DNA of 64,000 nucleotides, taken from assembly GCF_015354445.1 (NCBI RefSeq), contig NZ_JADKYT010000001.1:434001-498000 (forward strand). The letters are read 5' to 3'. The notes under the pieces are model-generated. The model did no database searches, was not told the origin of the DNA, and was given only the letters and a program-made list of their open reading frames with translations. The translations under genes were made by a program, and so were the position numbers. The number at the start of each line of letters is the position of its first letter. Within the stretch, counting starts at the first letter, position 1. This DNA is from Methylophilus sp. QUAN (GTDB lineage: Bacteria > Pseudomonadota > Gammaproteobacteria > Burkholderiales > Methylophilaceae). Positions 1 through 64,000 of this stretch are shown here, piece after piece.

Positions 1-81
1 CGTTTGTCTGAGATTTCTGGCCTGGAGCGCACGCACTTGTACCGTAAGCTCAAGCAACTGGGTATCAAGATCAAAGGTTAA
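1..81 (+). CDS. C-terminal end of a sigma-54-type response regulator (NtrX-like), partial
   Basis: Only the last 26 residues and the stop are inside the window. They read as a Fis-type helix-turn-helix ending, with the core SGLERTHLYRKLKQLGI. This Leu-x-x-x-Tyr-Arg-Lys-Leu-Lys pattern is the DNA-recognition helix at the end of NtrC/NtrX-family activators, and the ERTHLYRKL variant is typical of NtrX. The gene starts upstream of the window, so the receiver and AAA+ domains cannot be checked. It is followed by a strong hairpin terminator. Confidence 0.7.
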   Translation, partial: RLSEISGLERTHLYRKLKQLGIKIKG

Positions 82-100
82 CTTGAGATTGCTGTCAATA

Positions 101-129
101 AAAAAGCCGGGATTGTCCCGGCTTTTTTA
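101..129. terminator. Bidirectional rho-independent terminator
   Basis: A GC-rich stem (AAGCCGGGA / TCCCGGCTT) with a 3-nt loop is flanked by A-tract and T-tract. It lies between the convergent regulator and DoxX genes and can serve both. Confidence 0.85.
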
Positions 130-143
130 TTGGTGATGATTGC

Positions 144-524
144 TTATTTTTTGCGGTTATCTAGGCTGCAAGCCGTGTCAGGGTAAATGCTCAGTAGCCA
201 CATGCCACCGGCGATGCCCATGTAAGCGAAGAACGCGTCCAGTGAAGCCTGGGCCAGGATCACGGCCATAAAGGCTGCCAGTACGCCCAGTACACGGGCT
301 GACAAGCGGGTTTTAAAGCCGATGATCAATAGCAGGCCAAACACAAATTGAACCAGGATCAGCAACGGGGCAAACACCGCTGGCAGCCCAAACTGGCCCA
401 GGGTCATCTGATATTGCAGGTAACCATCAGGCGTATTCAAAATCGCCATCAGTTTTAAAATTACGACCCCAAAAAACACCAGCCCCAGCAAAATCCTGGC
501 CGCTGCGGTTTGAAAACGACACAT
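144..524 (-). CDS. DoxX family membrane protein
   Basis: The 126-residue protein has about four hydrophobic helices: roughly residues 8-28, 48-70, 76-95 and 98-112. The N-terminal pattern (ARILLGLVFFGVVILK) and the GFKTRLSA stretch after helix 2 fit the DoxX/DoxD-like family of small inner-membrane proteins. Members have been linked to redox or thiol stress, but the function here is not known. The start is supported by a GAGGA ribosome-binding site a few bases upstream. It stands alone, divergent from the acetyltransferase gene. Confidence 0.7.
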   Translation of the reverse strand: MCRFQTAAARILLGLVFFGVVILKLMAILNTPDGYLQYQMTLGQFGLPAVFAPLLILVQFVFGLLLIIGFKTRLSARVLGVLAAFMAVILAQASLDAFFAYMGIAGGMWLLSIYPDTACSLDNRKK

Positions 525-625
525 AGCTTTTCCTCAAATCCTGTTTTTAATAAAGGACGTATGATGCCTGCGGCTAACTACAATTGCAATACAGGTACAA
601 TGGCGATATTTGATCCGGAGGGGCG

Positions 626-1066
626 ATGGCCGTGCAACGTATTCAGCTCAGTATCCATCACCTGGATAGGCATCATCCCTTATGGGCGGAGTGCCGCATG
701 ATCCGGCAGCGTGTATTCATAGAAGAGCAACACGTGCCGGTGGATCTGGAATGGGATGCGGCAGATGAAACAGCCATTCATCTGCTGGCATGCCGGGATG
801 ATCAATCCCTGGCATGCGCCAGAGTGTTGCCTGACGGGCATATTGGCCGCATGGCGGTGCTCGCAGAGTGGCGCGGGCGCGGGGTTGGAGAGGCATTGTT
901 GTTGCAGGCCATACAAGTTTGCCAGCAGTTGGATGTCAGTCATGCGCGGCTGTCGGCGCAAATGCATGCAGTTGGTTTTTATCAGCAAGTGGGCTTTGAG
1001 GTATGCAGTGAGCCTTACAGTGATGCCGATATATTACATATAGATATGCAACTTGAACTGGTATAA
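626..1066 (+). CDS. GNAT family N-acetyltransferase
   Basis: This 146-residue single-domain protein has the acetyl-CoA pyrophosphate-binding signature RGRGVGEAL at about residues 86-94, preceded by the beta-strand IGRMAVL. The C-terminal half (HAVGFYQQVGFEV) matches the GNAT motif B region. The N-terminal IRQRVFIEEQHVP resembles ElaA/YjcF-type acetyltransferases. The substrate is unknown. A clear GGAGG ribosome-binding site precedes the ATG. The stop codon lies inside the TATAAT box that probably drives the next gene. Confidence 0.85.
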   Translation: MAVQRIQLSIHHLDRHHPLWAECRMIRQRVFIEEQHVPVDLEWDAADETAIHLLACRDDQSLACARVLPDGHIGRMAVLAEWRGRGVGEALLLQAIQVCQQLDVSHARLSAQMHAVGFYQQVGFEVCSEPYSDADILHIDMQLELV

Positions 1067-1067
1067 T
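1059..1067 (+). promoter_or_regulatory. Extended -10 promoter for the Fae homologue
   Basis: TGGTATAAT is a perfect extended -10 element (TGN-TATAAT). It overlaps the stop codon of the acetyltransferase gene and lies about 47 bases before the Fae-homologue ATG. No good -35 hexamer is seen at 16-18 bp, as expected for an extended -10 promoter. Confidence 0.6.
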
Positions 1068-1113
1068 TGCGGTTTCCGTTTTTCTCCAACTTGCAGACAT
1101 AAAAGGAATTCTC

Positions 1114-1656
1114 ATGTCAAAAATCGTATTTAAAGCCGGTGAAGCAACCGTGTTTTCTGAAGGTAAAGATGTTACCGCCGCGATGCCGGAAATCTTGATC
1201 GGTTCTGTAGATGGCCCAGTGGGCGCTGCATTTGCCAACATGATGGCGCAGACCAAAGGCCACACAGCTATGTTTGCCGTACGTGATATCAACCAGATGG
1301 TACGCCCAGCGACCATGATGGTGCCAAAAGTGACATTGAAAGATTCACTGAACATTGAATTGTTCGGTGGCGTGGTGCAAGCAGGTGTGGCTGATGGCAT
1401 TACCGATGCCGTGATCGAGGGTATCATTCCTAAAGAGCTGGTGAACGATCTGTGTATCGTGGCATTGCTGTGGGTTGACCCGGGCTGTGCTAAAGAAGCG
1501 AACCTGGACAAGGCTGACCTGTACAAAAACAACTACGAAGCGATCAAGCTGGCATTGAAACGTGCCTTGAACGACGAGCCTAGCATTGATGAACTGATTG
1601 CTAACCGTCACAAAATCAGACACTGTATGTGGGAAGATAGCTGGGATCAGAAGTAA
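1114..1656 (+). CDS. Formaldehyde-activating enzyme (Fae) homologue lacking the catalytic His
   Basis: The 180-residue protein aligns over its whole length with Fae, the enzyme that condenses formaldehyde with tetrahydromethanopterin. Shared landmarks are the N-terminal GEA, an ILIG strand, a long central AFANMM helix, the segment DAVIEGIIPKE (about residues 110-120) and NNYEAIKLALKRALN (about 144-158). In canonical Fae the general acid/base is His17, six residues before the glycine of the IIG strand. Here that position is Met24 (AAMPEILIG). The C-terminus is longer and ends in His/Cys/Trp-containing HKIRHCMWEDSW. It is therefore a divergent paralogue of the Fae2/Fae3 kind rather than proven Fae. 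An AAAGGA ribosome-binding site precedes the ATG. It is monocistronic, with its own promoter and terminator. Confidence 0.8.
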   Translation: MSKIVFKAGEATVFSEGKDVTAAMPEILIGSVDGPVGAAFANMMAQTKGHTAMFAVRDINQMVRPATMMVPKVTLKDSLNIELFGGVVQAGVADGITDAVIEGIIPKELVNDLCIVALLWVDPGCAKEANLDKADLYKNNYEAIKLALKRALNDEPSIDELIANRHKIRHCMWEDSWDQK

Positions 1657-1673
1657 TCCTGCTGTTTCTGCCT

Positions 1674-1697
1674 AACCCCGCAATTGCGGGGTTTTTG
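1674..1697 (+). terminator. Rho-independent terminator of the Fae homologue
   Basis: The AACCCCGC / GCGGGGTT stem with an AATT loop is followed by a T-tract, 18 bases after the stop codon. Confidence 0.85.
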
Positions 1698-1714
1698 TTA
1701 TGTGGACTTAAAAC

Positions 1715-2122
1715 ATGAAGCATTTAATTAAACGCTATCTGGCGGTTGTGTATGAAGCGCTATTGCTGCTGGCGTTGGCGCTGGCACTGACTGCTGCGTA
1801 CATCATGATCATCGGCGATGCCAGTCATGGCTGGAAAAGACTGGGTTTACAGGCCTTGTTGTGGCTGGTGATAGGGGCTTATTTTGTGCGTTGCTGGGTG
1901 GTGACCGGGCAAACCCTGGCCAGTCAGACCTGGCAGTTAAAGGTGGTTGGCCAGCATGGGCAGTTGCTCGACCGGCAGCAAGCGATGATGCGTTATGTGT
2001 TGGCCAGCATGCTGCTATTGCCTGCCGGGTTGACCTTGTGGTGGGCATTGCTGGATCGCGAGCAACAGTTCTTGCATGACCGCCTGTTAGGCTCGCGCAT
2101 CATTGCCTTGCCGCCGGTGTAG
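1715..2122 (+). CDS. RDD family membrane protein
   Basis: This 135-residue protein has three hydrophobic segments: about residues 9-34, 44-62 and 90-110. The expected RDD features are present in diverged form: an N-terminal KRYLAVVYEALLL helix, the mid-protein pattern TGQTLASQTWQLKVV, and the C-terminal DREQQFLHDRLLGSRII that ends most RDD proteins. The molecular role of small RDD proteins is not established; some family members have been linked to Na+/H+ exchange. It converges with lptG. Confidence 0.75.
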   Translation: MKHLIKRYLAVVYEALLLLALALALTAAYIMIIGDASHGWKRLGLQALLWLVIGAYFVRCWVVTGQTLASQTWQLKVVGQHGQLLDRQQAMMRYVLASMLLLPAGLTLWWALLDREQQFLHDRLLGSRIIALPPV

Positions 2123-2131
2123 GCGTTTAGA

Positions 2132-3226
2132 TTAGCGTCGCTCGACGTAGTAAAGCATGCCAAGTCCAGCCGCTAAAAAGAGTAGCGTCGGACTGATGGC
2201 GCTGACCAGTGGAGACCAGTCGTTGAGTACGCCCAGATGCACAAACACGCGGTTCATGATCTGGTAGACCACGCCCAGGAAAATCCCGGCAAAGATTTTG
2301 GCACTGATGCCCCCTGCACGTTGTTGTAAAAAGCCAAACGGCAGTGCCAGCATCACCATCACCAGGCAGGCCAATGGATAGACCAGTTTGGACCACAGCG
2401 CGACCTGGTAACGGGTGCTTCTCTGGCCATTCTGGTGCAGATACTGGATAAAGCTGTACAGATTCCAGGCGGACATTTTTTCCGGCAACACCAGCAGTAC
2501 ATTGAGTAGCTCTGGCCGGATTAGCGACTCCCATTTGGTCTGCTTGAAGAATTGCGAGGTGACGGAGTTGTTCTGCGCTGATTTGCTGGTGTGCATTTTG
2601 GTTTGTGTCACATTGGACAATATCCAGTGGTCATCTTCAAAATAACCTTTGTCGGCATGGCTGATATTGCGCAAGCGGAATTGTGCGTCAAAATCATAAA
2701 TACGAATATCCACCAGGCTGCTATCCGGCATGACGGTAGCGACATTGACAAAACTACTGCCATCCTTGATCCACAAGCCTGACTGGAAGTCCTGTGCGAC
2801 CACTGAGTCTGTGGCCTGGATGCGGATGCGTTGCGCCATTTTTTCACTGATAGGCGCAATGATTTCACCGATCAAAAACGTCACCAGTGCGAATACCAAA
2901 CCAATACTTAACAGCATTTTTGCGATGGTTTGCAGTGAAATGCCGCTGGTGCGCATCACAATCAACTCAGAGCTTGAGGCCATGGCGCCCAAGGTGTAAA
3001 CAATACCTAAGAGTACAGCCACGGGCGCAACTTCATAAATGTGTCCGGGAATACTCAGGCCAACATAAATCAGCATGCTGTTGATGCCGTAGTGTCCGCG
3101 TCCCAGGCTGTCCAGCTCTTGCAGCAGGTCAAAGAAAGAAAACATGGCGAGCAAGCCCAGCAACACCAGCATGATGTTGAAGCTGATTTCTTTCCAGAAA
3201 TAGCGGTTGAGGATAGTCAGCGTCAT
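2132..3226 (-). CDS. lptG: LPS export ABC transporter permease LptG
   Basis: This is one of the two inner-membrane permeases of the Lpt machine (LptB2FG), which extracts lipopolysaccharide from the inner membrane and passes it to the LptC-A-D bridge. The 364-residue protein has the LptF/LptG layout: helices near residues 12-32, 60-80 and 98-118, a periplasmic beta-jellyroll of about 150 residues, and three more helices after residue 270. The opening NRYFWKEISFNIMLVLLGLLA and the late GVVYQIMNRVFVHLGVLNDWSP are typical of LptG. Its start overlaps the end of lptF by 4 bp, so the two are translationally coupled. The ATPase LptB is not in this window. Confidence 0.93.
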   Translation of the reverse strand: MTLTILNRYFWKEISFNIMLVLLGLLAMFSFFDLLQELDSLGRGHYGINSMLIYVGLSIPGHIYEVAPVAVLLGIVYTLGAMASSSELIVMRTSGISLQTIAKMLLSIGLVFALVTFLIGEIIAPISEKMAQRIRIQATDSVVAQDFQSGLWIKDGSSFVNVATVMPDSSLVDIRIYDFDAQFRLRNISHADKGYFEDDHWILSNVTQTKMHTSKSAQNNSVTSQFFKQTKWESLIRPELLNVLLVLPEKMSAWNLYSFIQYLHQNGQRSTRYQVALWSKLVYPLACLVMVMLALPFGFLQQRAGGISAKIFAGIFLGVVYQIMNRVFVHLGVLNDWSPLVSAISPTLLFLAAGLGMLYYVERR

Positions 3227-4332
3227 GTTTTTACACGCTTTGCCCGGCGTTTAAACCAGTCAGGAATGAGTGGTTTGAGATGCTTGCGGCGGTAGTATAG
3301 ATACCAGCCAAGCAATGCGAAGCTAAAGTGCACAGGCCACAATCCGATCAGGACGGAGATTTTCCCCTGGGTGATCCAAGCTTGGAAGATGCTCAACATA
3401 TTGTTGTAGATGATGAATATCAGGATGGCAAACATGATATTCAGTGAGCGTCCGGCGCGTGGGTCGACAAAACTCAGTGGAATGGCAAGCAATACCATAA
3501 TGATGGTCGAAATGGGCATCGCCAGCCGCCAGTGCAGTTCTGCATGGTCAGCCGCGGTTGCGCCGCTAATCAGCGATTGGGTGGACCTGGTTTGCGCTGT
3601 GCTGGATGACGGTGCGGTTTCCTTGGTTTCTACACGGATGTCGTAGCGCTCGAATTCGGTGGTCATTACCTCTAGCGTATTGGGCGTGATTTCATAACGT
3701 CTGCCGTGCTCCATACGCAAAAAATTATCCCCATTGGGGGCTTTATAGCGACTGCCACTATTGGCCGTGATAATGCCGGTCTTGCCATTTTGCTTGGATT
3801 GCACAAAGATGTTTTTGACCTCATAGCCCAGTTTATCGAAGCTCTCGATAAAATAGATGCGCTCGCCATTGTTGGACTCTTTGAAGCTGCCTGGACTGAT
3901 CGAAGATAACTCGTCCCGCTTTTTGAGCTGTGCACGATAACTGTCTGCTTTATCGTTGGCCCAGGGGACAATCCCCAAGCTGAACACGCTGATGATCAGT
4001 ACCAGAGGGGCAATAAAACGCAAAATTGGTAGTACCCATTGGCGCAAACTCAGCCCTGCGTTCATCCAGATGACCATTTCAGAGTCACGGTGCCAGCGGG
4101 TCAGGGTCAGCAGTGCGGCCAGGAAAATGGCAAGGGACAGCATCATGGGCATGAACTGGACCAGACTGAAGGTCAGGATAGTGCCGATGGCGTCGTTAGG
4201 GAGAATCCCTCTGGAAACTTGGCGCACGATGTTACCGGCGCGTTGCGCCACGACAATACCCAGGATAATCAGGAAAATGGCAGACGCTGAGGACATCAGC
4301 TCTGCAGACAATGCACGTTTGAATATTTTCAA
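3223..4332 (-). CDS. lptF: LPS export ABC transporter permease LptF
   Basis: The 369-residue partner of LptG begins MKIFKRALSAELMSSASAIFLI, a standard LptF start. It has three N-terminal helices, a periplasmic domain (about residues 130-265) and three C-terminal helices, including the family segment IPLSFVDPRAGRSLN. The reading frame begins with a TTG codon at position 4332 and no strong ribosome-binding site is seen. It is the first gene of an lptF-lptG operon, divergent from pepA as in many beta- and gamma-proteobacteria. Confidence 0.93.
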   Translation of the reverse strand: MKIFKRALSAELMSSASAIFLIILGIVVAQRAGNIVRQVSRGILPNDAIGTILTFSLVQFMPMMLSLAIFLAALLTLTRWHRDSEMVIWMNAGLSLRQWVLPILRFIAPLVLIISVFSLGIVPWANDKADSYRAQLKKRDELSSISPGSFKESNNGERIYFIESFDKLGYEVKNIFVQSKQNGKTGIITANSGSRYKAPNGDNFLRMEHGRRYEITPNTLEVMTTEFERYDIRVETKETAPSSSTAQTRSTQSLISGATAADHAELHWRLAMPISTIIMVLLAIPLSFVDPRAGRSLNIMFAILIFIIYNNMLSIFQAWITQGKISVLIGLWPVHFSFALLGWYLYYRRKHLKPLIPDWFKRRAKRVKT

Positions 4333-4347
4333 TTTAAATGCACCGCT

Positions 4348-4375
4348 TTGAAATCAGCATAAAACACTAGATAAT
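4348..4375 (+). promoter_or_regulatory. Probable sigma-70 promoter of pepA
   Basis: TTGAAA (4348-4353), a 16-bp spacer and GATAAT (4370-4375) lie in the 88-bp divergent gap between lptF and pepA. The predicted start gives a leader of about 40 nt. Confidence 0.55.
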
Positions 4376-4420
4376 ACAACCATCACTCAGGCAAATTGCA
4401 TGGAATCACAAAGGATAAAG

Positions 4421-5902
4421 ATGGAATTTAGCATAAAAAACGCTGCCCCGGAAAAATTGCGTACGGATTGTTTACTGGTCGGCATTTATGAAGGCCGGAA
4501 ACTGACGGATTTAGCTAAATCGCTGGATACGGTGAGCGAAAAAGCCATTTCGGCCGCGCTGAAATCTGGCGATATGGAAGGTAAAACTGGAAGCACCCTG
4601 GTATTGCGCCAACTGGCTGGTGTGGTGACGCCGAGAGTGATGCTGGTCGGCTTGGGTAAGGCGGACGATGCAAGCCTGAAAAGCTTGCGTAACAGCTTCC
4701 GCGCTGCGGTGAAAGCACTGCCGGCTGGCGTGGAGAATGTGGCGACAGATTTTGCTAGCCTGAGTATCAAAAAAACAACGGTGCAGCAAAAAGCGGCTGC
4801 CTTGGCTGAAGTGGCGCTGGACGCTACTTATAAAGTGAATGCGGTGAAAGAGAAATCTGTTGAACCGCATCCGCTCAAGCAAGTGATAGTGCTGGCGGAA
4901 AAAACCGATCAGGCGGCTGCGACTGAGGGCGTTAGCCAGGGTAGCAGTGTAGGGCAGGGCGTGGCCTTGGCCAAAGACTTGGGCAATTTGCCGCCGAACA
5001 TTTGCACACCTAGCTATCTGGGCAAGCAAGCTGAGAAATTGGCCAAAGAATACGGCTTCAAGGTCGAGGTGCTGGAGCAGGCCGCGATTGAGAAGCTCAA
5101 TATGGGCTCTTTTTTAGGCGTGACGCGTGGCAGCGAAGAGCCTCCACGCTTTATTGTATTGCAGCATCTGCATGGCAAAAAATCCCAAAAACCTGTGGTG
5201 TTGGTGGGCAAGGGCATTACGTTTGATACCGGTGGCATTTCGCTCAAACCGGGCGCCGACATGGATGAAATGAAATATGACATGTGCGGTGCTGCCTCAG
5301 TATTAGGCGTATTCAAGGCATTGGGTGAGCTGAAGTTGCCGCTGAATGTGGTGGGCTTGATCCCAACCTGTGAAAACATGCCGAGTGGCCGCGCGACTAA
5401 ACCAGGTGATGTGTTGACCAGTATGTCTGGCCAAACCATTGAAGTGTTGAATACTGATGCAGAAGGCCGTTTGATTTTGTGTGATGCGCTGACTTACGCA
5501 GAGCGTTTTGAGCCAGCGGCAGTGATTGATATTGCCACGTTGACCGGTGCTTGCGTCATTGCGTTAGGGCATCATGTCAGTGGCCTGTTTGCCAATAATG
5601 ATACTTTGGCCAAGGCCTTGCTGGCGGCTGGCGAGCAAGCCAATGACCGTGCCTGGCAAATGCCGTTGTGGGACGATTATCAGGGCCAACTGGACAGCAA
5701 CTTTGCCGATATTGCCAACATTGGTGGCCGTGCCGCAGGCAGTATTACCGCGGCTTGTTTCTTATCACGCTTTGCCAAAAAGTATGACTGGGCGCATCTG
5801 GATATCGCGGGCACGGCCTGGAAATCTGGCAAGGAAAAAGGCGGCACGGGCCGTCCGGTACCATTGCTGGTGACGTATTTGCTGGACCAGGCAGCCAAAT
5901 AA
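4421..5902 (+). CDS. pepA: Leucyl aminopeptidase PepA (M17 family)
   Basis: This cytosolic dinuclear-metal aminopeptidase removes N-terminal residues, especially Leu, from peptides. The 493-residue protein has the less conserved N-terminal domain and the M17 catalytic domain. Visible active-site elements are VGKGITFDTGG with the metal-binding Lys and Asp, KYDMCGAA, and the family signature NTDAEGRL. I chose the ATG at 4421 over an in-frame ATG at 4400 because AAAGGA sits 6 bases before it and MEFSIKN is a usual PepA opening. It is followed after 6 bp by holC, the common pepA-holC pair. PepA in E. coli also binds DNA at Xer sites; whether this one does cannot be read from the sequence. Confidence 0.96.
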   Translation: MEFSIKNAAPEKLRTDCLLVGIYEGRKLTDLAKSLDTVSEKAISAALKSGDMEGKTGSTLVLRQLAGVVTPRVMLVGLGKADDASLKSLRNSFRAAVKALPAGVENVATDFASLSIKKTTVQQKAAALAEVALDATYKVNAVKEKSVEPHPLKQVIVLAEKTDQAAATEGVSQGSSVGQGVALAKDLGNLPPNICTPSYLGKQAEKLAKEYGFKVEVLEQAAIEKLNMGSFLGVTRGSEEPPRFIVLQHLHGKKSQKPVVLVGKGITFDTGGISLKPGADMDEMKYDMCGAASVLGVFKALGELKLPLNVVGLIPTCENMPSGRATKPGDVLTSMSGQTIEVLNTDAEGRLILCDALTYAERFEPAAVIDIATLTGACVIALGHHVSGLFANNDTLAKALLAAGEQANDRAWQMPLWDDYQGQLDSNFADIANIGGRAAGSITAACFLSRFAKKYDWAHLDIAGTAWKSGKEKGGTGRPVPLLVTYLLDQAAK

Positions 5903-5908
5903 CGCGTC

Positions 5909-6331
5909 ATGACTAAAATCCGTTTTTACACTGATGTCACTGATCCACCTGCGTTGATACAACATCTGGTGAGCCAGGCGTTATCACGGCAGCGCAGTGT
6001 GACCATTTATGTGCCTGACCGAGAGCAGGCACAAAGGCTGGGTGATCAGTTATGGCAGCAAACGGCCGACAGTTTCTGGCCAAATGCATTGGCTGATGCC
6101 GAGTACGCCGCATTGACGCCGGTGCAACTGGCCTGGCAGCCCGAGCAGATTCGCCAGGATGATTTGCTGTTTAACTGCCAGGCGGCCCTGCCTAAGTTTT
6201 TCAGCCGTTTTCGCCATGTGTTTGAGTTGATAGGCACCGAAGAGGCTGACAAAATGGCCGGGCGGCAGCGGTGGGCATTTTATCGTGACCGTGGTTACGA
6301 GATTCAGCACATGAATAAGCAAACGCAATAA
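5909..6331 (+). CDS. holC: DNA polymerase III chi subunit
   Basis: HolC (chi) links the clamp-loader complex to single-strand binding protein through psi. The 140-residue length is normal. Recognisable parts are the opening IRFYTDV, the SVTIYVPDREQAQRLGDQLW helix region, and the C-terminal RWAFYRDRGYEI stretch, which corresponds to the conserved end of chi proteins. It lies directly downstream of pepA, as in most proteobacteria. The usual downstream gene valS is not here; a coiled-coil gene follows instead. Confidence 0.9.
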   Translation: MTKIRFYTDVTDPPALIQHLVSQALSRQRSVTIYVPDREQAQRLGDQLWQQTADSFWPNALADAEYAALTPVQLAWQPEQIRQDDLLFNCQAALPKFFSRFRHVFELIGTEEADKMAGRQRWAFYRDRGYEIQHMNKQTQ

Positions 6332-6353
6332 CAAGCCTTGCAAAGGGGATGGT

Positions 6354-7292
6354 GTGGATATTTCAGAAATTCCGGTATTAACCAAAGTTGTTCAGAAGTC
6401 AGCGGCGCCTGCGATTGAGATGGATGAGTTGGTGGCGCAGCTTAAACAGGCTTTGTTACCGGAAATCATGCAATTGGTGGCTGCACAACTGGCCGAGCAT
6501 AGTCCAGGCACCCTTGCGGCCGGACAGCAGTCTCTTGCCGACTACGCCAATACATTGCAACAAGAAGTGCTGGCGAAGGCACAGTCGCAGGTCGGTGATA
6601 GCATTCAGGCGATAGAACAAGCCTTCCGCGAGGCCATGGGCAATGTCAGCAAGCAGCAATTGCAAGTGTTTGAAGAACAGATCGGCCGCTTGAACGAAAC
6701 GCAGCAATCGCAATTGCAGGCCAATGAGCAATCATTTCAGGCCGCATTGGAAAACAATATCCAGCAACAATTACAGGCGGTTGAAGAGAAGTTGTCGCAG
6801 TTGGGTGACACCCAGCAGCAATTGCTGGCAGCCACCGAGCAAACCGTGCGCGACACGGTGGATAAAACCGGCCATCAATGGTTGGGTGAGACCTTGTCAC
6901 CGCTGATAGATGCGCAACAGGCGCAAATGGAAAGCCGTTTGCAATCTTTGCGTGAGCAGCTTGAGCAGGGCCTGGTCGATCATTTGCAACAATTGCAAGA
7001 AACCAATAAACGAACCTTGTCTGATAGCCAGGCATCAGCGGCTACCACGCTGGTGGCAGACTACAAGCAATCACTGCAAGAGGCATTTGCCGAGTTAAAC
7101 GCTGCACAAATGGCGGAGTTTAAGCAGAGCATGCAAGCTGAGCTTGCGGCATCAGCGCCTGCCTTGGAGGAAAAAGTGGCAGCAGTGGTCGCCGTGCAAT
7201 TGCAGGAAATGGAGGCCGAAATGAACAAGCGCCTCAAGTCACGCATTCTGGAAGTGTTGCAGGGCATCAAGTTTGTGATGCCTACGGTTTAA
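6354..7292 (+). CDS. Gln/Ala-rich coiled-coil protein of unknown function
   Basis: I do not recognise a named family. The 312-residue protein starts at a GTG with AAAGGGG 6 bases upstream. After a short N-terminal region it is almost wholly predicted long helix: heptad-like runs rich in Gln, Glu, Ala and Leu extend from about residue 60 to 290, with repeated LQ.FEEQIGRLNETQQSQL-type units. There is no signal peptide or membrane segment. The last 20 residues (RILEVLQGIKFVMPTV) are more hydrophobic. It may form a rod-like dimer or multimer. Position 22 bp after holC suggests co-transcription with pepA-holC, but I infer no function from that. Confidence 0.75.
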   Translation: MDISEIPVLTKVVQKSAAPAIEMDELVAQLKQALLPEIMQLVAAQLAEHSPGTLAAGQQSLADYANTLQQEVLAKAQSQVGDSIQAIEQAFREAMGNVSKQQLQVFEEQIGRLNETQQSQLQANEQSFQAALENNIQQQLQAVEEKLSQLGDTQQQLLAATEQTVRDTVDKTGHQWLGETLSPLIDAQQAQMESRLQSLREQLEQGLVDHLQQLQETNKRTLSDSQASAATTLVADYKQSLQEAFAELNAAQMAEFKQSMQAELAASAPALEEKVAAVVAVQLQEMEAEMNKRLKSRILEVLQGIKFVMPTV

Positions 7293-7293
7293 T

Positions 7294-8064
7294 TTACGCG
7301 TTTGCCAGTGTCAGCATAACTGGCGTGTGGTCGCTGGGGCGCTCCAGTTTGCGTGGTGCCTTGTCTATCACGCAGCTATCGCACAGCGGCTTTAAGGCAT
7401 CACTGACCAGAATGTGGTCTATGCGCATGCCCATGTTGCGGCGGAACGCGGCCATGCGGTAATCCCACCAGCTAAACTGCCCGGCCTCGTCGTTAAACAG
7501 GCGAAAGCTATCGTGTAAACCCAGTGCCAATAATCGCTCAAAGGCTTCCCGTTCGGGCTGGCTTACCAGCACTTGCCCTTCCCAGGCAGCCGGGTCATGG
7601 CAATCTCTATCATCCGGCGCAATATTGTAATCCCCTAACAGTGCGAGTTTTTCGTGTTGTTTCAACTCGTCCGTCACCCAGTTCTGCAGGGCCGCCAGCC
7701 AATTGAGTTTGTATTGATATTTATCTGAATCCAGCGCCTGGCCATTGACCACATAGGCGCAAATTACACGTACGCCCTGTATCGTAGCTGCAATAATACG
7801 CTTTTGTTCATCGGCAAAATTTGGCAGGTCAACATGGACATCTTTCAGTGGATGCGGGCTGATAATCGCCACGCCATTATAGGTTTTCTGGCCATTATGC
7901 ACCGCATTAAACCCGGCTTCTTGCAAGGCAGCATAGGGAAACTTGCTGTCCTCCTGCTTGGTTTCCTGTAGGCATAACACATCCGGCTGGTTGGAAGCCA
8001 GCCAGTCCAGCACATGTGGCAAGCGCACAGTCAGGGAGTTGACGTTCCAGGTAGCCAGTTTCAA
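7294..8064 (-). CDS. xthA: Exodeoxyribonuclease III (ExoIII/AP endonuclease family)
   Basis: This enzyme cuts DNA at abasic sites and has 3'-5' exonuclease and 3'-phosphatase activity in base-excision repair. The protein shows the EEP-fold motifs in order: ATWNVNSLTVRL, LCLQETKQED (metal-binding Glu), NGVAIIS, LLGDYNIAP (catalytic Asp and Asn) and the C-terminal RIDHILVSD and SDHTPVML (catalytic His). I place the start at a TTG (8064), giving the standard opening MKLATWNVNS and a GGAGA ribosome-binding site 7-9 bases upstream. An upstream ATG at 8091 would add nine residues not seen in the family. It converges with the coiled-coil gene with 1 bp between the stops. Confidence 0.93.
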   Translation of the reverse strand: MKLATWNVNSLTVRLPHVLDWLASNQPDVLCLQETKQEDSKFPYAALQEAGFNAVHNGQKTYNGVAIISPHPLKDVHVDLPNFADEQKRIIAATIQGVRVICAYVVNGQALDSDKYQYKLNWLAALQNWVTDELKQHEKLALLGDYNIAPDDRDCHDPAAWEGQVLVSQPEREAFERLLALGLHDSFRLFNDEAGQFSWWDYRMAAFRRNMGMRIDHILVSDALKPLCDSCVIDKAPRKLERPSDHTPVMLTLANA

Positions 8065-8260
8065 CAAAGTTCTCCACAAAAGAATCAGCAAAATGCGCTT
8101 GCAATGCGCCAGGGATGCACGCGCATTTTACACGACTCTTTTATCGCTGCCTGCCACGTAGGTGTCGACACGCGCTGCCATATCAGACAAATGGCGTATT
8201 TTTCAATCGCACGCTCCCCGTTACAGTGAGGTTTGCATGGTTTGATATCAGGAGCAAAAG

Positions 8261-9457
8261 ATGAAAAATAGTCAGGGAACCCTTGCGGGTTTCTCTACAA
8301 CGGAGTGGTGGTTAGTGTTGGCGATTGTGCTGGTAGCAATAGGTCTGCGGCCGGGGATTGTTTCCATGGGGCCTGCGTTGCCTGCCATCATCGACACCTT
8401 TCAATTGAGTCACGCCATGGCCTCGATGATGACGGCGATTCCTGATGTATTAATGGGGGCATTGGCGTTGCCTACGCCGTGGCTGGTACGCCGATTTGGC
8501 GTCAATAACGTGCTGATGTTTGCGTTGAGTGTGCTGAGTCTTTCGATGTTAGTACGCGCTTACTCTGCCGGAAGTGGTTTGCTCATGACCAGCACTGTCG
8601 GCGTAGGGGCTGGTATTGCTGTTGCCGGCGCCATGTTTGCAGGCATCGTTAAAGCCAGTTTTGCCAATCGAGCGGCATTCATCATGGGCATTTATGCTAC
8701 CGCCTTGTCATTGGGCAGCACTTTGTCGGCCGGGCTGACGGGCTGGATATTGCAAGCTGCGGGCTGGCGGGTCGCGACCGGCTTGTGGGGAGTGCTGGGT
8801 GTGATTGCCATGGTGGCCTGGTGGCAAGTCATACGCAAATCAGTCACTACTCGCGCAGTCAATGTGACTTCGACACAGGCAGCTCCCTCGCGCCTGCCTT
8901 TACGCACCCCCGTGGCCTGGATGATTGCCTTGTTCTTTGCCTGCGTTAACTTCCTGTTTTATGCCATTCTCACCTGGACGGCGGCGATGTATCAGGAAAG
9001 TGGCATGCCTGCTGCCGAGGCCGGCGCCGTCCTGGCCAGTTTTACGTTTTGCTTTATGTTGGCCAGCCCGGTGGTTGGCATGTATAGCCGACACCCTGAT
9101 CGACGTGGTTGGCTCGCGGGATGTGCCTTGGTTTCTACTATTGGCCTGGCAGGCATGGCGACACCTGGTGCCTGGCCGTGGCTTTGGGTGCCGCTGACGG
9201 CGTTTGGTCTCGGCGGGGCATTTACGTTGGCCATGACCTTGCCGCTGGACAATACGCATACGCCGGATGCGGCCAATCGCTGGAATGCATTCGTATTAAC
9301 GGTTGGCTATCTGATTGCTGCGTGTGGCCCTTTTATTGTTGGTCGTATGCGCGATGTGAGTGGTCACTTTGAAAGTGGTTTTCAGTTGTTATGCCTGGTG
9401 TCTTGCCTGATGTTTTTGCTTGCATTTACCCTGAAGCCTGGCCAGGCTTCAGGGTAG
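8261..9457 (+). CDS. MFS transporter, CynX/NimT (cyanate permease-like) family
   Basis: The 398-residue protein has about 12 membrane helices. The first helix carries the LRPGIVSMGPALP motif that marks the CynX/NimT branch of the major facilitator superfamily (often NLRP...VGP). The family includes transporters for cyanate, nitroimidazole resistance and osmolytes; the substrate here cannot be assigned. No cyanase gene is adjacent. A CAGGAG ribosome-binding site precedes the ATG. A 26-bp perfect palindrome covers its last codons. Confidence 0.85.
   Translation: MKNSQGTLAGFSTTEWWLVLAIVLVAIGLRPGIVSMGPALPAIIDTFQLSHAMASMMTAIPDVLMGALALPTPWLVRRFGVNNVLMFALSVLSLSMLVRAYSAGSGLLMTSTVGVGAGIAVAGAMFAGIVKASFANRAAFIMGIYATALSLGSTLSAGLTGWILQAAGWRVATGLWGVLGVIAMVAWWQVIRKSVTTRAVNVTSTQAAPSRLPLRTPVAWMIALFFACVNFLFYAILTWTAAMYQESGMPAAEAGAVLASFTFCFMLASPVVGMYSRHPDRRGWLAGCALVSTIGLAGMATPGAWPWLWVPLTAFGLGGAFTLAMTLPLDNTHTPDAANRWNAFVLTVGYLIAACGPFIVGRMRDVSGHFESGFQLLCLVSCLMFLLAFTLKPGQASG
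9429..9454. repeat. 26-bp perfect palindrome across the end of the MFS gene
   Basis: CCCTGAAGCCTGG is followed immediately by its exact reverse complement and then by the stop codon of the MFS gene. A second inverted repeat (AGTGAT-GA-ATCACT, 9456-9469) follows directly. In RNA the first would make a strong hairpin, but no T-tract follows, so it is not a classical terminator. It may protect the 3' end or mark a binding site. Confidence 0.8.
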
Positions 9458-9653
9458 TGATGAATCACTGATGATGCTTTCAGCACGCGTGATGGATGGG
9501 GGCTAAAGAGCATAGTCGTCAATTCGATTGATACAGCTATAAATTGTTGTCTGTTTGCTTAATGTGATGAGTCTGCTGTGCGGTATAAACACAGTTGGAT
9601 GAGATTGGCCGTGATCAGCCAATCCAATGTTTTTTCACGTTGTTCGGATACTC

Positions 9654-12600
9654 ATGAAGCGCGGATTGATTCTTACATTATGCAAATGGCTGTTGGCATG
9701 CGTGTGCCTGGCGATTGCGACTGTGGCCGCTGCGTCCGAGCATATCAAGTTACAACTCAAGTGGCATCACCAGTTTCAGTTCGCCGGTTATTATGCGGCC
9801 CAGCAACAGGGCTATTACCGTGATGAAGGGCTGGACGTCGAGATCATCGAAGGCAGCAAGGATAGGCCGCCTTTACAGCAGGTGTTGTCAGGCCAGGCAG
9901 ACTACTCGATTGGGGATTCAGAGATCCTGGTCTCCCGCGTTGCTGGTAAACCTGTGGTCGCGCTGGCCGCCGTTTTTCAGCACTCTCCTTATGTCATGCT
10001 CAGTTTGAATGAAAGTGGCATATACCAGCCTGAAGATCTGATCGGCAAACGCATCATGATGTCTGGCGATCAAGGCGGCCTGCAGTTTAAAGCCATGTTG
10101 CTCAAACGCAATATAGATATCAGGCAGATGACCATTTTGCCGCATAGCTGGCGTTTGCAGGACTTGATTGATGGCAAGGTGGATGCGATCTCGGCCTACG
10201 CCATGGATGAACCTGTGCAATTACAGCAAATGGGATACTCGCCTGCCATCATTAGTAACCAGGGCTATGGCGTGGATTTTTATGGTGATATTTTATTCAC
10301 GACCGAGCGAGAATTGGCCATGCACCCGGAGCGCGTGGAAGCTTTTCTGCGAGCGACTAAAAAAGGGTGGGCATACGCATTCAATCATAAAGAGACGCTG
10401 GTCGAGCAGATTGCCGCTATGCCTGGGGTATCCAAACGTGGGATCACCAAGCAAACGCTGATGCAGGAAGCCCGTTTGATGGTGCCCTATGTGTTGTCAG
10501 AAGTGGTCCCCTGGGGGCATATGAATGAAGACCGTTGGGATAGTATTGCCAGCACGTTTGCTGAGCTCGGGCTGATTCCGGCGCAATACAGCCTGAAAGG
10601 GTTTGTGTATCAGGGCGATGTGCTGGTGAAACGGCCCTATATGCTGTGGTTCACGCGAGGTGTGGCTATTCTGTTGCTGGTATTAGGGGTGACTTTTCTG
10701 TGGAACTTGCAGATCAGGCGGCAAGTGGTCCATCGCACCCAGGCATTACAAAACGAAATTGACCGTCGTACACAAGCGGAGTACTTGCTCAAGGTGGCAG
10801 GCAGCGTGGCGAAAATCGGCGGTTGGGTGATAGATCTTAAAACCAACCTTATACATTGGTCAGACGAAGTGGCCATTTTGCATGATATGCCGCCGGGTTA
10901 CTCGCCGACGGTAGAAGAAGGCTTAAGTATGTTTGTGCCTGAGTATCAGGCATTGATGTGTAGCGCGATTCGACAATGTATTGATGAAGGCATGCCTTAT
11001 GACCTGGAGATGGAAAAGATCACGGCCAATGGTCGCCGTTTCTGGGTGCGCGCCATGGGGCGGCCAGTGCGCGATAGCGAAGGCAATATCGTTAAACTGC
11101 AAGGATCATTGCAGGATATTACCGCACACAAACAGCTCGCGGCGATCAAACAGGGGCAAGATAGAATTCAGGCCATGATGTTGGCCGATGTAGCGTTGCC
11201 AGACATTTTGCACGCTGCCGTGTTACTTATCGAACAGCATTTCCCGGATGTCAGTTGTGCCATGTTGCTGCTGGATAAAGAAGGTCAGCATTTGCGCCGT
11301 GCCGCTTCTGCCAAGTTACCTGCGGCCTATGCAAAAGCCATTGATGGCCTCGAGTTGGGCACTTGTGGCATTGCCGCGCTGACAGAAGGCCGCGTGATTG
11401 CTGAAGATATCAGTACGCATCCCTTATGGCAGACATGCAGTGAGCTGGCCATCACCCATGGATTGCGCGCCTGCTGGACCATGCCGATTTTATCGCGCAG
11501 CCGTCGTGTACTGGGGGTGCTGGCCATGTATCGCCAGCAACGGCATAGCCCGCACGTGGCAGAACTGGATTTTATCGACAGCTACGCCCAGATCCTCGGG
11601 CTGGCGATTGAGCGTGAACAGTCAGATGAGCAACTGCATTTGTTGCGAAATGGGGTGTCCAGGCTCAATGATATTGTGATGATTACCGAATCGCCGCTGC
11701 ACGCGCCCATGCAGCAAAAGATCGTGTTTCTGAACGACGCATTTACCCGTATTACTGGCCGATCAGTCGACTTACTAGGGGGTATTTCCCCATTTGAGTT
11801 ATTTCAGGAGGCGACACCAGGGCGTGAACTGGAGCGCATCAAAGAAGCCTTCCAGCACATGCGCCCAGTCAAAACCGAGGTGGTGACTGTGAATGAGGAC
11901 GGCGTAGGCATTTCACTTGAAATGGATGCACTGCCGTTGCTGGATAAAGGGGGCTTGGTCACCCATTGGGTGGCGGTGCTCAGGGATATTACCGAACGCA
12001 AACAGGCTGATGCGCAAATTCGCCAACTGGCTTATTACGACACCATGACCGGCTTGCCTAACCGCATGTTGTTGCAGGAAAAGCTGGCATCCCATGTGCG
12101 CAAAGCCATGCGCAAGGAAACGGGCGGCGCCTTGCTGTTTATTGATATCGATAACTTTAAAACACTCAATGATACGCATGGTCACGATGTGGGAGATGCC
12201 TTGCTGGTTGAAGTGGCCAAGCGCATCAAACAGTCAGTGCGACGCTTTGATACTGTCAGCCGCCTGGGCGGCGATGAGTTTGTCGTCGTGCTCGACAGCT
12301 TGCATCATGATGCCGCACAGGCCGAAAAGCAGGCCAGACGCGTGTGCGAAAAGATTCTGGCTGCGTTTAAAAAGCCATTTAACCTCAAGCATTACCAACA
12401 CTACACCACGCCCAGTATCGGCGTTGTGCTGTTTGATCCGGAACACATGAGCCAGGCAGACGAGCTGCTGCGCCGTGCCGACATGGCGATGTATAAAGCC
12501 AAAGAAGCCGGACGCAATGGTTATCAGTTCTTTGATACGCAAATGGAAACCGAGCTGCGCCAACGCGCGGCGCTGGAAGCTGATTTGCACATTGCGCTTG

Positions 12601-13367
12601 AAAAACAGGAGTTCATCCTGCATTTTCAGCCGCAATACGACCAGCAACACCATATCGTGGGTGCTGAAGCACTTGTGCGCTGGCAGCATCCTGACCATGG
12701 CGTGATTATGCCGGGGCAATTTATCAGCCTGGCAGAAAATACCGGCCAGATTGTGGCGTTGGGCCGCTGGGTATTGCAAGAAGCATGCGGCATGTTGCAG
12801 CGTTGGGCGGATCACCCGGCGCTACGTCACCTGGTGCTGTCGGTCAACGTTAGTCCCAAGCAATACTTGCAGCCAGAGTTTGTGGCAGAAGTGCAGCAAA
12901 TGCTTGCCGAAACAGGTGTAGACCCAGGCAATCTCAAGCTGGAGCTGACAGAAAGCATGCTGGTCGATAATGTGGAGGACATCATTGCCAAGATGGCTGC
13001 CCTCAAGCAAACCGGTGTCTGCTTCTCGCTGGACGATTTTGGCACTGGGTATTCTTCGTTGTCTTACCTGAAACGCTTGCCGTTTGACCAGTTGAAAATC
13101 GACCAGTCTTTTGTGCGCGATATGCTCAACGGCCACGACCATGAAAGCATCGTTAATGCGATCATTTCGCTAGCGCAAAGCCTCAAATTGGAGATACTGG
13201 CCGAAGGCGTCGAAACTGAAGCGCAGCTCAATGTTCTGCAGGACCTAGGTTGCGAAATTTTCCAAGGCTATTACTTTACGAGGCCTTTGCCCTTAGAGAT
13301 GTTTGAAGCCTGGGTTGCACAGTCGCAACAGCCTGCCAGGAGCAACGCTGCCTTACAGGCCATATAA
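9654..13367 (+). CDS. Multi-domain c-di-GMP protein: NMT1/THI5-like sensor, PAS, GAF, PAS, GGDEF and EAL
   Basis: The 1237-residue protein has a signal peptide (about residues 1-27), then a periplasmic NMT1/THI5-type solute-binding domain (KLQLKWHHQFQFAGYYAAQQQGYY onward, to about residue 320). One membrane helix follows near residues 332-352. Cytoplasmic domains come in order: PAS (about 380-500), GAF (about 515-660), a second PAS (about 665-790), GGDEF (intact GGDEF at 872-876) and EAL (intact EAL at 1005-1007). The inhibitory site RxxD is present at 863-866. Motifs for both cyclase and phosphodiesterase look complete, so the net activity cannot be told. The sensor resembles domains binding pyrimidine precursors or alkyl-sulfonate-like ligands. 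I prefer the ATG at 9654 because it begins the signal peptide. It appears monocistronic. Confidence 0.88.
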   Translation: MKRGLILTLCKWLLACVCLAIATVAAASEHIKLQLKWHHQFQFAGYYAAQQQGYYRDEGLDVEIIEGSKDRPPLQQVLSGQADYSIGDSEILVSRVAGKPVVALAAVFQHSPYVMLSLNESGIYQPEDLIGKRIMMSGDQGGLQFKAMLLKRNIDIRQMTILPHSWRLQDLIDGKVDAISAYAMDEPVQLQQMGYSPAIISNQGYGVDFYGDILFTTERELAMHPERVEAFLRATKKGWAYAFNHKETLVEQIAAMPGVSKRGITKQTLMQEARLMVPYVLSEVVPWGHMNEDRWDSIASTFAELGLIPAQYSLKGFVYQGDVLVKRPYMLWFTRGVAILLLVLGVTFLWNLQIRRQVVHRTQALQNEIDRRTQAEYLLKVAGSVAKIGGWVIDLKTNLIHWSDEVAILHDMPPGYSPTVEEGLSMFVPEYQALMCSAIRQCIDEGMPYDLEMEKITANGRRFWVRAMGRPVRDSEGNIVKLQGSLQDITAHKQLAAIKQGQDRIQAMMLADVALPDILHAAVLLIEQHFPDVSCAMLLLDKEGQHLRRAASAKLPAAYAKAIDGLELGTCGIAALTEGRVIAEDISTHPLWQTCSELAITHGLRACWTMPILSRSRRVLGVLAMYRQQRHSPHVAELDFIDSYAQILGLAIEREQSDEQLHLLRNGVSRLNDIVMITESPLHAPMQQKIVFLNDAFTRITGRSVDLLGGISPFELFQEATPGRELERIKEAFQHMRPVKTEVVTVNEDGVGISLEMDALPLLDKGGLVTHWVAVLRDITERKQADAQIRQLAYYDTMTGLPNRMLLQEKLASHVRKAMRKETGGALLFIDIDNFKTLNDTHGHDVGDALLVEVAKRIKQSVRRFDTVSRLGGDEFVVVLDSLHHDAAQAEKQARRVCEKILAAFKKPFNLKHYQHYTTPSIGVVLFDPEHMSQADELLRRADMAMYKAKEAGRNGYQFFDTQMETELRQRAALEADLHIALEKQEFILHFQPQYDQQHHIVGAEALVRWQHPDHGVIMPGQFISLAENTGQIVALGRWVLQEACGMLQRWADHPALRHLVLSVNVSPKQYLQPEFVAEVQQMLAETGVDPGNLKLELTESMLVDNVEDIIAKMAALKQTGVCFSLDDFGTGYSSLSYLKRLPFDQLKIDQSFVRDMLNGHDHESIVNAIISLAQSLKLEILAEGVETEAQLNVLQDLGCEIFQGYYFTRPLPLEMFEAWVAQSQQPARSNAALQAI

Positions 13368-13396
13368 GAGCCATGTCTGTGCAGCGTGGAGGTGAT

Positions 13397-13849
13397 TCAG
13401 CTCGGTTGGTATAACACAAACACACCTTGAAAAGTGGACGTTACTCTGGCTTCGCACAGAATGTGCGCATTCACGACCAGCTTGGCCCGCCCACGCTGGC
13501 GGTAACTGTCCAGGAATAATGGCCAGTCCTCCACCGATTGCAAGGTCGCCACACACTCAAAATCGCTATGCACTGGTAGCAAGAACTTGATTTCCTGCTG
13601 CTTGATCACCAGGCTGCCCTTCAGTCCGGCTTGCTGTATTTTGTGTTGCAGCAATGACCAGGCGGTCGTAATCGAAATGGCGGCAATGCTGCCACCAAAT
13701 ACAATATCCAGATGATTTTTATTAAGTGCATAAGAGCCACGCACGTGCAGTTCGGTGTCTGCAATCTGCGTGATCTGGATACCCAGATTCCTGGTTTGCG
13801 GGATCAGTTCAAACAGCTTTTGTTCAAAGGTGGTTTCAAGAGTGGTCAT
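13397..13849 (-). CDS. YiiD_C-type thioesterase (hotdog fold)
   Basis: The 150-residue protein matches the putative thioesterase domain found at the C-terminus of YiiD: an N-terminal helix, LNKNHLDIVFGGSIAAISITTAWSLL (hotdog helix with the conserved Asn, Gly and Ser/Thr), and a C-terminal beta-strand set. Substrate unknown. It stands alone on the minus strand, convergent with the c-di-GMP gene and downstream of the sodB terminator. Confidence 0.7.
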   Translation of the reverse strand: MTTLETTFEQKLFELIPQTRNLGIQITQIADTELHVRGSYALNKNHLDIVFGGSIAAISITTAWSLLQHKIQQAGLKGSLVIKQQEIKFLLPVHSDFECVATLQSVEDWPLFLDSYRQRGRAKLVVNAHILCEARVTSTFQGVFVLYQPS

Positions 13850-13880
13850 TGCTTGTCCTTATGGCGGCGGCTTAAAAGTA

Positions 13881-13910
13881 AAAAGCCTCAAGCAAGGCTT
13901 GAGGCTTTTA
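13881..13910 (-). terminator. Rho-independent terminator of sodB
   Basis: AAAAGCCTCAAGC and GCTTGAGGCTTTT form a long perfect stem with a 3- to 4-base loop, with A/T tracts on both sides. It lies downstream of sodB and upstream of the thioesterase gene. Confidence 0.85.
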
Positions 13911-13948
13911 GAGGCTAGCCATTGTTGATTGCTCAACAATCGTCGACA

Positions 13949-14533
13949 TTAAGCCGCGAAATTCTTCGCCGCGAATTCCCAGTTCACCAGGTGATTCAGG
14001 AATGTTTCGACAAATTTTGGACGCGCATTGCGGTGGTCGATGTAGTAAGCGTGTTCCCATACGTCGATAGTCAGCAAGGCAGTGTCGCCAGTCGTCAGCG
14101 GGGTGCCTGCGGCGCCCATGTTGACGATATCAACAGAGCCGTCCGCTTTTTTCACCAGCCATGTCCAGCCTGAACCGAAGTTACCCACGGCTGAAGCCTG
14201 AAAAGCCTTTTTGAACTCTTCGTATGAACCCCATTTGGCGTTAATGGCTGCTGCCAATGCACCGCTTGGCTCGCCGCCACCGTTTGGAGACAGGCAGTTC
14301 CAGAAGAACGTGTGGTTCCAAACCTGGGCTGAGTTATTGTAGATGCCAGCAGAAGATTTTTTGATGATGTCTTCCAGCGCCGCATTTTCAAACTCGGTCC
14401 CTTTGATCAGGTTGTTGAGGTTGGTCACATACGCTTGGTGATGCTTGCTGTAGTGGTAGTCAAATGTTTCTTCTGACATGTGTGGGGCCAATGCATTTTT
14501 TGCAAATGGCAAAGCTGGTAAGGCGTGTTCCAT
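13949..14533 (-). CDS. sodB: Iron superoxide dismutase
   Basis: SodB converts superoxide to oxygen and hydrogen peroxide in the cytoplasm. The 194-residue protein has all four metal ligands: His27 (DYHYSKHH), His74 ([10 protein letters not shown]), Asp157 and His161 ([10 protein letters not shown]). The Gln before VWNH and the [12 protein letters not shown] segment indicate the Fe-type rather than the Mn-type. There is no signal peptide. It is transcribed alone. Confidence 0.95.
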
Positions 14534-14701
14534 GGAGTTTCCTTTTTTGGTTTGTTGAAATGGTTGCCTGCTTTTGTAAGCTAAGACGTTGCGACATTAG
14601 AGTCACGAGACTGGCAAAGGTTTACCAATTTAGTAGGGTTATTTTGCCATATTTTGCGGTCTAGCAAAACCTTGACTGCGCCATCATTGTGCAGAAGGGG
14701 G

Positions 14702-15583
14702 TTATTTCTTGCGTGCACGCGGATGGGCAGCGTCGTAAATTTTACTCAAATGTTGAAAGTCTAGATGGGTGTAAACCTGGGTGGTGCTGATATTGGCATG
14801 TCCCAGCATTTCTTGCACGGCACGTAAATCACCGCTACTTTGCAAGACATGACTGGCAAAGCTGTGGCGCAACATGTGCGGGTGCACATGATTATGCAGC
14901 CCTTGTTTTGTGACCCAATGGTTGATACGGGTTTGCACGGTGCGGGCATGGATGCGGCGGCCTTGCTGGCTAACAAAGACGGCCACTTCTGCTGGACGTT
15001 TAGTGAGCCACAGCGGCCTTATGGCCAGCCAGTCTTTGAGCGCAGAGATGGCTTTGCTGCCCAAGGGCACCATGCGGGTTTTGTTGCCTTTACCAATCAC
15101 TGTGATCAGGCCTTCTTGCAGGTCCAGTCTGTCCAGATTCAGGCCAACCAGCTCGCTCAGGCGCAGGCCTGAGGAGTAAAACAGCTCCAGCATGGCACGG
15201 TCGCGTTGCGTAATCGCTGCATCCCCTTCAATCTCGACCAGTTTGATCGTTTGTTCAATCGACAGTGCGTGTGGCAAAGATTTTGGTGCTTTAGGTGCGC
15301 GCAAACCAATCACGGGATTGGCCGGAAAATTTTTATGTAACACCAGGTAGCGGTAAAAACCACGCCAACTGGACAAAATACGTGCGATGCTGCGGCCATG
15401 CATGCCCTGGCTGTTGAGACTGGCTATTTGGCGACGAATGTCTTGCGGGGTGAGTGACTGCAGTTTGTCTGCATGTTGTTGTAACAAGCGCTCAATATCG
15501 CGCTGGTAGTTATTGCGCGTGTGCTCGCTGAGCCCGCGTTCAAAGTGCAGGAAGTCGAGGTAGTCATCCAGCAGTTCATGCAT
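14702..15583 (-). CDS. xerC: Tyrosine recombinase XerC
   Basis: XerC, with XerD, resolves chromosome dimers at dif. The 293-residue protein has the N-terminal SAM-like domain (YLDFLHFERGLSEHTRNNYQRDI) and the catalytic domain with Arg in SSGLRLSELVGL, Lys in VIGKGNKTR, His-x-x-Arg in HMLRHSFASH, His in LGHANIS and the nucleophile Tyr in TTQVYTHLD. It is the last gene of the dapF-DUF484-xerC operon, an arrangement shared with E. coli (dapF-yigA-xerC). No dif site is seen in the window. Confidence 0.95.
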   Translation of the reverse strand: MHELLDDYLDFLHFERGLSEHTRNNYQRDIERLLQQHADKLQSLTPQDIRRQIASLNSQGMHGRSIARILSSWRGFYRYLVLHKNFPANPVIGLRAPKAPKSLPHALSIEQTIKLVEIEGDAAITQRDRAMLELFYSSGLRLSELVGLNLDRLDLQEGLITVIGKGNKTRMVPLGSKAISALKDWLAIRPLWLTKRPAEVAVFVSQQGRRIHARTVQTRINHWVTKQGLHNHVHPHMLRHSFASHVLQSSGDLRAVQEMLGHANISTTQVYTHLDFQHLSKIYDAAHPRARKK

Positions 15584-15604
15584 GATGACCGCCTCTAAGA
15601 ATAG

Positions 15605-15661
15605 GCCCTACGCTGACAATTGCCGCAAGAATATCCCTCTTGGCGGAAACCTCAGCGGGGG
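15605..15661 (-). repeat. Two-level hairpin between DUF484 gene and xerC
   Basis: Outer arms GCCC..CGCTGA and TCAGCGGGGGC enclose inner arms CCGCAAGA and TCTTGGCGG. The structure fills almost the entire 81-bp gap between two operon genes. It has no T-tract, so it may be an RNA processing or stability element that separates xerC expression from dapF. Confidence 0.55.
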
Positions 15662-15664
15662 CTT

Positions 15665-16318
15665 TCATATGATGTATCTGGCCAGAGACGCGCTGACCAA
15701 CTCTCCGATACGGTTGAGGAACAGGGTGCCCATGCCCGCGTAGAAGCGGCTACGTTGTTCACTGGGGATCGCCATCAGGCCAAAAGTGACCTCCTGGTAG
15801 CGCATAGGGATCACTGCCAGTGACGCAGGGGTATCCGTAAACCAGCCGGCGATATCCATGGTGGGCAAGGTGCCGCAATAAGGCTGGCTCAGGTCCTTGG
15901 CCCAGTTTTTGAGTGAGTCTTCTGCGTCTATGAACAGGTGGTCAGCGGCATGACTGTCGTTGACCCAGAGCTTGAGTTGCGCATTAGGCAGCTGGAAGTG
16001 TGTCGCCAGAAACTCCACCAGGTGGGTATGAAGTGCGGCGACATCCTTGGCAAATAACAGCCCAAGTGTCAGCTCGTGCACCTTGTTTGCCGTGGCTTCG
16101 TTTTCTTCGGCGGTTAAAATCAGCTCGGTAAAGCGTGATTCGAGTACGCGTATTTTGTCGCGCTGGGCAATCTGCTGGCGTTCTGCCAGTGAGATGGTGC
16201 CTTTGCCATGTGGGCTGGGTAAGAAGAGCTCTGCCAGCAAGTGTGCATGACTTTCGAAGAAGTCCGGATGCGCCTTGAGGTAGTGCTTGATATCGCTTTC
16301 GTTAATGCTGTCTTCCAT
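15665..16318 (-). CDS. DUF484 family protein
   Basis: The 217-residue protein starts with the family hallmark VKHYLKAHPDFFE-like segment (here IKHYLKAHPDFFESHAHLLAEL), followed by a helix rich in charged residues and a GAF-like domain (about residues 80-215). This DUF484 (YigA) family always sits next to dapF and xerC. Its biochemical role is unknown. It begins 21 bp after dapF, so the genes are co-transcribed. Confidence 0.88.
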   Translation of the reverse strand: MEDSINESDIKHYLKAHPDFFESHAHLLAELFLPSPHGKGTISLAERQQIAQRDKIRVLESRFTELILTAEENEATANKVHELTLGLLFAKDVAALHTHLVEFLATHFQLPNAQLKLWVNDSHAADHLFIDAEDSLKNWAKDLSQPYCGTLPTMDIAGWFTDTPASLAVIPMRYQEVTFGLMAIPSEQRSRFYAGMGTLFLNRIGELVSASLARYII

Positions 16319-16339
16319 GATACTGCTGTTCTTGTCTCT

Positions 16340-17170
16340 CTAAATCTCTATTTCGCCGTCAAAGACAATCTCTGCCGGTCCTGTCATCATGACCGGTGCG
16401 TGATCGCCCGCCCATTGAATGGTTAAAATGCCGCCACGGGTGTGCACTTTGACCGGGCTTTGCAATGCGCCCAGTTGTATGCCACTGACTGCCGCGGCAC
16501 ATGCCCCTGTGCCACAGGCCAAGGTTTCACCACTGCCACGTTCATACACGCGCAGGTTGATTTCATGCTCGTTAAGTACCTGCATAAAACCCGCATTCAC
16601 CCGTTGCGGGAAGCGTGGGTGAGATTCGATTTGTGGCCCCAGGCTAGCGACTTCGGCCGTGTGTACGTTGTCTACCAGCATGACGGCATGCGGGTTACCC
16701 ATGGATACCGCACTCACGGTCACGGTTTCGTGGTTGAGCGGGAGTTCGTAAGAGGTGGCTTGTGCCTCGGCCTCAAATGGAATCTGCTTGGGGACAAAGC
16801 GCGGTGCGCCCATGTTGACCGTCACTTGCCCATCATCCTGCAGCATTAGCGTAATGACGCCGCTGGCAGTTTCAACTTTAATCTCATGTTTCTGTGTCAG
16901 GCCTTTTTCAACCACAAAGCGCACAAAGCAACGCGCGCCGTTGCCGCATTGCTCGACCTCACCACCGTCGGCATTAAAAATGCGGTAGCGAAAATCCACG
17001 CCAGCGGTTTCCGTTGATTCGACCATCAGCAACTGGTCGCAACCGACGCCGAAAAAACGGTTGGCAATGTGCTGAATTTGGCTATGAGAAAGCTGTACAG
17101 GCGTTTTGGTGGCATCAATCACGACAAAGTCATTGCCCGCGCCCTGCATTTTGGTAAATCGTAATTTCAT
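16340..17170 (-). CDS. dapF: Diaminopimelate epimerase
   Basis: DapF converts LL- to meso-diaminopimelate for lysine and peptidoglycan. The 276-residue protein has both catalytic cysteines in their usual contexts: [13 protein letters not shown] (about residue 75) and [15 protein letters not shown] (about 219). The N-terminal [13 protein letters not shown] is the family opening. It is the first gene of the dapF-DUF484-xerC operon and is divergent from metK. Confidence 0.97.
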
Positions 17171-17336
17171 AGCTCAAGATGATACTCCATCGTGCCGTTG
17201 AAGGCATCCATAGAACGAAGATTTATTCCTTGGTATAAATAATCTCAGGTAGAATCTTTGTTCCCAATTTTGGGTGCTGGCTTCAGCCTTTAGTCAGTAC
17301 CATTTATTAACTTTATTACTTTTCAAGGCGTCAAAC
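17171..17336 (+). other. dapF-metK divergent region and metK leader
   Basis: This 166-bp gap holds promoters for both directions. A TAGAAT box (17250-17255) may be the metK -10, but no well-spaced -35 is seen. The leader then has two short hairpins: CCCAATTTTGGG (17262-17273) and GGCTTCAGCC nearby. I could not match it to any S-adenosylmethionine riboswitch class. Confidence 0.35.
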
Positions 17337-18500
17337 ATGAGTGAATATCTTTTTACTTCGGAATCCGTGTCCGAAGGCCATCCCGACAAATTAGCTGACC
17401 AGGTATCTGATAGCATTCTGGATGCGATTTTAGCCCAAGACCCAACTGCGCGTGTCGCCGCAGAAACCCTGGCCAATACCGGCCTGGTTGTACTGGCCGG
17501 TGAAATTACGACCACTGCCAATGTCGACTACATCAAGGTCGCACGTGATGCGATCAAACGCATCGGCTATGACAATACCGAATACGGCATTGACTACAAG
17601 GGTTGTGCCGTCTTGGTCGCTTACGATAAACAATCGCCAGACATTGCCCAGGGTGTGGATAACGCCAACGATGATCCGCTGGATCAGGGCGCGGGTGACC
17701 AGGGTATCATGTTTGGTTATGCAGTGAATGAAACCCCACAACTGATGCCATTGCCGATCTGGCTCAGCCACCGTGTGATGGAGCGCCAGTCCCAGTTGCG
17801 TAAAGATGGCCGTCTGCCATGGTTGCGCCCGGATGCTAAATCACAAGTGACCATTCAGTATGTGGACGGCAAACCATTCAAGATTGATACCGTACTGGTG
17901 TCCACACAGCATGCGCCAGACATGAGCCTGGACGCGATTCGTGAAGCAGTGATCGAAGAAATCATCAAGCCAACCTTGCCTGCCGAGTTGATTAAGGGCG
18001 AGATTAAATATCTGGTGAACCCGACCGGCCGCTTTGTCATCGGTGGTCCGCAAGGCGATTGTGGTCTGACTGGCCGCAAGATTATTGTGGATACCTATGG
18101 TGGCGCCGCGCCACACGGTGGTGGTGCATTCTCGGGTAAAGATCCTTCCAAAGTTGACCGTTCCGCTGCCTATGCAGGCCGTTATGTGGCGAAAAATATT
18201 GTTGCGGCCGGTTTGGCTGACAAGTGTCTGGTGCAGGTCAGCTACGCGATTGGTGTGGCACAGCCAACGTCTATCATGGTTGAAACCTATGGCACAGGCA
18301 AGATTTCGGATGAGCGCCTGACGCAACTGGTACGCGAGCATTTTGATCTGCGCCCAAAAGGCATCGTGAAGATGCTGGACCTGTTGCGTCCTATCTATAG
18401 CAAAACAGCGGCTTATGGCCACTTTGGCCGTGATGAGCCAGAGTTTAGCTGGGAGGCGACAGATAAAGCAGCCGCGTTGCGCGCCGCCGCAGGCTTGTAA
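17337..18500 (+). CDS. metK: S-adenosylmethionine synthetase
   Basis: MetK makes S-adenosylmethionine from methionine and ATP. The 387-residue length is standard. Signatures are [17 protein letters not shown] (ATP/methionine binding), [12 protein letters not shown] and [19 protein letters not shown] (phosphate loop). I chose the ATG at 17337, which begins the usual [10 protein letters not shown]. It has AAGGCG upstream, while the in-frame ATG at 17274 would add 21 residues unlike the family. The gene ahcY, a frequent downstream neighbour in beta-proteobacteria, is absent. Confidence 0.97.
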
Positions 18501-18509
18501 AGCTGGCTG

Positions 18510-18533
18510 ACATGCATGCTAAAACATGCATGT
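18510..18533. repeat. Inverted repeat just after metK
   Basis: ACATGCATG and CATGCATGT are perfect 9-bp arms around CTAAAA, 9 bases after the metK stop and 14 bases before the true terminator. There is no T-tract. Confidence 0.7.
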
Positions 18534-18547
18534 AAATGTAATTTTAA

Positions 18548-18574
18548 AGAGGGCTTTTAGCCCTCTTTTTTTTT
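18548..18574 (+). terminator. Rho-independent terminator of metK
   Basis: AGAGGG and CCCTCT form a stem with a 7-base loop, followed by a run of eight or more T. Confidence 0.9.
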
Positions 18575-18633
18575 AATTTTTTTCCGATATTCAGTTATAA
18601 GATGTAAGCATTATGTGGGGCTGTCAGGGCGAT

Positions 18634-19863
18634 ATGTTAAAAACTATAACAGTCAAAGAGGTGCGGATGGGGATGTACATTCATGAGCTGAAAGGCCCGT
18701 GGATGGACCATCCATTTTGGCGTACCAAATTTGTGCTGAATGATCCTGTTGATCTGCAAAAGTTAAGAGCAAGCCATTTGCAGCAGGTGGTGATTGATAT
18801 CAGTCAGGGATTGGATGTGCTGCCCGAGCCGGATGTTGTTGATCGCCAGCTCACGGATAAAGAAATGGCGATGCTGGAACTGGATGGGCCCGTTGTGGAA
18901 GAGAGTGCCAGCGCCGAAAAGTTGAAATCGACCACACTGGAAGCTGAACGTGAGCAGGCCGCCAAGATTATTGCTTCTTCGCGCCGCGCGATTGAGTCCA
19001 TGTTTAAAGATTTACGCATGGGCAAGGCGATTGAAGCTGAGGCAGTGATGCCGCTCGTGGAAGAAATATCGGCTTCGGTTACGCGCAATGTGCATGCGCT
19101 GATTAGTCTGGTGCGTTTGAAAACAGTCGATGATTACACCTATATGCACTCGGTGGCTGTCTGTGCCCTGATGACTGCGCTTGCTAAAGAGCTTAAATTA
19201 TCTGAAACGGAAGTAAAACAGGCCGGGTTGGCAGGTTTGATGCATGATATGGGCAAGGCGGGGATCCCGTTACAGATACTGAATAAACCTGGTTCACTGA
19301 CCGATAACGAGTTTGATGTGATCCGCCAGCACCCTCAGTTGGGCCATGACATGCTGATCAAGGCCAATATATCTGACTCAGTGACCTTGGACGTGTGTTT
19401 GCATCACCATGAAAAAGTGGATGGGTCTGGTTATCCTGAACATTTAAGTGGCGAGCAAATGACCGTTTTTGCCAAGATGGGGGCGATCTGTGATGTTTAT
19501 GACGCTGTGACTTCGACCCGCGCGTATAAACCGGCCTGGGAGCCTGGCATGGCTCTTAAACGCATGGCAAGCTGGAGTGGTCACTTTGACACTGAAGTGT
19601 TTAAGGCTTTTGTCAAAAGCCTGGGGATTTATCCGATCGGGACGGTAGTGATGCTCAAATCTGGTCGCCTGGCAGTGGTGGTCAAGCAAACGCCTGATAG
19701 TTTGCTCAAGCCAGTGGTCAAAGCATTCTTCTCAACAAAGTCGAAAATACATATCCCGGTGGAAGAGCTGGACTTATCAAAAGGCATGGATGAAATTATT
19801 GGTAATGATTCTGCCGCTACCTGGGGCGTGGGTAATATTGATCATCTGTGGTCCAATCATTGA
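18634..19863 (+). CDS. HD-GYP domain c-di-GMP phosphodiesterase with N-terminal DUF3391
   Basis: The 409-residue protein starts with a DUF3391 domain (MLKTITVKEVRMGMYIHEL), then an HD-GYP domain at about residues 155-320. The metal-binding His-Asp is in LMHDMGKAGIP, and the diagnostic GYP is in HHHEKVDGSGYPEHLSG. HD-GYP proteins hydrolyse c-di-GMP to GMP or pGpG. I prefer the ATG at 18634 because it begins the DUF3391 motif; an ATG at 18613 would add seven residues. It is the second c-di-GMP gene in the window, and it is monocistronic between two terminators. Confidence 0.9.
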   Translation: MLKTITVKEVRMGMYIHELKGPWMDHPFWRTKFVLNDPVDLQKLRASHLQQVVIDISQGLDVLPEPDVVDRQLTDKEMAMLELDGPVVEESASAEKLKSTTLEAEREQAAKIIASSRRAIESMFKDLRMGKAIEAEAVMPLVEEISASVTRNVHALISLVRLKTVDDYTYMHSVAVCALMTALAKELKLSETEVKQAGLAGLMHDMGKAGIPLQILNKPGSLTDNEFDVIRQHPQLGHDMLIKANISDSVTLDVCLHHHEKVDGSGYPEHLSGEQMTVFAKMGAICDVYDAVTSTRAYKPAWEPGMALKRMASWSGHFDTEVFKAFVKSLGIYPIGTVVMLKSGRLAVVVKQTPDSLLKPVVKAFFSTKSKIHIPVEELDLSKGMDEIIGNDSAATWGVGNIDHLWSNH

Positions 19864-19888
19864 GAGCCAGTCCATGATTTAGGGCGTA

Positions 19889-19917
19889 AAAAAAAGGAGC
19901 TGGTGGCTCCTTTTTTA
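19889..19917. terminator. Bidirectional terminator between HD-GYP gene and topA
   Basis: AAAAAGGAGC and GCTCCTTTTT form a stem with a TGGTG loop and A/T tracts on both sides, between two convergent genes. Confidence 0.88.
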
Positions 19918-19928
19918 GTCTGTGTCAT

Positions 19929-22544
19929 TTACTCTTCTGCTGACTTTTTAGTCCGCTTGCTCGTTGCCGCCTTAGTCGTGCTTGCTTTCTTGGTGGTGGC
20001 CTTTTTCACGGTTGTTTTTGTGGTCGCCGCTTTAGGTGCGGCAGCTTTCTTCGCCGCGGTTTTTTTAGCTGCTGGCTTCTTGCTGCTGGTTTTGCCACCG
20101 TCTTTGGCTGCTTTTTCTGCCAGTAATTCCAGGGCTTGTTCTACGTTGAGTTCTTCTGGTGCCACGCTCTTAGGCAAGGTAGCACGGATGCCGTTATGTT
20201 GCACATAAGGGCCAAAGCGGCCAGAAAATACTTCAATACGACCTTCGCCCGATGGATGTTCGCCCAAGTCGGCCAACGGGGTCGGCCCATTGGCAGCAGC
20301 CAGTAGTTTCACGGCACCTTCAAGGTCTATGCTAAATACACTCTCGGTTTTGGGGATGGACTTGAACTTGCCATCATGATTCACATAAGGACCAAAGCGA
20401 CCAATGTTGGCGACAATTTTCTTGCCGGTTTCCGGGTGTTGGCCCAAGTCACGTGGCAAACTCAGCAGCATGTGCGCCGTGTCGATATTAATCTGGCTCA
20501 GCGGAATTTCTTTAGGGATGCTGACGCGTTTGGGTTTTTTCTTGTCGCCTTCGACTGGCTGCCCCACCTGTAAATAAGGACCATACGGGCCATTCATCAG
20601 GTAAATGTCTTTTTGTGTGTCGACGTCCTGCCCAATCACCACTGGCTCGCTGGCCATATTGGCTTCGCCATCCAGGTTGCGTTTGTAATCACATTTTGGC
20701 GTGGCGTTATAGCCAGTACAGCCAATAAAGCTGCCGTAGCGACTGAGTTGTTTTTGCAACTGGCGGCCGCATTTCGGGCACATTTCATCAATGAGCTCGT
20801 TGCCTGGGCGTTCTACGTCGGCCTTCACCTGAATCTGCTGGTTAAAGCCCTGCCAGAACTTGTCCATGACCGGCACCCAGTCCAGATTGCCTTCGGCAAT
20901 CTCGTCCAGCTCGTTTTCCAGCTTGGCAGTAAAGTCATAATCTACGTACTGCGTGAAGTGCTCGGTGAGGAATTTATTGACCACGCGGCCGACATCAGTG
21001 GGCGTAAAGCGCTTTTTATCCAGCACTACATATTCGCGGTCTTGCAGCGTTGAGATAATGCTGGCGTAAGTCGAAGGGCGGCCAATGCCGTATTCTTCGA
21101 GTGCTTTGACCAGGCTGGCTTCTGAATAACGCGGTGGCGGCTCGGTAAAATGTTGTTCGCCGAAAATTCTCTCAACCGTCAACACCTCGCCGGTTTCCAG
21201 ATGCGGCAACTTGGCTTCGGCGTCTTCGTCCTCTTTGTCGTCGTCCTTGCCTTCCATGTAGACGGCAATAAAACCAGGGAATACCAGGGTTTGACCGGTG
21301 GCACGGAAGAGGTTGGCATCTGTGCCGACCGCTAAATCCACACTGACAGCATCATATTTGGCCTGTGTCATTTGGCAGGCCAGGGTGCGCTTCCAGATCA
21401 TTTCATACAGTTTGAACTGCTCGTCGTTCAGGTACTGGCGCACGCTGGCAGGGGTACGTGTAATATCGGTCGGGCGAATCGCCTCGTGCGCCTCTTGCGC
21501 ATTTTTGGCTTTGGTTTTGTACATGATGGGCGACTTGGGCAGGTAGTCTGCATCAAAGTGCTTTTTCACGTAATCGCGGATCTGCATCACGGCCTCAGCC
21601 GCCAGGCTGAACGAGTCGGTACGCATATAGGTAATCAAACCGACCGTGCCGCTGCCGACGTCCATGCCTTCGTATAATTGCTGCGCTACGCGCATGGCGC
21701 GGCTGGTGGTAAAGCCTAGTTTTCGCACGGCTTCCTGTTGTAGCGTAGAGGTAGTGAATGGCGCTGCCGGGCTGCGGCTACGTTGTTTTTTCTCAACGCG
21801 GGTCACCGTCGTTTTGCCTGCGGAGGCAAGCAATAACTTGCCGACAATGTCGGCTTGCTGGTCATGGTTGGTGACCGTGAACTGTTCTACTTTCTGGCCG
21901 TTGAGCTGCACCAGTCTGGCATCAAAACCATGGGCATGCTTGAGCGCACCCATGTGGATGCTCCAGTATTCCTGGCTGGTAAAGGCTTCAATTTCCAGCT
22001 CGCGCTCTACAATCAGGCGCAGCGCCGGGCTTTGTACGCGGCCTGCTGACAAGCCGCGACGGATTTTTTTCCACAACAGGGGTGACAGATTAAAGCCGAC
22101 CAGGTAGTCGAGTGCACGGCGGGCTTGCTGTGCATTGACCAGGTCCATGGAAATATCACGTGGGTGGTCAATCGCGTGTTTTACCGCGGTTTGTGTAATC
22201 TCGTTGAACTCTACGCGTTTAATCAGCTTGTTTTTGACCAGTTTTTTTTCTGCCAGGATCTCGGCAATATGCCACGAGATAGCCTCGCCTTCGCGGTCCG
22301 GGTCGGTTGCCAGGTAAATGCTGTCAGCACTCTTCACGGCTTTGGCAATGGCATCTACATGCTTGCTGTTGCGGTCTATGATGTCGTACTTCATGGCGAA
22401 CTGCTGCGTCGGGTCGACGGCGCCATTTTTAGGGATCAGGTCGCGCACATGCCCGTAAGAAGCCAGGACCTCAAAATCACCACCCAAATATTTTTTGAGG
22501 GTTTTGGCCTTGGAGGGTGATTCAACGATCAGCAGTTTTGACAT
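19929..22544 (-). CDS. topA: DNA topoisomerase I with a basic Lys/Ala-rich tail
   Basis: TopA relaxes negative supercoils by a type IA mechanism. The 871-residue protein has the N-terminal TOPRIM domain (LLIVESPSKAKTLKKYL, DPDREGEAISWHI), the active-site region GLITYMRTDS with the catalytic Tyr, and one C4-type zinc motif (CPKCG...GCTGYNATPKC). It then has two or more DUF-type repeat domains ending FGPYVQHNG. The last 60 or so residues are almost only Lys, Ala, Thr and Ser, resembling a histone H1 tail. Such tails occur in some beta-proteobacterial proteins and probably bind DNA. It is transcribed alone from its own promoter. Confidence 0.96.
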   Translation of the reverse strand: MSKLLIVESPSKAKTLKKYLGGDFEVLASYGHVRDLIPKNGAVDPTQQFAMKYDIIDRNSKHVDAIAKAVKSADSIYLATDPDREGEAISWHIAEILAEKKLVKNKLIKRVEFNEITQTAVKHAIDHPRDISMDLVNAQQARRALDYLVGFNLSPLLWKKIRRGLSAGRVQSPALRLIVERELEIEAFTSQEYWSIHMGALKHAHGFDARLVQLNGQKVEQFTVTNHDQQADIVGKLLLASAGKTTVTRVEKKQRSRSPAAPFTTSTLQQEAVRKLGFTTSRAMRVAQQLYEGMDVGSGTVGLITYMRTDSFSLAAEAVMQIRDYVKKHFDADYLPKSPIMYKTKAKNAQEAHEAIRPTDITRTPASVRQYLNDEQFKLYEMIWKRTLACQMTQAKYDAVSVDLAVGTDANLFRATGQTLVFPGFIAVYMEGKDDDKEDEDAEAKLPHLETGEVLTVERIFGEQHFTEPPPRYSEASLVKALEEYGIGRPSTYASIISTLQDREYVVLDKKRFTPTDVGRVVNKFLTEHFTQYVDYDFTAKLENELDEIAEGNLDWVPVMDKFWQGFNQQIQVKADVERPGNELIDEMCPKCGRQLQKQLSRYGSFIGCTGYNATPKCDYKRNLDGEANMASEPVVIGQDVDTQKDIYLMNGPYGPYLQVGQPVEGDKKKPKRVSIPKEIPLSQINIDTAHMLLSLPRDLGQHPETGKKIVANIGRFGPYVNHDGKFKSIPKTESVFSIDLEGAVKLLAAANGPTPLADLGEHPSGEGRIEVFSGRFGPYVQHNGIRATLPKSVAPEELNVEQALELLAEKAAKDGGKTSSKKPAAKKTAAKKAAAPKAATTKTTVKKATTKKASTTKAATSKRTKKSAEE

Positions 22545-22571
22545 TGAGCGGTCTGTGTAAGAGTTGGCTAG

Positions 22572-22601
22572 ATAATAGCAAGCGTTTTAACAACTAGACA
22601 A
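22572..22601 (-). promoter_or_regulatory. Probable sigma-70 promoter of topA
   Basis: Read on the minus strand, TTGTCT (22601-22596), an 18-bp spacer and TATTAT (22577-22572) precede the topA ATG by 28 bases. Confidence 0.55.
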
Positions 22602-22654
22602 TATATCGGTGCGGAAAGTCATGAATTAAAGCCTTTCCGCCCCAAAACGTTGTG

Positions 22655-23599
22655 TTATTCCTCAGTGCTGACTGCAACCGGGAACGGTTTGCGCGCAAAT
22701 TCAATGCGTTTGTCATCTTGAGAGGCAATCGATAATGCCATGTCGTTGCCAGCAGAAAACTTTTCGTGGTCAAACATCGGGTCTTCGTCTTCTTCCTTGG
22801 CCTGGCTCAGGTGCTTGAAGTCATACAGGTCAAAGTCAGCCAGGTGTGAAGGTTCTACATTGCCAATGGCACGGAAAATATTATTGATACGCCCCGGTTG
22901 CTCGCGCTCCCAGTTGTTGAGCATATCCTTGATTTTCTGGCGTTGCAGGTTTTCCTGGCTACCGCACAAATCACACGGAATAATTGGGAACTGCATGCCG
23001 CGCGCATAGGCCGCAATGTCTTTTTCAGCACAATAGGCCAGTGGGCGAATGACCATGAATTCACCACGGTTGGTGGCCAGTTTTGGCGGCATGGCCTTCA
23101 TCTTGGCGCCGTAAAACATATTGAGGAACAAGGTTTGCACGATGTCGTCGCGGTGGTGACCCAAGGCAATCTTATTAGCGCCAAGTTGCTGCGCAGTGGT
23201 GTAGATGATGCCACGGCGCAGGCGTGAGCACAGGCTGCAGGTGGTTTTACCTTCGGGGATTTTTTCTTTAACGATGGAGTACGTGTCCGCTTCTACAATA
23301 CGGTATTCCACGCCCAGTTTTTCCAGGTAGGCAGGCAAAATATCTGCCGGAAAACCTGGTTGTTTCTGGTCCAGGTTCATCGCAATCAATTTGAAGTTGA
23401 TAGGCGCGCGTTCTTGCAAGGCCAGCAAAATCATCAACATGGCGTGGCTATCCTTGCCACCGCTCATGCACACGAGCACGGTGTCGCCGTCCTCAATCAT
23501 GTTGTAATCGCCAATGGCTTTTCCAGTCGCGCTAATCAGTTGATTGCGCAGTTTGAGGAAGTTTTGGCTGACGTCGTCTGGATAATGTTTGGTCTTCAT
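22655..23599 (-). CDS. ttcA: tRNA 2-thiocytidine biosynthesis protein TtcA
   Basis: TtcA thiolates cytidine 32 of some tRNAs using ATP and an iron-sulfur cluster. The 314-residue protein has the PP-loop SGGKDSHAM (about residue 46) and two CxxC motifs that ligate the cluster: [10 protein letters not shown] and CDLCGSQ. I chose the ATG at 23599 rather than the one at 23608, because the upstream one lies inside a perfect TATAAT box. With this start there is essentially no 5' leader and no ribosome-binding site, which suggests a leaderless mRNA. Confidence 0.93.
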
Positions 23600-23606
23600 G
23601 GCGCGC

Positions 23607-23634
23607 ATTATAGCGGAAAGCGATGTAAAGTCAC
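23607..23634 (-). promoter_or_regulatory. Promoter of ttcA predicting a leaderless transcript
   Basis: On the minus strand GTGACT (23634-23629), a 16-bp spacer and perfect TATAAT (23612-23607) are followed 8 nt later by the ATG at 23599. Transcription would start at or within a base or two of the start codon. Confidence 0.65.
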
Positions 23635-23661
23635 GCTAAGTCTTTGATTATTCGAATTGAT

Positions 23662-23985
23662 TTATTCGGCCAGTGCAACATCAGCATCACAGGCCGTATC
23701 CGCTGCAATCCAGCGTTTGAAGATGCGGCTGGCAATGTCGTTCATGCCCGCTGGCAACCACCTGAGAAAACGGGCAGGTTCACTGACCATGCCACATAAA
23801 TAACGTTGGGCTGGATCACTCCAGATCAGCGCCCGGCATGGCGTCTGGTGTGGCCAGAGTAATGCCAGGCTAACCGGGCAAGGCTCGGCGGCACAACACA
23901 CGCCACAACCGTTACATGTTTCACCCAATGCGGGCTTTGCTGGCGCTTGTGCGTGGATGGTGATGACTTGGGTATTTGTCCCCAT
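23662..23985 (-). CDS. YkgJ-type cysteine-cluster protein
   Basis: This 107-residue protein contains the cluster CNGCGVCCAAEPCP (about residues 24-37), which fits the YkgJ/CxxCxxCC family thought to bind zinc or an iron-sulfur cluster. The remaining part (WPHQTPCRALIWSDPAQRYLCGMV) has two more cysteines. Its function is unknown. It begins 4 bp after the pteridine reductase gene, so the two form an operon. Confidence 0.65.
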   Translation of the reverse strand: MGTNTQVITIHAQAPAKPALGETCNGCGVCCAAEPCPVSLALLWPHQTPCRALIWSDPAQRYLCGMVSEPARFLRWLPAGMNDIASRIFKRWIAADTACDADVALAE

Positions 23986-23989
23986 GACG

Positions 23990-24742
23990 CTATAAACTTA
24001 AATTGCGTCCGCCATCTACCGCCAGTACATGGCCGGTAATAAACGGCGCATCATCAATCAGGAATTTGACCGCCTTGGCAATGTCGGATGGTTCGCCGGT
24101 GCGTTTGAGCAAGGTTTGATTGACCACTTGCTGGCGGTAATCTTCATCAAACTCCTGGTTGTCATCCGGCCATAGCACCGGGCCTGGGGCGACTGCATTC
24201 ACCCTCACATCGGGCGCCAGTTCCTGTGCCAGCGATTTGGTCAGGCTGACCAGTCCCGCCTTGGCGGCACTGTACACAATGTAGTGTTTCTTGGGACGCT
24301 CAATATGCATATCAGTAATATTGACAATGCAGCCCTGGCTGGCGCGCAAGGCATCCGCAGCCGCCTGGCTTAGAAATAAGGGCGCTTTCAGGTTGCTGCC
24401 CATGAGCTCTTCCCATTGCGCTGCATCAATCTGGCCGAGCTGGGTAGGGTAATAGCTGGAAGCATTATTGACCAGTGCATCCAGCCGGCCGAAGTGCTGC
24501 AGTGCCGTGTCTACCAGTGGCGGTAATGCAGCCAGATCGAGCAGGTTAGCCTGCGCCACCACCACGCTGCCAGGGCGCACCTGGTTGAGTTCAGCTTGCA
24601 GCGCAAGCGCTTCTTTGGCGCTGGTGTGGTAATGCAGCAAGATATTCGCACCCTGGCGATGCAGCTCGCGGGTGATGGCGGCGCCAACACGTTTGGCACC
24701 ACCGGTAATCAGCACAACTTTGGTAACGGAATGGAAATTCAC
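23990..24742 (-). CDS. Short-chain dehydrogenase, pteridine reductase type
   Basis: This 250-residue SDR enzyme has the NADP-binding TGGAKRVGAAI with the Arg after the second Gly, typical of pteridine reductases (PTR1, FolM). It also has NNASSYYPT and the catalytic Tyr/Lys in YSAAKAG. FolM-type enzymes reduce dihydromonapterin or dihydrobiopterin and supply tetrahydropterin cofactors. This would fit a methylotroph's demand for pterins, but the substrate is inferred only. The start is a GTG at 24742. It is divergent from midA with a 42-bp gap. Confidence 0.82.
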   Translation of the reverse strand: MNFHSVTKVVLITGGAKRVGAAITRELHRQGANILLHYHTSAKEALALQAELNQVRPGSVVVAQANLLDLAALPPLVDTALQHFGRLDALVNNASSYYPTQLGQIDAAQWEELMGSNLKAPLFLSQAAADALRASQGCIVNITDMHIERPKKHYIVYSAAKAGLVSLTKSLAQELAPDVRVNAVAPGPVLWPDDNQEFDEDYRQQVVNQTLLKRTGEPSDIAKAVKFLIDDAPFITGHVLAVDGGRNLSL

Positions 24743-24772
24743 GGTGGTCTCTTTATTCTGGACTGGTCACAT

Positions 24773-24778
24773 TATAAT
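24773..24778 (+). promoter_or_regulatory. -10 element of midA predicting a leaderless transcript
   Basis: A perfect TATAAT ends 7 nt before the A of the midA ATG at 24785, so the predicted transcription start is the start codon itself. No ribosome-binding site is present and the -35 region is poor. Confidence 0.55.
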
Positions 24779-24784
24779 GGCTGA

Positions 24785-25954
24785 ATGACTGCTCAACCGA
24801 ATTCTTCTCGCTTACCGGCATTGGATGCCGCGGCGCAACAGCACAGCGACACATTACTCGCACATATTCAACAGCAGGTGCAGCAACAGGGTGGCTGGAT
24901 CTCGTTTGCCGACTACATGCAAATGGCGTTGTACACGCCCCACCTTGGCTATTACAGCGGCGAGGCCAATAAGTTCGGTCGTGGTGGCGATTTTGTCACT
25001 GCGCCCGAGATTTCACCTTTATTTTCACAAGCCTTGGCCAACCAAGTGGCGCAGGTGCTACAGACGACTGCGGGTCATGTGCTAGAGCTAGGGGCCGGTA
25101 CGGGTAAATTAGCAGCAGGCTTATTGCTGCGGCTGGCAGAACTAGAGCAGATACCGCAGCACTATTATATTCTTGAGGTAAGTGCTAACTTGCGTCATCG
25201 GCAGCAAGAGTACTTGCAAGGTATATTGCCAGTAGCCTTATATTCTCGCCTACAGTGGCTGGATACGTTGCCAGAAACCTTGACGGGTGTTGTGGTCGGT
25301 AATGAAGTGCTGGATGCCATTCCGGTGCATGTCGTTGAATGGCGAGCAGGGCAGTGGCTGGAGCGTGGTATTGGGTTTGATCAGCAATTAGTGTGGCAAA
25401 CACAACTACTGCAAGACCTGTCACTGGTGGCGGCAATTGATACACTTCCACTGCCAGATGGTTACGTCACTGAGGTGTGTCCTGCTGCACAAGGCCTAAT
25501 CGCTAGTCTTGCCACGATGTTAACGCGCGGCTTGATATTGATGCCTGACTATGGTTTTGCTGCAAGTGAGTACTACCATCCGCAGCGCGCGCAGGGGACA
25601 TTGATGTGTCATTACCAGCATTACGCACATGATGATCCATTAATCTATCCCGGCCTGCAGGATATCACTGCCCATGTTGATTTCACTGCGATGGCCGAAA
25701 CCGCATTGGCTAATGGACTGGACTGTGCGGGGTATACCAACCAGGCGCAATTCTTAATCAATTGCGGTATTTTGCAATTGTTGCAACAGGTGCCGCCAGA
25801 AGAGAGTGCGCGCTATTTGCCTATGGTGGCGGCAGTGCAAAAATTGCTATCTCCGGCGGAGATGGGGGAGTTGTTTAAAGTCTTGGCACTGAGTAAGGGC
25901 CTGGCATTGCCGTTGATGGGGTTTTTGCAGGGGGATAAGCGGCATCAGTTGTAA
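24785..25954 (+). CDS. SAM-dependent methyltransferase, MidA/NDUFAF7 family
   Basis: This 389-residue protein belongs to the family of mitochondrial NDUFAF7 (MidA), a protein arginine methyltransferase for complex I assembly; the bacterial role is unproven. Seen are the N-terminal ISFADYMQMALYTPHLGYYSG, the FVTAPEISPLFSQALANQ segment, and the SAM-binding ELGAGTGKLAAGLL (about residues 100-113), followed by VVVGNEVLDAIPV. The gene has a TATAAT box immediately before its ATG and no ribosome-binding site. Downstream is a long inverted-repeat element. Confidence 0.88.
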   Translation: MTAQPNSSRLPALDAAAQQHSDTLLAHIQQQVQQQGGWISFADYMQMALYTPHLGYYSGEANKFGRGGDFVTAPEISPLFSQALANQVAQVLQTTAGHVLELGAGTGKLAAGLLLRLAELEQIPQHYYILEVSANLRHRQQEYLQGILPVALYSRLQWLDTLPETLTGVVVGNEVLDAIPVHVVEWRAGQWLERGIGFDQQLVWQTQLLQDLSLVAAIDTLPLPDGYVTEVCPAAQGLIASLATMLTRGLILMPDYGFAASEYYHPQRAQGTLMCHYQHYAHDDPLIYPGLQDITAHVDFTAMAETALANGLDCAGYTNQAQFLINCGILQLLQQVPPEESARYLPMVAAVQKLLSPAEMGELFKVLALSKGLALPLMGFLQGDKRHQL

Positions 25955-26029
25955 GTGGTTACGTTTTTGGGTTTTGTTGGGAAGGTTATTCTTTGGTTTT
26001 TTGTTTTGGTGGCGGGATTGGGTAGGTTT
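25955..26029 (+). other. T/G-rich spacer between midA and the repeat element
   Basis: This 75-base stretch is T/G-rich with runs such as TTGGTTTTTTGTTTTGG on the + strand. I see no gene or terminator hairpin in it. Confidence 0.4.
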
Positions 26030-26580
26030 CTTTTCGCCTTTTTGGCGAGTTACTTTTCTTTGCTTGCCCAAAGAACAAGTAACCAAAAGAAAGTGCACCC
26101 CAGCTTCCGCTTGTTTCCTGTGCTACTCGGTTTGCCGGGCGTCCATCGAAACTCGCCCTGGCAAGCCACACAAAACGTGGCTTGTTGCGGAGCTCAAACA
26201 GCCGATGGCCGAAATCTCCCGCCAACCCTGCGTTGCTCGGCGCGGCAGATGGGGACCCCGAACACCTGCGAGCGCCATCGTTTAGAAGGTTTAATAAAAG
26301 AATCTGGTTTTTGAACCGTCCGCATTTCTGCGATGTGAGTTTGGCGAGATAAATCCCATTCCATCACGCTGAGTAGCGGAGACAAAACAAGGGAGAAGGG
26401 AGCGACTGTTTGAGCACCGCGGCAGCTTGCGTAGTGTGCACGCTGCTAGGGCGAGTTTCGTGACCGCTTGTTTTGTCGAGCAACGCAAGGGAGCCGCAGG
26501 CCGTGATGGCTGGGTGTCTTCCTCTTTGGTTACTTTCTGGGGGACAAGCACCAGAAAGTGACTCGCCGAGAGGCGAAAAG
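26030..26580. repeat. 550-bp non-coding element made of two inverted arms of about 170 bp
   Basis: The left arm (26030-26201) and the right arm (26406-26580) are degenerate inverted copies. Exact shared blocks in the same order are CTTTTCGCCT, GGCGAGT, AAGTAACCAAA, CGAAACTCGCCCT (26147-26159 against 26448-26460) and GCTCAAACAG (26192-26201 against 26406-26415). Each tip also holds small hairpins, for example TCGCC-TTTTT-GGCGA at left and TCGCC-GAGA-GGCGA at right. The central part (about 200 bp) shows no gene. Short open frames here have no ribosome-binding sites and no recognisable protein. From memory, similar tips (CAAAGAA..AAGTAACCAAAAGAAAG) occur between genes in other beta- and gamma-proteobacteria, so it may be a dispersed element. 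Confidence 0.75.
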
Positions 26581-26628
26581 GGTATTTCAAATTAATACGC
26601 TATGTACGGTAAATAAAAGCACTTAAAG

Positions 26629-26634
26629 TATAAT
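26629..26634 (+). promoter_or_regulatory. -10 element of trmB predicting a leaderless transcript
   Basis: A perfect TATAAT is followed by GCGCCCC and the trmB ATG, with the A of ATG 8 nt after the box. This closely mirrors the ttcA layout (TATAATGCGCGCC then ATG). No good -35 hexamer is seen. Confidence 0.55.
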
Positions 26635-26641
26635 GCGCCCC

Positions 26642-27352
26642 ATGACAGAAATAGACCAAACCCCAGACTCTTCCGAAGCGCCTTACCAGCGCCGCATCCG
26701 CAGTTTTGTCTTACGCCAGGGGCGTTTGACTAAAGGCCAGGAGCGAGCCTTGCAAACAGCCTGGCCGACATTCGGCATTGAATATACCGATCAAGCACTG
26801 GATGTGAGTCAGGCGTTTGGCCGCACTGATAGCAAAAAAATTCTCGAAATCGGTTTTGGCATGGGCGATGCTACGGCAAAGATTGCACAAACCTTGCCCG
26901 ACTGTGATTTCCTGGCAGTCGAGGTACATACGCCGGGCGTTGGTAGTTTGCTTAAATTGATGCAGGAAGGTGATATTCAGAATATCCGTATCATTCAGCA
27001 TGACGCCGTCGAAGTGTTGCAGAATATGCTGGCGGACGCGTCACTCGATGGTGTGCATATTTTCTTCCCGGACCCTTGGCATAAGAAGCGTCACCACAAG
27101 CGTCGCCTGATTCAGGCTGAGTTTGTCCAGCTGCTTTGCGCTAAATTGAAGGCGGGCGCTTACATTCATGTAGCCACTGACTGGCAGGAGTATGCCGAGT
27201 GGGTGCTGGAAGTGTTGCAAGGTGAGTCACAATTGCAAAATACCGCGTCGGATTATGCTGAGAAACCGTCTTACCGGCCGTTAACCAAGTTTGAGAATCG
27301 TGGCTTGAAGCTTGGGCACGGGGTTTGGGATCTGGTGTTTAAACGCGTGTAA
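26642..27352 (+). CDS. trmB: tRNA (guanine-46-N7)-methyltransferase
   Basis: TrmB makes m7G46 in the tRNA variable loop. The 236-residue protein has the family landmarks [16 protein letters not shown], the SAM-binding [14 protein letters not shown] (about residue 70), and [15 protein letters not shown], the diagnostic catalytic loop. I chose the ATG at 26642; the in-frame ATG at 26633 lies inside the TATAAT box. The C-terminus ends [17 protein letters not shown], as in other members. Confidence 0.95.
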
Positions 27353-27370
27353 TGCCTTGCATGCAAAATA

Positions 27371-27400
27371 AAAAAAAGCAGACTGATGTCTGCTTTTTTT
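27371..27400. terminator. Bidirectional terminator between trmB and engB
   Basis: A GCAGAC/GTCTGC stem with a TGAT loop is flanked by A7 and T7. It reaches into the engB stop codon and serves both convergent genes. Confidence 0.88.
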
Positions 27401-28034
27401 ATTCGCTGGTGGCTGGTTCGCCCTGTGTGTCGGGGTCGTTGCCGAAGAACCATTCTCCGAGGACTTTTTCTGCTTCGTCTACGCCTAGTTTTTTCAGGCT
27501 GGAGAACAATTGCACGGTAATTTTCTCGCCCCAGCCTGTGTGTAGTTCTTTGCGCACTTTGCCGAGCAGGATGGTGGATTCGCTGCGCGACAGTTTGTCG
27601 CTCTTGGTCAGTAATACGTGCACCGGTTTGCCTGACGGGCAAAACCAGTCCAGCATTTGTCTGTCCAGCGGGGTGAGCGGGTGGCGGCTATCCATCACCA
27701 GTACCAGTCCGGCCAGGCTTTGGCGCTCGCTAAGGTAGCGCGACAATACATTTTGCCAATGCATGCGCATGGCTTCAGGGACTTTGGCGTAGCCATAACC
27801 AGGTAAGTCGACCAGGTGTTTGTCGTCCCCCAGCGTGAAAAAGTTAATGAGCTGCGTACGGCCTGGCTGCTTGCTGACAAAGGCCAATCGGTTATGGTTG
27901 GCCAAAGTGTTTAAAGCACTGGATTTGCCCGCGTTGGAACGCCCGGCAAAAGCGACCTCGATGCCACTGGCGGGCGGAAGGTCACGGAGATGGTGTGCCG
28001 ACAGGTGGAAGCGGGCATTTTGAAAAACTGGCAT
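27399..28034 (-). CDS. engB: Ribosome biogenesis GTP-binding protein EngB (YihA/YsxC)
   Basis: This small GTPase is needed for large-subunit assembly and cell division. The 211-residue protein has the G1 loop [11 protein letters not shown]3 DLPGYGYAK, and G4 TKSD, followed by the C-terminal SSLKKLG. I chose the ATG at 28034 ([10 protein letters not shown], the usual opening). A TTG at 28055 would add seven atypical residues. It is divergent from the cytochrome c4 gene. Confidence 0.94.
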
Positions 28035-28146
28035 GATCGAATTGAGTTGCCTCAAGGTTTTATGGACTATTCAACTGCGCATGCTATCACGAACAGGGTT
28101 TGTTTGATAAAATGACGCCCAATAAAAATGTTGGGGCATTATTATC

Positions 28147-28776
28147 ATGTTGAATAGTTTGAAAGCAGGCTTGTTTGTATTGCTGGCCATGGGCGTACAG
28201 CCTGTATTTGCTGAAGAAGCCGCCTCTGCCGAAGCAGCGCCAGCAGTGAATGGGCCAGAAAAGATTGTCCAGAACGTGTGTGCAGCCTGTCATGGTGCAG
28301 ACGGTAACAGTGTGATTACGACCAACCCGAAACTGGCTGGTCAGCATCCTGAGTATTTGCTCAAGCAGTTGAGCAACTTTAAAGATGGCACACGTGCTAA
28401 CCCAGTGATGGCTGGGATGGCTGGCGCGTTAAGCCAGGAAGACATGGAAGGCGTGGCAAAATACTTCTCCAGCCAGAGCATCAAGCTGGCCAAGGCTAAA
28501 AGCAATGGCAAGGGTTCTTTAGGTGAGAAGATTTATCGTGGCGGTATTGCAGCGACCCAAGTGCCAGCCTGTGCGGCTTGTCATGGTGCGACAGGTGCCG
28601 GTTTGCCTAAACAGTTCCCACGTTTGGCTGGTCAGCACACAGATTACACTGTGCAACAGTTGAGAACGTTCCGTACTGGTGAGCGCGCCAATGCACCGAT
28701 GATGATGACCATCGCGGCAAAAATGAGCGATGCCGAGATGCAAGCGGTGGCAGATTACATTCAAGGTCTGCGCTAG
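28147..28776 (+). CDS. Dihaem cytochrome c4
   Basis: The 209-residue periplasmic protein starts with a signal peptide (MLNSLKAGLFVLLAMGVQPVFA). Two c-type haem sites CAACH are at about residues 48-52 and 140-144, with AGQHPEYL and AGQHTDYT after each, a duplication typical of cytochrome c4. The axial methionines probably lie in the PVMAGMAGALS and APMMMTIAAKMS segments. Cytochromes c4 carry electrons to terminal oxidases. It sits just upstream of the ResB/CcsA cytochrome c maturation genes and close to no oxidase gene. Confidence 0.9.
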   Translation: MLNSLKAGLFVLLAMGVQPVFAEEAASAEAAPAVNGPEKIVQNVCAACHGADGNSVITTNPKLAGQHPEYLLKQLSNFKDGTRANPVMAGMAGALSQEDMEGVAKYFSSQSIKLAKAKSNGKGSLGEKIYRGGIAATQVPACAACHGATGAGLPKQFPRLAGQHTDYTVQQLRTFRTGERANAPMMMTIAAKMSDAEMQAVADYIQGLR

Positions 28777-28789
28777 TGTTTGCTGATTG

Positions 28790-28817
28790 AAAAAAGGTGG
28801 CTGCGGCCACCTTTTTT
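28790..28817 (+). terminator. Terminator of cytochrome c4 gene
   Basis: A GGTGGC/GCCACC stem with a 4-base loop between A6 and T6 follows the stop by 13 bases. Confidence 0.87.
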
Positions 28818-28847
28818 ACTGTAGGGCTATTTTTACTGTAGGGCTAT
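28814..28847. repeat. Tandem 17-bp repeat
   Basis: TTTTACTGTAGGGCTAT is repeated exactly twice, adjacent, at the end of the cytochrome c4 terminator. It is probably a local slippage duplication. The rest of the 171-bp gap before resB shows no gene. Confidence 0.85.
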
Positions 28848-28947
28848 GCAACCTTTTACGGTGGATGTCGTCCACAACTGCGCGTCTTGCGTTGTATGGC
28901 AATCATCTCGTGCGCAACCTTAACTAGTCAATTTTAAAGAGATTGTT

Positions 28948-30915
28948 TTGAAAGCTCCCATTTCCTTATCGCAGCGTGTGTATGAGCTATTGAGCTCCAT
29001 GCGCTTTGCTGTGAGCCTGTTGACACTGTTGGGTGTGGCTTCGATTATTGGTACTGTGCTCAAACAAAATGAGCCTTATACCAATTACATCGTCAAGTTT
29101 GGCCAGTTCTGGTTTGAGCTGTTTGAAATGCTGGGCTTGCTGGATGTTTACCACGCGGCCTGGTTTTTACTCATCCTGCTGTTTCTGGTGGTGTCGACAA
29201 CCTTGTGCGTGATTCGTAATGCGCCGCTCATGGTTAAAGAGTGGCAGGTATATAAAGAGCACGCCACTGAAAAATCGCTGCGTTTGTTTGGTCATCAGGT
29301 CAGTTTGGCGACAACTCAGCCAGCTGCGGCATTACAAACGCAATTAAGCGACTTTTTAAGCACGGAACGTTATACCTTTAAAACCCGCCAGCAAGACAAT
29401 GGCGATGTGTTAATCGCCGCCAAGCTGGGCACGCACCAGCGCCTGGGCTATATCTTTACCCATGTGGCAATTGTCGTGATCTGTTTTGGCGGTTTGCTGG
29501 ACGGTAACCTGCCATTCAAAGTGCAGGAGTTGCTCGGTTGGAAAAAAATCGAGACGCGTGATATTTCTTCACGCAAGGTGCCCGCAGAAAGCCGCCTGGG
29601 TGTCGATAACCTGTCGTTCCGTGCCAATATGACCTTGCCTGAAGGCGAGCGCGATAATGTGGCGTTTGTGCGTGTGCGTGATGGTTATCTGGTGCAGGAT
29701 TTGCCATTTACAGTGGCGCTCAAGGATTTTCGCATTGAGCATTACGCGACCGGCATGCCAAAGTCGTTTGAGAGCGATATCGTCATCACCGATCCTGAGT
29801 TGGCTAAGCCGATCGAAGCGACGATACGCGTCAACCATCCTTATACCTATAAAGGCATTGCCATTTACCAGTCCGACTTTCAGGATGGTGGCTCAGAACT
29901 CAAATTCAAATTATGGGACTTGGCCGCCAGCAACCAGGATGGCTTTGATGTCGATGGCGTCGTCTCGCAGAAAGGCTCACTGGGCGACGGTGCACAAAAG
30001 ATGACAGTGGAATTTAACGAGTTCCGCCAGTTTAATATTTTGAATTTGTCTGCCGACGGCAAAGGCAAACCGCATAATGTAGGCCCCAACACCACTTTGA
30101 AGCTGCGTAACGCCAGCGGTCAGGCACGCGAGTACATGAGCTATATGCAGCCACTGCAACTGGATGGTCGTTCTTACTTTGTCTCTGGTATGCGCGAAAC
30201 CGTGCAGGATGAGTTCAAATATTTGCGGATTCCGGCGGATGATGCGCTGGAAATCAACGGCTTTATGCATTTGCGCCAAACCTTGCGTAATGAGCAGGCG
30301 ATCCGTGATATTGCCAGCCAGGTGGCCAAGCAAATGCCGGGCGATAATGCGCCTTTAAAAGCACAGTTTGAGCAAAGCCTGCAACATTTGCTGGTGACAT
30401 TCAAACAGGGCGGGTACAGTGAGTTATCGCGTATTATTGAAAGTGCTGTTCCGAAAGACCAGCGTGAGCAGGCTGCGCAAACGTATTTGAAGCTGTTGAA
30501 CCGCGCCGCGCTGCAAGGCTACCAGATGAGCCGTGCCCAGCGCCAGTTGCCACCGGCACCTGAAACCCAGGAAACGGCAATGTTTATTCAGGATAGCCTG
30601 AATGCTATGAATGACTTGTTCTTTTATGGCACGCCGTATTATTTCCAGCTCAAGAATTACACGTTGAAACAGGCCAGTGGCTTCCAGTTGACACGTTCAC
30701 CTGGCCAGAACTGGGTATATTTTGGCTCAGTGATGTTGGTGCTGGGTATTTTTGCCATGTTCTATATCAAGGAACGTCGCCTGTGGTTATTGATCAAACC
30801 TGCACAGCAAGAAGTATTGCTGGCAATGTCGTCTAACCGTAAAAATATGGATCTGGATCAGGACTTTGCGCGTGTGCAGCAGCAATTGACAGCGTTGCTG
30901 CAAGCGACGGCCTGA
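28948..30915 (+). CDS. resB: Cytochrome c biogenesis protein ResB (System II, CcsB)
   Basis: ResB (Ccs1) works with the CcsA/ResC-type protein in System II to move haem and attach it to apocytochromes c in the periplasm. The 655-residue protein starts at TTG (28948, AAAGAGA upstream). It has the N-terminal helix FAVSLLTLLGVASIIGTVLKQ, further helices at about residues 70-90 and 172-190, a long periplasmic domain, and a last helix near residue 595-612 (FGSVMLVLGIFAMFYI). It is followed by ccsA 21 bp later, confirming System II rather than the Ccm system. Confidence 0.93.
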   Translation: MKAPISLSQRVYELLSSMRFAVSLLTLLGVASIIGTVLKQNEPYTNYIVKFGQFWFELFEMLGLLDVYHAAWFLLILLFLVVSTTLCVIRNAPLMVKEWQVYKEHATEKSLRLFGHQVSLATTQPAAALQTQLSDFLSTERYTFKTRQQDNGDVLIAAKLGTHQRLGYIFTHVAIVVICFGGLLDGNLPFKVQELLGWKKIETRDISSRKVPAESRLGVDNLSFRANMTLPEGERDNVAFVRVRDGYLVQDLPFTVALKDFRIEHYATGMPKSFESDIVITDPELAKPIEATIRVNHPYTYKGIAIYQSDFQDGGSELKFKLWDLAASNQDGFDVDGVVSQKGSLGDGAQKMTVEFNEFRQFNILNLSADGKGKPHNVGPNTTLKLRNASGQAREYMSYMQPLQLDGRSYFVSGMRETVQDEFKYLRIPADDALEINGFMHLRQTLRNEQAIRDIASQVAKQMPGDNAPLKAQFEQSLQHLLVTFKQGGYSELSRIIESAVPKDQREQAAQTYLKLLNRAALQGYQMSRAQRQLPPAPETQETAMFIQDSLNAMNDLFFYGTPYYFQLKNYTLKQASGFQLTRSPGQNWVYFGSVMLVLGIFAMFYIKERRLWLLIKPAQQEVLLAMSSNRKNMDLDQDFARVQQQLTALLQATA

Positions 30916-30936
30916 CGGAATGAAGAGGGGAATGCG

Positions 30937-32076
30937 ATGAGTACATTATCAGTGAAGCCAACATCGTTTTGGCAATCATTAAGCAAGTTTGACTGGATTT
31001 ACGCCGTGCTGTTGCTGGCGGGCGGGATTTTCTCTTACCAGCGTTATGCAGGCTTTATGGATATCTATGAAGTCAGCTTTCTGTTTGGTGCGGTCGCCTT
31101 GTTCAGTTACCTGGGCTGGCGCTGGTCAGCGATTGCACGGCTGGTGCTCGGTGTGGCCGTATTGAGTTTAATCGGCGTCTATAGCTACCACGGTGACCTG
31201 GCGAATGGTGGTCAGCGCTTTCTACTGAAATTTTTACTGGCTAGCCAATCCGCGGTCATGTGGATGAATGTGCTGTTTGTGCTGGCCATGCTGACCTATT
31301 GGCTGGCGCTGTTCCAGAAATCGGCGTTTACGGCAAAAGTGGCGTCTGCACTGACATGGGCTGCGACTCTGTTCGGTTTTGTTGGTCTCATGGTGCGCTG
31401 GTATGAGTCTTACCTGATTGCGCCGGACGTCGGTCATATCCCGATCAGCAACCTGTATGAAGTCTTTATCCTGTTTTGCCTGATCACGTCTTTGCTGTAT
31501 TTACATTACGAAAAACTGTTCAATACACGCCAGTTAGGCGGCTTTGTGCTGGTGGTGATTAATGCCGCGGTGGGTTTTATCCTCTGGTATACCTTTGACC
31601 GTCATGCCAATGAGATTCAACCGTTGGTGCCTGCTTTGCAAAGCTACTGGATGAAGATACACGTGCCAGCTAACTTTATTGGTTACGGCGCATTCTCACT
31701 GGCGGCCATGGTGGCCGGTGCTTACCTGCTGGCAAAGCATGGTGTGCTGGCTAGCCGCCTGCCTGCACCGCACGTGCTAGATGATTTGATGTACAAGGCG
31801 ATTGCGGTTGGTTTTGCATTCTTTACTATTGCCACCATTCTGGGCGCGATGTGGGCAGCCGAAGCCTGGGGTGGTTACTGGTCATGGGATCCTAAAGAAA
31901 CCTGGGCGCTGATTGTGTGGTTGAACTACGCCGCCTGGTTGCATTTGCGCTTAATGAAGGGCCTGCGAGGCACTGTGTTGGCCTGGTGGGCGCTGGTTGG
32001 TTTGTTGGTCACGACCTTTGCCTTCCTTGGTGTGAATATGTTTCTCAGTGGCCTGCACTCCTACGGCACGCTCTAA
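30937..32076 (+). CDS. ccsA: Cytochrome c biogenesis protein CcsA/ResC
   Basis: This is the haem-handling partner of ResB. The 379-residue protein has about eight membrane helices and the tryptophan-rich WWD signature WGGYWSWDPKETWALI at about residues 310-325, which defines the CcsA/CcmC/CcmF superfamily. Conserved histidines flank the WWD domain. Its ATG follows the resB stop with AAGAGGGG as ribosome-binding site. The operon ends with a strong terminator. Confidence 0.94.
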   Translation: MSTLSVKPTSFWQSLSKFDWIYAVLLLAGGIFSYQRYAGFMDIYEVSFLFGAVALFSYLGWRWSAIARLVLGVAVLSLIGVYSYHGDLANGGQRFLLKFLLASQSAVMWMNVLFVLAMLTYWLALFQKSAFTAKVASALTWAATLFGFVGLMVRWYESYLIAPDVGHIPISNLYEVFILFCLITSLLYLHYEKLFNTRQLGGFVLVVINAAVGFILWYTFDRHANEIQPLVPALQSYWMKIHVPANFIGYGAFSLAAMVAGAYLLAKHGVLASRLPAPHVLDDLMYKAIAVGFAFFTIATILGAMWAAEAWGGYWSWDPKETWALIVWLNYAAWLHLRLMKGLRGTVLAWWALVGLLVTTFAFLGVNMFLSGLHSYGTL

Positions 32077-32096
32077 CCTTTGATTGACGCTTAATG

Positions 32097-32130
32097 ACGG
32101 GCGGATGCAGATGCATCTGCCCGTTTTATT
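32097..32130 (+). terminator. Terminator of the resB-ccsA operon
   Basis: ACGGGCGGATGC and GCATCTGCCCGT form a 12-bp stem with one G-U pair and a 4-base loop, followed by TTTATTTTG. Confidence 0.85.
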
Positions 32131-32156
32131 TTGTTTTTCCTGAATTCTTCTATCGA

Positions 32157-32192
32157 ACAATATTAACAATTATTAATTAATGTTAATATTGT
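32157..32192. repeat. AT-rich inverted repeat upstream of the pseudopilin
   Basis: ACAATATTAAC and GTTAATATTGT are perfect 11-bp arms separated by 14 A/T bases. It lies 78 bp before the pseudopilin ATG and is the most AT-rich point nearby. It could be an operator or bind a nucleoid protein such as H-NS or IHF. Confidence 0.75.
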
Positions 32193-32269
32193 CTGGGTCG
32201 GCATCGTATGAATGCTGATGCCGGCAAGGTAATACTTCTTACAATGATTCGGTAACAGGAGGATTCAAA

Positions 32270-32911
32270 ATGAAAAAGCAATTAGGATTTAGCTTGATTG
32301 AATTGGCCATCGTGCTGGTGATTGCAGGGTTGTTACTCGCGGGCGTCATGCGAGGGCAGGAATTGATTGCCAATGCCAAGGTGAAAAGTCTGGCCAGTGA
32401 TTTCAGAAACATACCCACTTATTTTTATGGCTATCAGGATCGGTTTCGCGTGTTACCTGGTGACGACCATGCAGCAGCTACACATGTCGCAGGCACCAAT
32501 GCCAGCACCAATGGTCAAGTGCAGAATGGCTTGATACAAGGTGGCTGGAACTCGACGACCGATACGGACGAGTCATTTTTGTTGTGGCAGCACTTGCGGC
32601 TGGCGGGATTGGCAACTGGTACGACTGATATTACTAACCCGATGCAATATGTGCCGCACAATAGCGAGGGCGGTCAGCTGGGTGTAACTAGTGTTGCGGC
32701 GCTGGCGGCCGTCACTGCGGGCACCTTTAATACCGCACATGCCATGTGTTCAGATGCTATTCTGGGGCGCTACGCGCTGCAACTTGATACCATGCTGGAT
32801 GATGGCGCAGGCAATACCGGCGTCATGCGCATACTGGTGAATGGGACGCCGGGTAGTGGGGAGGCGGCTCCTGCGGCGGCGACTCCTTACTTAGTCTGCA
32901 TGAGTTTTTAG
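32270..32911 (+). CDS. Orphan prepilin-like protein (type IV pilin or pseudopilin)
   Basis: The 213-residue protein has a class III signal: short basic leader MKKQLG, cleavage before Phe, the invariant Glu at mature position 5 (FSLIELAIVLVIAG), and a hydrophobic helix to about residue 27. The rest has pilin-like low similarity with Asn, Thr and Gly-rich segments and a C-terminal pair of cysteines (CSDA... and PYLVCMSF), which may form a disulfide. No other pilus or type II secretion gene is close by, so the machinery it uses must be elsewhere. A perfect AGGAGG ribosome-binding site precedes the ATG. Confidence 0.75.
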   Translation: MKKQLGFSLIELAIVLVIAGLLLAGVMRGQELIANAKVKSLASDFRNIPTYFYGYQDRFRVLPGDDHAAATHVAGTNASTNGQVQNGLIQGGWNSTTDTDESFLLWQHLRLAGLATGTTDITNPMQYVPHNSEGGQLGVTSVAALAAVTAGTFNTAHAMCSDAILGRYALQLDTMLDDGAGNTGVMRILVNGTPGSGEAAPAAATPYLVCMSF

Positions 32912-32937
32912 TGTAGAATACAACATAAATTTGTAAC

Positions 32938-32963
32938 AAAAGGCCTGGATTTTCAGGCTTTTT
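32938..32963 (+). terminator. Terminator of the pseudopilin gene
   Basis: GCCTG and CAGGC form a stem with a 6-base loop between A and T tracts, 27 bases after the stop. Confidence 0.6.
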
Positions 32964-33040
32964 GTTTTATGTCGGATACATTCAACGTTTGAGACACATT
33001 CTGTTTTAGAATGGTAGCCGTTTTAGATCACCCACTTCCT

Positions 33041-33844
33041 ATGGCAAACGCAATTGTAGAAATTCAAGACCTGTCTTTCGGGTATAAAGGCCGCTTGTTG
33101 CATAAAGGCATCAATATGACCTTTCCTAAAGGCAAGGTAGTGGCCATTATGGGCGGCAGCGGCAGTGGCAAGACCACCTTGCTGCGCCTGATTGGCGGCC
33201 AGCTCAAGCCCACCAAAGGCCAGGTCCAGGTGGGTGGCGAAGTGGTGCATCAGCAGGACCGTGAAGGCATTTACCGCTTGCGCCGCAAAATGGGCATGTT
33301 GTTTCAACACGGTGCCTTGTTCACGGATTTGTCCGTGTTTGAAAATGTGGCTTTCCCGATGCGAGAGCATACCAATTTACCTGAAAGCATGATTCGCGAC
33401 CTGGTGTTGCTCAAGTTGAACGCCGTTGGTTTGCGTGGCGCACACGCCTTGATGCCGACCGAGCTTTCTGGTGGTATGGCGAGACGTGTCGCCCTGGCAC
33501 GCGCGATTGCGCTGGATCCCAGCATTATCATGTATGACGAGCCGTTCGCCGGTTTAGACCCGATTTCAATGGCGGTGATTTGTGATTTGATCCGCAGCCT
33601 GAATGACGCGTTGGGTGCTACTTCAATTATCGTGACGCACGATGTGGAAGAGACCTTCCAGTTTGCTGATTATGTTTATTTCGTTGCAGATGGTGTCGTG
33701 GCTGCTGAGGGCACGCCAGACGATTTGCGCAATTCCGAATTACCGTTTGTGCACCAGTTTGTGCATGGTGAAAAAGATGGCCCGGTGCCATTCCATTATG
33801 CGGCGCCTGAATATCACGCCAGTTTGTTAAGAGGTGCGCGTTAA
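33041..33844 (+). CDS. mlaF: MlaF, ATPase of the Mla phospholipid transporter
   Basis: MlaF powers the MlaFEDB inner-membrane complex, which handles phospholipids to maintain outer-membrane asymmetry. The 267-residue ABC ATPase has Walker A GGSGSGKTT, signature LSGGMARR and Walker B IIMYDEPFAGLDP. I prefer the ATG at 33041 (MANAIVEIQDLSFGYKG, the family start). The in-frame ATG at 33011 lies within a TAGAAT box. No ribosome-binding site precedes 33041. It heads the operon mlaF-E-D-C-B. Confidence 0.93.
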   Translation: MANAIVEIQDLSFGYKGRLLHKGINMTFPKGKVVAIMGGSGSGKTTLLRLIGGQLKPTKGQVQVGGEVVHQQDREGIYRLRRKMGMLFQHGALFTDLSVFENVAFPMREHTNLPESMIRDLVLLKLNAVGLRGAHALMPTELSGGMARRVALARAIALDPSIIMYDEPFAGLDPISMAVICDLIRSLNDALGATSIIVTHDVEETFQFADYVYFVADGVVAAEGTPDDLRNSELPFVHQFVHGEKDGPVPFHYAAPEYHASLLRGAR

Positions 33845-34638
33845 TGGTATTGCATAAATTGAAGCGCCTGTTCAGTAAGCTGGGCGCAGGCTGTATCAAT
33901 AAAGTCTGGCGACTGGGTGCCGGTGGTCGTTTGTTCTGGCTGACCCTGATTTCATCTGGTGAAAGCTTCCGTCGCTTTAGATTAACCATCCGTGAAGTGT
34001 ATTTCACTGGCGTACTGTCGCTGATTATTATTCTGGTTTCTGCTTTCTTCGTCGGCATGGTGCTGGCGTTGCAGGGCTATCATACTTTGCAGAAATACGG
34101 ATCGTCGGAAGCCATTGGTGTGCTGGTGGCGCTGGCACTAGTCCGCGAGCTTGGCCCAGTCGTGACCGCACTGCTGTTCGCAGGACGCGCCGGGACGGCG
34201 ATTACCGCAGAAATCGGCTTGATGAAGGCGACCGAGCAGTTGTCTGCCATGGAGATGATGGCTGTGAGCCCGATTGCGCGCGTGATTGCGCCACGCTTTT
34301 GGGCGGGTGTGATTGCTATGCCTGTGCTGGCGACCTTATTTTCCATGGTGGGTATTCTGGGTGGTTACCTGGTGGCTGTGCCTTTAATCGGGGTCGATGC
34401 TGGCGCGTTCTGGTCGCAAATGCAGGCCAACGTTGATTGGGAATTTGATATTTTGAATGGTGTATTCAAAAGTGTAGTGTTTGGCGTGGCCTGTACCATG
34501 ATTGCCTTGTTTGAAGGCTATGACGCGCCGCCAACAGCGGAAGGCGTGAGCCGTGCCACGACCAGGACAGTCGTGACTTCATCACTGGCCGTATTGGGGC
34601 TGGATTTTATATTAACGTCGTTCATGATCGCGGTTTAG
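33844..34638 (+). CDS. mlaE: MlaE permease
   Basis: The 264-residue membrane subunit of the Mla transporter has about five to six helices and the family segments LVRELGPVVTALLFAGRAGTAITAEIG (conserved cytoplasmic helix) and EGYDAPPTAEGVSRATTRTVV. The ATG overlaps the mlaF stop by 1 bp, giving translational coupling. Confidence 0.95.
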   Translation: MVLHKLKRLFSKLGAGCINKVWRLGAGGRLFWLTLISSGESFRRFRLTIREVYFTGVLSLIIILVSAFFVGMVLALQGYHTLQKYGSSEAIGVLVALALVRELGPVVTALLFAGRAGTAITAEIGLMKATEQLSAMEMMAVSPIARVIAPRFWAGVIAMPVLATLFSMVGILGGYLVAVPLIGVDAGAFWSQMQANVDWEFDILNGVFKSVVFGVACTMIALFEGYDAPPTAEGVSRATTRTVVTSSLAVLGLDFILTSFMIAV

Positions 34639-34674
34639 CATCAGGGCGTACGGGTTACTCGCGGGGAATAAACA

Positions 34675-35220
34675 ATGGAAAGAACAACAATTGATTTGTG
34701 GGTGGGCATTTTTGTTGCGCTCGGATTTGCAGCCTTACTTGGCCTGGCTATGAAAGTGGGTAATCTGACCACCAGCAGTATCGGCCAAACGTATCTGGTG
34801 ACTGCGAACTTTGAGAATATTGGTGGCCTGAAACCACGTGCGCCAGTGAAAAGTGCTGGCGTGGTCGTGGGTCGCGTGAGTGAAATTGTGTTTGATCCGA
34901 AAACTTATGAGGCCGTCGTGAGTCTGAACATCGACACGCGCTACAACTTCCCTAAAGATACGTTTGCCAATATCTACACGGCTGGTCTGTTAGGTGAGCA
35001 ATATATCGGCCTGGAAGCAGGTGGTGACGAGGTTAACCTCAAAAACGGCGACAAGATTTCACAAACTCAGGATGCGGTGGTGCTGGAAAAACTGATTAGC
35101 CAGTTCCTGTATAGCAAGGCGACTGAAAGTGATGATAAACCTGGTAAAACAGCAGCTACATCAACCGAATCTGGGGTTGATGCGTTAGATGCCAGTCCAT
35201 TGGACAAAATTGGTAAGTAA
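34675..35220 (+). CDS. mlaD: MlaD, lipid-binding MCE-domain protein
   Basis: MlaD forms a hexameric ring that gates lipid between MlaE and MlaC. The 181-residue protein has an N-terminal membrane anchor (DLWVGIFVALGFAALLGLAMKVG) and one MCE domain with LVTANFENIGGLKPRAPVKSAGVVVGRV, then TAGLLGEQYIGLEAGG. The C-terminal 30 residues are low complexity and probably flexible. Confidence 0.95.
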   Translation: MERTTIDLWVGIFVALGFAALLGLAMKVGNLTTSSIGQTYLVTANFENIGGLKPRAPVKSAGVVVGRVSEIVFDPKTYEAVVSLNIDTRYNFPKDTFANIYTAGLLGEQYIGLEAGGDEVNLKNGDKISQTQDAVVLEKLISQFLYSKATESDDKPGKTAATSTESGVDALDASPLDKIGK

Positions 35221-35246
35221 TTCAATCAATTGATAAAGGGAACACA

Positions 35247-35849
35247 ATGAAAAAGTGGTGGATGGCAGTTGCCATGTGGCTGTTAAGCGGTGTGGCAATG
35301 GCTGGCATGACGCCGGATCAACTGGTGAAAAAAACTGCGGATGATGTGATTGAAGTCATTAAGAATGACAAAGACATCCAGGCCGGTAACCAGCAAAAGA
35401 TTTTTGCCCTGGCAGAAGAAAAAATCCTGCCTAACTTTGACTTTGAAAAAGTGTCGCGTTTAGTGTTGGGTAAAAACTGGACCAATGCGACACCAGAGCA
35501 GAAAACCGCTTTCCAGGCTGAGTTCAAGACCTTGTTGTTGCGTACATACGCCACCGCATTGTCCAAATATAAAAATCAGACCATCGAGTACAAGCCTTTC
35601 CGTATGGAAGCGGGTGCTGAGTCTGCAACGGTGAAAACGGCCATCCAGCAACCTGGCGGCGATCCGATCAGTGTGGATTACAGCTTGGGCAAAAAAGCAG
35701 ATGACTGGAAAGTGTTTGATATCGTGATTGAGGGTGTGAGTCTGGTCACCAATTACCGTAGCCAGTTTGCGCAGGAAATCCGCCAGAATGGTCTGGATAG
35801 CCTGACCAAGAAACTGGCCGATAAAAACAAGGCGGCTACCGGTAAGTAA
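35247..35849 (+). CDS. mlaC: MlaC, periplasmic phospholipid carrier
   Basis: The 200-residue protein has a signal peptide (MKKWWMAVAMWLLSGVAMA) and the MlaC/Ttg2D domain with FDFEKVSRLVLGKNW and TAFQAEFKTLLLRTYATAL. MlaC ferries phospholipid between MlaA at the outer membrane and the MlaFEDB complex. mlaA is not visible in the window. Confidence 0.94.
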   Translation: MKKWWMAVAMWLLSGVAMAGMTPDQLVKKTADDVIEVIKNDKDIQAGNQQKIFALAEEKILPNFDFEKVSRLVLGKNWTNATPEQKTAFQAEFKTLLLRTYATALSKYKNQTIEYKPFRMEAGAESATVKTAIQQPGGDPISVDYSLGKKADDWKVFDIVIEGVSLVTNYRSQFAQEIRQNGLDSLTKKLADKNKAATGK

Positions 35850-35886
35850 TTACCCGGACGGCACTCAGGCATTTTTGGAGAATTTT

Positions 35887-36180
35887 GTGGCGCAAATTAC
35901 GCAACAGGAAAACACTTTGCAGTTCAGTGGTAACTTGCTGATTACCAATATCAGCGAAACCGTGAACCAGTTGCAAACCTTGCGTCTTGAATCTCCGTTA
36001 ACCCTGGATTTTTCCAAGGTGAATGAGGTAGATACTGTTGCTGTGAGTTTGATTCTCGAAATCCAGCGGCAGTTGCATCATCAGCATACCGAAGCCAGTG
36101 CAGTATCGGTGATTGGGGTGCCGGATAATCTGCGAAGTCTGATGCAACTTTACGGTGTCGACGGATTCTTGTTGAATTAG
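35887..36180 (+). CDS. mlaB: MlaB, STAS-domain subunit
   Basis: MlaB binds and activates MlaF. The 97-residue single STAS domain contains LTLDFSKVNEVDTVAVSLIL, in which the Asp, Val and Ser-region pattern is the STAS hallmark, and ends LRSLMQLYGVDGFLLN. I place the start at GTG (35887), as GGAGA lies 5 bases before it; a TTG at 35875 is also in frame. It ends the mla operon and is followed directly by a YadG-type ABC gene. Confidence 0.86.
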   Translation: MAQITQQENTLQFSGNLLITNISETVNQLQTLRLESPLTLDFSKVNEVDTVAVSLILEIQRQLHHQHTEASAVSVIGVPDNLRSLMQLYGVDGFLLN

Positions 36181-36255
36181 TTGAAAATCAAGTCTAACAG
36201 CCCCAGCTCTGACGAGGTGGGGTTTCGTTTTTTGTGGGATAGCGAAAGGTCATAC

Positions 36256-37170
36256 GTGGCTGCAGCCATTGAAATTTCAGGCATTACCAAACGCTTTGGC
36301 GAGTTCGAAGCGTTGCGAGGGGTCGATTTGCGTATTGAGCAAGGCGAATTTTTTGCCTTGCTGGGCCCGAATGGCGCGGGCAAGTCGACCTTGATTAACC
36401 TGCTGGCGGGTTTGTTGCAACCCACCAGCGGCAACATACGTATCATGGGTCATGATGTGCAGACTGACTATCAGCGTGCGCGTAGCGCCTTGGGTGTGGT
36501 GCCGCAAGAACTGGTGTTTGACCCGTTTTTTAATGTACGTGAGATGTTGCGTTTCCAGGCCGGCTATTTTGGCCGTGGTCCTGAAAATGACGCCTGGGTC
36601 GATGAAGTGATTGAAGGACTGGGCCTGACGGATAAAGCGCATACCAATATGCGTAAACTGTCTGGTGGCATGAAGCGCCGGGCGTTGATAGCTCAAGCTT
36701 TGGCGCATAAGCCGCCGGTGATTGTGCTCGATGAGCCGACGGCCGGCGTGGATGTTGAGTTACGACAAATGCTGTGGGCATTTATCCAGAAGCTCAATCA
36801 GCAAGGGCACACCATTATTTTGACCACGCATTATCTGGAAGAGGCTGAAACTCTCTGTGAGCGTGTAGCCATGATGAAGCAGGGCCGGATCGTCGCGCTG
36901 GATACCACGCGTGCTTTGCTCAAGAGCCATGCCGCCAAGCAGCTTTCCTTGCGTCTGGCGGGTGCGTTGCCAACGCAGTTGCAATCTTTGCTCAAGCAGC
37001 AGAATGGAGACGAAGTCGTGTTGGCATTATCCGAGTTGTCGCAGGTGGAAATGGTCTTAAGCGTCTTGCGTGAAGCCAATGTGGCCATCCAGGATATGCA
37101 ATTGCAGGAGGCGGATTTGGAAGATGTCTTTTTGAATCTGGTCGGCAACCAGAAAGGGGCGCAAGCGTGA
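36256..37170 (+). CDS. ABC transporter ATPase (YadG-like exporter)
   Basis: This 304-residue ATPase has Walker A GPNGAGKST, signature LSGGMKRR and Walker B VIVLDEPTAGVD, with a switch His in TTHYLEEAE. The sequence belongs to the DrrA/YadG class that pairs with ABC-2 permeases. I choose the GTG at 36256 with AAAGG upstream (opening AAAIEISGITKRFG); an upstream TTG at 36181 would add 25 atypical residues. The substrate is unknown. Its stop overlaps the permease start by 4 bp. In many beta-proteobacteria this pair lies just downstream of mla and before bolA-murA, as here. Confidence 0.88.
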   Translation: MAAAIEISGITKRFGEFEALRGVDLRIEQGEFFALLGPNGAGKSTLINLLAGLLQPTSGNIRIMGHDVQTDYQRARSALGVVPQELVFDPFFNVREMLRFQAGYFGRGPENDAWVDEVIEGLGLTDKAHTNMRKLSGGMKRRALIAQALAHKPPVIVLDEPTAGVDVELRQMLWAFIQKLNQQGHTIILTTHYLEEAETLCERVAMMKQGRIVALDTTRALLKSHAAKQLSLRLAGALPTQLQSLLKQQNGDEVVLALSELSQVEMVLSVLREANVAIQDMQLQEADLEDVFLNLVGNQKGAQA

Positions 37171-37973
37171 AATGGCTGAATCCTTTCTTCTGGCTGGATG
37201 ATAAAGTCAGTCCGCGCTGGCGCGGGGTCTATACGCTGTTCAAGAAAGAGCTGCTGCGCTTTTGGCGTGTGGCGTTTCAGACCATTGCGTCACCTATCCT
37301 GACCGCCTTGTTATACCTGCTGATTTTTTCGCACGTGCTGGAGTCGCACGTCAAAGTCTACGATCAGGTCAGTTATACCGCTTTTCTGGTGCCTGGCCTG
37401 ATGATGATGTCTTTGCTGCAAAATGCCTTTGCCAATAGCTCATCCAGCCTGATCCAGTCCAAGGTGATGGGTAATATTGTCTTTTTACTGCTGACGCCGA
37501 TTAATACGCTGGAGTTCTTTGCTGCGTTTCTGGCCGCATCCATGATTCGTGGTTTGCTGGTTGGTTTGAGCATTTACCTGGTGGCCTTGTGTTTTGTCAG
37601 TGTGCCCACCGTGTATCCCGGCTGGATTATCGCGTTTGCCTTACTGGGCAGCGCGTTGCTGGGGACGTTTGGCATCATTGCTGGTATCTGGGCGGATAAG
37701 TTTGACCAGATGGCGGCTTTCCAGAACTTTGTCATCATGCCGCTGACCTTTTTGTCCGGCGTGTTTTACTCGATTCACTCCTTGCCGCCGTTCTGGCAAG
37801 CTGTGTCGCAATTGAATCCGTTTTTCTACATGATAGACGGCTTCCGTTACGGCTTCTTTGGCCATGGTGATGTCTCGCCCTGGCTCAGCCTCGCAGTTGT
37901 TGGCAGCTTCTTGCTGGCATTGGCGTGGCTATGCCTAAAGATGTTAAAATCCGGTTATAAATTACGCAGTTAG
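37167..37973 (+). CDS. ABC-2 type permease (YadH-like)
   Basis: The 268-residue partner of the preceding ATPase has six membrane helices and the ABC-2 signature region FVIMPLTFLSGVFYSIHSLPPFWQ. The N-terminal RWRGVYTLFKKELLRFWRVA leads into the first helix. It is translationally coupled to the ATPase and is probably an exporter component of unknown substrate. Confidence 0.9.
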   Translation: MKWLNPFFWLDDKVSPRWRGVYTLFKKELLRFWRVAFQTIASPILTALLYLLIFSHVLESHVKVYDQVSYTAFLVPGLMMMSLLQNAFANSSSSLIQSKVMGNIVFLLLTPINTLEFFAAFLAASMIRGLLVGLSIYLVALCFVSVPTVYPGWIIAFALLGSALLGTFGIIAGIWADKFDQMAAFQNFVIMPLTFLSGVFYSIHSLPPFWQAVSQLNPFFYMIDGFRYGFFGHGDVSPWLSLAVVGSFLLALAWLCLKMLKSGYKLRS

Positions 37974-38038
37974 CGGATAAGTGCAGGAAACAGCTTCCTG
38001 CCTCGTCCCTCTGTATTTTGTTGAATAAGTGAGGTTTT

Positions 38039-38284
38039 GTGTTAACAGCAGCGCAACTTGAAGCATACATCCGCAGCGGACTGGAATGCGATTACCTGAA
38101 AGTGAATGGCGATGATGGCACCCATTTTGATGCGGTGATTGTCAGCCCGGCCTTTGAAGGTAAACGCATGGTCCAGCAGCATCAATTGGTCTACGCAGCA
38201 TTGGGTGACCGCATGCGTGCCGAGATTCACGCGTTGTCTATGCAAACCTATACCCCAACGCAATGGCAGCAACAGCAAGCCTAG
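38039..38284 (+). CDS. BolA family protein (IbaG-like)
   Basis: The 81-residue protein starts at GTG with GTGAGG upstream. It carries the BolA core DGTHFDAVIVSPAFEGKRMVQQHQLVYAALG, including the conserved His used with monothiol glutaredoxins for [2Fe-2S] binding. It is of the short IbaG/YrbA type that sits next to murA. The gene immediately downstream is a monothiol glutaredoxin, so the two probably act as a pair in iron-sulfur or iron homeostasis. Confidence 0.9.
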   Translation: MLTAAQLEAYIRSGLECDYLKVNGDDGTHFDAVIVSPAFEGKRMVQQHQLVYAALGDRMRAEIHALSMQTYTPTQWQQQQA

Positions 38285-38316
38285 CGTTTTAATGAATATT
38301 TTTGGAGTCAGTCAAC

Positions 38317-39893
<1,577 letters not shown>

Positions 39894-39895
39894 TC

Positions 39896-40537
39896 ATGAT
39901 TACTATTGCACTCAGCAAAGGGCGCATTTTTGAGGAAACGACGCCGTTGTTGGCGGCGGCTGGCATACATGCGTTGGAGGATCCAGAATCTTCCCGCAAG
40001 CTGATTTTGCCAACCAATCGCGCAGATGTGCGTCTGATTATTGTACGTGCAACCGATGTACCCACTTATGTGCAATATGGCGCGGCAGATTTGGGCATTG
40101 CGGGTAAGGATGTGCTGGATGAGCATGGCGGTGAAGGCTTGTACCAGCCGCTGGACCTCAATATTGCCAAGTGCAAAATGATGGTGGCTGTGCGTGAAGA
40201 CTTTGACTATGAGGCTAGCATCCGCCAGGGCGCACGCCTGAAAGTGGTCACCAAGTATGTGAAAACCGCGCGCGAACATTTTGCCGCCAAAGGCATGCAT
40301 GTGGACTTGATCAAGCTGTATGGTTCGATGGAGCTGGGGCCGCTAGTTGGTTTGGCAGATGCCATTGTCGACTTGGTCAGCACGGGTGGCACCTTGCGTG
40401 CCAACAAACTCAAAGCGGTTGAAGATGTAGGCGCGATTAGCTCGCGCCTGGTGGTCAATCAGGCTTCTTACAAAGTAAATCGCCCGCTGTTGCAACCGAT
40501 TATTGACAGTTTTGCTAGTGCTATTCAAAAAGATTAG
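39896..40537 (+). CDS. hisG: ATP phosphoribosyltransferase, short form
   Basis: HisG catalyses the first step of histidine synthesis. At 213 residues it is the short form (HisGs), which lacks the C-terminal regulatory domain and normally needs HisZ. The catalytic segment [20 protein letters not shown] is the phosphate-binding loop. HisZ is not encoded in the window. There is no leader-peptide attenuator, because only 2 bp separate it from murA. Confidence 0.95.
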
Positions 40538-40569
40538 CCGCTATTCGAAAAGACTCATTGATAGAAAAT

Positions 40570-41865
40570 ATGCAGATTAAACGTTTAAATACACGTGATG
40601 CCGGTTTTGATGCTGAATTGAAAGCGCTGTTAGCTTTTGAAACCGCGCAGGATGACAATATCGACCAGGTGGTTGCCAATATCCTCAAGGATGTGAAGGC
40701 CCGTGGCGATGCGGCGGTACTCGAATACACCAATCGTTTTGATAAAACCAACGCCACCAGTCTGGCGGTGTTAGAAATCCCGCAAGCGGAATTGCATGCG
40801 GCCTTAAATGGCTTGCCAGCCGCGCAGCGTGAGGCCTTGCAGGCTGCGGCTGACCGTGTGCGTAGTTATCACGAGAAGCAAGTGATGCAATCCTGGCAAT
40901 ACACAGAAGCCGACGGTACCTTACTGGGCCAGCAAGTAACGGCCTTGGACCGTGTCGGTCTGTATGTGCCAGGTGGCAAAGCCGCCTACCCATCCTCGGT
41001 GCTGATGAATGCGATCCCGGCCAAAGTGGCTGGCGTGCAGGAATTGGTGATGGTGGTGCCGACGCCTAATGGTGAGAAGAACCCATTGGTATTGGCCGCT
41101 GCTGCTGTGTGTGGTGTGGACCGCGTATTTTGCATTGGTGGCGCGCAAGCAGTGGGCGCCTTGGCTTACGGCACCGAAACCGTGCCGCAGGTAGATAAAA
41201 TTGTCGGCCCAGGCAATGCGTATGTAGCCGCAGCCAAGCGCCGGGTGTTTGGCGTGGTTGGCATTGATATGGTGGCTGGCCCGTCAGAAATTCTGGTCAT
41301 CAGTGATGGCCAGAGCAATCCAGACTGGACAGCAATGGACTTGTTCAGCCAGGCCGAGCACGATGAGCTGGCGCAAGCGATCTTATTGTCACCGAGTGCT
41401 GAGTTTCTTGACCAGGTGCAGGCGAGTATTGAACGCCAGGTTGGCGAAATGCCACGTCAGGACATTATCCGTACTTCATTGCAAAACCGTGGCGCCTTGA
41501 TTCAGGTAAAGGATTTGGCTGAAGCGGCTGAGATTTGTAACTTCATCGCTCCTGAGCACCTGGAGTTATCGATGGATGATGCCTTGGCATTCAGCAAACA
41601 CATCAAACACGCCGGGGCGATTTTTATGGGTCGAGATACCTGTGAGGCGCTGGGTGATTATTGTGCCGGGCCTAACCACGTATTACCGACCTCGCGTACT
41701 GCGCGTTTCAGTTCGCCGCTGGGTGTGTATGACTTCCAGAAGCGTTCCAGCCTGATTATGGTGTCATCTGCCGGGGCGCAAACGCTGGGCAAGATCGCCG
41801 CCACCCTGGCGTATGGCGAAGGCCTGCAGGCACACGCCCGCAGCGCTGAATACCGTTTGAAATAA
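40570..41865 (+). CDS. hisD: Histidinol dehydrogenase
   Basis: HisD carries out the last two oxidations to histidine. The 431-residue protein has [17 protein letters not shown], the zinc-binding EHDELAQAI region and [10 protein letters not shown] choose the ATG at 40570 ([13 protein letters not shown], the usual start); a TTG at 40558 is in frame. The ribosome-binding site is poor. Confidence 0.95.
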
Positions 41866-41889
41866 CTGGCTGAATTTAAGAGTGATGTC

Positions 41890-42954
41890 ATGAGTCAATA
41901 TTGGAGTAAGCTGGTACACAGCCTGACCCCTTATGTGCCGGGTGAGCAGCCGAAGCTGCAAAACCTGGTCAAGCTGAATACCAATGAGAACCCTTATGGG
42001 CCTAGCCCGAAAGTGATTGCCGCGTTGCAGGCAGAAGCAGCTGACAGCTTGCGTTTGTACCCGGATCCGGACTCCAGCCGCCTGAAAGCAGCAATTGCCG
42101 AATATCATGGTTTGCAAACCAATCAAGTGTTTGTCGGTAATGGCTCGGACGAAGTGCTGGCACATGTTTTTCAGGCCTTGCTCAAGCACGATCAGCCACT
42201 GCTTTACCCAGATATTACTTATAGTTTTTACCCGGTTTATTGCGGTCTTTACGGCATTGCGTTTGAAACGGTGCCATTGAACGCGCAATTTGAGATTGCG
42301 ATTGATGATTATTTGCGTCCCAATGGCGGTATTATTTTCCCGAATCCTAATGCGCCGACAGGCATTCCGGTGGCGTTGAGTGAAATAGAGCGTTTATTAA
42401 AAGCCAACACGCAATCCGTCGTGGTGATTGATGAAGCCTATGTTGACTTCGGTACGGAGTCGGCAGTGTCGTTGGTCAATCAATATCCCAATGTGCTGGT
42501 CACGCATACTTATTCAAAATCGCGTTCGTTGGCCGGTTTGCGCGTGGGCTATGCTGTCGGTGATGCAGCGTTGATTGAAGCCCTGATTCGTGTGAAAGAC
42601 AGTTTTAACTCTTACCCGATTGACCGCTTTGCAGAAGCAGGCGCCATAGCCGCCCTACAAGACGAAGCCTATTTTCAGCAAACCCGTCAGCAAGTGATTG
42701 CATCGCGTGATCAGTTGGTACTGGATTTGCAAGGTCTGGGCTTTGAAGTGCTGCCCTCTGGCGCCAACTTTATTTTTGCGCGCCATCCGAAATATGCGGG
42801 CGAGCAATTGGCCGCCAGTTTACGTGCACAGGCGGTGATTGTGCGTCACTTCAAAAAACCGGCGCGTATTGCCGACTTTTTGCGCATTACGATAGGCAAT
42901 CCTGCTCAAAATCAGGCCTTGATGCAGGCATTGCGTACCTTTCTGTCGGCTTGA
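41890..42954 (+). CDS. hisC: Histidinol-phosphate aminotransferase
   Basis: HisC is a PLP enzyme of fold type I. The 354-residue protein has [12 protein letters not shown], the PLP-lysine in [18 protein letters not shown] and VIDEAYVDF. It is the last gene of the first his block (hisG-D-C). The following 217 bp contain the promoter of the hexulose-phosphate synthase gene and no obvious terminator. Confidence 0.95.
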
Positions 42955-43171
42955 TGTCGCTAAAATCAAAGTATTTGCCGTAATTTGCCCGCTAATGTGC
43001 TGCAAATGATTACATTGTGGCGTAAAAAAAATCGTCGCAATATTGTCATTTTTTTGAAAATGCGGTTATGATGCACGCTATTGTACATAATGTGCAGTGA
43101 GGGTTGCGTTTGCATAATTGCTGCGCATTGATTCATTGGATTTAAAATAGAGCAAACTCGGAGGAAGAAAA
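42955..43171 (+). promoter_or_regulatory. hps promoter and leader region
   Basis: TTGTCA (43043-43048), an 18-bp spacer and TATGAT (43067-43072) match the sigma-70 consensus at 5 of 6 positions each. The predicted start is near 43079, leaving a leader of about 90 nt. A strong GGAGGA ribosome-binding site lies at 43160-43165, just before the ATG. No terminator or other gene is seen in the 217 bp. Confidence 0.65.
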
Positions 43172-44050
43172 ATGGCACAAACCCAGATGGCATTGGACTC
43201 ATTAGATTTCGACGCAACGATCGCCTTGGCAGCTAAAGTAGCGCCATACGTTGATATTTTGGAAATCGGTACACCTTGCATCAAGCATAACGGTATCGAA
43301 TTGTTGAAAGCATTGCGTTCAAAATTCCCTAACAACAAGATTCTGGTTGACCTGAAAACCATGGATGCTGGCTTCTACGAAGCTGAGCCATTCTACAAAG
43401 CAGGTGCTGATATTTGTACCGTTTTGGGTACTGCAGATATCGGTACGATCAAAGGCGTGATCGACGCTGCCAACAAGTATGGCAAAGAAGCGCAAATCGA
43501 CCTGATCAACGTTAAAGACAAAAAAGCCCGTACGCTGGAAGTGGTTAAACTGGGTGCACACATTATTGGTGTACACACTGGTTTGGACCAACAAGCGGCT
43601 GGTCAAACTCCATTTGCTGACCTGGGTCTGGTATCCGGTCTGAAAACAGGCGCTAAAGTGTCTGTGGCTGGTGGCGTTAAAGCTGCAACAACTAAACAAG
43701 TAGTGGACGCTGGTGCTGATATCGTTGTAGCTGGTGCTGCAATCTACGGTGCTGCTGATCCTGCTGCTGCTGCAACTGAAATCACTAAAATTGCTCACGG
43801 TGCTGGCACTGCGACTAAAGGTGGTAACAAATTGCTGCCATGGATCATTGCTGCTGTTGCTGCAGTATTGGTATTCTCCCTGTTGGGCAAAAAATCTGAA
43901 GAAGCTGCGCCTGCCGCTGAAGCACCAGCTGCTGAAGAAGTTGCTCCAGCCGACGCAGCACCTGCTGCTGAAGCGCCAGCTGCCGAAGAGGCTGCTCCAG
44001 CTGAAGCTGCACCTGCAGAAGCTGCACCAGCAACTGAAGAAGCTAAATAA
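43172..44050 (+). CDS. hps: 3-hexulose-6-phosphate synthase with a C-terminal membrane anchor and Ala/Pro/Glu tail
   Basis: Hps condenses formaldehyde with ribulose 5-phosphate, the fixation step of the ribulose monophosphate pathway. Residues 1-209 are a complete Hps/orotidine-decarboxylase barrel with Glu31 (LEIGTP), the Asp60-Lys62-Asp65 set (LVDLKTMDAG) and His135 (GVHTGLDQQ). Family enzymes normally end there. This one continues: a short linker (about 210-220), one hydrophobic helix at 221-239 (LLPWIIAAVAAVLVFSLLG), then GKKSEE and a tail of about 48 residues made of Ala, Pro and Glu repeats (APAAE units) to residue 292. This predicts a tail-anchored, inner-membrane Hps, or a membrane-tethered isoform. 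Codon choice (GCT, GGT, AAA) differs from the neighbours and suggests high expression. It has its own promoter and terminator inside the his cluster. Confidence 0.93.
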   Translation: MAQTQMALDSLDFDATIALAAKVAPYVDILEIGTPCIKHNGIELLKALRSKFPNNKILVDLKTMDAGFYEAEPFYKAGADICTVLGTADIGTIKGVIDAANKYGKEAQIDLINVKDKKARTLEVVKLGAHIIGVHTGLDQQAAGQTPFADLGLVSGLKTGAKVSVAGGVKAATTKQVVDAGADIVVAGAAIYGAADPAAAATEITKIAHGAGTATKGGNKLLPWIIAAVAAVLVFSLLGKKSEEAAPAAEAPAAEEVAPADAAPAAEAPAAEEAAPAEAAPAEAAPATEEAK

Positions 44051-44084
44051 TCGACTGCTATCCTTACAGATCGCTTTCTGATTT

Positions 44085-44120
44085 AAAAAAAGCAGCCCAT
44101 GCGGGCTGCTTTTTTGTTTT
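44085..44120 (+). terminator. Strong terminator of hps
   Basis: AGCAGCCC and GGGCTGCT form an 8-bp stem with an ATGC loop, extended by A7 on one side and T-tract on the other. It separates hps from hisB. Confidence 0.92.
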
Positions 44121-44209
44121 TGATAACAGCTTTTTGCCAGTGTGGCAGGACTTGCTGTAAAATGAACGCAATATTTGCAAACTCTCTGTGATCACCTTTC
44201 CTCTCTTAT

Positions 44210-44800
44210 ATGTCACGTCAAGCTGAAGTCACGCGTAATACGCTAGAAACACAAATTACTGTCTCGATTAACCTCGATGGCACCGGTCAATCCGAGTTGC
44301 ACAGTGGTTTGGGCTTTTTGGACCATATGCTGGATCAAGTTGCCCGTCATGGTATGGTTGATTTGAAAGTGCACGCCAAAGGTGATTTGCATATTGATGG
44401 CCACCACACGGTAGAAGATATCGGCATTACGCTGGGCCAGGCCTTTGCCAAAGCGCTGGGCGATAAAAAAGGCTTGACCCGCTATGGCCACAGCTATGTG
44501 CCACTGGATGAGGCTTTGAGCCGTGTCGCACTAGACTTGTCTGGCCGTCCAGGGCTGGCGTTTGATTGCACCTTTACGCGTGCCATGATCGGTGAGTTTG
44601 ATGTCGATCTGTTCCATGAATTTTTCCAGGGCTTTGTCAATCATGCCCTGGTGACGCTGCATATCGATAACCTCAAAGGTCATAATGCCCATCACCAGGC
44701 TGAGACCATATTCAAAGCTTTTGGTCGTGCGCTGCGTATGGCCGCGACCCCTGATCCACGTATGGCTGGATTAATGCCATCAACCAAGGGTGCGTTATAA
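44210..44800 (+). CDS. hisB: Imidazoleglycerol-phosphate dehydratase
   Basis: The 196-residue protein is the single-function dehydratase (no histidinol-phosphatase domain). Metal-binding motifs [25 protein letters not shown] and HNAHHQAE are all present. It starts the second his block (hisB-H-A-F-I-E). Because hps ends in a terminator, this block needs its own promoter in the 159-bp gap; TGTAAAAT at 44156-44163 may be the -10 region. Confidence 0.95.
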
Positions 44801-44816
44801 CGCCTGATTGCTTATC

Positions 44817-45461
44817 ATGAGTCGCTTGCAAGTTGCCATTGTTGATTATGGCATGGGTAATTTAAGATCGGTGGCCAACGCTTTTAAAGCGGTGGCCCCT
44901 TCCATTTCTGTCGCCGTCACCAGCGATCCTGAGCAGATTGCACAGGCTGAGCGCGTGGTGTTTCCTGGTCAGGGCGCGATGCCAGATTGTATCCGTGAGC
45001 TCGATGCGCGTCACTTACGTCAGGCCGTCGTTGATGCCACACAGCAAAAGCCATTTCTGGGTATTTGCATCGGTTTGCAAATGCTGTTTGAGCATTCTGA
45101 AGAAGGGGATGTACCTGGCCTGGGTGTCTACCAAGGTGAGGTAAAGCGCTTTCCTGCAGACAAAATGCATGATGAGCAGGGCGCCAAGCTGAAAGTGCCG
45201 CATATGGGCTGGAGCCAGGTGCATCAAACGCAGGCACACGCACTGTGGTCAGAGATTCCGGATCTGGCACGTTTCTATTATGTGCACAGTTATTATGTCG
45301 CGCCAGAAGAAGCTGCGTTAACTGCTGCGACAACGGCTTATCCGTTTGATTATACGGGAGCGATTGCCCGCGATAACGTATTTGCTGTGCAGTTTCACCC
45401 GGAAAAGAGCGCTAATGCAGGCTTGCAACTTTTGCGTAATTTTGTAAACTGGAAACCCTAA
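44817..45461 (+). CDS. hisH: Imidazole glycerol phosphate synthase, glutaminase subunit
   Basis: HisH releases ammonia from glutamine for HisF. The 214-residue protein has the nucleophile Cys in [12 protein letters not shown] and the His-Glu pair in [12 protein letters not shown]. The ATG at 44817 begins [15 protein letters not shown]. An in-frame TTG at 44808 is less likely. Confidence 0.95.
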
Positions 45462-45514
45462 ACGGATTTTCAGTCGTTTTAGTCACTACTCGTTATTTAT
45501 CTATTGAAAACAAC

Positions 45515-46258
45515 ATGTTAATTATTCCAGCAATTGATTTAAAAGATGGCCACTGCGTCCGTTTGAAGCAGGGCCTGATGGAAGAGTCCACAGTATTTTC
45601 CGAAGACCCGGGCGCCATGGCCAGACATTGGGTAGATAAAGGCGGTAAACGTTTGCACCTGGTGGATTTGAACGGCGCGTTTGCCGGAAAACCTGTCAAC
45701 GAAGATGCCATCAAGTCGATTGTCGCGGCAGTAGGTGGCGATATTCCTATCCAGTTGGGTGGTGGTATTCGTGACCTCGACACCATTGAGCGTTACTTGG
45801 ATGATGGCATCAGCTACGTCATTATCGGCACAGCCGCGGTGAAGAACCCAGGTTTCTTGCACGAAGCCTGCTACGCTTTCCCTGGCCAGATCATGGTCGG
45901 GCTGGATGCCAAAGATGGCAAAGTGGCCGTCGATGGCTGGTCGAAACTGACAGGGCATGACGTGATTGACCTGGCGAAGAAGTTTGAAGACTACGGTGTC
46001 GAAAGCATTGTTTATACGGATATTGGCCGTGATGGCATGTTGACTGGTGTCAACATTGAAGCCACTGTTGCCTTGGCGCAGGCATTGACCATTCCTGTGA
46101 TTGCCAGCGGCGGCGTGACTAACCTGGATGATGTGCGCAAACTATGTGCGGTGCAGGATGAAGGCATTATCGGCAGCATTACCGGCCGCGCCATTTATGA
46201 AGGCACGCTGGATTTTGCGGCGGCACAACAGCTGGCTGATGAGCTGAGCGGTCGATAA
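45515..46258 (+). CDS. hisA: Phosphoribosylformimino-5-aminoimidazole carboxamide ribotide isomerase
   Basis: The 247-residue TIM-barrel protein opens [17 protein letters not shown] with the catalytic Asp, and has [14 protein letters not shown] with the second catalytic Asp. The stop overlaps the hisF start by 1 bp. Confidence 0.96.
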
Positions 46259-47022
46259 TGGGCTGTGCCAAACGCATTATTCCTTGCCTGGATGTTACCG
46301 ATGGCCGCGTGGTCAAAGGGGTGAACTTCCTTGAATTGCGCGATGCCGGGGATCCGGTTGAAATCGCGCAGCGCTACAATGATCAAGGGGCAGATGAGCT
46401 GACTTTCCTTGATATTACCGCCAGTTCTGATAACCGCGACCTGATCTTGCATATTATCGAGCGTGTTGCCGAGCAGATATTTATCCCGCTGACGGTTGGT
46501 GGTGGCGTGCGTAAGGTGGAAGATGTTCGCAGGTTGTTGAATGCGGGTGCGGATAAAGTCAGCATCAATACCACGGCAGTGCTTAATCCGCAGGTGGTTG
46601 AAGATGCGGCCAGTCGCTTTGGTTCGCAATGTATTGTGGTGGCGATTGATGCCAAAAAAGTCGATAACCAGCCGTTTGAGTGGGAAGTGTTTACCCACGG
46701 TGGCCGTAACCCCACTGGCCTCGATGCCGTGAAATGGGCGCAGAAGATGGTGAGTTTGGGCGCTGGCGAGTTGCTGGTGACCAGCATGGATCGTGATGGT
46801 ACCAAAATTGGTTTCAATAACCCGCTGAATAAAGCCATTAGCGAAGCAGTGGATGTGCCGCTGATTGCCTCGGGCGGCGTCGGTAATTTGCAGCACCTGG
46901 TAGATGGCGTGACCTTGGGTGGCGCTGATGCCGTGTTGGCAGCGAGTATTTTTCACTATGGTGAATTCACGGTGCAACAGGCCAAAGACTATATGCGTGA
47001 ACACGGGCTGGAAGTAAGATGA
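46258..47022 (+). CDS. hisF: Imidazole glycerol phosphate synthase, cyclase subunit
   Basis: HisF uses ammonia from HisH to make the imidazole ring. The 254-residue barrel has [20 protein letters not shown] with the catalytic Asp and [15 protein letters not shown] with the second Asp. It overlaps hisI by 4 bp. Confidence 0.96.
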
Positions 47023-47402
47023 GCTGGCTAGATCAAGTCGCCTGGACTGCGGATGGCCTGGTGCCTGTGATTGCGCAGGAAAAAGACACCGGCAAAATTT
47101 TGATGTTTGCCTGGATGAACCGTGAGGCGTTACAACTGACGCGCGATACCGGGCATGCCGTGTATTTCTCACGTTCCCGCAACAAGTTATGGCACAAGGG
47201 CGAAGAGTCTGGCCATACACAAATCGTGCATGATATCCGCCTCGATTGCGACGACGACGTTGTTTTAATTACCGTCGAACAACTAGGTGGCATTGCCTGT
47301 CATACCGGTCGACACAATTGCTTTTTTCAGCAGTTGCAAGACGATGCCTGGGTCACGGTAGAGCCGGTCATCAAAGATCCGAAAGCGATTTACCATGAGT
47401 GA
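47019..47402 (+). CDS. hisI: Phosphoribosyl-AMP cyclohydrolase
   Basis: The 127-residue zinc enzyme has [22 protein letters not shown] and [13 protein letters not shown], with the metal-binding Asp and Cys. HisI and HisE are separate proteins here, as in other beta-proteobacteria. It overlaps hisE by 8 bp. Confidence 0.95.
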
Positions 47403-47712
47403 TGTATTAAATCGACTGTCCGAGTTGATGGAGCAGCGTAAAGCGGCCGATCCGTCTTCTTCTTATGTGGCCAAACTCTATGCCAAAGGCATGGACAGCA
47501 TCCTGAAAAAAATTGGTGAAGAAGCCACTGAAACCGTGATTGCAGCTAAAGGCGGCAAAGCGGATGAGATTATTTATGAAACGGCCGATTTGTGGTTTCA
47601 TACCTTGGTGATGTTGAGTCACGCCGGGCTGAGTGCGCAGGATGTGCTGGACGAACTGGCGAGGCGTGAAGGCTTGTCAGGCATTGCCGAGAAAGCGAGT
47701 AGAACAGAATGA
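47395..47712 (+). CDS. hisE: Phosphoribosyl-ATP pyrophosphohydrolase
   Basis: The 105-residue protein has the MazG-like helical signature [17 protein letters not shown] and [13 protein letters not shown], which carry the metal-binding Glu and Asp residues. It overlaps hinT by 4 bp. Confidence 0.95.
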
Positions 47713-48038
47713 GTGCGGATTGTATTTTTTGCAAAATCGCTGCTGGCACTATTCCGTCTAAAATGCTGTACGAGGACGAAGATGTCATCGTGTTTCATGA
47801 TATTCGTCCTTTGGCAAAAACACATTTTCTGATTGTGCCTAAAGCACACATCGAAACACTCAAAGACTGTACCGTAGCGCATCAGTCGCTGTTGGGGAAG
47901 ATGATGTTGTTAGCGGCCAAGTTGGCTGCTGAACAAGGTCTGGTTGGCTATAAAACCATGATGAATGTGGGTCGCGAAGGCGGGCAGGAAGTGTTTCATA
48001 TTCATCTACACGTGTTTGGCGGCGGTGCGGTTGCTTAG
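47709..48038 (+). CDS. hinT: Histidine triad nucleotide-binding protein
   Basis: This HIT-family phosphoramidase (109 residues) has [14 protein letters not shown] at the start and the triad [10 protein letters not shown] at the end. The family hydrolyses AMP-lysine-type phosphoramidates. It is coupled to hisE and stands just before tatA, as in many beta-proteobacteria. Confidence 0.93.
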
Positions 48039-48067
48039 TATCGCCAGACAAGATAAAGGAGATTATC

Positions 48068-48250
48068 ATGGGTTCATTTAGTTTGTGGCATTGGCTGATT
48101 GTGTTGCTGATTGTGGTGCTGGTATTTGGTACCAAGAAATTGCGCAATATTGGCGGCGATGTTGGCGGTGCAGTGAATGAATTTAAAAAAGCGGTCAATG
48201 AAGGCAAGGCCGAGTCCAAGCCTGAAGAGTTGTCTGACAAAAACAAATAA
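48068..48250 (+). CDS. tatA: Twin-arginine translocase subunit TatA
   Basis: This 60-residue protein has the N-terminal membrane helix [26 protein letters not shown] with the Phe-Gly-x-Lys-Lys-Leu hinge, an amphipathic helix and a charged tail. TatA forms the protein-conducting part of the Tat export system. The length is on the short side but normal for the family. It is the first gene of tatABC. Confidence 0.93.
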
Positions 48251-48263
48251 GTGCTGACGCATT

Positions 48264-48779
48264 GTGTTTGATATTTCATTCTCAGAATTGCTAGTCATTG
48301 CTCTGGTTGCCCTGGTGGTGATCGGGCCGGAAAAATTACCAAAAGTCGCCCGCACTGCGGGCGCTTTTTTTGGTCGCTTGCAACGTTTTGTCACGCAGGT
48401 GAAAGACGAAGTGAATCGCGAAACGCGTTTTGCCGAACTGCAAACGCTGCAACAGGAAGTGCAGTCCGGCTTGCGGCAGGGCTATGGTGAAATTGAGCAA
48501 AGTATTTTGCCTGGCCCAGTGCCGGAGGCTATGCCTGCGATCATCGAAGCTGAAGTTGTTGCGGTAAAAAAGCCACGTAAACCACGTGTGCGCAAGGCAG
48601 CCCTGCCCGTGACGGAGAGCACTGCGCAAACCGATGAGTCCCCTTTGGTGAGTACTGATCCGCAAGCGCAATTGTTTGCGGTGCCTGTCGATGAGAACAA
48701 GAAAGTACGCCGTGCGCGCAAGACTGTTAAAAAAGACGATGACGTCGTGCGTGCGGCGGAACAAAAGCCGCTTGCTTAA
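48264..48779 (+). CDS. tatB: Twin-arginine translocase subunit TatB
   Basis: TatB acts with TatC in recognising Tat signal peptides. The 171-residue protein starts [30 protein letters not shown], a GTG-started TatB opening with the Glu and Gly-Pro hinge that differs from TatA. A charged and Pro/Lys-rich C-terminus follows. Confidence 0.92.
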
Positions 48780-48794
48780 GCCTTTCCGGATTGC

Positions 48795-49538
48795 ATGATC
48801 ATGACCCCCACCGAGAGCTTCATTTCACACCTGATCGAATTGCGTAACCGCTTGCTGCGTGCCATTGTGGGGTGGTTGCTGGTGTTTGTGGCCTTGTTTC
48901 CGTTTGCCGATAAACTGTATAGCTTGCTGGCGGCGCCGTTGCTAAGCAAGCTGCCGCAAGGGGCGCAAATGATTGCGACGGCGGTGACCACGCCGTTTTT
49001 CGTGCCGATGAAAGTCACCATGTTAACGGCATTCCTGATTGCGCTACCCTGGATGATTTATCAATGCTGGGCATTCGTCTCCCCGGGCTTGTATACGCAT
49101 GAAAAACGCCTGATTAGGCCCTTGCTGGCCGCTGCCATCGTGCTGTTTTTTGTCGGCATGGCATTTGCCTATTTTGTAGTGTTCCCTGTGGTGTTCAGCT
49201 TCCTTGTCGGGAGTGCTCCGCAAGGCGTGACCGTGATGACGGATATTGCCGAGTACCTCGATTTCGTCATCGGCCTGTTCGTGGCATTTGGCTTTGCGTT
49301 TGAAGTGCCGGTCGCTGTGGTGTTGATGGCGCTCATGGGATGGGTCACACTGGCGCAGCTCAAAGAATCACGTTCTTATGTGATTGTGGGCGCTTTTGTA
49401 CTGGGGGCAATTTTTACGCCACCGGATATTGTTTCCCAGTGTATGCTCGCCATTCCGCTATGGCTGCTCTATGAAATTGGCTTGCTGGTGGTGCGCTGGC
49501 TACCGACAGCGCCAGCCAGCGATTCTGCTACAAGCTAA
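48795..49538 (+). CDS. tatC: Twin-arginine translocase subunit TatC
   Basis: The 247-residue protein has six membrane helices, the N-terminal FISHLIELRNRLLRAI with the conserved Glu that contacts the twin-arginine motif, and PWMIYQCWAFVSPGLYTHEKR. The ATG at 48795 and another at 48801 are both possible. It converges with the DegS-type protease. Confidence 0.95.
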   Translation: MIMTPTESFISHLIELRNRLLRAIVGWLLVFVALFPFADKLYSLLAAPLLSKLPQGAQMIATAVTTPFFVPMKVTMLTAFLIALPWMIYQCWAFVSPGLYTHEKRLIRPLLAAAIVLFFVGMAFAYFVVFPVVFSFLVGSAPQGVTVMTDIAEYLDFVIGLFVAFGFAFEVPVAVVLMALMGWVTLAQLKESRSYVIVGAFVLGAIFTPPDIVSQCMLAIPLWLLYEIGLLVVRWLPTAPASDSATS

Positions 49539-50693
49539 TTATTGCGGGATTTTGTTGGGTAGTGGGCGCTTACCTACTACGAGTGCGATATTCACTTTTT
49601 TACCGGCGCGTATGATAGACAAAGTGGCTTTTTCACGTGGCTTGAGCATGGCAATGATGTTCAGCATGGATTGACTGTCTGCCACCGGCTTGTCATCAAT
49701 GCCTACCAAAATATCCCCAGGGCGCAAACCGGCATGATCAGCCGGGCTATCCAGCAATACACCGGCAATCAACGACCCGTTGGCTGATTTCAGGTTAAAT
49801 GACTCTGCCAGTTCTGGCGTGATGTCTTGTGCTTCAATGCCAATCCAGCCGCGGGTGACGGTGCCGCTGGAGCTGATTTGTTCCATCACCTGTTTGGCAA
49901 TACTGACTGGAATGGCAAAGCCTATGCCCATGCTGCCGCCGTTGCGAGAGTAAATCGCACTGTTAATGCCGATCAGGTTGCCGTTGACGTCAATGAGCGC
50001 ACCACCAGAGTTGCCAGGGTTGATTGAGGCATCGGTCTGGATAAAGTTTTCAAAGGTATTGATGCCCAAATGGTTACGGCCCAGGGCGCTGATAATCCCC
50101 TGGGTCACAGTCTGGCCAACGCCGAACGGGTTGCCAATGGCTAGCACCACGTCGCCGACTTTCATCTGGTCGCTATTGCTAAACGTAATCGCTGGCAGGT
50201 CTTTACGGTCAATCTTAAGCACCGCCAGGTCGGTGTCCGGGTCTGTGCCTACGACAGTCGCAGAAGACTTGCTGCCATCGCTGAGCGCCACTTCAATCTG
50301 GTCGGCAGAGCTGATTACATGGTTGTTGGTTAAAATCAGGCCGTCAGCACTGACAATCACGCCGCTCCCCAGGCTGTTTTCTGGTTGCTCATCTTCTTCC
50401 TCCATTTCATCGCCAAAAAAATGACGGAACAGCGGGTCATTTTTGAGGGCATGGTGCGGGTCCTGGCTAATGCGTGCAGTGGTGAATATATTGACCACTG
50501 AAGGCATGGCTTTGCTGACCGCCGTGCGGTAGCCGTTTTTTGCAATGGCGGCCGTGGTGTTGGTCGCGGCTTGTTTGCTGGCTGGCTGACTGGCGGGTTG
50601 TGTTAGCACGCCAGGGTAGAATAGTTTCAACACAAACAAAATGCCCAGGCAAACGGTGACGGCTTGTGAGAAGATAGACCAGAGATGTCGCAT
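49539..50693 (-). CDS. DegS/AlgW-type periplasmic serine protease
   Basis: The 384-residue protease has an N-terminal membrane anchor (about residues 3-27). The trypsin-like domain has the triad in NNHVISS (His), DPDTDLAVLKI (Asp) and GNSGGAL (Ser). There is one PDZ domain (GSLIAGVLLDSPADHAGLRPGDILVGIDD). A single PDZ and an anchor point to DegS/AlgW rather than DegP. Such proteases start the sigma-E stress cascade by cutting an anti-sigma factor. I choose the ATG at 50693; an ATG at 50723 would add ten residues. It is divergent from the Nif3-like gene. Confidence 0.88.
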   Translation of the reverse strand: MRHLWSIFSQAVTVCLGILFVLKLFYPGVLTQPASQPASKQAATNTTAAIAKNGYRTAVSKAMPSVVNIFTTARISQDPHHALKNDPLFRHFFGDEMEEEDEQPENSLGSGVIVSADGLILTNNHVISSADQIEVALSDGSKSSATVVGTDPDTDLAVLKIDRKDLPAITFSNSDQMKVGDVVLAIGNPFGVGQTVTQGIISALGRNHLGINTFENFIQTDASINPGNSGGALIDVNGNLIGINSAIYSRNGGSMGIGFAIPVSIAKQVMEQISSSGTVTRGWIGIEAQDITPELAESFNLKSANGSLIAGVLLDSPADHAGLRPGDILVGIDDKPVADSQSMLNIIAMLKPREKATLSIIRAGKKVNIALVVGKRPLPNKIPQ

Positions 50694-50748
50694 AATTGCA
50701 AAAGTAAGTGAATGTCTTAACAATGCCTAGTATATATGAGAGTCAGAG

Positions 50749-51495
50749 ATGGAATTAAATCTTCTTGTCACAGAGCTGGCCAATTTTTTACAAGTTGGCA
50801 AATTTCAAGATTATTGCCCAAATGGGTTGCAGGTAGAAGGGCGGCCACAGGTGCGGCGTATTGTCAGTGGCGTCACGGCTAGCCAGGCGTTGATTGAGGC
50901 AGCAATCGCCGCAGATGCCGATGCGATTCTGGTGCACCATGGCTACTTCTGGCGTGGAGAGGCGGCCGAAGTGACCGGGCTCAAGCGCAATCGCCTCAAG
51001 CGTTTGCTGACGCATGATCTGAGCCTGCTGGCTTATCACTTGCCGCTGGATGCGCATGCTGAAGTCGGCAATAACGTGCAGCTGGGGCACGTGTTCGAGT
51101 GGCCGATCACGCGTTATCTCGATGATAAAAATATGCTGCCCATGGCTGAGTTTTCGCAAGCAATGACGCTCGCGCAACTTGGCGAGCGTGTGAGTGCCAG
51201 CCTGGGTCGGCAGGCGCAGTTGCTGGGTGATCCGCAAAAACAGGTGCGAACGGTGGCCTGGTGCACCGGCGCTGCGCAATCCTATATTCAGCAGGCTGTG
51301 AATGCCGGGGTGGATGTGTTTATCAGTGGCGAGGTTTCAGAGCAGACCTGGCATACCGTGTGTGAAACCGAGACCGCTTATATCAGCGCTGGCCATCACG
51401 CGACTGAGCGCTACGGTGTACAGGCATTGGGTCAGTGGATCGCCGAAAAATATGGCATAGAACACATTTACGTTGAGCTGGATAACCCGGTTTAA
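50749..51495 (+). CDS. Nif3-like dinuclear metal center protein (YbgI)
   Basis: The 248-residue protein has the Nif3 family's metal-binding motifs: DAILVHHGYFWRG (His-His) and the C-terminal ISAGHHATERYGVQAL (His-His plus Glu). Family members bind two metals and are reported as GTP cyclohydrolase 1 type 2-like, but the true reaction is uncertain. The DYCPNGLQVEG start is standard. Confidence 0.9.
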   Translation: MELNLLVTELANFLQVGKFQDYCPNGLQVEGRPQVRRIVSGVTASQALIEAAIAADADAILVHHGYFWRGEAAEVTGLKRNRLKRLLTHDLSLLAYHLPLDAHAEVGNNVQLGHVFEWPITRYLDDKNMLPMAEFSQAMTLAQLGERVSASLGRQAQLLGDPQKQVRTVAWCTGAAQSYIQQAVNAGVDVFISGEVSEQTWHTVCETETAYISAGHHATERYGVQALGQWIAEKYGIEHIYVELDNPV

Positions 51496-51527
51496 TTGAT
51501 TAATATCAATGACTTATTGAATTAAAT

Positions 51528-51556
51528 TTGGCTTGTTTCTGCGAAAAATGTATAAT
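51528..51556 (+). promoter_or_regulatory. Sigma-70 promoter of the petABC operon
   Basis: TTGGCT (51528-51533), a 17-bp spacer and a perfect TATAAT (51551-51556) precede the Rieske gene by 55 bases. Confidence 0.75.
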
Positions 51557-51611
51557 CGCGACTCAAGTTTTGATCACACTGTTACCTCAAAAGGGTAGAT
51601 TAAGGAAGCCA

Positions 51612-52232
51612 ATGTCAGAAAACAAAATTGACAACAACTGTTTGTCGTTTTGCCAGCCATCTGAGGTGGATTTGCAAAAACGCGATTTCTTGGTAAAAGC
51701 CACTGCTGCTACAGGCGCTGTGGGTGTTGCCGCGGTCGCGGTGCCGTTTGTCGGCAGCATGCTGCCGAGTGAGCGCGCCAAAGCGGCCGGTGCACCCGTC
51801 GAAGTGGATATCAGCAAGCTGAAACCGGGTGAAAAAATGACGGCCGAATGGCGCGGTCAGCCGGTATGGATTGTGCGTCGTACCCCAGAGATGCTGGCCA
51901 AGCTGGTCAAGCATGACGATCAGTTGTCTGATCCTAATCTGGAAGTGCCGCAACAGCCTGAATACTGCAAAAACAAAGATCGTTCGATTAAACCTGAGTT
52001 CGCTGTGATGTTGGGTACATGCACGCATTTGGGTTGCTCACCAAACGACAACTTTGTTGCAACAGCAGAGTGGGATGGCGGTTTTGTCTGTCCATGCCAC
52101 GGCTCTAAATTCGATTTGTCTGGTCGTGTGTTCAAGGGTTCCCCTGCACCAAAAAATCTGCTGATCCCACCACACCAATACCTGACAGACACAACGCTGC
52201 TGATTGGCGAAGATAAAAAGGCGGAGGCGTAA
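51612..52232 (+). CDS. petA: Rieske iron-sulfur subunit of cytochrome bc1
   Basis: This 206-residue subunit carries electrons from ubiquinol to cytochrome c1. The [2Fe-2S] ligands are in [12 protein letters not shown] and [12 protein letters not shown]. The N-terminus has a membrane helix ([19 protein letters not shown]) preceded by QKRDFLVKA. Rieske proteins are exported by Tat and usually have two arginines; here the pair is Lys-Arg. I choose the ATG at 51612 with AAGGAAG upstream. It is the first gene of petABC. Confidence 0.95.
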
Positions 52233-52237
52233 ATATC

Positions 52238-53524
52238 ATGGCAACTAATAAAAAAACAATTGCCGCTGGTGTGTTGGACTGGGTTGATGCCAGATTTCCA
52301 CTGACCAGTACTATCAAGGGACACCTGACCGAATATTACGCGCCAAAAAACTTCAATTTCTGGTATTTCTTTGGTTCATTGGCTTTATTGGTGCTGGTGC
52401 TGCAAATCGTCACCGGTATCTTTTTAACCATGAACTACAAGCCAGATGCTGAATTGGCATTTGCTTCTGTTGAATACATCATGCGCGATGTGTTTGGCGG
52501 CAATATTATTCGTTACATGCACTCTACCGGCGCCTCCATGTTCTTTGTGGTGGTTTACCTGCACATGTTCCGTGGCATCATTTACGGCTCCTACAGAACG
52601 CCACGTGAACTGATCTGGCTGTTTGGCGTGGGTATTTTCCTGGTGTTGATGGGTGAGGCCTTTTTCGGCTACCTGCTGCCATGGGGCCAAATGTCCTACT
52701 GGGGTGCGCAAGTGATTGTGAACCTGTTCTCTACCGTGCCATTTATCGGTCCTGACTTGTCCGAGTGGTTGCGTGGTGATTACCTGGTTTCCGATGCAAC
52801 ATTGAACCGTTTCTTTGCTTTCCATGTGATTGCGTTGCCGCTGGTCTTGTTGGGCCTGGTGGCCGTGCACATCGTGGCCTTGCATGAAGTGGGTTCCAAT
52901 AACCCTGACGGCGTTGAAATTAAAGCGACGAAGGATAAAGCCACCGGTATTCCATTGGACGGCATTCCTTTCCATCCTTATTACTCAGTGAAAGACCTGG
53001 TGGGTGTGGTGGCGTTCCTGATGGTGTTCTTTGCCATTGTGTTCTTTATGCCTGAAATGGGTGGTTACTTCCTGGAAGCCAACAACTTTGTGCCGGCTGA
53101 TCCGCTGAAAACACCTGCGCACATTGCACCGGTCTGGTATTTCACGCCTTACTACTCCATTTTGCGTGCTGTACCGCCTATCGGTATTTCACAATTCCCT
53201 GGTGTGGTGGCGATGGGCTTGTCTGTGGTTGCCTTTGCATTCCTGCCTTGGCTGGACAAGAGCCCGGTGAAATCTATCCGTTATCGTGGCAAGCTATATA
53301 AGCGCTGGTTAGCTGCGTTTGTCGTGAGCTTCGTGATCCTGGGTTATCTGGGCACGGTTCCAGGTGATATTTGGGGTCAATTCGGACCATGGTTGGGTCG
53401 TGCAGACCGTGCAACAGTGCTTGCCCGTATTTGTAGCGTGGTGTACTTCGCATTCTTTGCCTTGATGCCTTGGTACACTAAAAAAGATCAAACCAAGCCT
53501 GTGCCAGAAAGGGTGACATACTAA
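52238..53524 (+). CDS. petB: Cytochrome b subunit of the bc1 complex
   Basis: The 428-residue membrane subunit has the haem-ligand histidines in the second helix (RYMHSTGASMFFVVVYLHMFRG) and fourth helix (FFAFHVIALPLVLLGLVAVHIVALHE), and the quinol-site PVWYFTPYYSILRA. It overlaps petC by 1 bp. It is a single, full-length bacterial cytochrome b rather than a split b6/subunit IV. Confidence 0.97.
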   Translation: MATNKKTIAAGVLDWVDARFPLTSTIKGHLTEYYAPKNFNFWYFFGSLALLVLVLQIVTGIFLTMNYKPDAELAFASVEYIMRDVFGGNIIRYMHSTGASMFFVVVYLHMFRGIIYGSYRTPRELIWLFGVGIFLVLMGEAFFGYLLPWGQMSYWGAQVIVNLFSTVPFIGPDLSEWLRGDYLVSDATLNRFFAFHVIALPLVLLGLVAVHIVALHEVGSNNPDGVEIKATKDKATGIPLDGIPFHPYYSVKDLVGVVAFLMVFFAIVFFMPEMGGYFLEANNFVPADPLKTPAHIAPVWYFTPYYSILRAVPPIGISQFPGVVAMGLSVVAFAFLPWLDKSPVKSIRYRGKLYKRWLAAFVVSFVILGYLGTVPGDIWGQFGPWLGRADRATVLARICSVVYFAFFALMPWYTKKDQTKPVPERVTY

Positions 53525-54234
53525 TGATGAAGAAAATGTTTTTGCAGGCTTTTACTAGCCTGACACTGCTGGTTTCTGGCGTGGCATTGGCCAATGAAGT
53601 GCACATTGACGTGAAAGCGCCAATCAGCATGAGTGATAAGGCCTCTTTGCAACGTGGTGCCAAAAACTTTGTGAACTATTGCTTAAACTGCCATAGCGCG
53701 AACTACATGCGTTATAACCGTTTGCAGGACATCGGTCTGACCGACAAACAGATTAAAGAGAATTTGCTGTTTGCCGGTGAAAAGGTTGGTGAAACCATGC
53801 GCGTCAGCATGAATCCTAAAGATGCCAAGAAATGGTTTGGTGCTGCACCGCCTGACTTGAGCGTTGAAGTGCGTGCGCGTGGTGCCGACTGGGTGTATGC
53901 CTACCTGCGTAGTTTCTACAAGGATGACACACGTCCAACCGGCTGGAATAACCAGGTGTTTGACAAAGTGGCGATGCCACATGTGTTGTATGAGTTGCAA
54001 GGTGTACAGGTGCTGGATCATGAAACACACACGCTGAAGCTGGAAAGGGCGGGTAAATTGAGTCCTCAAGAGTATGACCAGTTTGCGGGTGATCTGACCA
54101 ACTTCCTGGCCTTTATGGCTGAGCCAGCCAAACAATCCCGCTACTGGATTGGCGTCGTGGTGTTGCTGTTCCTGTCTGTACTGTTCGTCTTGGTGAAGAA
54201 AATCAAAACCGAATACTGGAAAGATATTCGCTAA
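53524..54234 (+). CDS. petC: Cytochrome c1 subunit of the bc1 complex
   Basis: The 236-residue protein has a signal peptide (about residues 1-23), the haem site CLNCHSANYMRYNRL and a C-terminal membrane anchor (YWIGVVVLLFLSVLFVLVKKI). It receives electrons from the Rieske centre and passes them to soluble cytochromes c, such as the c4 encoded at 28147. Confidence 0.96.
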   Translation: MMKKMFLQAFTSLTLLVSGVALANEVHIDVKAPISMSDKASLQRGAKNFVNYCLNCHSANYMRYNRLQDIGLTDKQIKENLLFAGEKVGETMRVSMNPKDAKKWFGAAPPDLSVEVRARGADWVYAYLRSFYKDDTRPTGWNNQVFDKVAMPHVLYELQGVQVLDHETHTLKLERAGKLSPQEYDQFAGDLTNFLAFMAEPAKQSRYWIGVVVLLFLSVLFVLVKKIKTEYWKDIR

Positions 54235-54250
54235 CTGCAAACCAAGTCCG

Positions 54251-54283
54251 ACACCAAGGCGTGAGGCCTTGGTGTCTTTTTTT
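54251..54283 (+). terminator. Terminator of petABC
   Basis: ACACCAAGGC and GCCTTGGTGT form a perfect 10-bp stem with a GTGAG loop, followed by C and seven T. Confidence 0.92.
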
Positions 54284-54299
54284 ATAGGGAAAATAAATT

Positions 54300-54899
54300 A
54301 TGATGAGATTGTATTCGGGTACTGTCGATCCTTACAGTCACCGTTGCCGTATCGTATTGTTCGAAAAGGGCATGGACTTTGAAGTCATTGATGTTGATCT
54401 GACCAATAAGACCGAAGATTTGGCCATTTTGAATCCATATGGTGAAGTACCGGTGTTGGTTGAGCGCGACCTCGTGTTGTCGGAAGCCAATATCATCAAT
54501 GAGTATATTGATGAGCGTTTTCCACATCCGCAGTTAATGCCAGCGGATCCTGTGATGCGTGCGCGTGCGCGACTGTTCCTCTACAACTTTGAAAAAGACT
54601 TGTTCAGTCATATCAAGGATATTGAGTCCAGCGATGAAGAAACGGCAGACAAGGCGCGTAAAGTGGTGCGCGATAATCTGACGCAACTGGTGCCAATTTT
54701 CGGTAAGCAAAGCTACCTGATGGGTGATGAGTATTCCATGCTTGACGTAGCCATCACGCCATTGCTGTGGCGCTTGGGTCACTATGGCATTGAATTGCCT
54801 AACCAGGCATCACCATTGCTGAAATACGCAGAGCGTCTGTTCTCGCGTCCAATGTACGCTGAAGCCATGACGCCTTCTGAAAAGGCCATGCGTAAATAA
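54300..54899 (+). CDS. sspA: Stringent starvation protein A
   Basis: SspA is a glutathione-S-transferase-fold protein that binds RNA polymerase. The 199-residue protein has MRLYSGTVDPYSHRCRIVLFEKGM and NPYGEVPVLVERDLVLSEANII, the standard SspA N-terminal domain, and VAITPLLWRLGHYGIELP in the C-terminal domain. Two adjacent ATGs (54300, 54303) are possible starts. Confidence 0.94.
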   Translation: MMRLYSGTVDPYSHRCRIVLFEKGMDFEVIDVDLTNKTEDLAILNPYGEVPVLVERDLVLSEANIINEYIDERFPHPQLMPADPVMRARARLFLYNFEKDLFSHIKDIESSDEETADKARKVVRDNLTQLVPIFGKQSYLMGDEYSMLDVAITPLLWRLGHYGIELPNQASPLLKYAERLFSRPMYAEAMTPSEKAMRK

Positions 54900-54917
54900 C
54901 ATCAGTCAGTCCCCAGG

Positions 54918-54947
54918 CAGCGCGAATACCCTTCGCGCTGTTTTTTT
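54918..54947 (+). terminator. Hairpin and T-tract between sspA and sspB
   Basis: CAGCGCGAA and TTCGCGCTG form a 9-bp stem with a TACCC loop and seven T. It lies 13 bases before the sspB start, and the sspB ribosome-binding site (AAGGA) begins just after it. It may reduce sspB expression relative to sspA. Confidence 0.85.
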
Positions 54948-54959
54948 AAGGAAAGTCGT

Positions 54960-55373
54960 ATGAGCACTTTGATCCCTACCAACGCTTACCTGATACGCGC
55001 CATTCATGAGTGGTGTGTTGATAACGGATTGACGCCACATTTACTGGTGAAGGTTGATGCGCATACGCGGGTGCCTATGGCTTATGTGAAAAATGGCGAA
55101 ATCGTACTGAACATGAATTACACCGCAGTCAAAGACTTGCATATTGATAATGATGCGGTGGTGTTTTCTGCCCGTTTCAGTGGCGTCGCGCAGCATATTT
55201 ATGTGCCGATTAACCGTGTCGGCGGTGTGTTCGCCCGCGAGAATGGCCAGGGTATGTTCTTTGAGGTGGTCGATGGCCAGGCGCCTGAGCCGGGAACCCG
55301 CACGGTCGCTGATGCGGACCCCGTGCCGGAGGCTCCCGTTGCTAAAAAGTCCCACCTTAAAGTAGTGAAGTAA
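54960..55373 (+). CDS. sspB: ClpXP protease specificity-enhancing factor SspB
   Basis: SspB delivers ssrA-tagged proteins to ClpXP. The 137-residue protein has the N-terminal NAYLIRAIHEWCVDNGLTPHLLV and the core MNYTAVKDLHIDNDAVVFSARFSG, then an acidic linker and the C-terminal ClpX-binding SHLKVVK. It is separated from sspA by a terminator-like hairpin. Confidence 0.94.
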   Translation: MSTLIPTNAYLIRAIHEWCVDNGLTPHLLVKVDAHTRVPMAYVKNGEIVLNMNYTAVKDLHIDNDAVVFSARFSGVAQHIYVPINRVGGVFARENGQGMFFEVVDGQAPEPGTRTVADADPVPEAPVAKKSHLKVVK

Positions 55374-55491
55374 TAACGGGTGGCTTGTCATGCTTTGTGG
55401 CGTGATTGGCCTGTGGGGATTGGCTTAATGGCCTTTTTTCAGCAAAAAATAAAAAATTCTTAAAAAGCACTAGATTACTTCTCAAAAAAAG

Positions 55492-55500
55492 TGATATAGT
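55492..55500 (+). promoter_or_regulatory. Probable promoter of the tRNA-tuf operon
   Basis: TGATATAGT fits an extended -10 element. It is followed by a G/C-rich discriminator (TGCGCC), typical of stringently controlled stable-RNA promoters, 16 bases before the first tRNA. Confidence 0.5.
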
Positions 55501-55516
55501 TGCGCCTTCCTGAAAT

Positions 55517-55592
55517 GCCGGGTTAGCTCAGTTGGTAGAGCAGCGCACTTGTAATGCGAAGGTCATCAGTTCGATTCCGATACCCGGCACCA
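55517..55592 (+). tRNA. tRNA-Thr (TGT anticodon)
   Basis: 76 nt with encoded CCA. The acceptor GCCGGGT pairs with ACCCGGC. The anticodon loop is CTTGTAA, giving UGU. The D arm (GCTCAGTTGGTAGAGC) and T loop (TTCGATTC) are standard. Confidence 0.95.
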
Positions 55593-55628
55593 AATTTATG
55601 TTTGCTGACATTGACGTCGGCGGCATTA

Positions 55629-55654
55629 ACCGCGATAATCGCGGTCGATTTTTT
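55629..55654 (+). repeat. Hairpin with T-tract in the tRNA spacer
   Basis: ACCGCGAT-A-ATCGCGGT is followed by CGATTTTTT, between tRNA-Thr and tRNA-Tyr. It looks like a weak terminator but is probably a processing hairpin, since the tRNAs are expected to be co-transcribed. Confidence 0.5.
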
Positions 55655-55739
55655 GGAGAGGTGGCCGAGTGGTTAAAGGCGACGGACTGTAAATCCGTTC
55701 TCTCTGAGTACGCTGGTTCGAATCCAGCCCTCTCCACCA
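55655..55739 (+). tRNA. tRNA-Tyr (GTA anticodon)
   Basis: 85 nt with encoded CCA and a long variable arm, as in class II tRNAs. The acceptor GGAGAGG pairs with CCTCTCC. The anticodon loop contains CTGTAAA, giving GUA. Confidence 0.95.
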
Positions 55740-55809
55740 AAAAATGATTGCCTGTAGGTATTGCTGTAAAGCGGGTCGGTGAGAACCCTCCTTGGGTGTT
55801 CTGCATAGT

Positions 55810-55885
55810 GCGGGTGTAGCTCAGTTGGTAGAGCACTTGCCTTCCAAGCAAGATGTCGCGAGTTCGAACCTCGTCGCCCGCTCCA
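55810..55885 (+). tRNA. tRNA-Gly (TCC anticodon)
   Basis: 76 nt with encoded CCA. The acceptor GCGGGTG pairs with CGCCCGC. The anticodon loop is CTTCCAA, giving UCC, with CTTGC/GCAAG as the stem. Confidence 0.95.
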
Positions 55886-55905
55886 ACAATAACAATAGGC
55901 AAAAC

Positions 55906-55980
<75 letters not shown>

Positions 55981-56102
55981 GATTTGCTCTGTAAATCTAC
56001 GGGGCTTGGTAAGTAGTCGCGTGCAAGGGTGCTGTCATCCGCGTCGCATAATTTGTGAAAACAATTATTGGCTTTATTTAGTACTAATAAAGGAAAAACA
56101 TC

Positions 56103-57293
56103 ATGGCAAAAGGCAAATTTGAACGTACCAAGCCACACGTGAACGTTGGTACGATTGGTCACGTTGACCACGGTAAGACGACATTGACAGCGGCGATCAC
56201 CACTGTATTGACGAAGAAATTTGGCGGCGAAGCAAAAGCTTACGACCAAATTGACGCGGCACCAGAAGAAAAAGCACGTGGTATTACCATTAACACAGCA
56301 CACGTTGAGTACGAGACTGCAACACGTCACTACGCACACGTTGACTGTCCAGGTCACGCTGACTACGTTAAGAACATGATTACCGGTGCTGCCCAGATGG
56401 ACGGCGCGATCCTGGTATGTTCAGCTGCTGACGGCCCGATGCCACAAACACGTGAGCACATCCTGTTGGCCCGCCAGGTTGGTGTTCCATACATCGTGGT
56501 GTTCCTGAACAAAGCAGACATGGTTGACGATGCTGAGTTGTTGGAACTGGTTGAGATGGAAGTGCGTGACTTGCTGAGCAAGTATGACTTCCCAGGTGAT
56601 GACACCCCAATCGTTAAAGGTTCAGCAAAATTGGCACTGGAAGGTGACCAATCAGAAATCGGCGAACCAGCGATTTTCGCCTTGGCTGACGCATTGGACA
56701 GCTACATCCCAACACCAGAGCGCGCAATCGACGGCGCATTCCTGATGCCAGTGGAAGACGTATTCTCTATCTCTGGTCGTGGTACTGTAGTAACAGGCCG
56801 TATCGAGCGTGGTATCGTTAAAGTCGGCGACGAAATCGAAATCGTAGGTATCAAGCCAACATTGAAAACCACCTGTACTGGTGTTGAAATGTTCCGTAAA
56901 CTGCTGGACCAGGGTCAAGCAGGCGACAACGTAGGCGTATTGCTGCGTGGTACTAAGCGTGAAGAAGTTGAGCGTGGTCAAGTATTGTCCAAATCAGGTT
57001 CTATCAAGCCACACACCAAGTTCACAGCAGAGATCTACGTGTTGGGTAAAGATGAAGGTGGTCGTCATACACCATTCTTCAACGGCTACCGTCCACAGTT
57101 CTACTTCCGTACAACTGACGTGACTGGTGCAGTTGAATTGCCAGCAGGTACCGAAATGGTTATGCCAGGTGACAACGTATCTATCTCAGTTGCACTGATT
57201 GCTCCGATCGCGATGGAAGAAGGCTTGCGCTTCGCTATCCGTGAAGGTGGTCGTACCGTTGGTGCTGGCGTCGTTGCCAAAATCATCGAGTAA
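56103..57293 (+). CDS. tuf: Elongation factor Tu
   Basis: EF-Tu brings aminoacyl-tRNA to the ribosome. The 396-residue protein has the G1 GHVDHGKTT, the G2 [14 protein letters not shown]3 [10 protein letters not shown]4 NKADMV and the usual three domains, ending in [15 protein letters not shown]. It lies between tRNA genes, matching tufB in the classic thrU-tyrU-glyT-thrT-tufB layout. A second tuf copy is usual in the rpsL-fusA operon outside this window. AAAGGA precedes the ATG. Confidence 0.98.
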
Positions 57294-57307
57294 TAGTTGA
57301 TGTATGT

Positions 57308-57337
57308 GAAAGCTGCGCTACAACCCGTGCAGCTTTC
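57308..57337 (+). terminator. Hairpin after tuf
   Basis: GAAAGCTGC and GCAGCTTTC are perfect 9-bp arms around a 12-base loop, 14 bases after the tuf stop. The T-tract is weak (GCTTTAAAG), so it could be a partial terminator or an RNA processing site before tRNA-Trp. Confidence 0.55.
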
Positions 57338-57351
57338 GCTTTAAAGAGTAC

Positions 57352-57427
57352 AGGCCAATAGCTCAATTGGTAGAGTATCGGTCTCCAAAACCGAGGGTTG
57401 GGGGTTCGAGACCCTCTTGGCCTGCCA
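57352..57427 (+). tRNA. tRNA-Trp (CCA anticodon)
   Basis: 76 nt with encoded 3' CCA. The acceptor AGGCCAA pairs with TTGGCCT. The anticodon stem TCGGT/ACCGA holds a CTCCAAA loop, giving CCA. It lies between tuf and secE, as in E. coli. Confidence 0.95.
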
Positions 57428-57470
57428 AACACCCAGAATAATCTGAGGTGTTAATCATAAAGTTAAGTAT

Positions 57471-57818
57471 ATGATCGATAAAATCAAACTGGCTTTATCC
57501 CTGTTGTTACTAGCTTTAGGGATCGCCGGTTTTTATCTTTTTGAAGATAAAGCAATGGTTATTAGGATACTTGCCGTATTGGCAGGTATTGTCGCGTCTG
57601 TAGCAGTGGCGTGGACTGCGCCACAAGGCAAGCAGGCGCTAGGCTTTTTTAATGAGTCTGTTGCTGAAGCCAAGCGTGTTGTCTGGCCAACGCGTCAGGA
57701 AACGTTGCAAACCACATTGGCGGTTGTTGTGCTGGTTGTGATCATGGCAGCATTCCTGGCATTGGTCGATATCAGCTTCGCCTACATGGTGCAATGGATT
57801 ATGGGTAAAGGAGCTTAA
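57471..57818 (+). CDS. secE: Preprotein translocase subunit SecE
   Basis: SecE is part of the SecYEG channel. The 115-residue protein has three membrane helices (about residues 5-22, 29-46 and 83-105) and the conserved amphipathic segment [24 protein letters not shown] before the last helix. GAGGTG upstream could serve as ribosome-binding site. Its stop overlaps the nusG start. Confidence 0.94.
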
Positions 57819-58354
57819 TGTCTATGCGTTGGTATGCAGTTCAAGCTTTCTCCGGCATGGAAAAATCCGTGAAAGCCGGTTTGGAAGAGCGCATCATCAG
57901 ATCTAACTTGCAAGATCAGTTCGGTGACATTCTGGTGCCCGTTGAAGAAGTGGTTGAGTTGAAGAATGGTCAAAAGACTATTTCTGAGCGTCGCCTGTAT
58001 CCTGGCTATGTGCTGGTACAGATGGAAATGACTGACGAGAGCTGGCACCTGGTAAGAAGCACGCCAAGAGTGACTTCGTTTATCGGTGGCACAGCGCAAC
58101 GTCCAACCCCGATCAAAGACAAAGAAGTAGAAATCATTTTGCGTCGCATGGATGACAGCAAGTCAAATCCAACGCAGAAGATGACGTTTGAAAAGGGCGA
58201 GAGCGTACGCGTGATCGATGGCCCATTCAAAGATTTCTCTGGTAGCGTTGAAGAAGTGAACTACGACAAAAACAAACTGCGTGTTTCCGTGGTGATTTTT
58301 GGTCGCGCGACACCAGTTGAACTGGATTTTGCACAGGTAGAAAAAGAAGTCTAG
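57818..58354 (+). CDS. nusG: Transcription termination/antitermination protein NusG
   Basis: The 178-residue protein has the NGN domain ([36 protein letters not shown]) and the C-terminal KOW domain ([25 protein letters not shown]). It binds RNA polymerase and links to Rho or the ribosome. The ATG at 57818 has GGAG 7 bases before it; an in-frame ATG at 57824 is also possible. Confidence 0.96.
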
Positions 58355-58400
58355 TTGTGCATTGTTCGACTGCCGTGAACGGTGGTCGATATTTTTAACG

Positions 58401-58427
58401 GGGAGCCTGCCTCAGGCGTTATTACCC
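58401..58427 (+). promoter_or_regulatory. Probable L1-binding leader (autoregulation of rplKA)
   Basis: GGGAGCC, then a GCCT/AGGC hairpin and TTATTACCC before rplK resemble the L1-protein operator in the leader of L11-L1 operons, which mimics the 23S rRNA site (GGGAGCC ... TTACCC pairing). It ends 16 bases before the rplK ATG. In the family, ribosomal protein L1 binding here represses translation of both genes. Confidence 0.55.
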
Positions 58428-58443
58428 ATTTTAGGAGTCAAAC

Positions 58444-58875
58444 ATGGCAAAGAAAGTCATTGGCTACATCAAGCTGCAGATCCCTGCAGGTAAAGCCAAC
58501 CCAAGCCCACCAGTCGGTCCAGCACTGGGTCAACGTGGTCTGAACATCATGGAATTCTGTAAAGCGTTTAACGCTGCAACCCAAGGCGTAGAGCCAGGCT
58601 TGCCAATTCCAGTGGTGATCACTGCATTTGCAGACAAGAGCTTCACGTTTGTGATGAAAACCCCTCCAGCGACCGTGCTGATCAAAAAAGCGGCCAAGCT
58701 GGAAAAAGGGTCTGCACGTCCTCATACAGACAAAGTTGGCAAGATCACTCGTGCGCAAGCTGAAGAGATCGCCAAAACAAAACAGCCTGACCTGACGGCT
58801 GCTGACCTGGATGCCGCTGTACGTACCATCGCTGGTAGCGCACGCAGCATGGGTATCGAAGTGGAGGGTGTATAA
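58444..58875 (+). CDS. rplK: 50S ribosomal protein L11
   Basis: The 143-residue protein begins [43 protein letters not shown] and ends with the RNA-binding [13 protein letters not shown] domain. It forms the GTPase-associated centre with L10/L12. AGGAGT precedes the ATG. Confidence 0.97.
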
Positions 58876-58876
58876 C

Positions 58877-59563
58877 ATGGCTAAAAGAATTGATGCATTG
58901 CGTGCGAAAATCGACCGCAACAAATTATATCCAGTGGCTGAAGCCCTGAACCTGGTTAAAGAAGGCGCGACTGCCAAATTTAACGAATCTGTTGATGCTG
59001 TGATTAACCTGGGTATCGACCCACGTAAATCTGACCAGCTGGTGCGTGGCGCGATCGTATTGCCTAACGGTACTGGTAAAACAACGCGCGTGGCTGTGTT
59101 TGCACAAGGCGCGCAAGCTGAAGCGGCTAAAGCAGCTGGTGCTGATATCGTTGGTTTCGAAGACCTGGCTGAGCAAGTTAAAGGCGGCATGCTGGACTTT
59201 GACGTTGCGATTGCAACGCCTGATGCGATGCGTATCGTTGGTGCATTGGGTCAAGTATTGGGTCCACGTGGTTTGATGCCAAACCCAAAAGTGGGCACCG
59301 TGACCCCAGATGCAGCGACTGCTGTTAAAAACGCTAAAGCCGGTCAAGTACAATACCGTACTGACAAAGGTGGTATCGTGCATTGCACGATCGGCCGTGC
59401 TTCTTTCACAACTGAGCAATTGCAAGGTAACTTGTCTGCATTGGTTGATGCATTGAACAAAGCCAAGCCAACCAGCTCTAAAGGTGTCTACCTGAAGAAA
59501 TTGTCCGTTTCCAGCACCATGGGTCCTGGCGTACGTGTCGATCAAGCATCAGTAGTAGCGTAA
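58877..59563 (+). CDS. rplA: 50S ribosomal protein L1
   Basis: The 228-residue protein has the L1 signatures [29 protein letters not shown] and a closing [11 protein letters not shown] choose the ATG at 58877, two bases after the rplK stop; the longer in-frame extension upstream overlaps rplK. L1 is also the likely repressor of its own operon via the leader at 58401. Confidence 0.97.
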
Positions 59564-59829
59564 TTTAAAGTCCCGGACGTCGCCGTCCGGGCAAAGAACT
59601 TTGGGCTTGAGTGCCAGCGATGAGCAAGCACTCAAGAGCATCAAAGACCGTTGGTGGTTAACTTAATAAATCGTTGAATGTAAATGGGTGAGCAATCCTC
59701 TGTTTGCAGCAATGTGAAACCAACGCAGATGGCGATCCCCAACACAGGATATTTCCATGCCCTGCACAAGGACGCCGTGAGTGGCCAGGTTATTTGACCT
59801 GGCTTTCATTAACGGAAGGAGAACAGACC
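59564..59829 (+). promoter_or_regulatory. rplJL leader with probable L10/L12-binding region
   Basis: This 266-bp gap between rplA and rplJ is the position of the L10 leader in E. coli and relatives. A strong hairpin (CCCGGACG-TCGC-CGTCCGGG, 59572-59591) begins it, and a second (CCAGGT/ACCTGG) follows at about 59783-59800, just before the GGAAGGAG ribosome-binding site of rplJ. The L10(L12)4 complex normally binds such a leader and represses rplJL. I match it by position and layout; the exact fold is not proven. Confidence 0.6.
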
Positions 59830-60327
59830 TTGAGTCTTAATCTTACAGAGAAAAAAGAAGTCGTTGCCGAGGTGGCCGCTCAAGTGGCTAATGCACAAGC
59901 AATCGTACTTGCTGAGTATCGTGGTATTGGCGTAGCCAATATGACGAAACTGCGTGCCGATGCACGTAATGCAGGTGTGTATCTGCGTGTGTTGAAAAAC
60001 ACCCTGGTTCGTCGTGCAGTAGAAGGTACGCCTTTTGCAGCATTGGCTGACGACATGGTTGGGCCATTGGTATACGGCATTTCTGCCGATCCAGTTGCAG
60101 CTGCCAAAGTATTGAACAACTTCGCGAAAGAAAACGAACTGTTCGTACTGAAAGCAGGCGCAATGCCTAATGAGCGTCTTGATGTTGCTGGCGTACAAGC
60201 GTTGGCATCTACATTGAGCCGTGATGAGTTGCTGTCCAAACTGGCTGGCATGCTCAACGAAATCCCAACCAAGTTTGCTCGTGCCGTTGCAGCAGTACGC
60301 GACGAACAAGAAAAGCAAGCGGCTTAA
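59830..60327 (+). CDS. rplJ: 50S ribosomal protein L10
   Basis: The 165-residue protein starts at TTG (59830), giving [19 protein letters not shown], the standard beta-proteobacterial L10 start. GGAAGGAG lies 9-16 bases upstream. Further upstream in-frame codons would extend it into the leader and are unlikely. L10 anchors the L7/L12 stalk. Confidence 0.96.
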
Positions 60328-60360
60328 TTTTTAATCAAACTATTTTAGGAAATTTATATC

Positions 60361-60738
60361 ATGGCAATTTCTAATGCTGACATCTTAGATGCAATCGGTG
60401 GCATGACCGTATTGGAACTGACTGCATTCATCAAAGAAATCGAAGAGAAGTTCGGTGTTTCTGCTGCTGCTGTTGCAGTCGCTGCTGGCGGCGCTGCTGC
60501 TGGTGCTGCTCCAGCTGCTGCTGAGCAAACTGAGTTCAACGTTGTGTTGAACGGCGCTGGCGACAACAAAGTAAGCGTGATTAAAGCTGTTCGTGAACTG
60601 ACTGGCCTGGGCTTGAAAGAAGCTAAAGACCTGGTTGACGGCGCACCAAAAGCAGTTAAAGAAGGCGTAAGCAAAGCTGACGCTGAAGCAGCTGTGAAGA
60701 AATTGATCGAAGCGGGCGCTACTGCTGAGATGAAATAA
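60361..60738 (+). CDS. rplL: 50S ribosomal protein L7/L12
   Basis: The 125-residue protein has the N-terminal dimerisation domain, an Ala-rich hinge and the C-terminal factor-binding domain ([38 protein letters not shown]). AGGAAAT precedes the ATG. Confidence 0.97.
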
Positions 60739-60968
60739 CTCACAATTGTGAATCTGGCTGGGCTGACGGGAGACCGTCGGCCTTCGCCATTTCTGGCGCA
60801 TGCAGATTTTTAACGCGCTGACTGGCCAGAAAAAATGTTGTAAATCCGGTGTTATGGCCACATATAGTGAAAACTAAGTGGTTGATTTTTAATCGAAGTT
60901 AGATGTCAAAACATTGCAGTGGATGAAAAGTGTTTTGTCTTCTACCCTCAAAAATTTCAGGAGACGCT
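60739..60968 (+). other. rplL-rpoB intergenic region
   Basis: This 230-bp spacer contains a stem (GGCTGACGG-GAGA-CCGTCGGCC, around 60758-60782), consistent with the attenuator or RNase III site known between rplL and rpoB in other bacteria. It is not followed by a T-tract, so some read-through into rpoB is expected. GGAG lies just before the rpoB ATG. Confidence 0.5.
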
Positions 60969-63900
60969 ATGAGCTATTCCTTTACCGAAAAGAAACGCAT
61001 CCGCAAAAGCTTTGCTAAGCGCGACAGTGTTCAAGAGGTACCTTACCTGCTAGCCATGCAGTTGGAATCCTACAAATCATTCCTGCAGGAAAACGTTCCA
61101 CTCGACCAACGTAAAAACGAAGGTCTGGAATCGACTTTCCGTTCTATTTTCCCGATTGTTAGCCATTCTGAGAATGCACGTCTGGATTATGTGAGCTATC
61201 AATTGGGCGCAGAGCCATTTGATGTCAAAGAGTGTCAACAACGTGGTCTGACTTATGCCGTGCCTTTGCGCGTCAAAGTACGTTTGACCATCATGGACCG
61301 CGAAGCGTCCAAACCTACCGTGAAAGAAGTGAAAGAACAAGAAGTGTACATGGGCGAATTGCCGCTCATGACTGAAAACGGCTCTTTCGTGATTAACGGT
61401 ACCGAGCGTGTGATTGTGTCGCAATTGCACCGCAGCCCAGGCGTGTTCTTTGAGCATGACCGTGGTAAAACCCACAGCTCCGGCAAGTTGCTGTTCTCAG
61501 CACGTATTATTCCTTACCGTGGTTCCTGGCTGGATTTTGAATTCGATCCAAAAGATTACCTGTACTTCCGTGTTGACCGTCGTCGTAAGATGCCAGTCAC
61601 GATCTTGCTGAAGGCATTGGGTTATAACCCAGAACAAATTCTGGAAACTTTCCACGATACAGACACTTTCCATATTGGCCCTAAAGGCGTGGAATTTACA
61701 CTGGTCGCTGACCGTCTGCGTGGCGAAGTGGCCAAGTTTGATATCACTGACAAAGAAGGTAATGTGCTGGTCGCCAAAGACAAGCGTATTACTGTGAAAC
61801 ACATCCGCGATATCGAAAAAGCGGGCGTGACCACCATGGCTGTGCCGACCGACTTCATGATGGGTCGTGCAGTTGCGAAAAATATCATTGATACCGATAC
61901 CGGTGAATTGATTGCCAATGCCAACGATGAAATTACACCTTCATTGCTGGAAAAACTGGTTGCTGCCAAGATTGCTGAAATCGACACGATTTACACCAAC
62001 GATCTGGATCACGGTAACTTCATTTCGCAAACATTGCGCAGTGATGAAATTCCTGACCAATACAGTGCACGTGTGGCGATTTACCGCATGATGCGCCCAG
62101 GCGAGCCACCAACCGAAGAAGCGGTAGAGGCTTTGTTTAAGGGCTTGTTCTTCACAGAAGATCGTTACGACCTGTCTGTGGTTGGCCGCATGAAGTTCAA
62201 CCGTCGTGCTTACCCAAGCAAGCTGGAAGATCGTACCGCCGCCTGGATGCGCCGTTTCTATGAAAACGTCGGCCCACAAGGCGATACCGGCAGCAATGTG
62301 CTGTCTAACGAAGACATCCTGGCCGTGATTGGCGTGTTGATCGAGTTGCGCAATGGCCGTGGCGAAATCGACGATATCGATCACCTGGGTAACCGTCGTA
62401 TCCGTTCTGTCGGTGAATTGGCAGAGAACCAGTTCCGTGCCGGTTTGGTGCGTGTTGAGCGTGCTGTGAAAGAACGTTTGTCTCAGGCTGAATCTGAGAA
62501 CCTGATGCCGCACGACTTGATCAACGCAAAACCAGTGTCCAGCGCGATCCGTGAATTTTTTGGCTCCAGCCAGTTGTCACAGTTTATGGACCAAACCAAC
62601 CCATTGTCAGAGATTACGCACAAGCGTCGTATCTCCGCTCTGGGCCCAGGCGGTCTGACCCGTGAACGTGCCGGCTTTGAGGTGCGTGACGTACATACGA
62701 CCCACTACGGTCGTGTCTGTCCAATTGAAACACCGGAAGGTCCAAACATTGGTTTGATCAACTCATTGGCGCTGTATGCACGCACCAATGAATACGGTTT
62801 CCTGGAAACTCCTTACCGTTTGGTTGAAGAGAACAAGGTATCCGGCAAGATTGATTACCTGTCTGCGATTGAAGAGAGCCAGTATGTGATTGCACAGGCC
62901 AACACCGAAGTGTCTAAAGAAGGTGGCTTCAAAGAAGACCTGGTGTCAGCGCGTTTCCACAACGAATTCACCATGACGCAACCTGGTCGCGTACAGTACA
63001 TGGACGTGGCCCCAGGCCAGATCGTGTCTGTGGCGGCTTCGCTGATTCCATTCCTGGAACACGATGACGCGAACCGTGCATTGATGGGTGCCAACATGCA
63101 ACGTCAAGCGGTGCCTTGTCTGCGTGCTGAAAAAGCCGTGGTCGGTACAGGTATTGAGCGTACGGTAGCGGTTGACTCCGGTACTGTCGTTACTGCCCGC
63201 CGTGGTGGTGTGGTTGACTATGTGGACTCTGGCCGTATCGTGGTCCGTGTGCATGATGCTGAAGCATTGGCAGGCGAAGTGGGTGTGGACATCTACAACC
63301 TGACCAAATACACACGTTCTAACCAGAACACCAACATCAACCAGCGTCCGCTGGTCAAAGTTGGAGACATTATTTCCCGCGGCGACGTGGTGGCTGATGG
63401 CGCGTCAACTGACATGGGTGAGTTGGCGCTGGGCCAGAACATGCTGGTGGGCTTTATGCCATGGAACGGTTATAACTACGAAGACTCGATCTTGATCTCC
63501 GAGCGCGTGGTGGCAGATGACCGTTACACGTCTATCCATATTGAAGAACTGTCAGTGGTTGCCCGTGACACCAAGCTGGGGCCTGAAGAGATTACCCGTG
63601 ATATTTCCAACCTGTCCGAGCGTATGCTGGGCCGTTTGGATGATTCCGGTATTATCTACATCGGTGCTGAAGTAGAAGCTGGCGACGTGTTGGTCGGTAA
63701 AGTGACACCAAAAGGTGAAACCACTTTAACGCCAGAAGAAAAATTGCTGCGTGCAATTTTCGGTGAAAAAGCGTCTGACGTAAAAGACACTTCACTGCGC
63801 GTACCATCAGGCATGACCGGTACAGTCATCGACGTACAAGTCTTCACCCGTGAAGGCATTGACCGCGATGCGCGTGCACAGCAGATTATTGACGACCAAT

Positions 63901-64000
63901 TGTCTCACTACAAAAAAGATCTGGGCGACCAGATGCGTATTGTAGAAGACGATACCTTTGGCCGTATCAGCCGTTTGCTGGCTGGTAAAGTGGCGACCGG
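60969..64000 (+). CDS. rpoB: RNA polymerase beta subunit, 5' part
   Basis: The frame opens [29 protein letters not shown], the standard proteobacterial RpoB start. It stays open for 1010 codons to the end of the window. Visible landmarks are [27 protein letters not shown], the rifampicin-region segment [39 protein letters not shown], and [23 protein letters not shown]. The C-terminal third and rpoC lie beyond the window. No rifampicin-resistance change is evident in the usual cluster. Confidence 0.98.

Follow-up and report, generated by a model that had tools for sequence, protein, structure and literature searches.

The window, as the whole stretch of 64,000 nucleotides that was analysed is called here, carries in a his cluster a gene for hexulose-phosphate synthase (Hps) which, read in a single frame without an internal stop, continues beyond its catalytic barrel. 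The gene, its parts and its surroundings are the following (TM, transmembrane):

43172..44050 (+): hps, 292 aa, his-linked, TM form; open reading frame with ATG start, stop codon included
43172..43792 (+): Hps (beta/alpha) barrel, residues 1-207; TIGR03128 at residues 5-207, aligned with 3ajx and KGPDC
43793..43831 (+): Gly/Lys linker, residues 208-220; dN/dS 0.113, pLDDT <50 at residues 213-221
43832..43888 (+): predicted TM helix, residues 221-239; Kyte-Doolittle (KD) mean 2.47, pN 0.0000, model helix 222-238
43889..44047 (+): acidic Ala/Pro/Glu tail, residues 240-292, predicted to be periplasmic and disordered from composition, model and dN/dS
44086..44115 (+): terminator-like hairpin of 13 pairs 3' of hps; 3 such sites in the stretch versus 1.7 expected
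43043..43072 (+): weak sigma-70-like site 5' of hps; 2 found versus 1.7 expected
41890..42954 (+): hisC-like gene (histidinol-phosphate aminotransferase), upstream neighbour, named from sequence without family scan
44210..44800 (+): hisB-like gene (imidazoleglycerol-phosphate dehydratase), downstream neighbour, named from sequence without family scan

The window barrel (ENC 36.7) and the tal-linked hps (35.2) show a stronger codon bias than the seven his genes (41.6-52.6), and because of this bias and of the hairpin after it, a type of site about as frequent in the stretch as by chance, the window hps would probably be an independent, strongly expressed unit.

The enzyme part is complete, as the sequence-only reading had held, with a score of 248.7 bits against the TIGR03128 (NCBIfam) cut-off of 200 over residues 5-207 and a match to Pfam OMPdecase over residues 5-204. 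The family of bifunctional Hps-Hpi proteins, NF041755, stays below its cut-off (299.1 versus 500 bits), its match stopping at residue 215, and a further domain within the tail is rejected, as no other NCBIfam or Pfam family exceeds its cut-off in residues 208-292. Residues D9, E31, D60, K62, D65 and H135 align with D11, E33, D62, K64, D67 and H136 of KGPDC, which we take to hold the catalytic roles; mutants of KGPDC K64 and H136 appear in PDB titles. Since these residues are, among the matches listed, invariant in 120 of 120 distinct extended and 59 of 59 distinct RuMP-linked proteins, it may be added that the window barrel is presumably active. Barrel, catalytic residues and fold are shared with PDB entries 3ajx (E 1e-49, 46% identity in the structural alignment) and 3f4w (40% identity), whose chains of 207 and 211 residues respectively end with the barrel, whereas the window Hps has an additional 85 residues with a predicted membrane helix.

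A hydrophobic helix had been proposed to follow the barrel at residues 221-239, and the most hydrophobic 19-mer of the protein, LLPWIIAAVAAVLVFSLLG, lies exactly there; its KD mean compares with maxima of 1.52 in the barrel, 0.85-1.83 in the seven His enzymes of the window and 2.53 in the membrane protein AmtB, and was not reached in any of 10,000 shuffles of the part after the barrel (residues 208-292). The tail, which opens directly after the helix with KKSEEAAPAAEAP and runs to residue 292, has the composition ascribed to it (87% Ala, Pro and Glu), but comprises 53 rather than about 48 residues. The 15 residues before the helix contain three Lys/Arg and no acid, while after it come 3 basic and 13 acidic residues, with two Lys directly adjoining the helix. 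An AlphaFold2 model built on 22 aligned sequences gives a barrel with 158 residues at a pLDDT of at least 90, a separate helix and a disordered tail at 30-36, the modelled barrel matching 3f4w and 3ajx; the model confidence is low for both helix types found in the family, about 60 for the TM helix and about 50 for the amphipathic helix treated below.

Among the matches listed, the helix starts at residues 220-223 in 70 of 70 TM-form proteins with KD values of 1.67-2.66, the weakest of which lie inside the range of barrel maxima (up to 1.87), and all 70 contain the motif [LTS]P[WY] and end in 29-111 tail residues of net acidic charge. Lys/Arg is found within 15 residues before the helix in 68 of the 70, a charge distribution that, together with the acidic tails, would fit an N-in/C-out topology. 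A frameshift or an assembly error joining two genes, the event that might have undone the sequence-only reading, is rejected, as the same architecture recurs in these 70 distinct his-linked genes. Export of the barrel itself is rejected by reasoning, as no N-terminal signal is seen and ribulose 5-phosphate is cytoplasmic.

The tail appears spacer-like rather than a docking motif because it changes freely (dN/dS 0.125) and holds only 0-1 prolines in genus g7. Some of the longer TM-form tails, those of L029, L047, L048, L049, L227 and L229, share a GAAK(D/E)ATG-like end, for example TTDGLVGAAKDATGTAK. Stretches resembling the tail occur in a small apparent lipoprotein made nearly entirely of A/P/E repeats (L005, 1459-1845, minus strand; E 0.82) and after the signal-like start of AmtB in L003 (E 4.8e-4), a resemblance that is a low-complexity likeness only. 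A 36-residue query, run against 8 genomes to trace where the TM module came from, found no source gene; it matched his-linked Hps in 6 of the 8 and nothing in G055, and gave two further matches near E 1 (in G110 and at a second place in G000).

The extension belongs to a locus. Two hps loci have been published for Methylophilaceae (PMC4109929); the first belongs to the his cluster, and the second is found together with HPI and transaldolase. The second gene without a tail, for which a check had been proposed, is present in the genome of the window in the arrangement tal-hps-hpi (L002); it has the same catalytic residues and a barrel 81% identical to that of the window copy, but its product stops at residue 210 and belongs to the RuMP operon, whereas the window copy is extended and lies in the his cluster. 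Hps was found in 177 of 187 family genomes by the family search. The locus counts combine the places among the matches listed with loci from 36 genomes, which partly overlap, and rest on hps and its neighbours as read, with hisC and hisB as neighbour markers of the his-linked class; the form of each Hps was first assigned from its length, an assignment that was then compared with hydrophobicity and motif. Distinct complete genes were counted, copies identical both in protein and in the 60 bases downstream being taken as one, and genes at contig ends or broken were left out (L044, L109, L231, L278, L280-L283 and L290-L293). Among the matches listed, all 120 hps genes beside hisC/hisB encode the extension, 70 in the TM and 50 in an amphipathic form, and none of the 61 beside tal/hpi does.

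Amphipathic-form genes at neither type of locus are L116 (G177), L117 (G051) and L287 (G052), and another outside the his cluster (L155/L284, G036) adjoins a formate dehydrogenase-like gene, named by eye. Three further his-linked genes of the amphipathic form (L136, L164 and L176) were counted under the scan of named genomes. Two draft genomes, L043 (G154) and L235 (G101), show an extended hps with tal upstream and hisB downstream, which was counted as his-linked; this arrangement may have arisen by recombination of one locus with the other or by misassembly via the barrel that both have in common. In the small-genome genera g2 and g15, which judging by size are probably marine lineages of the OM43 type, no extended copy was found in the 6 genomes read, each of which has one tailless RuMP-linked Hps.

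The amphipathic form, found in his-linked genes of other genera, consists of a Gly linker and a short C-terminal amphipathic helix such as GGLFGWLKKLFS, is sited at the same place as the TM helix and has no periplasmic part. The motif GG[LVF][FL][GC][WF][LIVC]K.L[FL] is present in 56 of the 57 amphipathic-form proteins among the matches listed, the other ending in GGFCCWLKKLFS. The C-terminal helix of FtsA is a membrane-targeting helix in the inner leaflet, and the hydrophobic moments of the Hps tails (muH 0.60-0.68) fall within the range measured for the C-termini of FtsA in three genomes of the family (0.59-0.73), although the Hps tail is shorter, more hydrophobic and unrelated in sequence. 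Composition-preserving shuffles reached the amphipathic moments in 32-84 of 2000 cases, so that these are only moderately unusual. MinD as a second comparator was dropped, as it exceeded the family cut-off in 0 of 3 genomes.

Substitution patterns set both helices apart from linker and tail. In the window genus (13 sequences, 78 pairwise comparisons, the pairs not being independent), with synonymous differences of 0.32-0.49 per site in each Hps segment, the TM helix has not a single amino-acid change over the 78 pairs at a synonymous divergence of 0.40, while dN/dS is 0.010 for the barrel, 0.113 for the linker, 0.018 for residues 240-248 and 0.125 for residues 249-292. For the amphipathic form (364 equal-length pairs with at least 90% barrel identity, drawn from all 55 distinct coding sequences), dN/dS is 0.065 for the last ten codons, 0.242 for the linker and 0.052 for the barrel. 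Both helices are thus held by selection, and linker and tail look like spacers.

The barrels themselves do not follow this partition. In a barrel tree with 104 members, those with the TM form, with no extension and with the amphipathic form are intermixed, with 9, 15 and 17 changes respectively; the numbers required by well-supported branches are 4, 10 and 10. His- and tal-linked barrels are 81.5-96.1% identical in the 12 genomes compared. The his-linked barrel of G034 comes from a divergent lineage, matching that of the window at 63.4% identity and a tal-linked copy of the same genome at 93.2%, with the amphipathic tail kept. The barrels have been homogenised or exchanged between the loci, the extension remaining with its locus, which would follow from gene conversion or from repeated rounds of duplication. 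A natural tail switch is seen in the tandem his-linked hps genes of G046 (L036; TM form at 2405-3301 and amphipathic form at 1510-2181, both on the minus strand), which are identical over the first 627 bases compared except at 2 positions and then diverge completely, their upstream DNA being unlike apart from the start region. The RuMP locus holds a pair of adjacent tailless hps genes, one member belonging to a divergent lineage, in L099 (G034), L098 (G051), L101 (G177), L276 (G033), L279 (G035) and L274 (G052).

In a scan of named genomes, of which the best 80 relatives were kept, 8 loci (9 genes) carry the extension, all from records named Methylophilaceae, Methylophilales, Methylobacillus or Methylovorus except L129, a record named only Pseudomonadota; its Hps and the family gene that served as query are 100% identical. 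Three further family loci among these 80 are tailless, and the remaining 69 loci, outside Methylophilaceae and mostly from Methylococcales, show no extension of the window kind: 58 encode tailless Hps (211-215 aa), 10 encode Hps-Hpi fusions (389 aa) and one is cut by a contig end. The fusions of Methylococcales likewise combine a barrel with a C-terminal extension, but there the extension is an isomerase domain. Hps activity in Methylococcus capsulatus was reportedly particulate, the enzyme being membrane-associated. In the openly licensed papers searched, in which no mention of an Hps extension or membrane anchor was found, the enzyme fold and the two hps loci are known, and the extension with its spatial role has apparently gone unremarked.

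What the extension does can be approached from several sides. The sequence-only reading had brought the anchored enzyme close to the periplasmic methanol dehydrogenase, and this special tie finds no support: MxaI was found in 44 of 187 family genomes, extended Hps occurs in near-complete genomes outside these 44 (G042 and G158 with the TM form, G108 and G110 with the amphipathic form), and the amphipathic form has nothing in the periplasm, so that a link with Mxa-type methanol dehydrogenase is rejected. A periplasmic A/P/E tail acting as the functional element, one that binds methanol dehydrogenase or the envelope and so tethers the enzyme to its formaldehyde source, is improbable; the predicted N-in/C-out topology and the A/P/E stretches of the apparent lipoprotein and the AmtB start, a likeness only, would agree with such a role, but the tail is poorly conserved, it is scarce in prolines in g7, it is absent from the 50 amphipathic-form his-linked genes among the matches listed, and MxaI does not track the anchor. 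Somewhat less remote, though still unlikely, is a protein-docking helix, with Hpi, a dehydrogenase or a scaffold as partner and membrane contact as an incidental property, as short amphipathic C-terminal helices can dock proteins and the shuffle test of the amphipathic moments was only moderate; yet one and the same place is occupied by either a 19-residue hydrophobic or an unrelated short amphipathic helix, and what both have in common is membrane contact.

Two other explanations deserve very little credence. A Gly linker followed by a C-terminal amphipathic helix resembles the encapsulation peptides of bacterial microcompartments, and the amphipathic tail could on this ground direct Hps into a shell; the TM form, however, would not fit, and cargo of BMC shells is rejected, as the shell family PF00936 was found in 0 of 10 family genomes, including the window's own, in a search whose control was positive in 2 of 14 known genomes. 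That the extension is a functionless artefact or neutral by-product of a fusion would suit a low-complexity, variable tail confined to one family among the matches listed, but is hard to reconcile with its presence in each of the 120 his-linked genes listed, with the strong purifying selection on the helix and with two different extensions at one place.

We consider it likely, with a probability of roughly three in four, that the family keeps a soluble Hps and a second Hps, usually encoded in the his cluster, which would be attached to the inner membrane from the cytoplasmic side. The soluble pool would be the one encoded with Hpi and transaldolase. The barrel of the his-cluster enzyme would sit on the cytoplasmic face, held in the window genus by one C-terminal TM helix with the barrel inside and the acidic tail outside, and in other genera by a short amphipathic helix at the C-terminus that lies in the inner leaflet. 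The common property would be membrane contact of the enzyme, because the amphipathic form has nothing outside. Tethering to the membrane, as the sequence-only reading had it, is well supported at the level of sequence by hydrophobicity, by the helix unchanged within the genus and by the amphipathic helix at the same place, with attachment and topology both predicted features. The strict locus rule, the persistence of the extension on exchanged barrels and the invariant catalytic residues speak for the same reading. Methanol and methylamine dehydrogenases make formaldehyde in the periplasm, and a speculative benefit would be that formaldehyde is caught on its entry from there; channelling or contact with methanol dehydrogenase is likewise speculation. 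As formaldehyde diffuses fast across a cell, the advantage of a membrane-held Hps is not obvious. Other points that weigh against this reading are the low model confidence for both helices, the overlap of the weakest TM helices with the barrel maxima, the two Lys adjoining the window helix, the only moderately unusual amphipathic moments, and the lack of an extended copy in the g2 and g15 genomes read. About a more comprehensive picture we are in two minds, leaning slightly towards doubt: formaldehyde fixation may be divided into two spatial pools, with two interchangeable membrane devices placed on barrels matched by gene conversion, an organisation missing in the small-genome lineages.

Hps generally passes for a soluble enzyme. 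If the proposed membrane-held pool is real, the first step of the RuMP cycle would be spatially organised, and a membrane end specific to one copy throughout the family would account for the retention of two very similar hps genes at fixed places. The site of formaldehyde capture relative to the periplasmic dehydrogenases matters for the physiology of methylotrophs as well as for synthetic methylotrophs, and the anchor or the 12-residue tail would provide natural parts for bringing Hps to the membrane in laboratory hosts.
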